Source: a virus
Reading direction: 5' to 3' (one strand)
IMG/VR virus record: IMGVR_UViG_3300044622_001111
Location: 1-28,790 of that record
DNA length: 28,790 nt
Shown: positions 1 to 28,790 of the stretch, piece after piece
Position numbering within the stretch: position 1 is the stretch's first letter
Layout of the letters: each line of letters opens with the position of its first letter
Notes under the pieces: model-generated
Told to the model about the DNA's origin: nothing
The model's database searches: none
Seen by the model: only the letters and a program-made list of their open reading frames with translations
Position numbers and translations under genes: made by a program

Positions 1-201
1 AAAAGTGAGGATTCTGAAAAAGAAAGCAATATGGAAAAGCAGATGGCATCTGTAAGTGAGGCTATTTCAAAGATTGGGGATGCCATTAAGGAGTTTTCGA
101 CTGCAAGTACGCAAAACACACAGAGTGCTTTATCTATGATACAGAAGCCAAAGCGTATTGTCCGTGAGAATGGTCGCGTTACGCGCATTGAAACAGAGTA
201 G
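1..201 (+). CDS. 3' end of probable phage portal protein (partial)
   Basis: An open frame runs from the first base to a TAG at 199-201, giving the last 66 residues of a protein whose start lies upstream of the window. The visible part is Glu/Lys/Ser-rich and probably helical. It ends in a basic tail with KRIVRENGRVTRIE. From general knowledge, tails of the type RIVRD-x-GRV occur at the C-terminus of many portal proteins. The position, just ahead of small head genes, scaffold and capsid, is where a portal gene normally lies. The portal is the dodecameric ring at the packaging vertex through which DNA enters and leaves. The assignment rests on position and this short tail only; another head protein is possible. 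Confidence 0.5.
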   Translation, partial: KSEDSEKESNMEKQMASVSEAISKIGDAIKEFSTASTQNTQSALSMIQKPKRIVRENGRVTRIETE

Positions 202-210
202 CCTTTTAAA

Positions 211-705
211 ATGTGGTCAAATCAGTATTGGGCAAAAACATACTGGGCAGGAAACTACTGGACACCGTCCATTACATCACCAAGCGTGCCTTCTATTGGT
301 GGCGGCACATTGGAAGTCAGAAGAAAAAGACGATGGGAAAAAGAAAAAGAGGTTCTTAAATTTAATCTTCGCAAAATAGAAGATCAAGAGTTACAAAGCA
401 TTGGACAAAAAATCATTGCTTTTGAGCAGCCAAAGGTTAAAAGGGTTGTCAGAAAACTTATTGATTATTCTCAAAACATTGAAAAGTCTAAGGTTTTAGA
501 TTTAGAGATTAAGCGGTTAGAGAGGGCATTAAAAACGCAGCAAATCCTTGAGGCTAAAGAAAGGCAAAAGCAAAAGGAATTACAGGATGCTTTGATGGCG
601 CTTAAAGCTCTTTTAAAAGAAGATATGGAAATTATTGACATTTATTTGGAAATAGAACAAAAAGAAACAATAGCGCTACTAAGTGCTATGAGAGTTATAC
701 TTTAG
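211..705 (+). CDS. Small head-region protein with Trp/Tyr-rich N-terminus and coiled coil
   Basis: This encodes 164 residues and begins 9 bp after the probable portal gene. The first 20 residues are rich in aromatics (WSNQYWAKTYWAGNYW). A short Pro/Ser/Gly linker (PSITSPSVPSIGGG) follows, and from about residue 35 to the end the protein is highly charged and predicted helical, with Lys/Glu/Gln-rich stretches typical of a coiled coil (about residues 90-130). Small genes starting with repeated W/Y-W motifs are common between portal and scaffold in podovirus-like phages, but their function is unknown to me. No strong Shine-Dalgarno is visible, so translation may be coupled to the upstream gene. 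Probably a minor head or assembly protein. Confidence 0.6.
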   Translation: MWSNQYWAKTYWAGNYWTPSITSPSVPSIGGGTLEVRRKRRWEKEKEVLKFNLRKIEDQELQSIGQKIIAFEQPKVKRVVRKLIDYSQNIEKSKVLDLEIKRLERALKTQQILEAKERQKQKELQDALMALKALLKEDMEIIDIYLEIEQKETIALLSAMRVIL

Positions 706-716
706 AAAAGGGTTGC

Positions 717-950
717 ATGGATTACGTTGCACTGTCAGATAAGGCTATGAAGGCAAGGGAGTTGTTAGATTGCCCTGTGTTTAAGTCTATCCTTACGGAT
801 GCGCGGATGTCTCTTGTGGATCAGATGATGTCATCAAAGCCCGAAGAAACCGTCCTTAGAGAATCTTTTTATGCAAGAATCAAAGGCCTTGAATCAATTA
901 ACTTGATTCTTCAGGGAATTATCAATAAACATAACTTAAGCAAAGGCTAA
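717..950 (+). CDS. Small phage head-region protein, unknown function
   Basis: 77 residues, starting at an ATG preceded by GAAAAGGG. The sequence is predicted all-helical. The middle (VDQMMSSKPEETVLRESFYARIKGLESINLIL) has the same pattern as a short phage family that lies before scaffold genes, in which an acidic segment is followed by a helix with R-x-x-Y-x-R-x-x-x-L. I know no biochemical role for that family. The gene sits 11 bp after one head gene and 4 bp before the scaffold gene, so it is part of the head operon. The assignment to a head function comes from context only. Confidence 0.6.
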   Translation: MDYVALSDKAMKARELLDCPVFKSILTDARMSLVDQMMSSKPEETVLRESFYARIKGLESINLILQGIINKHNLSKG

Positions 951-954
951 CATT

Positions 955-1896
955 ATGTCCACAGATGCTTTTATTGAAGCTTACGAAAAAGTAAAGAGTG
1001 CAGAAGCTGCGGCTGTTGAGCCGGAAAAGGTTGTTGAGCCAGCAACCGAAGGGGTTTCTGCGGAAGAAAACAAAGAGCAAGACGTGGCTGCGGAATCTTC
1101 TGAAGCCACTGAAGAGGTTGTGGTTGAGGATTCTAGTCCTGATGATTTGATAGAGTTTCAGGTTGGTGAAGAAACGAAGAAGGTGCCCTTGTCTGAGTTG
1201 GTGGCATCTTATTCTGAGAAGCAGCAGCCTAAGGATGTTGGGTTGCCGCAGGATGTTTTGGACATGAAGCAGCAGCTAATTGAAAAGCTGGATGTGATGG
1301 AAAAAATCCTTTCTGATAATTCGGATGTTGGTGCGAGCCTTTCACAAATCAATGCGTTAATTCAGCAGGCGGCAGCGGAAGAAGATTGGACAGAGGTTGC
1401 CAAGTTGCAATATCAAAAGCAATCCATTGAAGACCAAGCCAAGGCACGGGGCGAAGCGTTGCGTAAAATCCGAGAGGAAAAGCAGCAAGAGTCGAATCAA
1501 TACAACGAGGCTTTTTTCAGAGAGCAACATAAAATTTTAGAAAAACGCGCACCTGATTTGTTGAAAGATAATGGTTTACAAAAGGTTGCTGAGTTTGTAT
1601 CCAAAACTTATGATGTTCCTCAAAACATTGTGGCAGAGATAATGGATGCTCGGTTTTTTGTGATGGCTAAGGATGCAATGGCATACAATGACATGAAGAT
1701 GAAATCCTCGGAGGTTTTGAAACCTGTGAAAGAGGCACCTAAGGTGATAAAGCGTTCTGTTGGTAAGGTGACGGTTACGGACAGCGATATTAAGCAATCC
1801 AACATTCGCACGTTGCGGGCTAATATACGAAATGCGTCCAGCCAAGCAGAAAAGAACAACAATCTGGCGGGATTGTGGCTCGAAATAAAAAAATAA
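955..1896 (+). CDS. Probable capsid scaffolding protein
   Basis: 313 residues, directly before the major capsid gene, the standard place for a scaffold. The N-terminal 60 residues are extremely acidic and Ala/Val/Glu-rich (low complexity, probably disordered). A short ordered patch follows (about 65-85, LIEFQVGEETKKVPLSELV). Residues 100-190 are rich in Gln/Glu/Lys/Ala and look like long helices or coiled coil. The C-terminus is basic (about 255-313, VIKRSVGKVTVT then NIRTLRANIRNASS). An acidic helical body with a basic C-terminal end is the usual design of scaffolds, where the basic end touches the capsid shell. Sequence similarity to a specific family was not recognised; the call rests on composition, size and position. 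Confidence 0.65.
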   Translation: MSTDAFIEAYEKVKSAEAAAVEPEKVVEPATEGVSAEENKEQDVAAESSEATEEVVVEDSSPDDLIEFQVGEETKKVPLSELVASYSEKQQPKDVGLPQDVLDMKQQLIEKLDVMEKILSDNSDVGASLSQINALIQQAAAEEDWTEVAKLQYQKQSIEDQAKARGEALRKIREEKQQESNQYNEAFFREQHKILEKRAPDLLKDNGLQKVAEFVSKTYDVPQNIVAEIMDARFFVMAKDAMAYNDMKMKSSEVLKPVKEAPKVIKRSVGKVTVTDSDIKQSNIRTLRANIRNASSQAEKNNNLAGLWLEIKK

Positions 1897-1919
1897 ACTT
1901 TTAAAAGAAAGACAATCCA

Positions 1920-2864
1920 ATGGCAATTACAGCAAATACAGTCGATTCCTATGTGGGTGCGGCTTCTAACCGAGAAGTTCTTATTGATGCTATTTATAAC
2001 GTCAATATGATGCAATGTCCGTTTTTGACGGAGATTTGCAAAAGGACAACCACAACGGGAACAACCCATCAATGGCAAACAGTGACGCTTGGTTCCCCTG
2101 GGCCAAACGCTGCTATTGAAGGTGACGTTTCAGGTTCGTTACAAAACACTGTTTCTTTGCGTCCTAAAAACGTGACACAGATTTCCAGAATTTTCTTTGG
2201 TGTTTCTGGAACACAAGAAGTTGTCAGCAAGGCGGGAAATAAAAGTGAAGTTGCGAAACAAATGTCCTACGGATACCAAAGGCTTTTGCGCGACATGGAG
2301 TTTATTTTATCGCAAAATCAGGCTCCTGTTGATCCGGGTGCCACCAACACGGCAAGACAGCTTCGTCCTTTGGAAGGTTGGTATTCTACCAATGTGTCTC
2401 GTGGTGCTTCTGGTGCCAACGGGACGGCTTCGGCGGCAGCAACGGATGGAACGCAGCGTCCTTTTACAAGAACTTTGTTTGAGACCGTTCAGCAATCCAT
2501 TTTTAACAATGCTGGCGCTGGTACCAAAACGGTTATGATGTCACCTGCTCAAAAGTTGGTGTTTGAGACTTTTGATTGGTATGCAACGGTTAAGCGTCAG
2601 GACACATCGGACGGGCGTTTAACGGCGGCACTTGAGATCATTGCAACCTCTTTTGGTGAAGTAAAGGTTGTTTTAAATGCGTTTTCTCGGTCGCGGACGG
2701 TTCACATTTTGGATAACGACATGTGGGAAGTTGCTTTTTTGCGTGAATTGCAAGATGAGGATTTGGGCAAAGATGGTGACAGTAATAAATACATGATTCT
2801 TGCAGAGTACACTTTGCAAGCCAGTAATGAGCGTGCCTCTGGCGTTATTGCAGACTTAAACTAA
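1920..2864 (+). CDS. Major capsid protein, SU10 type
   Basis: 314 residues. The N-terminus, with DSYVGAASNREVLIDAIYN followed by CPFLTEICK and a Thr-rich stretch leading into HQWQTVTLGSP, matches what I know of the SU10 major capsid family (formerly DUF5309), a HK97-fold capsid protein of short-tailed and some other phages. Residues about 110-145 (YQRLLRDMEFILSQNQ) and the later MMSPAQKLVFETFDWYATVKRQDTSD are also typical, as is the C-terminal ILDNDMWEVAFLRELQDEDLGKDGD segment. The protein forms the icosahedral shell around the genome. It follows the scaffold gene after 23 bp and is followed by a tiny gene and a strong terminator, an arrangement that would favour a high dose of capsid mRNA. 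Confidence 0.85.
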   Translation: MAITANTVDSYVGAASNREVLIDAIYNVNMMQCPFLTEICKRTTTTGTTHQWQTVTLGSPGPNAAIEGDVSGSLQNTVSLRPKNVTQISRIFFGVSGTQEVVSKAGNKSEVAKQMSYGYQRLLRDMEFILSQNQAPVDPGATNTARQLRPLEGWYSTNVSRGASGANGTASAAATDGTQRPFTRTLFETVQQSIFNNAGAGTKTVMMSPAQKLVFETFDWYATVKRQDTSDGRLTAALEIIATSFGEVKVVLNAFSRSRTVHILDNDMWEVAFLRELQDEDLGKDGDSNKYMILAEYTLQASNERASGVIADLN

Positions 2865-2886
2865 ACACAAACGAAAGGTTCTTTTT

Positions 2887-3024
2887 ATGGATAAGAAATC
2901 AATGAATCCTCCTGTTAAAGGTAATGTTGCACCTGTAACTACAGCAAGAAAGCGCGGTCAAGAAAGTATGTTTGCTAACAGCAAACCTAAACCGATGATT
3001 GACCCTAAGTTCAAAAAGAAGTGA
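2887..3024 (+). CDS. 45-residue basic protein after the capsid gene
   Basis: A short ORF (ATG at 2887, TGA at 3022-3024) preceded by GAAAGGTTC, a good ribosome-binding site at normal distance. The product is basic and polar (MDKKSMNPPVKGNVAP at the start, DPKFKKK at the end), with no hydrophobic segment and probably no stable fold alone. It lies between the capsid gene and the terminator at 3034-3060, so it would be made from the same abundant message. Small basic proteins at this position could be minor capsid or head-completion factors, but nothing in the sequence proves it. Confidence 0.6.
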   Translation: MDKKSMNPPVKGNVAPVTTARKRGQESMFANSKPKPMIDPKFKKK

Positions 3025-3033
3025 TGGAGAGGG

Positions 3034-3060
3034 GGGGAGGGTCTTCCCTCCCCTTTTTTT
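3034..3060 (+). terminator. Rho-independent terminator after the capsid genes
   Basis: A perfect 8-bp G+C-rich stem, GGGGAGGG (3034-3041) with CCCTCCCC (3046-3053), has a TCTT tetraloop and is followed by seven T residues (3054-3060). It lies 9 bases after the stop of the 45-residue gene and ends two bases before the ATG of the next gene at 3063. Confidence 0.9.
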
Positions 3061-3062
3061 AT

Positions 3063-3386
3063 ATGGCAGAGATTATTCAAAGACAGGTTTTAAACGGCAT
3101 CAAAACAGATTTGGTTCTGGATGGTGACGATATGCACGTTCATCGGTCTTATGTTGGCGATACGCAAAAAAAGATCAATGAATCGCGTCAGGAAGCCCGT
3201 GATGCAAGTAAACGGATTTGGCATGGAAATCAAGATGAGGTGCCCTTGTTTCGTTTGGATGAATTGGAAGTGGCTTTTATTCGCAAGCATTATGGGGATG
3301 ATGTTATAAAAGACGTGCCTGAATTGATACGGATTGTTGAAAGGCATTTTCCACACACAAAAGTTTTTCACGGGAGTATGGTGTGA
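3063..3386 (+). CDS. Conserved-type phage structural-region protein, unknown function
   Basis: 107 residues from ATG 3063. Upstream in-frame starts exist, but the extra residues would be encoded by the terminator hairpin, so I chose the ATG after the T-tract. The protein is soluble and charged: residues 1-20 look like beta strands (IIQRQVLNGIKTDLVLDGDDMHVHRS), then a helical part with basic and acidic residues. A protein with a similar short beta start and helical body often lies shortly after the capsid gene in podovirus-like phages, but without known role. No ordinary Shine-Dalgarno is accessible: the purine-rich run lies within the terminator stem 20-30 bases upstream. Confidence 0.6.
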   Translation: MAEIIQRQVLNGIKTDLVLDGDDMHVHRSYVGDTQKKINESRQEARDASKRIWHGNQDEVPLFRLDELEVAFIRKHYGDDVIKDVPELIRIVERHFPHTKVFHGSMV

Positions 3387-3766
3387 CAATAAAACGCAGA
3401 GGGCGACCTCCTAGAATTATTAAAAACCAAGATGGTGAACACGTTTTGGTAGAAAACAAAGATATAGTGCAAGATGCGTCAGACAGTGTTGACCCTTTTC
3501 AGGTTGATGAAAACGCTTTGCGGGACAATGATTTAGACTTTTCTTGCGTCAAAAACAAGAATGCGAGTGGCATGGATTTTTCTGGGACAGACTTTAGCGG
3601 GTATGATATTCGTGGGTTTGTGTTTAATCGGTGTAACTTCACGGGATGTGATTTTACTGGATCATGTTTGCAGGGTGTGGTTTTTAAGGACTGTACGTTA
3701 AAAGACATTGTCACGACGGATGCCGATCTCAGATGGAGCAGTTTAGATGCCAGTTGCCATCAGTAG
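3383..3766 (+). CDS. Pentapeptide-repeat protein with basic N-terminal tail
   Basis: 127 residues from a GTG start at 3383 that overlaps the previous stop (GTGTGA), with CGGGAG upstream. The N-terminus, KRRGRPPR, resembles an AT-hook (GRP core flanked by basic residues), which in other proteins binds the minor groove of AT-rich DNA. An acidic linker follows (about 15-50). Residues about 50-122 carry pentapeptide-type repeats, with hydrophobic or aromatic centres every five residues (MDFSGTDFSGYDIRGFVF, then CNFTGCDFTGSCLQGVVF), which fold as a right-handed quadrilateral beta-helix. The location between capsid and adaptor genes suggests a virion or head-assembly role. A DNA-mimic role, as in Qnr/MfpA-like proteins, is possible but not indicated by context. 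The 3' end overlaps the adaptor gene by 20 bp. Confidence 0.7.
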   Translation: MTIKRRGRPPRIIKNQDGEHVLVENKDIVQDASDSVDPFQVDENALRDNDLDFSCVKNKNASGMDFSGTDFSGYDIRGFVFNRCNFTGCDFTGSCLQGVVFKDCTLKDIVTTDADLRWSSLDASCHQ

Positions 3767-4409
3767 TTATTCAGAGTTGGTTGCGGCCATTCGTCGGTAT
3801 TTTCCTCGCAGTGACGATATAACGGCGGATATTGATTTGGCTATAGCCTTGTTTGAAAACTATGTGGATACGTCGTTTTGGCCTCAGGAAAAGAAAAATG
3901 AAGTGTCGCTTTCTGTGACAACGGGGTCATCTACGGTAACCTTGCCTTCGGATGTTTTGAGTGTTTATGATGCCACAATTTCTGGGAATCAGACGTTGCG
4001 GTCTGGGTCCTTAAAAGACATTCGGGAAGCAAGAATGACGGGATACTCTGGTAAACCAGAGGTTTATGCGGAAAAAATCACGCATAGCAACACCTTAAAT
4101 ACAGATGTTATAACAAGCGCGTTAGAATTTTATCCTACAAGCGATTCGGACTATACGATGGATGTTGTGTATTGGATGAAACTGTTGCCATTAAGCAACA
4201 CACAAACAACAAATTGGTTATTGAGGCTGGACCCATCTTTATATTTGTATGGGTCGTTAGCGCATATCCCGCCGCGATTTGGTGATGAGAATAAGATGGC
4301 GACGTGGCAGGGTATGTTTGATCGTCGTTCTTCGGCATGGTTTAGCCGTGAGACTGTAAGAAAGACAGTAAGTGAGCGTGTATTTAGGCGTCCAGCAGGT
4401 CTTATATGA
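3747..4409 (+). CDS. Head-tail adaptor protein, SU10/gp6-like
   Basis: 220 residues. The N-terminal helical part (SYSELVAAIRRYFPRSD, then TADIDLAIALFENYVDTSF), the beta-rich middle with VSLSVTTGSSTVTLPSDVLSVYD, and the segment ALEFYPTSDSDYTMDVVYWMKLLPL ending in a helical C-terminus match phage adaptor proteins (the SU10-adaptor group, related in role to P22 gp4 and T7 gp11). Such proteins form a 12-fold ring under the portal and carry the tail nozzle. The order capsid, adaptor, nozzle fits. It overlaps the upstream pentapeptide-repeat gene by 20 bp and the downstream gene by 4 bp (ATGA), indicating coupled translation. Confidence 0.75.
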   Translation: MPVAISSYSELVAAIRRYFPRSDDITADIDLAIALFENYVDTSFWPQEKKNEVSLSVTTGSSTVTLPSDVLSVYDATISGNQTLRSGSLKDIREARMTGYSGKPEVYAEKITHSNTLNTDVITSALEFYPTSDSDYTMDVVYWMKLLPLSNTQTTNWLLRLDPSLYLYGSLAHIPPRFGDENKMATWQGMFDRRSSAWFSRETVRKTVSERVFRRPAGLI

Positions 4410-5878
4410 CGTTTACAGATATGGTTCCTTTTGGCCCATGGCGGCCTGATATGGGGTCGTATAGGAACGATGGCAATCTTGTCATGGCTAAGAACGTGTT
4501 GATTCAGGGTACGGATTATGTGCCTTTTAAGACACTAAGTGAACAGACGGGTGCACTTCCCAGTGATGTGATTGGGGCGGCTCGTTTTCAAACGCCTCGT
4601 GGTTTGCAGTATCTTTTTGCTGGAACAAAGACGAATCTTTATCTGCTAACGGGATCAAATACATGGTCTAACGTGAGTGGGACAACGTACAATTCTTCGG
4701 CAACGGATTGGCGGTTTGATATTTATGATGAAGTGGTTTTGGCGACAAATTTTGAAAATGTCCTTCAGCGATATGACACGACTGTAGGGGGGACGTTTGG
4801 GGATTTGGCGGGTAGTCCACCTCGGTGTCGGGATATTGCGGTATCCAATTCATTTTTGCTTGCCTTTAACCTTGTAGACGGTGGAACGGATCGTTATACC
4901 CGCCTGAGATGGTCAGCACAGGGCCTTATAACGGACTGGACGACTTCAGGGCTAGGGGCGGGCTTTAATGATGTTAGAGAGGACGTAGGAGGCACTGGGC
5001 AGCGTGTGATGGCCCTTAATGACTATGCGGTGTTGTTCTTTACAGATTCCATTTATCGGGTGGAATACATTGCCCAGCCAGCATCGTTTGGATTGCGGCC
5101 TTTGCCAAGGGGTCGTGGGACGTTAGCACCCAGTTCTCTTGTGAGGGATGGGAGTGTTATTTATTATTATGGGACAGATGGGTTTTATGCTTTTGACGGG
5201 ACCAATTCTGTGCCTATCGGGGAAAACAAGATTGATCGGTATTTTTATGATCTTGTGGACTTTGGAAAGTTAAGAAGCATTCAGGGTACCCGTGATCCTG
5301 TGACTAAGAATATCCTATGGAGTTTTGTGTCTATCAATTCTCCCAATGGGTATCCTGATATGATGATGTCTTATAACACGTCGTTGCAAGAATGGACGGT
5401 CATTCAGTATCCTATGCGGTTTTTATTATCGTCGTACACGACAACTCAAACGCTGGAGACGTTAGAGACGCTTTACGGGTCTATTGATAACATTCCTGGG
5501 TCTTTGGATGATCCGATTTATGCGGGGGGTTTGCGTGTGTTTGGTGGGTTTTCGTCAAACAATAAGTATGGGGCGTTTAGTGGTGCATCTTTGGAAGGTG
5601 AATTGCACACAGAGGATTTCCGGTTAAATAAGAATGGTCGGGCGCATTTAAGTGGCCTTCATGTGGTTACGGATGCAACAGTTATGGTGGCAACAAATCA
5701 CAGAAACCTGCAGACAGAGTTGCCAACGCAAACGTCGTTTGGTGCCATTAACACAATAACGGAAAACGTAAACTTTGATGTAATTGCGCGGTATACGCAG
5801 TTTGTCATTAAGTTATCGGGCACGTGGACACGGGCCAAGGGGTTTATGGTTGAGTTTAGACCTACGGGGAATGAATAA
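4406..5878 (+). CDS. Probable tail nozzle / stabilisation protein
   Basis: 490 residues, mostly beta structure, rich in Asp, Gly, Thr and Tyr. It shows repeating units of the beta-propeller kind (for example ARFQTPRGLQYLFAGTKTNL, WRFDIYDEVVLATN, VMALNDYAVLFFTDSIYRVE, GSVIYYYGTDGFYAFDGTNS), spaced by 40-60 residues. Large beta-propeller proteins following the adaptor gene form the hexameric nozzle of short tails (role equivalent to P22 gp10 or T7 gp12). The N-terminus (FGPWRPDMGSYRNDGNLVMAKNVL) is typical of these proteins in podovirus-like phages. The start codon overlaps the adaptor stop by four bases. The nozzle role is inferred from fold pattern, size and gene order. Confidence 0.7.
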   Translation: MTFTDMVPFGPWRPDMGSYRNDGNLVMAKNVLIQGTDYVPFKTLSEQTGALPSDVIGAARFQTPRGLQYLFAGTKTNLYLLTGSNTWSNVSGTTYNSSATDWRFDIYDEVVLATNFENVLQRYDTTVGGTFGDLAGSPPRCRDIAVSNSFLLAFNLVDGGTDRYTRLRWSAQGLITDWTTSGLGAGFNDVREDVGGTGQRVMALNDYAVLFFTDSIYRVEYIAQPASFGLRPLPRGRGTLAPSSLVRDGSVIYYYGTDGFYAFDGTNSVPIGENKIDRYFYDLVDFGKLRSIQGTRDPVTKNILWSFVSINSPNGYPDMMMSYNTSLQEWTVIQYPMRFLLSSYTTTQTLETLETLYGSIDNIPGSLDDPIYAGGLRVFGGFSSNNKYGAFSGASLEGELHTEDFRLNKNGRAHLSGLHVVTDATVMVATNHRNLQTELPTQTSFGAINTITENVNFDVIARYTQFVIKLSGTWTRAKGFMVEFRPTGNE

Positions 5879-6207
5879 TGGCCGTTAATACCTATGAACG
5901 TGTGCCCAAGGTTTACCATCCTGATGACATTGATCTGGTTAAAATGACGCGCATCTGGGATGGGATGATGGAGGGTCGCTTGAATGTAACGGGTGAGTTT
6001 ACCATTGCGCCGCACACCACGTCCACAACGGTTACAGATGCAAGAATGAGAGCAAATGCGTTAGTGTTTTGGGTTCCATTGACGGCAAATGCAGCAGGAC
6101 ATACCGTAGATATGTACCTTGCGAGCAGAAATAATGGGTCTTTTGTTTTGACCCACGCATCAAAAAACCATACAGACATGAATTATGGATACATCATTAT
6201 TGGTTAA
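5878..6207 (+). CDS. Small virion-region protein, unknown function
   Basis: 109 residues; the ATG shares its A with the previous TAA (TAATG). The protein begins with polar residues and a WDGMMEGRLNVTGEFTIAP segment, then has clear alternating beta strands (TTVTDARMRANALVFWVPLTANAA, DMYLASRNNGSFVLTHAS) and ends in YGYIIIG. This pattern, a small beta-sandwich with VTDARM-x-x-x-ALVFWVPLTANAA, is frequent next to nozzle genes in related phages and is generally annotated as hypothetical structural protein. Possibly a small tail or decoration component; no catalytic motif is visible. Confidence 0.65.
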   Translation: MAVNTYERVPKVYHPDDIDLVKMTRIWDGMMEGRLNVTGEFTIAPHTTSTTVTDARMRANALVFWVPLTANAAGHTVDMYLASRNNGSFVLTHASKNHTDMNYGYIIIG

Positions 6208-6607
6208 GGGGATTCAGCCCCATGAGGTAGATGCTTACCAAAAACAAATATGTTGGTATTACGATTTATTAAAGAAAAAACAATTAGATGAAGAGGATAA
6301 CGAAGAGCTTTTGGAAAAATTAAAAAGTGGTTTTTACCAAGGTTTTTTTGGGTATTCCTTTGGAATAGAAAGTTGTTTGGTTATAACGCAAATGTATTAC
6401 GAGCCTTCAGGCAAAAAAACGGGTCATATAAAATTTGTTGCAGGTAAAAACCGTATAAACTACAATGCGATATTATCTCAACTTGAGAAATGGCTTGAAG
6501 GCTGTGGCTGTGACAAGGTTCGTTTAACGGCACGTGTGGGTTGGGTTCGAAAGTTGTCTTTGGGCGGGTATAGGACAAAAGCTTTAGAATTAGAAAAGGT
6601 GATTTAA
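6185..6607 (+). CDS. GNAT-like acetyltransferase-fold protein
   Basis: 140 residues. The start at 6185 overlaps the previous gene by 23 bp; an alternative TTG at 6200 exists. The layout (N-terminal helices, a central strand pair with FGYSFGIESCLVITQMYYE and KTGHIKFVAGKNR, a helix YNAILSQLEKWLEGCGCDKVRL, and a C-terminal ARVGWVRKLSLGGYRTKALELEKVI) follows the GNAT pattern, in which a helix is followed by a strand and the final arginine/glycine-rich turn and strand. Phages of this type often carry such a gene between nozzle and ejection genes. The acetyl-CoA loop (R/Q-x-x-G-x-G/A) is not clearly present, so catalytic activity is uncertain. Substrate unknown. Confidence 0.55.
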   Translation: MDTSLLVKGIQPHEVDAYQKQICWYYDLLKKKQLDEEDNEELLEKLKSGFYQGFFGYSFGIESCLVITQMYYEPSGKKTGHIKFVAGKNRINYNAILSQLEKWLEGCGCDKVRLTARVGWVRKLSLGGYRTKALELEKVI

Positions 6608-6608
6608 A

Positions 6609-7745
6609 ATGGGAAGTATTTTTAAGGGCAAAAAAGGGGTTAGCACCACAACCACGACAACTTCCGCTCCTGCGTATTTAAATCCTCAGTTAGAGTTTTC
6701 GGCAAATGAGGCGAGAAGGCTATACGATCAAGGGCCTCAACAATTTTTTCCTGGTCAGACATACGTTAATTATTCGGACCCAACCCGTCAGGGTATTGAT
6801 CTTTTGGGTCAGGCTGTTTCCCCTGAGGAAGAGGCGGCGACACGGGCACTGTACAATCAGGCTCAAGGGGGCTTGTCTTCTACATCGAGAGCGGCTCAGG
6901 ATCAGTTGCAGAGGACGTTGCAAGGCGATTATTTGGGCATTACGCCTGAATTGCAGAATTACATGGACGTGATTGCGAGGCGTTCTGAGCAATCTTATAA
7001 CGAGAATGTGTTGCCGTCTTTAAGGGCGGGTTATGGGCGTTCTGGTGCTTTTGGGGGATCGGATTTTCAACAAGGCTTGCAAACATCGGGGCGGAATTTT
7101 TCGCGTGAACTTGCGGATAATCTTTCTGGTGTTGCGTTGAAAAATTATCAACAAGAGCGTGCAAATCAGCAGAATGCTTTAGGTTTTGCACCGACGTATG
7201 AGGAGTTGGCGTATAGTCCTGCTTTAATGGCGCAAAATGCGGGTTCAGCGTTGTCTGGCATTACGCAAAGACGGGCGCAGGGTCTTTTGTCTCAAGGGCA
7301 GATGCTGGAAGAAGAAAAGCGTATGGCTCTTCAAGATCAGATGGATCGGTTTAACTTTGAACAAAATAAGGAACAAAATCGTTTATCGCAATTTAACCAA
7401 AATTTACAAACTGCGTATATTCCTGGTACGAATGTTACGTCAACGGCCACGCCCTATAAAAAAGGCAGTACTTTTGGCAAGTTAATGGGAGGTGCTTTGA
7501 CATTGGGAGGTGCTTTTATGGGTGGTTCTGCGGGTGCTCAAGGTGGTCAACAATTAGGCAGTGTGTTTGGTGGTGAGGACAGTACGGCGCAACAAGCGTA
7601 TTCACCAGGTGGTTTGGTCAATTATAACTATACGCAACCTCAAACATCTTCTGGCAGTTTGTGGAATTCGTTATTTGGTGGTGGTGGTCAAAAGGCTCCA
7701 ACGTCTATGGGTGGTTGGTATGGTTCAAGAGGATTTTTGGGGTAG
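6609..7745 (+). CDS. Probable internal virion / DNA ejection protein
   Basis: 378 residues starting 1 bp after the previous stop, with GGTGATTTAAA before the ATG. The N-terminus has a Thr/Ser-rich stretch (TTTTTTSAPAYLNPQ), then FSANEARRLYDQGPQQFFPGQTYVNYSDPTRQGI, a segment I recognise from a set of podovirus-type virion proteins. The middle is Gln/Asn/Ala/Arg-rich and helical (about 75-270), with an ALRAGYGRSGAFGGS-like glycine patch near 140. The end is glycine-rich (about 290-378), including a short Gly/Ala hydrophobic stretch (LMGGALTLGGAFMGGSAG) that could insert into a membrane. It belongs to a run of three similar large Gln/Ala-rich genes; such proteins line the head core and leave with the DNA. 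Confidence 0.6.
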   Translation: MGSIFKGKKGVSTTTTTTSAPAYLNPQLEFSANEARRLYDQGPQQFFPGQTYVNYSDPTRQGIDLLGQAVSPEEEAATRALYNQAQGGLSSTSRAAQDQLQRTLQGDYLGITPELQNYMDVIARRSEQSYNENVLPSLRAGYGRSGAFGGSDFQQGLQTSGRNFSRELADNLSGVALKNYQQERANQQNALGFAPTYEELAYSPALMAQNAGSALSGITQRRAQGLLSQGQMLEEEKRMALQDQMDRFNFEQNKEQNRLSQFNQNLQTAYIPGTNVTSTATPYKKGSTFGKLMGGALTLGGAFMGGSAGAQGGQQLGSVFGGEDSTAQQAYSPGGLVNYNYTQPQTSSGSLWNSLFGGGGQKAPTSMGGWYGSRGFLG

Positions 7746-7748
7746 ATT

Positions 7749-8945
7749 ATGGCAATGATTCCTTCTTATCAAGATATGTTGGCACAGGCGTTGCAGCAGC
7801 AGCCCCAACAGCAGCAATCCATGGGTCAATCTCAGCAAAGCAAATCCATTTTTAACAATCCTGCTTTTGGCAATTCGTTGATGAAAATGGGATTAACCAT
7901 GCTAACGGATAGCGAGCAAGGCTATAGTCTTGGGGAAAGCATAGGCCGTGGTGGCCTTGCTTTTATGGATGAAAGACGAAAGCAAGAGGAATTGCAAAGG
8001 GAAGAGCAAAGGCAAAATGCTATTTTAGCACGTCAGCAGCTTCAAGATAATTTACAAAAAATGGCCCTTCAACGCGAGGCCATGCAATATGATACGGCGG
8101 CTCAAGCAGCGCAGAATTTGCCAGAACAATATCGTTTATCGGCGACTGTGGACCCTTTAGGCACTATTAAACAGCAGATGGTCGATGCAATCAATGCGCA
8201 GGATGCCGAACGTAAATTTGCCCAGCAAATGCAGTTACAAAACATGCAGTATGGTCAACAGCGGGCTTTGGAAGAGTATAAGGCTCGTCAAGGTGGTGGT
8301 ATGGGTGATATGCCAGCGGCTGTTCAAGAGTATTTGTTTTGGTTAAGCAGGACTCCAGAGCAACGAAAGGATTTTGAAAATTTGAAACGTGCTAGTGCTT
8401 CGGACATGTATGAAAATGCTTATGCTAGATCTATGGGCACAGAACAAGGTAAATTGCAACTGGATGCTCCTACCATTGAGTTAAACTCTAATTACTTACT
8501 AGACACCATTCAAAGACTTGAAAATTCAGAAGGGTTTGATGCAATTTTTGGTGCACCTTCTCTTGGAAAGGCTTTACAGGGTGGAACGGGTGCTGGTCCG
8601 TCTCTTCCATGGGGGCCTGCTGCAAATGCAAAAACCCTTCGAGATCAAATTGGAAGTCAGTCTTTTCTTGAAATGTATGATCGTCTGCGCGGAGCAGGTA
8701 ACATTGCGACTGTTGAGGGTGAGAAAGGAGCGCAGGCTTTTGTAAACCTAAAATCTACCCAAGACCCTAAACAGGCAAGAGAAAGTTTAAAAATTATTAA
8801 AGATGTTATTAAAAAAGGCCAAGAAAATCTAAAGAAAAAACTTAATACACAACCTCAATTCCCTATGTCACAACCTCAACTTCCTGCGTCATCACCTCAA
8901 TGGAGTATGCCCCCTGCATTGGCTCCTGTGAATGGGGGCCAGTGA
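7749..8945 (+). CDS. Probable internal virion protein, Gln-rich and helical
   Basis: 398 residues, 3 bp after the preceding stop. Residues 1-35 are a low-complexity Gln tract (QALQQQPQQQQSMGQSQQS). Next comes a short semi-conserved patch (NPAFGNSLMKMGLTMLTDSEQGYSLGESIGRGGLAFMDERRKQ), which is frequent in phage proteins in the ejection-protein block. Residues about 75-190 are long Gln/Ala/Arg/Glu helices, probably coiled coil. The C-terminus is Pro/Gln/Ser-rich (TQPQFPMSQPQLPASSPQW). The stop shares a base with the next ATG (TGATG). It is placed with the ejection proteins on account of composition and neighbours; a tape-like or tail-core role is an alternative. Confidence 0.6.
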   Translation: MAMIPSYQDMLAQALQQQPQQQQSMGQSQQSKSIFNNPAFGNSLMKMGLTMLTDSEQGYSLGESIGRGGLAFMDERRKQEELQREEQRQNAILARQQLQDNLQKMALQREAMQYDTAAQAAQNLPEQYRLSATVDPLGTIKQQMVDAINAQDAERKFAQQMQLQNMQYGQQRALEEYKARQGGGMGDMPAAVQEYLFWLSRTPEQRKDFENLKRASASDMYENAYARSMGTEQGKLQLDAPTIELNSNYLLDTIQRLENSEGFDAIFGAPSLGKALQGGTGAGPSLPWGPAANAKTLRDQIGSQSFLEMYDRLRGAGNIATVEGEKGAQAFVNLKSTQDPKQARESLKIIKDVIKKGQENLKKKLNTQPQFPMSQPQLPASSPQWSMPPALAPVNGGQ

Positions 8946-11155
8946 TGCCTAAGTTTCAAGTAAAGGGCCCCGATGGTCAGTTTTATGAGATCAATGGTCC
9001 TGAGGGCGCAACCCAGCAGCAAGCGGAGGAGTATTTCCGTCAAAATTATAAGCCATCTTATTATGAACCATCCCAACAGATGCCACAGCAGCCTGTTGGC
9101 CTTGCTGAAGAAATGCAAAAGCCTGCTTATCAAGAACAGGGTCGGCTGGCTGCGGGCATGAGAAGTTTTGTTAATGAAGCAACACTTGGCCTTGGAAGAG
9201 ATGCCATTGCGGCGTTTAGAGCGGCACCTGCGTTGTTTACGGAAGGCAAAGATTTTTTACCAGAATACGAACGGCAAGCTGCTTTTGAAAAGGCACAGTT
9301 GGCAGGTGGTGAAAAAGAGTATGGAACCACAACCGCTTTGTCTGGTTTGGCTGGTGGTGTTGCTACATCCATAGCAGCAACACCTGCGCGTGTGGCTGGA
9401 TGGATTAACAAGAGTGCGCCGTTTTTAGAACGTGCAGCAAAATATGCTCTTGTAAGTGCACCCGTGGAAACGTTCAGAGCTACACAAAACCTTCAGGAAG
9501 GTGAAACGGTGCCACAAGCTGCCCAGCGTGGCCTTGAGACGGCTGCTATTGCTGGTCCTCTTGGTGCCACATTAGAAAAGGGTGTGGGTGCTGTTACGAA
9601 TGTAGGCAGGGCTCTTGTAGGTGGTGCCAAAAAAGGCCCCCTTACAGAGGCGGAAAAAGTCATACAGGCAGGTAAAGAAGCCAACATACCCGTTAGGACC
9701 ACAAGTGTTTATCCACCTCAATCTTGGGCTGGAAAAAAACTTGAAGCGGCATCTGATATTGTTCCTCTTGTTGGTACGGGTGGCGGTTTGGTTAAAACAC
9801 AAGAAGCCAGACAAAAAGCAGCGGAAGATTTTGTGCGTCAATACGTTCCTGAAGCAGAATCCAATTCTGCTTGGTTACAAGATATAACCACACAGGTTAA
9901 AGACAAACACGGCAAAATGATAGAAAAGTTTGGTAACCTTAAAAACCGTGTTTTGCAAAGACCAGAATATAATACAGCAGAAGAGTTAATTGGTAATTCC
10001 AAGACAATTTCTAACAAAGTGTATAAATATCAAAAAGATATTGTAGATTTAGAAAATGAATTGAATGTTACGCCTTCAACAACTGTGGACGGTGTTCCAA
10101 TAGATGTTGCAAAGAAAAATCGTATTTCAAATGAAATCTCGAAAAAAAAAGCAAATCTTCAAAAATTACAAAACCAGATGGATACAATCGCTGGTCAAGA
10201 AATATCTATTCCCACACCAAAATTGACAGAGGCCATTGATAAAAAGTTAGCTGAAATACAGCCTAATTATGAAACAGAAATGCAAAGAGGTCCTGGTCAA
10301 TTTTCTAAAATGAGAGAAGAACTTCTTGGAATGCGAGCGCAAGCGGCAGAAAACAAAGGGCTGAATGCTTTAGAAACCGTCAGGGATACATACAGTAAAA
10401 AGTTTGTGGCCAACGATCCAGGTGCGCTTGATTTTGAAAACCTATTTTATCCTTCCTTAAAAGAGGATATGGGAAACTTTTTAAAATCCAAAAGTCCTGC
10501 GGATTATAAAAAATGGCAAATTGGCAATCAAGAATTGCAAACCCTTGGCAAAGAGGTCAAAAAAACGTCTTTATCCAGCATTATGAATAAAGGAGACATT
10601 GTCCCTGAATCTGCTAAAAATATCTTATTAAGCAAAAATGCAAGTGAAGTAGAAATTCTTGCTAAGTATCTTGATAATAAAGGAAAGCAGAGTGCAAAAA
10701 GTGTTATTGTGGAAGACATGATGGCGCGTTCAAAACTCAAAGGTGAAGAGAGCATTGATCCTGATAAATTTCTTGAGTCTTTGTCCCAAAGGCAAAATCA
10801 GATCAAAACATTTTTTTCTAAGCAAGAACAGGATGCCATTGAAGGGTTAAAACGTGCATTGCAGGCGACAAAACGTTCTGGGAAATATGCAAAGTCAACG
10901 CCATTGCAAATGGGTGTTGGAACACTTGGTGCAGCAGGTTTTGGTAGTCTTTTACCAGGTCTAACACAGTCTTTAATGGGTGTGGCAGGTGCAGTGGCAG
11001 TGGGTGGTCGTATTTATCAAAGCAAAGCAATGCGCGATACGTTGGTAGCTCTTGGCAGGGTAAAACAGAACTCAACGGCTGAACAGCGTTTGATTGATAA
11101 ACTTATCAGTTTACAAGCGGGTCAGGCAACGGCTAGAGAAATCACAGGAGATTAA
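8945..11155 (+). CDS. Large internal virion / DNA transfer protein
   Basis: 736 residues from the ATG at 8945 that overlaps the previous stop (TGATG). A longer in-frame start at 8900 would lie in the Pro/Ser-rich end of the previous gene and is less likely. The first 40 residues (KFQVKGPDGQFYEINGPEGATQQQAEEYF) form a short N-terminal domain with GPDG and PEGATQQQ that I know from internal or transfer proteins of podovirus-like phages. Residues about 90-235 are Ala/Gly-rich with hydrophobic stretches (STALSGLAGGVATSIAAT, GLETAAIAGPLGATLEKGVGAVT) able to enter a membrane. Residues 300-650 are charged helices. Near the C-terminus is another Gly/Ala hydrophobic patch (GVGTLGAAGFGSLLPGLTQSLMGVAGAVAVGG). 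This arrangement suits a protein that forms a trans-envelope channel during DNA ejection. No lytic transglycosylase motif was seen. Confidence 0.65.
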   Translation: MPKFQVKGPDGQFYEINGPEGATQQQAEEYFRQNYKPSYYEPSQQMPQQPVGLAEEMQKPAYQEQGRLAAGMRSFVNEATLGLGRDAIAAFRAAPALFTEGKDFLPEYERQAAFEKAQLAGGEKEYGTTTALSGLAGGVATSIAATPARVAGWINKSAPFLERAAKYALVSAPVETFRATQNLQEGETVPQAAQRGLETAAIAGPLGATLEKGVGAVTNVGRALVGGAKKGPLTEAEKVIQAGKEANIPVRTTSVYPPQSWAGKKLEAASDIVPLVGTGGGLVKTQEARQKAAEDFVRQYVPEAESNSAWLQDITTQVKDKHGKMIEKFGNLKNRVLQRPEYNTAEELIGNSKTISNKVYKYQKDIVDLENELNVTPSTTVDGVPIDVAKKNRISNEISKKKANLQKLQNQMDTIAGQEISIPTPKLTEAIDKKLAEIQPNYETEMQRGPGQFSKMREELLGMRAQAAENKGLNALETVRDTYSKKFVANDPGALDFENLFYPSLKEDMGNFLKSKSPADYKKWQIGNQELQTLGKEVKKTSLSSIMNKGDIVPESAKNILLSKNASEVEILAKYLDNKGKQSAKSVIVEDMMARSKLKGEESIDPDKFLESLSQRQNQIKTFFSKQEQDAIEGLKRALQATKRSGKYAKSTPLQMGVGTLGAAGFGSLLPGLTQSLMGVAGAVAVGGRIYQSKAMRDTLVALGRVKQNSTAEQRLIDKLISLQAGQATAREITGD

Positions 11156-11158
11156 ATA

Positions 11159-12460
11159 ATGCCGATTAAGGATTACAGCACAACAGCGGCCAACAACACC
11201 TTAACGCCTCCTAACGGGGCCCCAGAGGGCATGGCGGCGGGTTTGGTAAACAACACCATACGTCAACTGATGGCAGACACACGTTCGTTTTACGAAAGCG
11301 GTGGATGGTGTGATTTAGGCCACGTTCCTACCTACGTTAGTGCCACATCGTTTACCATTCCTACGGACGTGACGGCATTTTATGGTGTGGGGCGTCGTAT
11401 CCGCATGTATGGTGCAATTATGGGCACGTTTTATGGTTATGTCACGGCAAGCACCTATTCCGCACCCAACACAACGGTAACGGTGATTTTAGATAGTGGA
11501 TCGTTGACGAGTAACCTTTCAAATGTTCTTTTGGCATTTACGGATTTTCAAGCGCAAGCAATAGCAAATTTTGGAATTACATCAGATAAATTAGCTACAA
11601 ATTCTGTTACAACCACTAAATTAGCAGATGGAAGTGTTACAGCTAGTAAATTAGCGGATGGAAGTGTTACAAGTGCCAAGTTGGTAGATGCAAACGTCAC
11701 AACAACCAAACTTGCGGATGGTAACGTTACGAGTGCCAAAATTGCTGCCAATGCAGTCACAAATGATAAAGTTCTCGACGCGCAGATAGCAAAAACAAAA
11801 CTTAACTTTTCTCCAGTAAGCAGTGTAAATATCCAAGTGTTTACAGCTTCAGGAACATATACCCCTACTTCAGGGATGTTGTTTTGTATTGTTGAGGCTG
11901 TTGGTGGTGGTGGCGGTGGTGGTGGCGTATCTTCTTCGAGTGCTACCCAAGGCCGTGGTGGTGGCGGCGGTGGTGGTGGCGGGTATTGTCGTCGAGTTTT
12001 AACGGCAGCAAATGTAGGTGCATCACAAGTTGTTACAATAGGTGCTGCTGGAAGTGGTGGCGGTGTTGGTGGCTCCGGTGGGAATGGAGGGACAACATCT
12101 TTAGGGGCAATAATGACGGCGACGGGCGGTGTTGGTGGTCCCGCTGGTAATCTTGGGGTGCCGTCTGTTGGGGGAGCAGGAGGGTCTTCAACGGGTGGAA
12201 ATTTGGGGATTATTGGTTCGTCTGGTGGGAATGGTATTGCCGTTGGTAATGCAAATTGGGGGGCCAAAGGGGGGGATGGTGGTTCATCCTTTTTTGGCTT
12301 AGGGGGCATAGGCCCTTATGTTTCTGGTGGTACTGGGTCAAACATTGGTACGGGTCGGGGTTCTGGTGGTTCTGGCGCGGCATCAAGTTTAGGGGCAGGA
12401 GGCGCAGCGGGTTCTGATGGAACAGATGGTGTTATACTTATAACGGAGTTTATATTATGA
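11159..12460 (+). CDS. Tail fibre with KLADGxVT repeats and glycine-rich adhesin domain
   Basis: 433 residues. Residues 1-140 form the N-terminal part (MPIKDYSTTAANNTLTPPNG, then ASGLVNNTIRQLMADTR-like helix and a beta segment), a type common at the base of fibres in alphaproteobacterial and marine phages. Residues about 143-215 consist of ~10-residue repeats (TTKLADGSVTASKLADGSVTSAKLVDANV), like trimeric coiled or beta-roll fibre shafts. Residues 228-433 start with VFTASGTYTP and VEAVGGGGGGGG, the standard opening of phage glycine-rich domains, and continue with many Gly runs; these can pack as polyglycine-II helices as in gp38-type adhesins. It is therefore a likely receptor-binding fibre. 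It overlaps the next gene by 4 bp (ATGA). Confidence 0.8.
   Translation: MPIKDYSTTAANNTLTPPNGAPEGMAAGLVNNTIRQLMADTRSFYESGGWCDLGHVPTYVSATSFTIPTDVTAFYGVGRRIRMYGAIMGTFYGYVTASTYSAPNTTVTVILDSGSLTSNLSNVLLAFTDFQAQAIANFGITSDKLATNSVTTTKLADGSVTASKLADGSVTSAKLVDANVTTTKLADGNVTSAKIAANAVTNDKVLDAQIAKTKLNFSPVSSVNIQVFTASGTYTPTSGMLFCIVEAVGGGGGGGGVSSSSATQGRGGGGGGGGGYCRRVLTAANVGASQVVTIGAAGSGGGVGGSGGNGGTTSLGAIMTATGGVGGPAGNLGVPSVGGAGGSSTGGNLGIIGSSGGNGIAVGNANWGAKGGDGGSSFFGLGGIGPYVSGGTGSNIGTGRGSGGSGAASSLGAGGAAGSDGTDGVILITEFIL
11580..11770 (+). repeat. Coding repeats of the fibre shaft
   Basis: About six imperfect ~30-bp units encoding variants of T-x-K-L-A-D-G-S-V-T. The clearest copies are around 11615-11645, 11645-11675 and 11705-11735, where GCGGATGG/GCAGATGG plus (A/T)GTTAC recurs. 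Units differ at synonymous and non-synonymous positions, so the repeat is not a recent pure expansion. Confidence 0.8.
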
Positions 12461-12909
12461 AAACAGGATTAGTAAACAGTAGCAACATTATTGAAAACAT
12501 CATTGTTGTTGATGACGTAAACAGTTACACGCCACCGGATGGCTTTACTGTTATACAAGGCGAAGATGTTTTTATAGGGCGGCTGGTCGTCAATGGTGTC
12601 GTTGTTGTGCCAGAGACTTTGCCAGAACCGAGTATTGTACCTTCTCCCATTACGGCCACGCAGATGCTGATTGTGTTACAGGCTATGGGCTTTATAACGG
12701 AGGCAGAGGCCACGGATAGGACGATATTTCCAACGGCGTTTAGTGCTTTGCTTAGTGGCACTGCGGCAGAGAATGCGGCCATTAAGATACGCTGGGCAAA
12801 TTTGACCATTGTGGAAAGAAACGATCCATTAGTTGCTGCTTTTGGTGGCTTATTATCTTTAACAAGCGAACAGATTGATGGCATGTTTATACAGGCATCC
12901 CAAGTATGA
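12457..12909 (+). CDS. Small fibre-associated protein (possible chaperone or fibre partner)
   Basis: 150 residues, start overlapping the fibre stop (ATGA). The N-terminal half is beta-like (GLVNSSNIIENIIVVDDVNSYTPPDGFTVIQGEDVFIGRLVVNG), a pattern seen in short proteins that follow tail-fibre genes and act as fibre assembly or capping proteins. Next comes a Pro-rich linker (PETLPEPSIVPSPIT), and the C-terminal half is helical (QMLIVLQAMGFITEAEATDR, then AAIKIRWANLTIVERNDPLVAAFGG), also a known arrangement, with A-x-x-x-R/K-x-x-W followed by DPLV. Its role in fibre folding or tip binding is inferred from position and this pattern. Confidence 0.6.
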   Translation: MKTGLVNSSNIIENIIVVDDVNSYTPPDGFTVIQGEDVFIGRLVVNGVVVVPETLPEPSIVPSPITATQMLIVLQAMGFITEAEATDRTIFPTAFSALLSGTAAENAAIKIRWANLTIVERNDPLVAAFGGLLSLTSEQIDGMFIQASQV

Positions 12910-13295
12910 GTTTATTGTCCCTTATCCTTGAGACACTAAAAACACCTGACGCGCAAAAAAGAGATTGGTATGGGTGGGTGACTAACCAAACAGGACATTT
13001 TACCATCGGCGTTCTTATCACGGCCATTGCCATACAAGTATTGCCTTTGTATTTTAGTATTCTTCCTGCTGTTGTTTTTGCTGGATTAAAAGAAAGCGCG
13101 GATTTGATGCGAGGTGGTGCGTTTAAAGATTCTTTTGTGGATTGGACATTTCAGTGTGTTGGGGCTTTTTTTTGTATTGTGTTATCAATCAAAAACTTTG
13201 ATCTTGTAAATCTTTCAGTAGGTTTTATTATTCTTTCGTTAGTTTTTGGTTTAATACCAAGGCTTAAAAAATTATTTGTTGTCAATCGTAAATAG
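12906..13295 (+). CDS. Integral membrane protein in the fibre module
   Basis: 129 residues with ATGA overlap to the gene before it. Residues 1-30 are polar (TPDAQKRDWYGWVTNQTGHF). Hydrophobic segments lie at about 32-50 (IGVLITAIAIQVLPLYFSI), 50-64 (adjacent, ILPAVVFAGL), 83-100 (FQCVGAFFCIVLSI) and 104-120 (LVNLSVGFIILSLVFGLIP), so three or four membrane spans are likely, and it ends in a basic tail (RLKKLFVVNRK). The GWVTNQTGHF segment followed by a span resembles small phage membrane proteins of unknown function. Options include a holin, an additional lysis factor or a superinfection-exclusion protein. The window has a separate holin candidate in the opposite-strand operon. Confidence 0.65.
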   Translation: MSLLSLILETLKTPDAQKRDWYGWVTNQTGHFTIGVLITAIAIQVLPLYFSILPAVVFAGLKESADLMRGGAFKDSFVDWTFQCVGAFFCIVLSIKNFDLVNLSVGFIILSLVFGLIPRLKKLFVVNRK

Positions 13296-13301
13296 GTTTT
13301 C

Positions 13302-15905
13302 ATGGCCAACCAGACAGTTACTACCGGAACACCTGCATCGCCTATCAATTATGATGATGCGTCTATTTCTGGTTTGCTGAATGGGGAATCGATCACGATC
13401 AATGGTGGTGCAGTTCGCATTGATGCCGATGTGCGGTGGAATCAACAGGCTGCGGTTTTTGGTGCCATCACACTCTCAGCAACGCTTGGTGGCTCTTTTG
13501 TTGTTGATGGGTCGCAAGTATGGGAGGTTCCGTTCTCGGCCTCTGCTGGAAATGTTCCCACCCAAGGTGCGTTAGGCACAAACGGCGTTACAGGTGGCAC
13601 AAGTGGTGCGACTGGTGAACTCACCCGCGTGTGGGCTACTGGATCGCTCAACCCTGCCACGGCGGGAGGCGCAATGCCCGCCACCGGCTTCATCAAGCTC
13701 CGCAGCAAAACAGGCACGTTTCAGAACGGCGAGACAATCACCCTTCCCGGCGGCGCTACCATCACCGCCTCTGGCGCTGGCAAGCGGTCATGGATACACG
13801 TTGTCGGGCGCTCTGCCGTAACCGGCGGTGGCAGCGTATTAACAATCCCGCGATTGGGCAACGCTTCATTTTCAGGCGACTGGTACGAGCTGGGCACCAC
13901 GAATGGCGCGGACAACCAGACTTTCCAGTATCCCGTTGCCGATCAGTGTCCAGCTATCTGGATTGAGACGGCGGCAGGTTCTGGCGTTTACGAAATCTGG
14001 ATGAATGCGGGCGTCCGCTGGACCGATGGCCTCGGCGCGATTGCAACCACCGACAAAAGGGGGACATACTTTGGTTGCACCAATTCAGGAGTCATTACCA
14101 TAGCAGGGCGCGGCGCGGCAAACGTTGGACTAAAACCACCCTCGGGTTGTCGAGTGCGCATTCCAAATGTTCTCATGAGCAATGCGGAACCAACTGATTA
14201 TTCAGTAAATCATCTGCCAGCAGCCTCGATTTCGCGCTATCAGTTCATTCTCAGTTCTGCTGGCGGTATGTTTTTGTCAAATGTGTCGAGCAACTGGCTT
14301 CACAGCAACACAGGTGCCTTTAAAATAGAAATAAAAGACAGCGGCCTAAACCAGCCGCTTCAGATAAGCTCTGTCGGTACAACCCTCGACGTGAGCAACG
14401 TCGGCATTGCACAGGTTGACTCCGCTGTAAACACGACGTTGGCAATTCAAACCTGCTACGGCGGAACGAGATTAACCGATGTTTTTGCGGCAAAGCCTCT
14501 GGCTGCCGTGATGCTCAATCTTGCAAACTTATCAGACATTGAGTTTACGCGCGTCAGACTGGATGTTTTTGGAGTTGCCGGTTCAACGGTGCAAACCTCA
14601 ACAAACTGCTTTGGAATTGGACCTGCTATCAACCTGACTATGACCGATTGCGTTGCGGTTGGTGGGGTCGGCTTGGCCCTCTCAACAGTAGTCACCGCGT
14701 CGATTAAAGGCTTCGAATACGCGGCGCAGAACGCCGGAACCACATTGCCAACGAGTACCGCAACACCAATATCCCTTGCCAGCGGTTGCAAAGACATTGT
14801 AATTGATGGCTTTGACAATTTTGATAACATACCTGACGTGCATGCCTATGTACCGCTCTATACGATTGGCGGAAACTGCGATGGCATTGAGATAAAAAAT
14901 CTAGGCACACCAATCACGCCTTACAATATGGGAAGCGTGAATCCTGCGTCGCGCGTTGCCTCAATAAGCGGGTCCAGAAACATTCAATTAAGAAGGCTTT
15001 ACGCTCAGAATACGAGAACTGCCGGTGTGTCGCTTGCAACAACAGTGCAGAATGTAGTGATGGACAACGTATGGAGCGATGAAGCGGACCCCGCACAAAC
15101 TCCTGCCAATAATATGGTTTTGCGCGGAGGACGATCAGCAAGCCCGACGGCTGGCTTCTCGGGCATCTACGGCTTCCATTGGATGGATGCCTGGACCTCA
15201 ACTACAGCGGGTTATATCACGATTGCCTGCAATGAGCCGACCGCCCAATCTCTGAACCAGTGTTCTGCGAGCCTTGCCGTTGGTGCTGGTTCTGGCTTCA
15301 CTGGTGCTGGCAACGTGGCCATGACCAAGCTCACGGACACAATAGAATGGGCCATGCCGTATTATGCCTTGGGCATAACGGGGTTTCAAAATACTGCGCC
15401 CACCATCACCGGGACAAATCCTAGCAACCACACGTTACAATTCCAGTGGGATACTGGGGCAGGATGGAATGGAACATGGCTCGCTCTGACGGGCGCGAAC
15501 TTGTCCGGTATTGGTGCCATCAACCCAGCCACCGGCATTAAGCTGAAAGTGCGCGTTACTGTGAACACAGCGAGCGCAACAAACCTGCTTACCTACATCA
15601 GGATCGACACAACCACTGATGCGGTCTCGCAGCGGATTGAATATCCGCTTCCCGGATCGATTGTGGCTGTGAACAACCTCGTTCCGAATAGCAGGGTTAA
15701 GATCACCCGCGTCGATACTGGCGCGGTTCTCGCTCAGATATCGTCCGTCACGAGCACAACAAATTTTGATTTGCAATATGCAGGCGAGGTTCGGATTGAA
15801 GCTCGGAACGCAAGCGGCAGCCCAGCGTACAAGCCGTGGGTCACGCGGACTACAATTAGTGCCAGCTTCACAACAACCGTTACGGCTTTACAGGAGATTG
15901 ATTAA
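13302..15905 (+). CDS. Large tail spike / fibre protein, probable receptor-binding
   Basis: 867 residues starting 6 bp after the previous gene. The N-terminal ~95 residues (beta, with ISGLLNGESITINGGAVRIDADVRWN and LGGSFVVDGSQVWEV) use the same AT-leaning codons as the neighbours and probably anchor the protein to the tail. Residues about 100-330 contain Gly-rich beta segments (GFIKLRSKTGTFQNGETITL, VVGRSAVTGGGSVLTIPRLG). Residues 330-620 have short recurring strand patterns (ISSVGTTLDVSNVG, LANLSDIEFTRVRLDVFG, GCKDIVIDGFDNF, GNCDGIEIKNLG, SRNIQLRRLYAQN) typical of a parallel beta-helix. The C-terminal ~250 residues are a different beta region. From about 13570 to 15900 the codons are clearly richer in G+C than in neighbouring genes. 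No enzyme motif was recognised, though a depolymerase role for the beta-helix is possible. Confidence 0.75.
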   Translation: MANQTVTTGTPASPINYDDASISGLLNGESITINGGAVRIDADVRWNQQAAVFGAITLSATLGGSFVVDGSQVWEVPFSASAGNVPTQGALGTNGVTGGTSGATGELTRVWATGSLNPATAGGAMPATGFIKLRSKTGTFQNGETITLPGGATITASGAGKRSWIHVVGRSAVTGGGSVLTIPRLGNASFSGDWYELGTTNGADNQTFQYPVADQCPAIWIETAAGSGVYEIWMNAGVRWTDGLGAIATTDKRGTYFGCTNSGVITIAGRGAANVGLKPPSGCRVRIPNVLMSNAEPTDYSVNHLPAASISRYQFILSSAGGMFLSNVSSNWLHSNTGAFKIEIKDSGLNQPLQISSVGTTLDVSNVGIAQVDSAVNTTLAIQTCYGGTRLTDVFAAKPLAAVMLNLANLSDIEFTRVRLDVFGVAGSTVQTSTNCFGIGPAINLTMTDCVAVGGVGLALSTVVTASIKGFEYAAQNAGTTLPTSTATPISLASGCKDIVIDGFDNFDNIPDVHAYVPLYTIGGNCDGIEIKNLGTPITPYNMGSVNPASRVASISGSRNIQLRRLYAQNTRTAGVSLATTVQNVVMDNVWSDEADPAQTPANNMVLRGGRSASPTAGFSGIYGFHWMDAWTSTTAGYITIACNEPTAQSLNQCSASLAVGAGSGFTGAGNVAMTKLTDTIEWAMPYYALGITGFQNTAPTITGTNPSNHTLQFQWDTGAGWNGTWLALTGANLSGIGAINPATGIKLKVRVTVNTASATNLLTYIRIDTTTDAVSQRIEYPLPGSIVAVNNLVPNSRVKITRVDTGAVLAQISSVTSTTNFDLQYAGEVRIEARNASGSPAYKPWVTRTTISASFTTTVTALQEID

Positions 15906-17348
15906 ATGGCTATTCAAGACGACTTTCAAATTAGTGCCACAGGGGACATTCGTCGCCAAGCTGGGGCCAGCACAACCGTTTATTCGGTGTTGGATTTGCA
16001 CGCATGGTTACAAGATTTAGCGGATGATTCATCTGCTACAGGCAATGACCTTGTAGATATTTTAGCCCCTAATCCATCACGTTTAGATGGCCCACGGGAT
16101 GCGGCTGTGGCTTCAAGGCTTAACCTTTTGACTAGTGGTTCCATTATATTCAATTTAGATGATACGGCGGCGCAGTTTATCAATTTTGGGTCTATTAAAC
16201 AGGACAGTGCAAACGTTCAATACTCTGGCCTAAAAACCATCGGTGGTATTGTTGCGGCATCGCCCGTATATGTTGTGCAAAATGGATCAAAACTCACGAC
16301 CTTTTGGTCTAACGGTCACATTCAGATTTTGGTGAAGGTGCGTACAGGTGGTGCCCTGATTGATTTAGGAAACGTGACGGCGTTTTCAAGAAAATGGGGA
16401 CAATCGTATTCTCATTTTGACGTAAACCTTGCGGCGGGTGGTGAAAGCAATGCGGCTTTGTCAACGTCCCTTGATTCTAACATTGTGCTTTCTGAGGCCA
16501 GCGCGGCGGCCTTATCCAGCAAGGTCACGGTAACGTTTGGGGATACCAACCAAGATTTAGCCAACGGAAATGGGTCAAAACTGTATAAGGGCACCATCAC
16601 ACTGTCAAGCAGCTGTACCTTGCAAGAAGCGTATCAATACTTGCAATACCTAACGCGGGAAAACAGTGCTGCAACCCTTAACAGCATTCCCGGGTGGCGG
16701 TATCGGGTTTTAAACGCTGCTTATACGGAAAACGCGGCGGCCCCTTTTGGAACCTTTGCGGGGGGTACGTTCTTTGTGGCTCAGGGATGGTGGCTCACGG
16801 GTGTGTTGGCGTCAGAGGCTACAAAATACCAACTGATCGCGCATGATGGCACAACACAAGTTCCGCCCACCTTAATTGGCATCACGGTGGGGAATCTTGT
16901 GGCTGGGGATCGTGTTTTGGTGGCACGTGACAATGGATCAGGGGCCTTATTAAAAGATGAATATACGCCCGTTGCGGCCAGTGCAGGGGCTACGTCATTG
17001 CAGGTTGTGGAAAGCATTAAAACAGATACGCCGTCCTCTGGTGTTATTCGGATTAAGGGGTTACGTTATACGTATTCTGCGTTTAATGCTGGCACCAAAA
17101 CCTTTACGGGTCTTTCGCCTTCTTTAGCCAGCAACATTGTAACAGCGGATGATGTGTTTGTGCCTTATATTGATAGGGCAGCAACGGGATCATCGGAAAG
17201 CGTGACGTTTATTTATGCCTCTAACTTTAATGCCCGCGTGGATGTACGAAATGGAAGTGGCGCATCGCCGATTGTGCCTTTCTCTACCACGTTATCTGTG
17301 ACAAACGCAGGGGCAAGTGTGAATGCAAGCCGAAACAGTGATGTTTAA
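15906..17348 (+). CDS. Tail/fibre structural protein, marine-phage type
   Basis: 480 residues; its ATG follows the TAA of the spike gene directly. The N-terminus (MAIQDDFQISATGDIRR, then TVYSVLDLHAWLQDLADD) is of a type I know from virion proteins of marine and alphaproteobacterial phages, where a short DDF-x-I start is followed by a helical LH-x-WLQD segment. The body is beta-rich with many Thr/Ser/Ala/Gly residues (IHILVKVRTGGALIDLGNVTAFSRKWGQSYSHFDVNLAAGGE) and a possible second domain from about 320 on (TQVPPTLIGITVGNLVAGDRVLVARDNG), resembling baseplate or fibre beta-sandwich parts. Codon use returns to the background after the GC-rich spike. Exact position in the tail unknown. Confidence 0.7.
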   Translation: MAIQDDFQISATGDIRRQAGASTTVYSVLDLHAWLQDLADDSSATGNDLVDILAPNPSRLDGPRDAAVASRLNLLTSGSIIFNLDDTAAQFINFGSIKQDSANVQYSGLKTIGGIVAASPVYVVQNGSKLTTFWSNGHIQILVKVRTGGALIDLGNVTAFSRKWGQSYSHFDVNLAAGGESNAALSTSLDSNIVLSEASAAALSSKVTVTFGDTNQDLANGNGSKLYKGTITLSSSCTLQEAYQYLQYLTRENSAATLNSIPGWRYRVLNAAYTENAAAPFGTFAGGTFFVAQGWWLTGVLASEATKYQLIAHDGTTQVPPTLIGITVGNLVAGDRVLVARDNGSGALLKDEYTPVAASAGATSLQVVESIKTDTPSSGVIRIKGLRYTYSAFNAGTKTFTGLSPSLASNIVTADDVFVPYIDRAATGSSESVTFIYASNFNARVDVRNGSGASPIVPFSTTLSVTNAGASVNASRNSDV

Positions 17349-17956
17349 TGACCTATTATCAAGCCCCTTTTACATTTGACTTTAATGCGTCTATAATTGA
17401 TATAGATGTAGGAACGTCAGATGTGGATTGTTTTGACATCTACGACGCAATAAAAAAAGCACAAGCGAGCGAAGAAGGAATCATATATGACAGAATCGGT
17501 AGAGGGTCAGGACTCAATGTCCTTGGACCCGGGATCCAAGTTGGTCTCACCGTCGAATTATTGGGGGCTTGGCAACTTCGGTTCCCGAGTGGAAACTACG
17601 TCGCCCGTATCTCCGGCGGAAACTTCATCGGAGGACCAGGAGGAGACCCCATTGCCTACACCGCCGGAGTCCAAACCCTCCTGATTCAATCTGCGGCTTC
17701 CACAATCGTAACAGAAGGTGGCTCTGTCCCCACAGCAGCGCAAAACGCGGATGCTGTTTGGAATTACACAATGGAAAACGCCATCACATCAAGCCAAATG
17801 CTTAAAGGTGTGGCAAGAACGCAACTGGCCAAAGTCAACGTCAACGAAATAACAGGTGATGTGACAATTTATAAACTGGATGGTACAACCGTATTTGCAC
17901 AGGCATCAACGTCTCCCACAGGGGATAGAAATGCCCCAACCGTAGATTGGAATTAA
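17348..17956 (+). CDS. Tail/fibre structural protein following the DDF protein
   Basis: 202 residues; TAATG overlap with the upstream gene. The N-terminal 50 residues contain FDFNASIIDIDVGTSDVDCFDIYDAIKKAQASEEG, followed by a beta/Gly-rich middle (GIQVGLTVELLGAWQLRFPSG, YVARISGGNFIGGPGGDPIAYTAGVQTLLIQSAAS) and an Ala/Asn-rich helix (PTAAQNADAVWNYTM). The C-terminal VNEITGDVTIYKLDGTTVFAQASTS is a beta hairpin typical of phage fibre tips, and the A-x-x-VWNYT segment is frequent in such proteins. The gene pairs with the preceding one in related phages, so the two probably make one tail substructure. Bases 17500-17720 are richer in G+C than the rest of the gene. Confidence 0.65.
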   Translation: MTYYQAPFTFDFNASIIDIDVGTSDVDCFDIYDAIKKAQASEEGIIYDRIGRGSGLNVLGPGIQVGLTVELLGAWQLRFPSGNYVARISGGNFIGGPGGDPIAYTAGVQTLLIQSAASTIVTEGGSVPTAAQNADAVWNYTMENAITSSQMLKGVARTQLAKVNVNEITGDVTIYKLDGTTVFAQASTSPTGDRNAPTVDWN

Positions 17957-17966
17957 AGGAGTTTTT

Positions 17967-18008
17967 ATGAAAAAGAAAAAAGGAAAAGGCGGCGGAAAGG
18001 GTTGCTAG
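17967..18008 (+). CDS. 13-residue Lys/Gly micro-ORF ending in Cys
   Basis: ATG at 17967, TAG at 18006-18008. An AAAGGAG site sits 6 bases before the start, a better ribosome-binding site than several larger genes in this window have. The product is MKKKKGKGGGKGC: five of the first six positions after Met are Lys/Gly, with one terminal Cys. It closes the plus-strand structural operon. It may be translated as a very small basic peptide; equally, it may be only a 3'-terminal remnant. Too short for similarity-based proof. Confidence 0.4.
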   Translation: MKKKKGKGGGKGC

Positions 18009-18018
18009 TCAATCGTTT

Positions 18019-18279
18019 TTATACAGGTTCATATTTTTTGTGAAAAATGCTCGGTTTGCACGCGGAAAAGTTACCTTCCGTGTCCTTAATAATAAAATCA
18101 TCTTTAGACGCAAGCATCGGTTTCTCTTGAGTTTCAATATGAATTCTACACCGATCATCATAATGGTAACTCATGCTAAAGAAATCTATGCCCCAATGTT
18201 CCTTCATGGCATAGTAGGAATCGCGTGTCCCATCATATTGCATGGCATCAATTTCAACGGGTTTTGTTTTGTATTTCAT
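18019..18279 (-). CDS. Small conserved phage protein (KPV-E-A-MQYDG family)
   Basis: 86 residues, last gene of the minus operon; its ATG overlaps the holin stop (ATGA). The N-terminus YKTKPVEIDAMQYDG and the C-terminal DDFIIKDTEGNFSACKPSIFHKKYEPV match a widespread phage family in which K-P-V-x-I-x-A-x-Q-Y/F-D/T-G opens the protein and (G)D-(Y/F)-I-I-K-x-x-x-G-x-x-Y/S-x-C-K-P-x-I-F-x-x-x-Y closes it. That family is frequent in phages of many hosts, commonly near lysis or tail genes, but its function is unknown. It is a soluble, two-domain-free small protein with no membrane segment. Confidence 0.75.
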   Translation of the reverse strand: MKYKTKPVEIDAMQYDGTRDSYYAMKEHWGIDFFSMSYHYDDRCRIHIETQEKPMLASKDDFIIKDTEGNFSACKPSIFHKKYEPV

Positions 18280-18791
18280 GCTTTTGCTCTTAATGATGAA
18301 AACTTATCAAACGTTCTCAACCCCATGTAAATGTAGGGCAGCATCATAAGCCCATCAAATACCTTTTCATTGGGGCTGGGCATAAGAATAACATAAGCGA
18401 TGCTTCCTAATAATCCTAGCCACGCCATACCAGGGCGGGTAGAGCGCACAAAAATATCATCTGCTTTGTCCCCTGCCCTAATGGTGTCTTGCGTTTCTTT
18501 CTGCTCTAGCTGTGAATCCTGTAGCCGGATGCGTTCCATTTCCAGCAGGTGAGAGCGAATAGAGGCTTCATTCTCATAAGCCATCTTTTTAAGCCGTTCT
18601 AAAGCCTGTGGGTCGTTTTGAAGGACAGAGAGTGCCAAATCAGGTGTGGCGTAGTTGGTGGCCCCAGAAACCAGCTTTACGCCAGCCTCTACAGCACTGC
18701 CAAGGTTTCCAGTTAAAAGTGAACCGACAAGGTTTGCGCCTTCCGTGCCGTTTCTGCTTAGCCATGCGCCTACGTCCTTCCATGTACTCAT
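18276..18791 (-). CDS. Probable holin (3TM / gene-transfer-agent holin type)
   Basis: 171 residues. The N-terminal half is amphipathic and Gly/Ala-rich (GANLVGSLLTGNLGSAVEAGVKLVSGAT), followed by a charged helical middle (ALERLKKMAYENEASIRSHLLEMERIRLQDS). Then comes RAGDKADDIFVRSTRPGMAWLGLLGSIAYVILMPSP, with one membrane segment at about 129-146, and a second at about 148-166 (GLMMLPYIYMGLRTFDKF). The polar middle plus R-P-x-M/F-A/S-W and the YMGLRTFDK ending correspond to the 'holin of 3TMs, for gene-transfer release' type. Holins form the lesion in the inner membrane that lets cytoplasmic lysozyme reach the cell wall. It lies one gene downstream of the lysozyme in the same operon. Confidence 0.7.
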   Translation of the reverse strand: MSTWKDVGAWLSRNGTEGANLVGSLLTGNLGSAVEAGVKLVSGATNYATPDLALSVLQNDPQALERLKKMAYENEASIRSHLLEMERIRLQDSQLEQKETQDTIRAGDKADDIFVRSTRPGMAWLGLLGSIAYVILMPSPNEKVFDGLMMLPYIYMGLRTFDKFSSLRAKA

Positions 18792-19099
18792 AGTTTCATG
18801 CCTTTCCCGTATTCCCTTAACCCCGAAAACTCTCTCATTTTATCAATATGACGGCATTGTTCAACTCGGATATGTTCAGCGAGATCATCCGTAAACTCTA
18901 TAATCTCTTCAAGACTTTCCCTTTTTTCCTGATCCACATCATCTAAATTTAGCCGCAAAGTATGAGAAATCATAGGCAAAAATTTATGAATTTCATTTAG
19001 TTTGTCATTCAATGCCACGCATAACCAGTGCGCGTTTGTTTCCCCTTTGAGGTTTTCAAACACATTTTGGTAAACGGTCTCATCTACTAGGTTTTTCAT
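18788..19099 (-). CDS. Unknown small protein in lysis operon
   Basis: 103 residues from ATG 19099, which overlaps the lysozyme TGA (ATGA) and has GGAAAG eight bases before it; a start five codons earlier is possible but would lie inside the lysozyme gene without better signals. The protein is soluble, rich in Leu, Glu and Asp, and nearly all helix (HWLCVALNDKLNEIHKFLPMISHTLRLNLDD, then RESLEEIIEFTDDLAEHIRVEQCRHI). No membrane segment or secretion signal is seen. A role in lysis timing would be guessing; the only support is its place between lysozyme and holin, overlapping both by four bases. Confidence 0.6.
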   Translation of the reverse strand: MKNLVDETVYQNVFENLKGETNAHWLCVALNDKLNEIHKFLPMISHTLRLNLDDVDQEKRESLEEIIEFTDDLAEHIRVEQCRHIDKMREFSGLREYGKGMKL

Positions 19100-19563
19100 A
19101 ATAAATCTTTCCATCCTTCATTGCCTAAAAACATCAAGGATTCTGCCTGTCTGCGTCTGCGAAGGCCGTTAGAGGGTTGACCTTTAATATAAATCCATCG
19201 TTTAAATTCTGCGGATGCTTCTTGTATTCTGCCTTCGTTCAACAGGCGGCGTATGGTTGAACTAGAAACTTTCCCTCTCCCAAGGTTGAAAACAAAAGAA
19301 ACCATAGCATCAAACTGGTTTTGGTTTAGGGGAAAATGGACCAAATCGTGGATGTGGTTTTCTGCTTTTTTTTTATCTACCAAAAAAAGTGCGTCTGCCT
19401 CTTCTTGGGTAAGACCATTTTTAAAGCGTTCTGTTTCCTCTGGCCATATTCTGTGACCCCATCCTATAGTGGGATATTTTGCCCCATCATCGTATGCTCT
19501 TAATCGGCACCCTTCAAAAGCATGGATCAATCTGATTCCGTCCTGAGAAAGAGAAAGCATCAT
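19096..19563 (-). CDS. Phage lysozyme, GH24 (T4 lysozyme type)
   Basis: 155 residues. Glu17 in HAFEG, Asp26 in AYDDG and Thr32 in PTIGWGH give the spacing Glu-x8-Asp-x5-Thr of the catalytic triad of T4 lysozyme (E11, D20, T26 there). The region LDALVSFVFNLG-like (here FDAMVSFVFNLGRGKVSSSTIRRLLN) and GLRRRRQAE near the end are also typical of the family. The enzyme cleaves the N-acetylmuramic acid-N-acetylglucosamine bond of peptidoglycan. The N-terminus has no signal peptide or membrane anchor, so it should accumulate in the cytoplasm and require a holin for release. ATGA overlaps on both sides couple it to the neighbours. An endolysin symbol is not assigned because the locus has no established name. 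Confidence 0.9.
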   Translation of the reverse strand: MMLSLSQDGIRLIHAFEGCRLRAYDDGAKYPTIGWGHRIWPEETERFKNGLTQEEADALFLVDKKKAENHIHDLVHFPLNQNQFDAMVSFVFNLGRGKVSSSTIRRLLNEGRIQEASAEFKRWIYIKGQPSNGLRRRRQAESLMFLGNEGWKDLL

Positions 19564-19805
19564 TTAGCCCCTTGGTTAGCGATAAGGGTTGGGATGGCGT
19601 TTTCGATATTGGTAACGCGCTCTTCGAGTTTGGCAAAATCGGATTGCTCATCTTCTTTTTTCATAATCGCCACCATTACGGCAAGGTTTTTATCCATGTC
19701 CGCTTGCGTTTTCAGAAAATAGGTTCCAGCCCCCGCAATGGTGGCGATGACAATACCAATAAGCGTTATAAGCAATTTGGTATTTGTATTGCTGCTGTCA
19801 TCCAC
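19560..19805 (-). CDS. Small membrane protein with coiled coil (possible spanin-like or pinholin-type lysis protein)
   Basis: 81 residues from a GTG at 19805; no in-frame ATG fits, and AAGGG lies eight bases upstream. Residues 1-9 are polar, 10-30 form one transmembrane helix (LLITLIGIVIATIAGAGTYFL), and 35-75 are charged and helical (DKNLAVMVAIMKKEDEQSDFAKLEERVTNIENA), compatible with a short coiled coil. One N-terminal span plus a helical periplasmic part is the layout of an inner-membrane spanin subunit, and also of some holins or other membrane-anchored helpers. The stop overlaps the lysozyme start (ATGA), supporting a lysis role. No adjacent lipoprotein partner was found, so a complete spanin pair is not shown. 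Confidence 0.6.
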   Translation of the reverse strand: MDDSSNTNTKLLITLIGIVIATIAGAGTYFLKTQADMDKNLAVMVAIMKKEDEQSDFAKLEERVTNIENAIPTLIANQGAK

Positions 19806-19816
19806 AACAGGGGCCC

Positions 19817-20098
19817 TTAGTTTCCCCGTTGTTGCACGTGTGCAACAGTGGTGCGAACTTGGTTTTGAAAGTTAGGAAAGTCATTAAGAGCAGACAGAAT
19901 CAGTTGCTCGCCTTCCACTTTCGTGATTTTAGCAACAATTTCAGGGCTGCGGATAATACGAAAAGCAATAGCAGCAAGATCAAAAGAAGCCACTTTGTAA
20001 ACTTCCTCAATAGCGGCTAAGTGTTGTTGGACTTCAGACATGGGGTCTTCCTTTATTTGGGGTTTTTTAGGTTTGAAGAGTGAAAAAAAGAACCTCAC
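19817..20098 (-). CDS. Unknown helical protein ahead of the lysis genes
   Basis: 93 residues if started at the GTG at 20098, which has AAAGGAG eight bases before it, or 74 residues from the ATG at 20041 with AAGGAAG before it. Both starts look usable. The body (from MSEVQQHLAAIEEVYKVA) is a helical soluble protein with no membrane segment or clear motif; residues 1-19 of the long form are basic and aromatic (RFFFSLFKPKKP), which could act as a membrane-associating tail. Between the recombination ATPase (stop at 20131) and the TM protein (start 19805) it is part of the same run of tightly spaced genes. Function unknown. Confidence 0.55.
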   Translation of the reverse strand: MRFFFSLFKPKKPQIKEDPMSEVQQHLAAIEEVYKVASFDLAAIAFRIIRSPEIVAKITKVEGEQLILSALNDFPNFQNQVRTTVAHVQQRGN

Positions 20099-20130
20099 TT
20101 CATCTCTCCTTTGGCAGGTTTTACATAACT

Positions 20131-21045
20131 TTATACACCATTGTCTTGATTTTCAAATGGTTTTTCCAGTTTATTTACCATCTCAAAGTACACGGGGTTG
20201 ATAATGTCCATAATCACTTGGTTGTCTTTGTATTTTTCTTCTGCCTTTTCCATGGCGGCATTCAGGTCTTTCTCGGTTTCCATAGCGCGTAGACGTTCTG
20301 CCATAGCTTGTGCAATGCGTTCTGGCGATAAAGGCTTTTTCTCGGGTTCTTGCCCAGAGTTAAGCCAGCTTAAAATGCTTGAACACAGTGTTTCATCAAT
20401 GGGAAATATCTTCCCAGAAAAGAATCCCGTTCTATCCTTAGAAGAGGAAGCCATAAAGTTCCCGCCGCCAGGAAGATCAAAGACAAGTGTAAATTCGTAG
20501 TCCATGCCTTCCCGTTGAATGGGGGCCAGCCCTATTTTTTCAGGGACTTTTTTGCCGTTTTTCTCAACAAGAGCATATTCTTGTTTGGCACGCATTGTTG
20601 CAATAATGTGACATTTGGATGCTAAAATGGCGTCAACAAACGCCTGGTGTTTTGGCGTCACGTCTTTCCAGGATGTGTAGCTGTTTTTTGAGTTGGATGT
20701 CTTGGTTACGGTATCCACCTGCTCTAAGCACCCGCCTTGTCCGTTCCACTCATGGCTTATGCTATCAATGATGATAACATCCGCCCCAAATGCTTCTGCC
20801 TCTTTAATGCGCTTTATATAAGCCTCAGGGGCATACGGAGGCGAAAACTGAGATACATAATACTCAGGAAATTTATCGCTATAGAGTTCCGCAGAGCCAT
20901 GCTCAGTGTCAATAACGCAAACCTTGGCATCCTTCCCAAAAATGCCAAAAGCCATTGTAAGCGCGGAATACGTCTTTCCACTTCCCGATGGCCCCGTTAA
21001 GGCAAGTCTCAATTTCTGCTTTTTCTTCTCGGCTTTCGTAAACAT
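20131..21045 (-). CDS. RecA-like phage ATPase (AAA_24, Sak4-type recombination protein)
   Basis: 304 residues from ATG 21045, preceded by AAAGGA. A longer frame back to 21099 would run through the promoter and is rejected. Walker A is GPSGSGKT (residues 18-25). Next, VIDTEHGSAELY (about 44-55) carries the acidic residue expected after strand 2, and Walker B is ADVIIIDSISHEW (about 88-100). The C-terminal third is Lys/Glu/Ala-rich helix. These features match the AAA_24 phage nucleotide-binding proteins, which include Sak4-type enzymes that act on single-stranded DNA in phage recombination and replication. A PD-(D/E)XK-like nuclease gene lies just upstream in the same direction. The gene has its own promoter at 21076-21104. 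Confidence 0.8.
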   Translation of the reverse strand: MFTKAEKKKQKLRLALTGPSGSGKTYSALTMAFGIFGKDAKVCVIDTEHGSAELYSDKFPEYYVSQFSPPYAPEAYIKRIKEAEAFGADVIIIDSISHEWNGQGGCLEQVDTVTKTSNSKNSYTSWKDVTPKHQAFVDAILASKCHIIATMRAKQEYALVEKNGKKVPEKIGLAPIQREGMDYEFTLVFDLPGGGNFMASSSKDRTGFFSGKIFPIDETLCSSILSWLNSGQEPEKKPLSPERIAQAMAERLRAMETEKDLNAAMEKAEEKYKDNQVIMDIINPVYFEMVNKLEKPFENQDNGV

Positions 21046-21068
21046 ATCATGGTTCCTTTGTGTTGGTG

Positions 21069-21104
21069 TGTGTAAACAATACACAACAAAGCAAACCAAG
21101 TCAA
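21069..21104 (-). promoter_or_regulatory. Promoter and operator for the ATPase/lysis operon
   Basis: On the minus strand a TTGACT (21104-21099), a 17-bp spacer (21098-21082) and TATTGT (21081-21076) form a good sigma-70-type promoter; the ATPase ATG lies about 30 bases beyond it. Over the -10 box is the perfect palindrome TGTGTA-AACAA-TACACA (21069-21085, plus-strand reading), 17 bp with 6-bp arms. It resembles elements at 23690-23706 and 27413-27429, which suggests one shared DNA-binding regulator. Confidence 0.75.
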
Positions 21105-21107
21105 CGT

Positions 21108-21491
21108 TTATTTTATCTGGTTATTGACAAACAAAATCCAGTCTTCGGTTATCATGACTTGTGTAAGTCGGTAGACTTTCCAGCCCATAAACTGCGCTTG
21201 ATTATATTTCTCACAGTCCTTTGAGTATCCCACAAGCGTCTGGTGGCGGCCCATTTTGTGCGTATTAATGCCCTCTATTTCGATGGCAATTTTGCTTTTG
21301 GGGTGTGCGTAGTCAAACCGCCATTTTCTCACAGGGTGAAACTTGTATTCCTTTTCCAGCTTGTGTTTTGAAAGTATTTCCCAAAGATAGAGAAACTTGC
21401 ATTCAAGGCCAGAGGATTCCTCAATGCTTTTGACTTTAGCTGCTTTAGGTAGCTTCTTGCCTTTAAAAAAGGCTTTTGGCAGTCGGATCAT
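21108..21491 (-). CDS. PD-(D/E)XK-like endonuclease
   Basis: 127 residues with an ATGA overlap to the gene upstream. The core RWRFD-YAHPKSKIAIEIEG (D60; E71 and E73) with HKMGRHQTLVGYSKDCEKYNQAQFMGWKVYRLT after it follows the pattern of phage-borne nucleases with a restriction-enzyme fold: an Asp at the start of a hairpin strand, then I-x-I-E-x-E-G, and a helix with CEKYN-x-A followed by G-(W/Y)-x-V-x-R-(L/F)-T. The N-terminal 20 residues are basic. Proteins of this pattern are sometimes annotated as endodeoxyribonuclease or VSR-like; the substrate is not known. It is directly followed by the promoter of the RecA-like ATPase gene, consistent with a shared recombination or processing role. Confidence 0.65.
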   Translation of the reverse strand: MIRLPKAFFKGKKLPKAAKVKSIEESSGLECKFLYLWEILSKHKLEKEYKFHPVRKWRFDYAHPKSKIAIEIEGINTHKMGRHQTLVGYSKDCEKYNQAQFMGWKVYRLTQVMITEDWILFVNNQIK

Positions 21492-21646
21492 TCCACAGGC
21501 ACCGTTTCAGAATCCACCACCATAGACACCATTTTATCTTTCAGGCGGCCATAATCAAAACACACCTTTTGATCGTCCAGCACAATCAGAGACACCAAAG
21601 CCAGCACCGTGACAATCAAAACAAAACAAGCGGCTTTAAGAATCAT
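21488..21646 (-). CDS. 52-residue single-span membrane protein
   Basis: ATG at 21646, TGA at 21490-21488 that overlaps the next ATG (ATGA). Residues 3-22 (LKAACFVLIVTVLALVSLIV) are a clear membrane span; the rest is a short polar tail with one Cys (LDDQKVCFDYGRLKDKMVSM). It starts 11 bp inside the end of the upstream gene. Only this reading fills the gap between that gene and the nuclease gene and keeps both overlaps, which supports it as a real gene. No sign of a lipobox. A regulatory or membrane-anchoring role is open. Confidence 0.6.
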   Translation of the reverse strand: MILKAACFVLIVTVLALVSLIVLDDQKVCFDYGRLKDKMVSMVVDSETVPVE

Positions 21647-21887
21647 CACATGCCCCATCTATTTCGCTTGCCAACATTCTCAGGTAATTTGAGATTGTTT
21701 TTGGGTTTTCCTTGTTTTCAATTCTTTGGGATACCGCTTCCCAAATCAAATCCACAAGGGTGCATTCAAAATGGGCATCAGATTCGTCTGGGAAGGGATG
21801 GAACGTGATGACAAAACTGGCTGTGGGAAAGACATTAAAATCAATATCCACTTCAGCGTCGTCTAAAAAATTCTCATCCCTTATCAT
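21636..21887 (-). CDS. Small unknown early protein
   Basis: 83 residues from ATG 21887 that shares a base with the previous TGA (TGATG); a TTG three bases upstream is the alternative. The protein is acidic and apparently alpha/beta (DAEVDIDFNVFPTASFVITFHPFP, then FECTLVDLIWEAVSQRIENK, and a C-terminal helix NPKTISNYLRMLASEIDGACDDS). I do not recognise a family. It belongs to a minus-strand run of four overlapping small genes starting at the promoter at 22155-22183. Confidence 0.55.
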   Translation of the reverse strand: MIRDENFLDDAEVDIDFNVFPTASFVITFHPFPDESDAHFECTLVDLIWEAVSQRIENKENPKTISNYLRMLASEIDGACDDS

Positions 21888-22120
21888 CAATGAGTGCCAA
21901 ACGTGTCCACCAAAGAGTCTTCCTTTTGATCCTTTTTGCGCTTCTTGTGAACAAACGTCTGAACAACGCGGTCAGAATCAAGAGCAAGATTTGTGCTGTA
22001 TAAAGACCATCCCTCACTGGCAGCCTTGTTAAGGTATTGGGTTACCTCTTCATCACTAATTTCGTCAACCTCAAAGGGAAAGCTCTTAAACACGAACTCA
22101 GACTTTAATTTTCCAATCAT
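21887..22120 (-). CDS. Small unknown early protein, possible DUF4177-like
   Basis: 77 residues from ATG 22120. The middle (EEVTQYLNKAASEGWSLYSTN) has the pattern y-(L/I)-N-x-x-(A/G)-x-(E/G)-GW-x-L/V-x-s of the small DUF4177-like group, with strands before and after, and the C-terminus is very basic (VHKKRKKDQKEDS). The function of that group is unknown. It is first in the minus-strand operon headed by the promoter at 22155-22183 and sits opposite the HTH regulator gene, from which it is divergent. Confidence 0.5.
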   Translation of the reverse strand: MIGKLKSEFVFKSFPFEVDEISDEEVTQYLNKAASEGWSLYSTNLALDSDRVVQTFVHKKRKKDQKEDSLVDTFGTH

Positions 22121-22145
22121 AAAAACACTTTCTTTTTGTGTGGGT

Positions 22146-22183
22146 GTGTGATATACATAACACTTATACAGAGATTAAGTCAA
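22146..22183 (-). promoter_or_regulatory. Promoter with partial palindrome, divergent region
   Basis: On the minus strand TTGACT (22183-22178), 17 bp of spacer (22177-22161) and TTATGT (22160-22155) lead to the small-gene operon starting at 22120. The -10 box sits in an imperfect palindrome GTGTGATATACATAACAC (22146-22163; 14 of 18 positions symmetric). The same 79-bp interval separates the divergent HTH gene at 22200, so this element could serve both. A clear plus-strand promoter for the HTH gene was not identified. Confidence 0.6.
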
Positions 22184-22199
22184 GAAGAAAAAGGATGTT

Positions 22200-22478
22200 A
22201 TGCACAAAACGCTTTTAAGAAGTCGCAGGGAATCGTTGGGTTGGTCAAGAGGTCATGTTCTTGATTTGATGAAAGACTATGGTTTTTCAGGATCGGGTCA
22301 CAAGATTCTTTTTATCGAAGACCGACGCACAAAAAGTCAGGACGAAGCATTTTTACGTTGCCTTTGTAAAGTATTGGATTTAAATTTCGATGATGTGGCT
22401 AGAGAACTTGAGATCGTGCCGGAGAAAATCAAAAAAGCATATTTTGAAGGCAAGATTCAGTATGAGGAAGGTCATTGA
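22200..22478 (+). CDS. HTH transcriptional regulator (XRE/Cro-like)
   Basis: 92 residues, ATG at 22200 with AAAAAGGA upstream. The N-terminal 65 residues fit a Cro/C1-type helix-turn-helix: LRSRRESLGWSRGHVLDLM (helices 1-2), GFSGSGHKILFIEDRRTKSQDEAFLRCLCKVLDLNFDDVARELEI (helices 3-5, with the LCKVL-x-L-x-x-D-V pattern typical of this fold). The C-terminus (about 70-92) is charged and lacks a protease or dimerisation domain, so this would be a small Cro-like regulator rather than a lambda cI-type repressor. It sits next to a divergent operon with a palindromic -10 region and is the best candidate for the factor that reads the TGTGTW-N5-TACACA operators. Confidence 0.7.
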   Translation: MHKTLLRSRRESLGWSRGHVLDLMKDYGFSGSGHKILFIEDRRTKSQDEAFLRCLCKVLDLNFDDVARELEIVPEKIKKAYFEGKIQYEEGH

Positions 22479-22719
22479 TTTTTTTGAGTACAAAAAGAAA
22501 AAGCAAGAGCCTTTAAAAAACGTTCAGGACATAATCCTGAAAAACAACCACCTGAAGACGATAGAGTGTTTATGCCGTGTTGCGCGTTTCCATGCCAACA
22601 CGGTTGACGATTACCACATCAACGCATCTGTGCATTGTCTAGAGAGCATCAGGCAAGAGATTGACGACCTGCTGGATAGAGTTAAGGAGCAGGGTGGCTG
22701 TTTGGTGTTTGACCAGTAG
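22462..22719 (+). CDS. Small unknown protein following the HTH regulator
   Basis: 85 residues from ATG 22462, which lies 17 bp inside the end of the regulator gene. The N-terminus is basic (RKVIDFFEYKKKKQEP), the body helical with three Cys/His-bearing segments (HLKTIECLCRVARFHANTVDDYHINASVHCLESIRQEIDDLLDRVKEQGG). No Zn-binding spacing is clear. It overlaps the opposite-strand gene ending at 22682 by 38 bp, tail to tail. Probably co-transcribed with the regulator; function unknown. Confidence 0.55.
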   Translation: MRKVIDFFEYKKKKQEPLKNVQDIILKNNHLKTIECLCRVARFHANTVDDYHINASVHCLESIRQEIDDLLDRVKEQGGCLVFDQ

Positions 22720-23116
22720 GCAAGATCACTTCGTCCCATTCAATCAACGGCGCTCCTTGTCCGTTGTAGTATGTGCGTAAAATAATGCGCTTAACGATTG
22801 CACTAGGGTTTTCTAATGATTTAAACTCAAACTTAGAAAGATATATAGGTGTAAATACTGAATATTCTTTATAAACATCCACCAAATCCCCTACCATCGG
22901 TACAGGACTTAGCAACTCTTGGTTATCTTCGGTAACAGTGACGCGCCAACAAGAGATAAAATCATCACCTACATGGGTTTTAAACCCTTTTTTCCATTGC
23001 CCTTCGTATGCCGAAAAAGATTCGATGGCTTTCCAACAAAAACTTTCTTCATACAAAGCCGCCTGACTCAGACGACGTGTTATGAGTTGTGTGCCTATAG
23101 GGTATAGTTTGGTCAT
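22682..23116 (-). CDS. Unknown protein, early accessory region
   Basis: 144 residues from ATG 23116, preceded by AAAGGAG at seven bases. The protein is mixed alpha/beta: strands (IGTQLITRRLSQ, CWRVTVTEDNQELLSPVPMVGDLVDVYKEYSVFTPIYLSKFEFKS, SAIVKRIILRTYYNGQGAPLIEWDEVILP) and helix-poor; it ends in a Thr/Pro-rich tail. I do not recognise a family. It has its own promoter at 23237-23265, but a strong terminator stands between the two, so expression may depend on read-through. Confidence 0.55.
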   Translation of the reverse strand: MTKLYPIGTQLITRRLSQAALYEESFCWKAIESFSAYEGQWKKGFKTHVGDDFISCWRVTVTEDNQELLSPVPMVGDLVDVYKEYSVFTPIYLSKFEFKSLENPSAIVKRIILRTYYNGQGAPLIEWDEVILPTGQTPNSHPAP

Positions 23117-23151
23117 AATCATTCTCCTTTGCTTGTTGGTACTCAATCAAT

Positions 23152-23188
23152 AAAAAAACGGGGCTTCCCATCAACAAAGAAACCCCGT
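23152..23188 (-). terminator. Rho-independent terminator/attenuator in a leader
   Basis: On the minus strand ACGGGGTTTC (23188-23179) pairs with GAAGCCCCGT (23167-23158), a 10-bp stem with one G-U pair and an 11-base loop, followed by T residues (23158-23152). It lies downstream of the promoter at 23237-23265 and upstream of the gene starting at 23116. It is either the end of a small RNA or an attenuator of that gene. Confidence 0.8.
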
Positions 23189-23236
23189 CCAGTTTTAAGT
23201 GGCAAGAAACCAAAACCACTTAGGAGCGTTGGTGTT

Positions 23237-23265
23237 GTTATGACACACACACCAACCATTGTCAA
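23237..23265 (-). promoter_or_regulatory. Promoter upstream of the 23152-23188 terminator
   Basis: On the minus strand TTGACA (23265-23260), 17-bp spacer and CATAAC (23242-23237). It is in line with the other promoters of the window in spacing. GTGT and ACAC arms flank the -10 box, but a full palindrome is not seen here. Expected transcript start around 23230. Confidence 0.6.
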
Positions 23266-23270
23266 CGGGT

Positions 23271-23666
23271 TTATAAATCCCTGTATTCTGGGTCATAAAG
23301 AAGTCCGTCTGTTTTTTCGATTTCTTCTGTGGACCAAACGTATTTGATATAGTTAGACCTGCGTGGCTCTTCTACGGAAAAATCCATGCAAACATCCAGC
23401 AACCCGCCTAAAAAGGCTTCATACTCATCGCGGGTTAAGAGAAACTCTAAAGCATCTAAGTTTACTGCGCCTTCTTGATCTTTCGTTTTAATACGAAAAA
23501 GACTTTTAGAAAGATTGTTTGGATAAAAAACATAACCAATTAAGGTAACATCATTCCCGATCAATTCTTCATCATCGGAAAATGCCACATATTCCAACGT
23601 ATATTGCTCTCTTTCGTACACGTCTGTGCATTCAAAAGGTCTTTTAAAGTCTGTTAGCGAAATCAT
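23271..23666 (-). CDS. Unknown acidic protein, early accessory region
   Basis: 131 residues from ATG 23666, with AAGGAAACC upstream. The protein is acidic and has alternating strands and helices (EQYTLEYVAFSDDEELIGNDVTLIGYVFYPNN, then LFRIKTKDQEGAVNLDALEFLLTRDEYEAFLGGLLDVCMDFSV), ending in the polar RSNYIKYVWSTEEIEKTDGLLYD. There is no membrane segment, signal peptide or recognisable motif. It has its own promoter (23697-23725) carrying the palindromic operator, and is the first gene of that transcript. An anti-defence role would fit small acidic early phage proteins, but that is only an inference. Confidence 0.55.
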   Translation of the reverse strand: MISLTDFKRPFECTDVYEREQYTLEYVAFSDDEELIGNDVTLIGYVFYPNNLSKSLFRIKTKDQEGAVNLDALEFLLTRDEYEAFLGGLLDVCMDFSVEEPRRSNYIKYVWSTEEIEKTDGLLYDPEYRDL

Positions 23667-23689
23667 AAAGGTTTCCTTGTTTGTTGTTG

Positions 23690-23725
23690 TTTGTATACAC
23701 TACACAACAAAAGGACTTGTGTCAA
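23690..23725 (-). promoter_or_regulatory. Promoter and operator for gene 23271-23666
   Basis: On the minus strand TTGACA (23725-23720), 17-bp spacer (23719-23703) and TAGTGT (23702-23697). The 17-bp element TTTGTATACACTACACA (23690-23706, plus strand) matches TGTGTA-N5-TACACA except for one position in the left arm. Same geometry relative to the -10 box as at 21069-21085. Confidence 0.7.
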
Positions 23726-23752
23726 GGGGTTTTTTTGTATAGTATATGCAAG

Positions 23753-23810
23753 CACCGTGACTACGTCGTTTTGTAGGATTTGGCTTGGCCAGACACGGTG
23801 TCGTTTTATT
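23753..23810 (+). ncRNA. Candidate small RNA with three-way junction
   Basis: On the plus strand CACCGTG (23753-23759) pairs with CACGGTG (23794-23800). Inside are two hairpins: CTAC/GTAG (23761-23764 with 23773-23776) and TGGC/GCCA (23781-23784 with 23788-23791, loop TTG). The outer stem is followed by TCGTTTTATT. A plus-strand promoter, TTGTGT (23716-23721), 17 bp, TAGTAT (23739-23744), lies just upstream. It could alternatively be a DNA hairpin or weak terminator for a minus-strand unit. No similar known RNA family was recognised. Confidence 0.4.
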
Positions 23811-23816
23811 CTGTGA

Positions 23817-24074
23817 TTATTTTGGCAAACGAAACTCTCTCCAAAACCTATCGTTACTTTCATTGATCTGCTCAAGGCTTCGGTTGGCTTCTTGTTTTTT
23901 CATGAAATCAAGCATTTCCTGTTGATTTTGCAATTCAGATGTTCTTGCAGCCGACTCACATTCTGCCGTCCACATTGTACTACAGTTTAATGGCATGTAG
24001 GTTTGTGGGCTGTAGTATTGCGCCATAGCATCGCCTGAAAGCAAAGTGATTAAAATTAAAGCTCTTTTGACCAT
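23817..24074 (-). CDS. Small exported protein with N-terminal signal peptide
   Basis: 85 residues from ATG 24074, with AAAGGAG at eight bases. Residues 1-18 (VKRALILITLLSGDAMA) have a basic n-region, a hydrophobic core and an A-x-A cleavage site before Gln19, so a type I signal peptide is likely. The mature part has two Cys (NCSTMWTAEC, about residues 30 and 39), which could form a disulfide in the periplasm, and a helical Gln/Glu-rich C-terminal half (SELQNQQEMLDFMKKQEANRSLEQINESNDRF). The stop of the preceding gene overlaps its start. Periplasmic phage proteins of this kind can block superinfection, but no known family was recognised. Confidence 0.6.
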   Translation of the reverse strand: MVKRALILITLLSGDAMAQYYSPQTYMPLNCSTMWTAECESAARTSELQNQQEMLDFMKKQEANRSLEQINESNDRFWREFRLPK

Positions 24075-24289
24075 GGACCAATCTCCTTTTTGTTTGCATA
24101 AACCTTACGAAAAACCGATGCCTTTTTCTCACACTCGGTTAAATCATCACCCGTGAAATGAACCCGCATTGTTCTTTCGATAGCACCAACCACAAACGAT
24201 TTATAATCAGCTTGTAGTTTCTTTGCCTTCTTTTCAAAGGTTGGCAATTCATCTTTGTGAATTCCTGTATAGTAGTATGATAAAATCAT
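24056..24289 (-). CDS. Unknown basic protein overlapping the exported-protein gene
   Basis: 77 residues from ATG 24289, two bases after the stop of the DUF551-like gene; AGAAAG precedes it. The protein is basic and helical (TFEKKAKKLQADYKSFVVGAIERTMRVHFTGDDLTECEKKASVFRKVYANKKEIG). A motif was not recognised. Its 3' end overlaps the start of the next gene by 19 bp. It belongs to a three-gene minus-strand unit, 24495 to 23817. Confidence 0.5.
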   Translation of the reverse strand: MILSYYYTGIHKDELPTFEKKAKKLQADYKSFVVGAIERTMRVHFTGDDLTECEKKASVFRKVYANKKEIGPWSKEL

Positions 24290-24291
24290 AA

Positions 24292-24495
24292 TCACATGCT
24301 TTCTGTTTTTGGATTTTCTGGACGTGGCATCCAATTTGTCGGGTCGTAACCAACAATATATGTGCCTCCACCACGGGGATCCGACGCTTCCCAAAGCCCC
24401 CTGCCATCAAGCCTTGCCTCAAAAATACCATCACTGGTTAAAATAAGCACCCAAGTTTCCCTAGGTGCCGTCTCAATAGGTTGCCATTCGTTCAT
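24292..24495 (-). CDS. DUF551-like small protein
   Basis: 67 residues from ATG 24495 with AAGAG shortly before; a longer frame to 24540 has no suitable start. The opening NEWQPIETAPRETWVLILTSDG, the Trp in LWEA and the closing PTNWMPRPENP match the DUF551 pattern: W-x-P-I-x-(T/S)-A-P-(R/K)-(D/E)-x-x-x-(V/I)-L, then a strand, then (T/S)-H/N-W-M-P-x-P. That family is common in phages and prophages of Gram-negative bacteria; its function is unknown. First gene of the minus-strand unit whose promoter was not identified clearly; a plus-strand promoter lies in the same upstream interval (24502-24530). Confidence 0.7.
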   Translation of the reverse strand: MNEWQPIETAPRETWVLILTSDGIFEARLDGRGLWEASDPRGGGTYIVGYDPTNWMPRPENPKTESM

Positions 24496-24501
24496 AATCT
24501 C

Positions 24502-24530
24502 TTGACTTTCGTTTGTGTTATGGATACCAT
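24502..24530 (+). promoter_or_regulatory. Promoter for genes 24565-25378
   Basis: TTGACT (24502-24507), 17-bp spacer (24508-24524) and TACCAT (24525-24530). The -10 region is part of a different palindrome, TATGG-ATA-CCATA (24519-24531), so it may respond to another factor than the TGTGTW elements. The transcript would start around 24538, about 27 bases before the ATG at 24565. Confidence 0.6.
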
Positions 24531-24564
24531 ACACCAACACAATGACAAAATCAAGAGATAAGTT

Positions 24565-25011
24565 ATGAAAAATGATGCGTGGTTAAAGTATAATGATGCG
24601 TGTAAAAAAACGATCATTGCGTTTCTCAAGAAATACTATCCTGAAGAATCTTTAGAGACGGTGTATTTTGTTGGGTGGGATAAAAACGATTACACCAATG
24701 TTTTTGAATGTTGCGATAGGTATTACGGCATAGACTTTGTCCAAGAGTGCTTGAAATTGGATGCCACGTTCGAGGATATGGATTCATACTATGAGCATGT
24801 TCTTCAGTGTGGAATACAAGGCAAGGAAGAGGGCATTAGCTTTAAGACGTGGGTGCAGCACCCTGAAAAAAGAAAGACACCTAAACAGCAACCTTTTACT
24901 GCCCAGCAACGGGCAAAGCAGCTTCTTAAACGCTGCCTCCCCGCTCTTGAGGGCGTGACAATGCACGAATCTTTGGTGGCAGAGATTCAAAAAGAAATTA
25001 AACATCTTTAA
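24565..25011 (+). CDS. Unknown early protein
   Basis: 148 residues, ATG 24565 with AGAGATAAG ahead. The N-terminal two thirds is acidic/aromatic and helical (WLKYNDACKKTIIAFLKKYYPEE, then DRYYGIDFVQECLKLDATFEDMDSYYEHVLQCGIQGKEEG), followed by a Pro/Lys/Gln linker (HPEKRKTPKQQPFTAQQRAK) and a short helical C-terminus. Three Cys occur without metal-site spacing. No family was recognised. The linker plus helical tail could mediate contact with another protein. Likely an early gene because it heads the replication region. Confidence 0.5.
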   Translation: MKNDAWLKYNDACKKTIIAFLKKYYPEESLETVYFVGWDKNDYTNVFECCDRYYGIDFVQECLKLDATFEDMDSYYEHVLQCGIQGKEEGISFKTWVQHPEKRKTPKQQPFTAQQRAKQLLKRCLPALEGVTMHESLVAEIQKEIKHL

Positions 25012-25024
25012 GAAAGGAAATTCT

Positions 25025-25378
25025 ATGAACTTTGTAAAATTTACAGAAACCCCAAAAAAAACTTTATATTGCACTGTAAATCCTAGAGGAGTTATATATC
25101 TTAATATAGGTATAAAAAAAGAATTTTCTTTAGAAAAAACCAAGTTTGCAGTGCTTTACCATGATTTGGAAAATAAGCTTTTTTGTATAGAGTTTATTCG
25201 CGACAAAACTGAGGAATACTTATATAGAGTAGTAAACCATGAGTCAGGATCTTATATTAGCGCAATGAGTTTTGTAAGGTTTTTGGGAATTTGCAAAGAA
25301 AAAAAAACAATGTTTCCCGTTAAAAAAGATGGTGATAATCGTATTATTGTAGATTTTAGTGGTGCTGAGACAATCTAA
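25025..25378 (+). CDS. Unknown early protein ahead of the replication leader
   Basis: 117 residues, ATG 25025 with AAGAAAGGAAA at five to six bases. Beta-rich protein: KTLYCTVNPRGVIYLNIGIKKEF, FAVLYHDLENKLFCIEFIRDK, LYRVVNHESGSYISAMSFVRFLG and RIIVDFSGAE suggest a small mixed alpha/beta domain. No catalytic motif or family was recognised. It lies 13 bp after the previous gene, in the same transcript, and 261 bp before the replication gene, an interval holding a promoter and structured leader. Confidence 0.5.
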   Translation: MNFVKFTETPKKTLYCTVNPRGVIYLNIGIKKEFSLEKTKFAVLYHDLENKLFCIEFIRDKTEEYLYRVVNHESGSYISAMSFVRFLGICKEKKTMFPVKKDGDNRIIVDFSGAETI

Positions 25379-25384
25379 AACCAC

Positions 25385-25413
25385 TTGACTTTTCTGTTAG
25401 TGTAGCATACCAA
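25385..25413 (+). promoter_or_regulatory. Promoter of the replication unit
   Basis: TTGACT (25385-25390), 17-bp spacer (25391-25407), TACCAA (25408-25413), putting the transcript start near 25420, at the beginning of the structured leader. Spacer length and -35 match the other promoters. The TGTGTW-N5-TACACA element is not present, so control may differ. Confidence 0.65.
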
Positions 25414-25417
25414 CAAC

Positions 25418-25639
25418 ATGGGGCTAGGCAGGCCAGCCGAAAGCCCAATTCTTCCTTCCTCGGGACGGGTTGCCCTAAAAAAGATGGTGACTGCGTAGCG
25501 GGTGCCTTCTGTTTCCGGGACAAGGAAATGTGTTCCAGCCAAAAATGCCGTGGCTAGAAGGGAAGTAATTAGCCCTTTGAAAAGTTATCGTTCGCCTGCC
25601 ACGGCATTATTTTGAACGAAACAGAACGAAGGAAACCCC
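25418..25639 (+). ncRNA. Structured leader RNA before the replication gene
   Basis: About 220 bases between promoter and the ATG at 25640, visibly richer in G+C than the genes around it. Elements: a 5' hairpin GGGCT-A-GGC with GCC-GA-AGCCC (25421-25446); two mutually exclusive small hairpins (TTTCC/GGAAA at 25512-25516 and 25524-25528, or GGAA/TTCC at 25524-25527 and 25533-25536); a perfect 11-bp stem AATGCCGTGGC/GCCACGGCATT (25544-25554 with 25598-25608); in its loop AAGGG/CCCTT (25558-25562 with 25573-25577). TCGTTC (25588-25593) can pair with either GAACGA copy at 25614-25619 or 25624-25629, making an H-type pseudoknot. No known RNA family was recognised. It may act in translation control, as part of the origin, or both. 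Confidence 0.5.
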
Positions 25640-26497
25640 ATGAAAAAGAGTTTTATCCTGTATCAGGACTACGAACAGCACATCCAGTTGCTAACGGATG
25701 AACAGGCTGGGAAACTTTTAAAAGCCATTTTTTTATACAATCAGGGTCATGATGTGGAAATGGAACCCATCGTGCAGATGGCATTCAGTTTTATCAAAGT
25801 GAACCTTGATAGAGACATGGAAAAATATGAGTCCGTGAAAGAAAGAAACAAGATCAATGGTTTAAAGGGTGGACGCCCATCAAAAACAGAGGAACCCAAA
25901 GAAACCCAAAATAACCCAGTGGGTTTATCTGGGTTAGAGTCGGTTAATTTAGAAACCCAAAATAACCCAAAAAAACCTGATACTGATACTGATACTGATA
26001 CTGATACTGATACTGATATTTTAAAAAAGAAATCTATAAAGAAAAAAGCTGAATCGACAGCGTTGGTTTGTAAAACCATAACGCCTGTGAGTTTTCGATT
26101 AGCCCCCATCAAAAGCACTACGCTGGAACCCCACTACAGGGACGACCAAGAGTTCATGGCGTTTTGGGAGATGTATCCCAGAAAGCGCAGGGGTGATCCG
26201 CACGCGGCGTACAAGACTTGGCAGGAATTAATTATTTCCGGTGAGGTGAGTACCGAGGCGATTATGCAAGGGTGCCACCAATATGCCAACAGCCGTGAAG
26301 GCTCTGGTCAATACGCCCAAGGATGCCAGAGATGGCTTAACGACTACGGATGGATGAAAAACTACACAACCCAAGGAGACCCACATGCAAAATTTAACCC
26401 AGTACAAACCATCATCAACCTCAGAGACACAGGAGGAGAACTTAAGGAAGGCATTGATTACACTGTCATTTGTGGTGAACGTGTCCTCAACTACTGA
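25640..26497 (+). CDS. Replication initiator-like protein with DUF6291-type N-terminus
   Basis: 285 residues; start ATG 25640 with GAAGGAAA six bases before. Residues 1-90 (SFILYQDYEQHIQLLTDEQAGKLLKAIFLYNQGHD, IVQMAFSFIKVNLDRDMEKYESVKERNKINGLKGGRPSK) fit the DUF6291 domain found at the start of phage replication proteins. Residues about 90-135 are a flexible linker (EEPKETQNNP, then (DT)6). The C-terminal part (EFMAFWEMYPRKRRGDPHAAYKTWQEL, ANSREGSGQYAQGCQRWLNDYGWMKNY) has the FW-x-x-YP-R/K-K pattern plus late WL-x-x-x-W seen in phage O-like and primosome-type replication proteins. The linker is encoded by a DNA region that may be the origin. Role: origin recognition and loading of host helicase, by analogy with lambda O. 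Confidence 0.7.
   Translation: MKKSFILYQDYEQHIQLLTDEQAGKLLKAIFLYNQGHDVEMEPIVQMAFSFIKVNLDRDMEKYESVKERNKINGLKGGRPSKTEEPKETQNNPVGLSGLESVNLETQNNPKKPDTDTDTDTDTDTDILKKKSIKKKAESTALVCKTITPVSFRLAPIKSTTLEPHYRDDQEFMAFWEMYPRKRRGDPHAAYKTWQELIISGEVSTEAIMQGCHQYANSREGSGQYAQGCQRWLNDYGWMKNYTTQGDPHAKFNPVQTIINLRDTGGELKEGIDYTVICGERVLNY
25893..25969. repeat. Phased AACCCA iterons: candidate replication origin
   Basis: AACCCA occurs at 25893, 25903, 25913, 25954 and 25964, and its complement TGGGTT at 25920 and 25930. Spacings within each group are exactly 10 bp. As 10 is not a multiple of 3, the copies fall in different reading frames, so they are not due to a repeated peptide. An AT-rich stretch follows (26017-26048). 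Iterons within the initiator gene followed by AT-rich DNA is the lambda ori layout. Confidence 0.6.
25979..26014 (+). repeat. Six tandem copies of GATACT
   Basis: A 36-bp run of GATACT x6, followed by a seventh unit with one change (GATATT, 26015-26020). It encodes Asp-Thr x6 in the linker of the replication protein. Six bases equal two codons, so slippage changes linker length in steps of two residues without frameshift. Confidence 0.9.
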
Positions 26498-26507
26498 ACA
26501 AGGCACG

Positions 26508-26930
26508 ATGGATTTGAAGATTAACGAGTACTGCCGATTGATAAAATTAGAAGGCTATTCTTACGATGTGGTCTTAATGGCCGTTCAGAGGCTCAAGGGA
26601 CGTGTTAAGTTTTTTCCCTCATGGTTAGACCTAAAAGAAGAGATCGACGTCTGTAGGTACCTTAAAACGTCAATGGAGGGCAAAACAGAGTCTGGGGTAA
26701 GGTTTCTTGAAAAGTTATATCCTATGTTGCCAGCGGAGGTGGACAGGTGGCAAGCGGAGGTAGATTTTCGCGCTGTGCAGATAAAAATTCATGATGACGA
26801 GGTGGAGATATGCCTTGAAAAGGCACCGGCGCAAACCATAGTTGAAAAATATGCGAGTTATTTTAGCAGGATTTTTCCTGATAAGCAGATCACGGTGGTT
26901 TCATCTAAGGGCGCAAGGGCCAAGGTATGA
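26508..26930 (+). CDS. Probable replication-associated protein (helicase loader-like)
   Basis: 140 residues from ATG 26508 with AAGG upstream; an earlier start at 26385 overlaps the previous gene by 113 bp and has a less likely N-terminus. Residues about 5-45 (YCRLIKLEGYSYDVVLMAVQRLKGRVKFFPSWLDLKEEIDVC) have the pattern of alphaproteobacterial phage replication proteins, with V-x-x-A-(V/L)-x-R/x-(L/W) followed by F-(F/W)-P-(S/A)-W-x-(D/E)-L. The C-terminal part (VEICLEKAPAQTIVEKYASYFSRIFPDKQITVV) slightly resembles the surface-binding module at DnaA ends, a weak likeness. The gene follows the initiator by 10 bp, a normal initiator/loader pairing as for lambda O and P. Confidence 0.55.
   Translation: MDLKINEYCRLIKLEGYSYDVVLMAVQRLKGRVKFFPSWLDLKEEIDVCRYLKTSMEGKTESGVRFLEKLYPMLPAEVDRWQAEVDFRAVQIKIHDDEVEICLEKAPAQTIVEKYASYFSRIFPDKQITVVSSKGARAKV
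26907..26919. repeat. 13-bp direct repeat, left copy
   Basis: AAGGGCGCAAGGG lies in the 3' end of the replication-associated gene. An identical copy is at 27368-27380, in the 3' end of the next gene. The two copies enclose one small gene and the intergenic region. Confidence 0.85.
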
Positions 26931-26974
26931 GGGAGATTTTTAAATACGGCGAATTCGCCACAATTAGAATTTAA
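26927..26974 (+). CDS. Possible 15-residue ORF
   Basis: ATG 26927 overlaps the preceding TGA by the pattern ATGA, with AAGGG about seven bases upstream; stop TAA 26972-26974. The product MREIFKYGEFATIRI is too short to test by similarity. The middle of its coding DNA is the perfect palindrome GGCGAATTCGCC (26948-26959). It may be a leader peptide or nothing; the palindrome may be the true element. Confidence 0.25.
   Translation: MREIFKYGEFATIRI
26948..26959. promoter_or_regulatory. Perfect 12-bp palindrome
   Basis: GGCGAATTCGCC, uninterrupted two-fold symmetry, in an otherwise AT-rich gap between genes. It could be an operator or cruciform-prone site. No promoter-like boxes were found in correct distance to it. 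Confidence 0.35.
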
Positions 26975-26997
26975 CAATGAAAACAAAGGGTAATTTT

Positions 26998-27384
26998 ATG
27001 GAAACGTCACAAGGTAAAATAATTGAAAACATCATGCGTGCTTACTGCACAAAAGACCTTAAAAGCAGAAAGCGCTTTCAAATTAAAAAAATATCACAGT
27101 ATATTTTTCATCATGATTTAACACGTTACAGGGTTGATTTTATTGACGTTGAAAATAATAAAAAATACCCGAATTGGCTAGATACATTTACATTTTTTTA
27201 TTCTCCAGGTTGCAAGGATTTGGAATATAGGGTGGTATGCCCCAACCGTAATTATACCAAAAGAGCTGAAATAGGGGTTTCACGTCAACCGCTTTCAGAA
27301 GGGAAAACTGAAAGTGAAGTGGAGGAAGAGATTCTTGATGAGTTTAAAAAATTTATAGGTTTTAACCAAGGGCGCAAGGGTTAA
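26998..27384 (+). CDS. Unknown early protein between two direct repeats
   Basis: 128 residues from ATG 26998 with AAAGGG at seven bases; a start seven codons earlier has no comparable site. The protein has a basic helical start (SQGKIIENIMRAYCTKDLKSRKRFQIKKISQYIFHH), then strands (TRYRVDFIDVENNKKYPNWLDTFTFFYSPG, EYRVVCPNRNYTKRAEIGVSR) and an acidic C-terminal helix (EGKTESEVEEEILDEFKKFI). No family recognised. It is framed by 13-bp direct repeats and may be a separately acquired insert ('moron'). Confidence 0.5.
   Translation: METSQGKIIENIMRAYCTKDLKSRKRFQIKKISQYIFHHDLTRYRVDFIDVENNKKYPNWLDTFTFFYSPGCKDLEYRVVCPNRNYTKRAEIGVSRQPLSEGKTESEVEEEILDEFKKFIGFNQGRKG
27368..27380. repeat. 13-bp direct repeat, right copy
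   Basis: AAGGGCGCAAGGG, identical to 26907-26919, within the last codons of the gene ending at 27384. A promoter for the next gene follows 15 bases later. Confidence 0.85.
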
Positions 27385-27394
27385 AGTTTAAGGC

Positions 27395-27429
27395 TTGACG
27401 GTGGTTTGTGTTTGTGTTATGCGTACACA
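27395..27429 (+). promoter_or_regulatory. Promoter and operator for the 3' small-gene cluster
   Basis: TTGACG (27395-27400), 17-bp spacer (27401-27417) and TATGCG (27418-27423). The element TGTGTT-ATGCG-TACACA (27413-27429) overlaps the -10 box, the same type as at 21069-21085. The first gene starts at 27448 with AAGGAGG before it. Confidence 0.7.
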
Positions 27430-27447
27430 ACAACAAGGAGGTGAATC

Positions 27448-27741
27448 ATGAGTGCTAAAATAACAGATGAGCTGTACATGGTAGCATGTGCTTTTGAGGG
27501 TAAAGAAATTGGCTCTGATTTTTTTCGTAAAATAATTGACCTTAAGCAAGGAAATGCAGTTTTGGAGGCTGTGGAGGCTATAGAAATTCTTTATGGGGAG
27601 TTACGTAGGTTACTTTATACGGCAAATTTAATCCTCGAAAACCACAAATATAGAATTGGGGATGATTATGGAAAATTAGTAGAAGCCATTTATGCAGCAA
27701 ACCTTGTTCTTAAAAAATATGAACGGGAAAATGAATCATGA
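27448..27741 (+). CDS. Unknown helical protein
   Basis: 97 residues, ATG 27448 with AAGGAGGTG at seven bases, one of the strongest ribosome-binding sites here. Helical protein (VLEAVEAIEILYGELRRLLYTANLIL, then YGKLVEAIYAANLVLKKYEREN) with a central internal likeness between the two halves: ILYGELRRLLYTANLIL and DYGKLVEAIYAANLVL share Y-G-x-L-x-x-x-(L/I)-Y-x-A-N-L-(I/V)-L, suggesting a duplicated helical hairpin. No family was recognised. Its end overlaps the next start (ATGA). Confidence 0.55.
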   Translation: MSAKITDELYMVACAFEGKEIGSDFFRKIIDLKQGNAVLEAVEAIEILYGELRRLLYTANLILENHKYRIGDDYGKLVEAIYAANLVLKKYERENES

Positions 27742-28013
27742 GTTGGACTGATCCGCAGCGTAACGATTTGTTTTATCACATAAACCGTATTTGTCGTGTG
27801 ATGGATATGTATGGCATTTGCACACGTGATCCGAAAAGGGTGTGTGATGCTTTGGAGGATATGTTATCCAGCCGTTTTGCGGGGGATGATGTTGTGGTTG
27901 CTGTAAAGGCGATTATCCAAGAAACGGGCAGGGTTCCTTTGCCTTCGGAGATTGAGAGTTTTATCGGACAAAAGGAGGAAAGCCATGGGAATGACGGTTC
28001 AATTTATACTTGA
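27738..28013 (+). CDS. Unknown small protein
   Basis: 91 residues; ATGA overlap with the preceding gene. Mostly helical (DPQRNDLFYHINRICRVMDMYGICTRDPKRVCDALEDMLSSRF, then DDVVVAVKAIIQETGRVPLPSEIESFI). The closing segment with E-T-G-R-V-P-L/F-P-S-E-I has the look of a small DNA-replication or helicase-loader helical domain, but that is a weak impression. Its last codons contain the ribosome-binding site GGAGG of the next gene, which starts 29 bp inside it. Confidence 0.5.
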   Translation: MSWTDPQRNDLFYHINRICRVMDMYGICTRDPKRVCDALEDMLSSRFAGDDVVVAVKAIIQETGRVPLPSEIESFIGQKEESHGNDGSIYT

Positions 28014-28425
28014 TAGGGACATGATGCAATGCGAATCGTGGGGATTGCAAAAGATATGCGATGATTTAAATGCAGAAATAGAAAAGTTAACGGATTTAAG
28101 ATGGGAATTTTATCAAAAACGAAGAGAATCAGAAGAAGAAATGGAAGACCCAAAGGATGGTGATGGTTTAGACGGATCACTTTTGGTTAAGTTTCACCCA
28201 ACTCCATTAGGGGTTATTATGGGGGAAATGTCTAAAACAGAAATACCAGAAACTGTAAGGTTTTTAAGGAAAAAATTTGATACAGTTTTGTGGAAATGCC
28301 ATGATTTTTATGATTATACATGGTTTGATGGAGATAAGGCTTTATGCAGGGATGAAAAAAAATACGGACCTATAATAGTTAGGCATTGGTATGAATTGGA
28401 AGAGGAGGAAAGCCATGACGCATAA
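27985..28425 (+). CDS. Unknown acidic protein
   Basis: 146 residues from ATG 27985 with AAAGGAGG at seven bases; a start 11 codons earlier lacks such a site. The protein is acidic with helices (DRDMMQCESWGLQKICDDLNAEIEKLTDLRWEFYQKRRESEEEME), a Lys/Asp/Gly loop, then helix EIPETVRFLRKKFDTVLWKCHDFYDYTWFDGDKAL and a C-terminal VRHWYELEEEES. No recognised domain. It overlaps the preceding gene by 29 bp and the next by 11 bp. Confidence 0.5.
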   Translation: MGMTVQFILDRDMMQCESWGLQKICDDLNAEIEKLTDLRWEFYQKRRESEEEMEDPKDGDGLDGSLLVKFHPTPLGVIMGEMSKTEIPETVRFLRKKFDTVLWKCHDFYDYTWFDGDKALCRDEKKYGPIIVRHWYELEEEESHDA

Positions 28426-28555
28426 ATACGAGAGAATTTCAAAGGTTATCAAGGAAACTTTTGGGGAGGATTTTGACGATGTTAAACATTGGAATCTTGT
28501 GTGTTTTGCGTATGCAATTTTAGAGGAGCTTGAAAAAGATGAATCGCAAAATTAA
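28415..28555 (+). CDS. 46-residue unknown protein
   Basis: ATG 28415 with GAGGAGG at seven bases, TAA 28553-28555. Product: THKYERISKVIKETFGEDFD then VKHWNLVCFAYAILEELEKDES; a single charged and helical protein with a short hydrophobic part (LVCFAYAIL). The start region from GGAGG through ATG is identical in 14 bases to that of the gene at 27985. It overlaps its neighbours on both sides by 11 and 17 bp, supporting translation of a compact set of small genes. Confidence 0.5.
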   Translation: MTHKYERISKVIKETFGEDFDDVKHWNLVCFAYAILEELEKDESQN

Positions 28556-28733
28556 AGAATTGTTTGTTTTTATTGAAAAAATGTTTATGTTTTTTTGGTT
28601 CGGGGTTACGGCTTTGTATTTTGCGGGTATTCTTTTTGGTTTTGAGAATCGTTTCCTAATAGATTTTGCCCTTTTGTTTGGCTTTGCTGGGTTTTTTATG
28701 TTTTGGGTGAGGCATCAGTATGAATCGCGCTGA
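28539..28733 (+). CDS. Small two-span membrane protein
   Basis: 64 residues from ATG 28539, with GAGGAG about ten bases upstream; an in-frame TTG at 28530 is less likely. Residues about 14-33 (KMFMFFWFGVTALYFAGILF) and 40-56 (LIDFALLFGFAGFFMFWV) are membrane segments joined by a short polar loop (GFENRF), and the C-terminus is basic (RHQYESR). Start overlaps the previous gene. No family recognised; a role at the host membrane, such as exclusion or lysis control, is possible. Confidence 0.55.
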   Translation: MNRKIKELFVFIEKMFMFFWFGVTALYFAGILFGFENRFLIDFALLFGFAGFFMFWVRHQYESR

Positions 28734-28790
28734 AGTGATACAGCGATTAAAGGACGTCTTGCCGAAAACAGAGGCACCGTTTGTAGATAT
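28720..28790 (+). CDS. 5' end of an unknown gene (partial)
   Basis: ATG 28720 with GTGAGG ahead, overlapping the previous gene by 14 bp and open to the end of the window. The visible 23 residues (NRAEVIQRLKDVLPKTEAPF) are typical of a helical N-terminus. It cannot be assigned from this piece. Confidence 0.5.
   Translation, partial: MNRAEVIQRLKDVLPKTEAPFVD

Follow-up and report, generated by a model that had tools for sequence, protein, structure and literature searches.

Two int-alpA-like RNAs in tandem, one with a candidate antisense loop, in the leader of a probable phage replication gene

In the 28,790 nt stretch of viral DNA analysed here (the window), a leader precedes a gene starting at nt 25640, and a six-base loop within it is complementary to two identical sites just in front of the start codon. 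What kind of RNA is encoded here, and does it act on the gene that follows? A reading made from the sequence alone had described a 5′ hairpin, alternative small hairpins and an 11 bp stem-loop of no known RNA class, proposed to form a translational switch on a replication initiator gene. The leader was found instead to hold two RNAs of one build in tandem, both resembling int-alpA RNA. The downstream one (element 2) is probably a cis-encoded antisense or pseudoknot repressor of translation of the replication gene. The features are listed in Table 1.

Table 1. Features of the leader and the gene behind it (window coordinates).
Feature	Position	Strand	Basis
Promoter-like block, TTGACT-N17-TACCAA	25385..25413	+	read by eye; putative
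Element 1, int-alpA-like three-way-junction RNA	25419..25477	+	models R1, R2
Element 1, P1	25419-25424/25472-25477	+	
Element 1, P2	25427-25429/25436-25438	+	
Element 1, P3	25443-25446/25467-25470	+	
Element 1, loop AATTCTTCCTTCCTCGGGAC	25447-25466	+	
Spacer between elements	25478..25543	+	only in tandem relatives L002, L007, L008 and their duplicate loci (leader comparison, BLAST)
Element 2, int-alpA-like RNA	25544..25608	+	R2, R1, fold z -3.36
Element 2, P1 (11 bp stem)	25544-25554/25598-25608	+	
Element 2, P2	25557-25562/25573-25578	+	
Element 2, junction GAAAA	25579-25583	+	
Element 2, vestigial P3	25584-25585/25594-25595	+	
Candidate antisense loop TCGTTC of element 2	25588..25593	+	sequence; class-wide loop/site coupling
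Site 1, GAACGA, complement of element 2 loop	25614..25619	+	class position +1..+20 after P1, z 16.5
Site 2, GAACGA, touching Shine-Dalgarno	25624..25629	+	class position +21..+38, z 8.7
Shine-Dalgarno-like AAGGAA	25629..25634	+	sequence
Putatively controlled gene, DUF6291 protein, probable replication initiation/primosomal	25640..26497	+	Pfam, PHROG

Anatomy of the leader and the gene behind it

The 11 bp stem, its TCGTTC loop and the two GAACGA copies, which stand 10 bp apart, lie exactly where the sequence-only reading had placed them. The arms of the stem, AATGCCGTGGC and GCCACGGCATT, are exact reverse complements (read directly and recomputed). These features exceed chance: when the leader was shuffled with its dinucleotides kept, a perfect inverted repeat of at least 11 bp arose in only 4 of 1000 cases, and shuffling of the 31 downstream bases gave two copies of a loop-complement 6-mer in 46 of 100,000. 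The G+C-rich composition against AT-rich neighbours was likewise borne out (51%; upstream 33%, downstream 39%). As a whole, the leader has an unremarkable folding energy (z -1.37 versus shuffles); taken alone, the hairpin of element 2 folds better than every one of 200 shuffles.

The picture of one hairpin with small alternatives had to be redrawn. What had been described as a 5′ hairpin is a genuine structure, a second RNA (element 1) built like the one with the 11 bp stem, a relationship that had gone unrecognised. The 11 bp stem is also real, but it forms P1 of a three-way junction rather than a simple stem-loop.

The gene behind the leader matches Pfam PF19808 (DUF6291; E 3.2e-27) and, weakly, primosomal and replication initiation proteins in PHROG (E 7e-11 to 1e-5), making the earlier description as an initiator likely, though unproven. 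Its product differs from that of a related phage (L003:3386-4210) in an unrelated N-terminal part, while the C-terminal parts are almost the same, which suggests an exchange of leader and N-terminal domain in phage recombination. A 6-base tandem repeat (GATACT, nt 25980–26020) encodes an Asp-Thr run in the linker of the DUF6291 protein.

Relationship to int-alpA RNAs

Contrary to the view that the leader matches no known class, Rfam and model searches identified a related one, int-alpA RNA (RF02996). The Rfam model matched element 1 only, at 13.4 bits, below the gathering cut-off of 35.8 bits; element 2 was not listed by this search of the leader at E ≤ 10. For comparison, RF02996 gives 38.1 bits with a wider relative (L013), about 35 bits with two others (L014, L020) and 28.6 bits with a sibling (L047). 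As neither window element reaches the cut-off, they are called int-alpA-like and not members of the family.

A pattern scan found the build of element 1 in 35 viral stretches and seven bacterial genome contigs, and a second pattern, drawn from the 11 bp stem region, matched at least 120 stretches. Two models were made. The first (R1) was made from the pattern set after removal of the window clade; since the patterns derive from the window, its scores are partly circular. To remove this circularity, R2 was made from Rfam-found int-alpA elements alone, with no window-derived sequence, using RF02996 matches in genomes sampled from the two classes of the Buttiauxella (22 of 185 genomes) and Anderseniella (5 of 190) contigs. 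In the alignment of the R2 set (A2), 92.8% of the cells are paired, compared with 68.5% after shuffling and 34–52% when the pairing is slid, and 15 of the 17 pairs show changes on both sides, which supports the three-way junction. In a further alignment, A1, the way in which the sequences were chosen biases the co-variation of two P1 pairs, and this alignment does not serve as main evidence.

When R2 was run over the whole window with filters off, element 2 (23.6 bits, E 5.5e-4, match 25547–25605) and element 1 (22.8 bits, E 8.6e-4) were the best and second-best places, the next having an E-value of 0.58. R1 gave 36.5 and 24.1 bits for elements 1 and 2, with the next place at E 0.39; the E-values of both models rest on a short calibration. 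Because R1 agrees with R2, and recovers 32 of the 42 Rfam-found loci, the pattern set and the Rfam set look like one class.

Both window elements have the three-way junction of int-alpA RNA and its conserved junction bases (CUAG, GAAAA and (C/U)UG). The class plan further includes a C-rich P3 loop, a purine site complementary to it just after P1, and a second such site at the Shine-Dalgarno of the next gene. This loop/two-site trait, a feature of Rfam-found members established in the present analysis and not an Rfam criterion, is present in element 2 and missing from element 1. Element 2 departs from int-alpA RNA in its long P2, its two-pair P3 and a loop that is not C-rich, and the window differs also in its sub-threshold scores and in carrying two elements in tandem. 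The family is named for its location between an integrase and an alpA gene; here the next gene is the DUF6291 replication gene, and neither Pfam nor PHROG gives a match for the upstream gene (at 25025).

To our knowledge, no function of int-alpA RNA has been demonstrated, and a search for papers gave only a list entry. Two members of the class have close relatives in named phages (Enterobacter phage Tyrion, Edwardsiella phage GF-2 and Acinetobacter phage TRS1), where either no feature or just a protein gene is annotated at the element. A nucleotide search with the window leader gave no match among named phages, and exact copies of the element 2 core were not found beyond three known relatives.

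Coupling of loop and sites, and control of translation

In most Rfam-found loci, P1 is followed by a short linker rich in pyrimidines, then by one purine site, by another at the Shine-Dalgarno, and by the start codon. Coupling between loop and sites was measured by swapping downstream regions between elements and scoring loop complements of at least six bases. These occur in 79% of own pairs versus 18% of swapped pairs in the Rfam set (n = 38), and in 73% versus 12% in the pattern set, the window clade excluded (n = 48). The observed coupling was reached in none of 10,000 permutations, which take the elements as independent although they are related. Because the swapped controls also contain Shine-Dalgarno sequences, the coupling is not generic anti-Shine-Dalgarno complementarity.

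Across 89 distinct loops, complements are concentrated in the first 20 bases after P1 and, less strongly, between +21 and +38, and fall to background between +39 and +60 (z -0.7; the z values here and in Table 1 are a guide, for the same reason of relatedness). Upstream complements sought across the class were not above chance (z -1.3). By position, the two GAACGA copies of the window are the class's two downstream sites. The earlier proposal that the loop pairs with either copy, the second at the start region, finds strong support in the class-wide co-variation of loop, site 1 and site 2.

In element 2, site 1 starts six bases past P1, and the loop can form 6 bp at either site with equal energy (about -8 kcal/mol). 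Both GAACGA copies are kept in the three tandem relatives (L002, L007 and L008) though surrounding bases vary. P3 of element 2 is reduced to two pairs, and the pairing shows no co-variation of its own because the family consists of only four near-identical leaders. Across the wider window clade, a change of loop is accompanied by a change at both sites (L003-type, L006 and L009). The same is seen within single genomes, where phages with two separate elements have matching sites for each loop. Five single phage contigs (L019, L044, L085, L087 and L175) carry two elements whose loops differ and which are separated by more than 1 kb, and the sites match their own loop wherever both leaders were read.

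The start codons of the class lie mostly about 30–45 bases past the GGC/GCC core of P1. Products checked behind the elements include DUF1376 and HTH_36/DnaD-like replication proteins, antirepressor-type proteins (Rha, P22_AR) and HNH nucleases. That the gene behind the window leader is replication-related, and that other members precede replication and antirepressor genes, speaks for control of the replication gene. HNH-type nuclease genes are often directly behind an element (L013, L014, L019 and L164), as if nuclease and RNA were travelling as a unit.

Inverted and direct repeats are common at replication origins, and those of the leader adjoin a probable initiator gene, so they could be read as DNA-level binding sites for the initiator. 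That explanation is highly improbable given the G-U pairs in the stems, the strand-specific anatomy, the constant place before a start codon ahead of unrelated genes (replication, antirepressor, HNH) and the complementarity of the loops to their own Shine-Dalgarno regions.

A loop complementary to the ribosome-binding region, repeated in about 90 distinct phage and prophage elements, is most likely a built-in antisense off-switch. In the window, the TCGTTC loop would base-pair with site 1, just below the stem, and with site 2; occupation of site 2 would keep ribosomes off the gene at 25640, and such repression may restrain lytic replication in an immunity-like manner. The loop could act in cis, as a released RNA in trans, or in both ways, for example by occupying site 1 of its own molecule while another molecule binds site 2. 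Several observations count against this explanation: the whole leader folds no better than shuffles, both elements score below the Rfam cut-off, element 2 has a two-pair P3 and a pairing that shows no co-variation within its own family, and the pairing is 6 bp. The translational switch proposed earlier is upheld as to the pairing of one loop with two sites, while two-state switching in cis is still conjectural.

A switch acting purely in cis, which comes near to the earlier proposal, would have the loop on site 1 (start free) or on site 2 (start blocked) of the same molecule, tipped by a signal. The fixed linker favours such a cis pseudoknot: site 1 keeps a near-fixed distance after P1 throughout the class, which trans antisense would not need, and it is coupled more tightly than site 2. 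Several elements, however, have no site at all. Two of them (L109:3035-3093 and L171:3157-3215) have an intact loop and no matching site downstream, and their loop fits leaders found ahead of Rha-type genes elsewhere (contigs L125, L147 and L161). Element 1 of the window likewise lacks its sites. These cases favour trans antisense, and two well-studied analogues also act in trans (PMC5320573, PMC4825925), so that a purely cis switch is rather doubtful.

The opposite extreme, a purely trans-acting immunity RNA, would be released by termination or processing to silence the same leader in incoming phages, with pairing in its own molecule incidental. The site-less elements with conserved loops, the distinct loops of distinct elements within one phage, and the design parallels with C4 (PMC5320573) and P4 CI (PMC4825925) speak for it, as does a U-rich stretch directly after P1 (T up to 67% per position across the class). 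This stretch is compatible with partial termination, no more; at least six T in the eight bases after P1 are found in just 25% of elements, so a terminator is not general, and the fixed spacing argues for pairing in cis. Action exclusively in trans is accordingly about as unlikely as action exclusively in cis, and repression of the start region by the loop of element 2, by either route, is preferred.

C4 and P4 CI, antisense RNAs acting in lysogeny (PMC5320573, PMC4825925), are the nearest worked examples, although their structures are other than those of the window elements. C4, known from phages P1 and P7, is cut from a transcript in which its b′ loop covers part of a ribosome-binding site (PMC5320573). 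C4 (RF01695) shares three stems with the window RNAs and has target sites just downstream (a2 and b2, with b2 near the icd start), but it pairs through two different loops and has additional upstream sites (a1 and b1), whereas the window class uses one loop and two copies of one site, with none upstream. Processing by RNase P and action in trans are further traits of C4. An identity with C4 was considered first and rejected: the window leader has no RF01695 match at E ≤ 10, while the c4 control of phage P1 scored 68.8 bits.

The P4 CI RNA (seqA/seqB/seqC) lies in a leader ahead of replication genes and, as in the window, one pairing stretch is complementary to two sites in the same transcript; one of these P4 sites precedes CI and the other follows it, and the outcome is premature termination of transcription (PMC4825925). 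In the window both sites are downstream, at the start region, with none upstream. A P4 CI homologue was rejected, as R1 and R2 had no significant match in P4. IsrK of prophage Gifsy-1 (RF01394) is a phage leader RNA that is both a small RNA and part of an mRNA (PMC4825925); its structure is different, and the Rfam search found no match to it in the window leader.

Int-alpA RNAs have been catalogued as a structure, and the coupling of one loop to two sites suggests a direct function for them, in antisense control of the translation start ahead of phage replication, antirepressor and HNH genes.

Element 1 and the tandem arrangement

Transcription is predicted to start at or adjoining the 5′ end of element 1, downstream of a promoter-like block. 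TTGACT and the ACCAACAACATGG end are conserved in most close relatives (leader comparison); owing to its weak second hexamer, the block was absent from the output of a consensus scan. Similar blocks occur at three places in the window (24502–24530, 25385–25413 and 27396–27424), each ahead of a plus-strand gene group and each consisting of TTGAC, about 17 bases, TACC or TATG, and then an ACAACA-like sequence.

In IMG/VR, genes related to the downstream gene are preceded by leaders with a common 5′ element (GGGGCTAGG, CCGAAAGCCC, loop, CGGGTTGCCCC) corresponding to element 1. The loop of element 1 is that of the L003-type phages, whose leaders carry both matching sites (-15.9 kcal/mol). In the window leader this site pair is missing, and the spacer and element 2 are in its place. 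The loop has a 7-base match to the window start region (GAAGGAA, 25628–25634; -9.5 kcal/mol) that is incompletely conserved in the tandem relatives L002, L007 and L008. A search for trans sites across the window gave several matches of 7–9 bases, with no clear two-site leader. As its loop fits the site pair of related phages, element 1 may act in trans.

The tandem, scored as two R1 matches in one leader, was found only in the window's phage clade among the loci searched with R1. One speculative and rather unlikely interpretation is a two-specificity immunity device: the replication leader would have switched to a new loop and site set (element 2 with GAACGA), and the old element 1 would have been kept with its promoter as a trans RNA silencing the replication leaders of sibling phages that have the old sites. 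If so, the loops would be interchangeable RNA immunity types, and the tandem in this clade allows one to ask whether phages use them in this way.

A reading frame across the spacer (ending CFRDKEMCSSQKCRG) lacks a start codon and has no clear homologue among the compared loci, and is treated as probably chance or a remnant. Upstream of the promoter, two relatives (L002:4480-4546 and L006:4618-4684) carry a third copy, which is degenerate and scores weakly (7.7 and 7.0 bits); the GGACAAGGAAATGTGTCC-like hairpin behind it is similar to the spacer that separates the two window elements.

What the first reader, a model, noticed from the sequence alone, without database searches (positions are those of the whole stretch)
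25893..25969. Ten-bp phased AACCCA iterons inside the initiator gene: likely replication origin
Seven copies of AACCCA/TGGGTT fall in 77 bp, at 25893, 25903, 25913 (direct), 25920, 25930 (inverted) and 25954, 25964 (direct). Each group is spaced exactly one DNA helical turn. Because the spacing is not a multiple of three, the repetition is not a by-product of a repeated peptide, so selection on the DNA is the simpler explanation. The gene codes for an initiator-like protein and AT-rich DNA follows at 26017-26048, the order found at lambda ori. Two more copies occur near the gene's end (26368, 26396). What binds the repeats is inference.
Basis: partly seen in the sequence, partly recalled or inferred. 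Interest (0 to 1): 0.78.

Follow-up and report, generated by a model that had tools for sequence, protein, structure and literature searches.

The report
Phage origin inside its initiator gene
A phage gene of an uncharacterised family (DUF6291) very probably encodes the protein that starts phage DNA replication and also carries, inside its own coding sequence, the repeated DNA sites that protein binds; across more than a hundred relatives a short stretch of the protein predicts which DNA repeat the gene carries.

Summary
Confirmed and extended. Seven AACCCA/TGGGTT hexamers lie in 77 bp as stated; simulations give no such cluster, and the peptide does not explain it (0.75 expected from synonymous codon choice, 7 seen). 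The gene (25640-26497) has a DUF6291 N-domain, a disordered linker and a C-terminal part; relatives sit directly upstream of DnaB helicases or a P-like loader. After the iterons come a GATACT tandem block and some of the window's least stable DNA (25998-26047). Relatives keep 9-11-bp phasing while reading frames change. Natural recombinants swap [N-domain+iterons] and [C-terminal part+next gene] as separate cassettes, as in lambda O/P. New here: the iteron varies with a short tail ending the N-domain's last helix. Tails with N/Q/S/A at one position go with AACCCA, tails with R with AGCAAA (110 genes; 19 of 23 held-out genes agree). The pairing recurs in the distinct DUF1376 N-domain. The extra copies at 26368/26396 are not part of it. 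Binding and origin function are inferred, not shown. Best filed as a new variant of the known intragenic-origin initiators (lambda O, SPP1 G38P, 80alpha ORF20).

The parts
25640..26497 (+). Initiator gene, 285 aa: DUF6291 N-domain, disordered linker, helical C-terminal part
   Evidence: ORF; PF19808 E=3.2e-27 residues 4-81; phrog 'primosomal protein'/'replication initiation protein' hits; AlphaFold2 N-domain pLDDT about 95, linker 87-167 mostly below 50
25649..25882 (+). DUF6291 domain coding sequence (residues 4-81)
   Evidence: three helices 9-16, 20-34, 43-75
25841..25879 (+). Recognition tail ERNKINGLKGGRP (residues 68-80); key position N70
   Evidence: Tail class predicts iteron in relatives; lies at the end of helix 43-75
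25893..25918 (+). Iterons 1-3, AACCCA at 25893, 25903, 25913
25920..25935 (-). Iterons 4-5, inverted copies at 25920 and 25930; 25913-25925 is the palindrome AACCCA-G-TGGGTT
   Evidence: the 7-bp inverted spacing recurs in both N-domain families
25954..25969 (+). Iterons 6-7, AACCCA at 25954, 25964
25979..26017 (+). GATACT tandem block (codes for DTDTDTDTDTDTD)
   Evidence: sequence; family-wide codon bias of this block
25998..26047 (.). Likely duplex-unwinding element: least stable 50 bp of the region
   Evidence: nearest-neighbour scan, 0.06% of window 50-mers less stable
26021..26066 (+). Junction zone shared by both kinds of natural recombinant
   Evidence: blastn blocks begin at 26021 (L003, L004) and end at 26066 (L006-L008)
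26067..26497 (+). C-terminal cassette of the initiator
   Evidence: replaced together with the next gene in L006 and L008
26385..26930 (+). Overlapping next gene, 181 aa; positional counterpart of lambda P (helicase loader inferred)
   Evidence: ORF; no family hit above cut-off; co-inherited with the C-terminal cassette in L003

Best explanation
The gene encodes a theta-type phage replication initiator that carries its own origin. The DUF6291 domain, through the end of its last helix and the adjoining GGRP arm, binds the seven AACCCA iterons encoded in its own linker, about one protomer per helical turn, including a central palindrome. The resulting complex opens the unstable DNA at about 25998-26047 next to it. 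The C-terminal part, with the overlapping 181-aa protein, then brings in the host replicative helicase. Shown here: the repeats, their selection at DNA level, their conservation, the unstable DNA, the modular swaps, and the tail-iteron association. Inferred: binding by this protein, unwinding, helicase loading, and that replication starts here.
For: Iterons exceed chance and peptide constraint in the window and across the family: 199 copies seen versus 26.5 expected given the peptides in 52 genes. Phasing kept while frames change. Downstream neighbours of relatives: DnaB-like helicase (Vibrio 1.265.O, 1.240.O, Shewanella ZP9, Aeromonas 4_L372X), replication protein P (Vibrio 199E37-1), DnaC-type protein (Cellulophaga phi13:2). 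C-terminal parts of relatives match 'replication initiation O-like' and 'DnaD-like helicase loader'. Cassette swaps with junctions at 26021 and 26066 and partner gene co-swapped. Tail predicts iteron in two N-domain families, and DNA patterns alone retrieve the matching tails: 91 of 119 loci for the AACCCA pattern, 31 of 32 for the AGCAAA pattern. Unstable DNA adjacent. Known intragenic origins have the same order: lambda and Stx phages (PMC7466680), 80alpha ORF20, which could not be complemented in trans (PMC5499656).
Against: No binding or origin-mapping data. The 181-aa partner has no recognisable family. The tail classes were defined after seeing the data; on the N-domain tree only two independent tail changes lie on well-supported branches, too few for a test. 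Some tails break the rule: L448 and L392 contrary, several Firmicutes NG..GGRP tails carry AACCGA or nothing. No solved structure resembles the DUF6291 model.
Confidence: 0.84

Rival explanations
1. The repeats are an operator: the protein binds them to regulate transcription of its own operon (or transcription through the site), not to start replication.
For: The conservation evidence is compatible with any role for bound protein; the array is inside a transcribed early region.
Against: It lies about 250 bp inside the coding sequence, next to some of the least stable DNA of the window, in a gene whose relatives adjoin helicase and loader genes; C-terminal parts of relatives are replication-type.
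Confidence: 0.07
2. The repeats are bound by another protein, of host or phage, and the co-variation with the N-domain tail is hitch-hiking of linked sequence.
For: Tail and iterons are adjacent, so recombination moves them together whatever binds them.
Against: Hitch-hiking alone would not give a consistent pairing between tail class and iteron in two different N-domain families; in DUF1376 the same tail goes with the same hexamer at 11-bp rather than 9-10-bp spacing and with other linker peptides.
Confidence: 0.06
3. Peptide by-product: the linker is a repetitive low-complexity peptide (TQ/NP/EP) and the hexamers follow from it.
For: ETQNNP is encoded twice, 51 bp apart.
Against: Expected count given the peptide is 0.75, seen 7, 0 of 200,000 draws reach it; three reading frames and both strands are used.
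Confidence: 0.02

Closest known systems
Phage lambda O protein / ori-lambda (and Stx-phage O)
   Same: Iterons in the middle of the initiator gene followed by an AT-rich tract (PMC7466680); N-part binds DNA, C-part works with the next gene's product P (own knowledge of lambda genetics).
   Different: No match to another Pfam replication family; N-domain is DUF6291, an all-helical predicted fold; iterons are hexamers one turn apart with a central palindrome, not the longer inverted-repeat iterons of lambda; specificity tracks with a short tail.
Staphylococcus phage 80alpha ORF20 and SPP1 G38P
   Same: Origin embedded in the initiator gene; helicase-loader gene directly downstream (PMC5499656). 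In 80alpha the linker carries repeats followed by a tandem TACTAATAAT block, the same order as here.
   Different: Unrelated N-domain and iterons; no NG..GGRP-type tail.
Lactococcus phage TP901-1 Rep (ORF13)
   Same: Linker with repeats and a tandem block after the N-domain.
   Different: Unrelated N-domain; different repeats.
PLE satellite RepA and Odn nuclease of ICP1
   Same: DNA-binding domain co-varies with iterons while the C-terminal domain is kept; cognate pairing shown experimentally (PMC8263062).
   Different: PLE origin is intergenic, iterons about 30 bp, RepA_N domain; here the iterons lie in the gene and a short tail is the correlate.
DUF1376 (PF07120) phage proteins
   Same: Same tail classes paired with the same iterons in the linker.
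   Different: Different N-domain family (model only weakly winged-helix-like); 11-bp spacing.

Membership tests
DUF6291 (PF19808) | Profile match above the curated cut-off | tested here: met
   94.9 bits against cut-off 27.2
Lambda O family (Pfam replication protein O) | Match to the family profile | tested here: not met
   Only DUF6291 is hit in Pfam at E<=0.1
Intragenic-origin initiators (functional class: lambda O, SPP1 G38P, 80alpha ORF20) | Phased iterons inside the initiator's coding sequence beyond peptide constraint | tested here: met
Intragenic-origin initiators (functional class: lambda O, SPP1 G38P, 80alpha ORF20) | AT-rich, easily melted DNA beside the iterons | tested here: met
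Intragenic-origin initiators (functional class: lambda O, SPP1 G38P, 80alpha ORF20) | Helicase or helicase loader as functional partner, encoded next door | tested here: inconclusive
   Met in relatives; the window's own next gene has no recognisable family
Intragenic-origin initiators (functional class: lambda O, SPP1 G38P, 80alpha ORF20) | Initiator binds the iterons | not testable with these tools
   needs footprinting or gel shift
Intragenic-origin initiators (functional class: lambda O, SPP1 G38P, 80alpha ORF20) | Replication starts at the array | not testable with these tools
   needs origin mapping or a plasmid replication assay

The most novel reading that the evidence does not exclude
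A short portable tail (end of the last N-domain helix plus the GG[RP] arm) is itself the sequence-reading element of many phage initiators. It sits on different N-domains (DUF6291, DUF1376), and essentially one position (residue 70 here: N/Q/S/A versus R) tracks the switch of iteron between AACCCA and AGCAAA, with further tail types paired with ATGCGA, ATACC, ATAACA or TTCAAC. Replication specificity of many phages could then be read from sequence.
Probability: 0.5. Interest if true: 0.82.

Novelty: new variant of a known kind. Interest (0 to 1): 0.66.

Why it matters
DUF6291 is a domain of unknown function with no paper in the searched library naming it. Assigning it as the origin-binding part of phage initiators, with the origin readable in the same gene, gives a way to locate replication origins in many uncultured phages from sequence alone. 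The tail-iteron pairing makes a general question (how initiators change origin specificity) directly testable with natural protein pairs that share 68-86% of the N-domain but differ in tail and iteron.

Tried and rejected
Peptide by-product (rejected). Extra copies at 26368/26396 as part of the array (rejected: kept in L003/L004 that lack the iterons). Position 0 of the tail (N versus A) as the best correlate: weaker than position -3 (0.72 versus 0.93 bits of 0.93) because KRSENG tails carry AGCAAA. Tree-based test of correlated change: only two changes on supported branches, so no significance claimed. Larger hold-out from bacterial genomes: a class-level genome search returned no new DUF6291 gene. 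Fold comparison of the DUF6291 model with solved structures: nothing below E=4. Sequence search of solved structures: nothing relevant. Rfam and tRNA scans of the window: nothing. Literature: no paper on DUF6291; the five papers that mention DUF1376 are about other subjects by title and abstract.

Full report
Observation. The cluster is far outside chance for the window and for the encoded peptide. In order, the linker holds three direct copies, a palindrome AACCCA-G-TGGGTT formed by copy 3 and the first inverted copy, a second inverted copy, and two more direct copies. They are followed by a GATACT tandem block (25979-26017) and a 50-bp stretch (25998-26047) than which only 0.06% of the window's 50-mers are less stable.

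The gene. The 285-aa product matches DUF6291 over residues 4-81. AlphaFold2 folds this part confidently as three helices, the last (43-75) ending at the tail ERNKINGLKGGRP, and leaves the linker disordered. The window is a 28,790-base viral record with head and tail genes and a gene distantly like Sak4 recombinases.

Relatives. DUF6291 genes in Vibrio, Shewanella, Pseudoalteromonas and Aeromonas phages are annotated as hypothetical; where the next gene is held and named it is a DnaB-like helicase or a replication protein P, and a Cellulophaga relative precedes a DnaC-type protein. Most of their linkers carry the same array: AACCCA copies, the palindrome, more copies, then (GATAGT)n. Across 42 dereplicated genes of this class same-strand spacing is mostly 9-10 bp, or two turns; inverted spacing is mostly 7 or 13 bp; 39 genes use more than one codon frame. 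Observed hexamers exceed synonymous-codon expectation 199 to 26.5.

Natural swaps. L006-L008 match the window at 94-97% up to 26066, then diverge to about 27393: the C-terminal part and the overlapping next gene are replaced together. L003 and L004 match at 98-99% from 26021 through that next gene, but their N-domain and linker are different: the record of L003 gives no DUF6291 match, and the L003 linker has no AACCCA (L004 has the same sequence class). So [N-domain + iterons + tandem block] and [C-terminal part + partner] are separate cassettes that meet in the unstable DNA. This is the arrangement known from lambdoid O and P (own knowledge).

Tail and iteron. Sorting relatives by the tail gave a clean table. 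DUF6291 with [NQ][GA]xxGGRP: AACCCA twice or more in 42 of 53. Other classified DUF6291 tails: 0 of 30. DUF1376: 12 of 13 against 0 of 11. [AS]GxxGG tails carry AGCAAA; AGxxGM tails ATAACA; AxxRW tails ATGCGA in about half of the genes, in both families; NIxKRW/Y tails ATACC in some. Among 110 xGxxGG tails with a clear iteron, the residue at position -3 of the tail explains all of the iteron entropy: N, Q, S or A with AACCCA (72), R (36), Y or L with AGCAAA. Because these classes were set after seeing the data, I froze the rule and tested new loci; with duplicates of earlier contigs removed, 19 of 23 agree, one is contrary, three carry neither motif. The reverse direction also works: scanning viral contigs for AACCCASTGGGTTNNNNTGG returns 119 loci, 91 with a GG[RK]P-type tail just upstream in the same frame (26 distinct; 24 distinct loci without), in DUF6291, DUF1376 and one N-domain without a Pfam match. 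Scanning for an AGCAAA array returns 32 loci, 31 with an xGxxGG tail (21 distinct, 20 of them not GGRP). Five pairs of genes with N-domains 68-86% identical differ in both tail and iteron. In the DUF1376 model the tail likewise closes a long helix (80-101).

The tandem block. In 69 genes serine in this block is AGT in 88% against 19% elsewhere in the gene, Asp GAT 95% against 64%, Asn AAT 96% against 56%. So the block is also kept as DNA, or grows by slippage of a hexamer. 80alpha and TP901-1, with unrelated N-domains, have TACTAAT/TACTGAT-type tandem blocks in the same place. Its role is unknown; an entry site for single-stranded-DNA binding or helicase loading is a guess.

Known systems. Lambdoid origins have iterons and an AT-rich tract in the middle of gene O (PMC7466680). 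80alpha ORF20 could not be complemented in trans, taken by its authors to suggest an embedded origin, as for SPP1 G38P (PMC5499656). PLE RepA shows experimentally that a DNA-binding domain and its iterons move as a pair (PMC8263062). The present case works like these. It is not a member of the lambda O family by profile, and its N-domain and tail-linked specificity are different, hence 'new variant of a known kind'.

Limits. Nothing here shows binding or initiation. Tails and iterons are neighbours, so shared descent of the segment explains part of the pattern, and the tree gives only two well-supported independent changes. The rule has exceptions, mostly tails from Firmicutes-type loci with AACCGA-like or no clear repeats.

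Noticed in passing
L490:1489-2442 and L228:2495-3439: Two DUF6291 initiators have a T5orf172 (GIY-YIG-type) nuclease domain inserted in frame between the recognition tail and the linker; L490 keeps its AGCAAA iterons and C-terminal part. This recalls the origin-directed nuclease Odn of ICP1 (PMC8263062) and suggests a route by which such nucleases arise.
   Followed up: partly
window 25979-26017; L520:3818-3873; L521:3101-3155: A C-poor tandem block (GATACT, GATAGT, ACTAATAAT) with extreme codon bias follows the iterons in DUF6291 initiators and, in similar form, in 80alpha and TP901-1 initiators with unrelated N-domains. Function unknown.
   Followed up: partly
window 25376-25475: About 100 bp of noncoding DNA upstream of the gene stays 86-92% identical even in relatives whose N-domain cassette differs; no Rfam match.
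   Followed up: no
window 27358-27452: Short conserved stretch at the right edge of the swapped C-terminal/partner cassette in the recombinant relatives, a possible recombination boundary.
   Followed up: no
L392: Exception to the tail rule: a GGRP tail (NRENGKSGGRPSNEQ) with an AGCAAA array.
   Followed up: no
L019:3001-3369: In Aeromonas phage 4_L372X the tandem block runs into an ambiguous base (N) and the reading frame changes there, so the annotated gene is short; likely a sequencing or slippage problem in the repeat.
   Followed up: no
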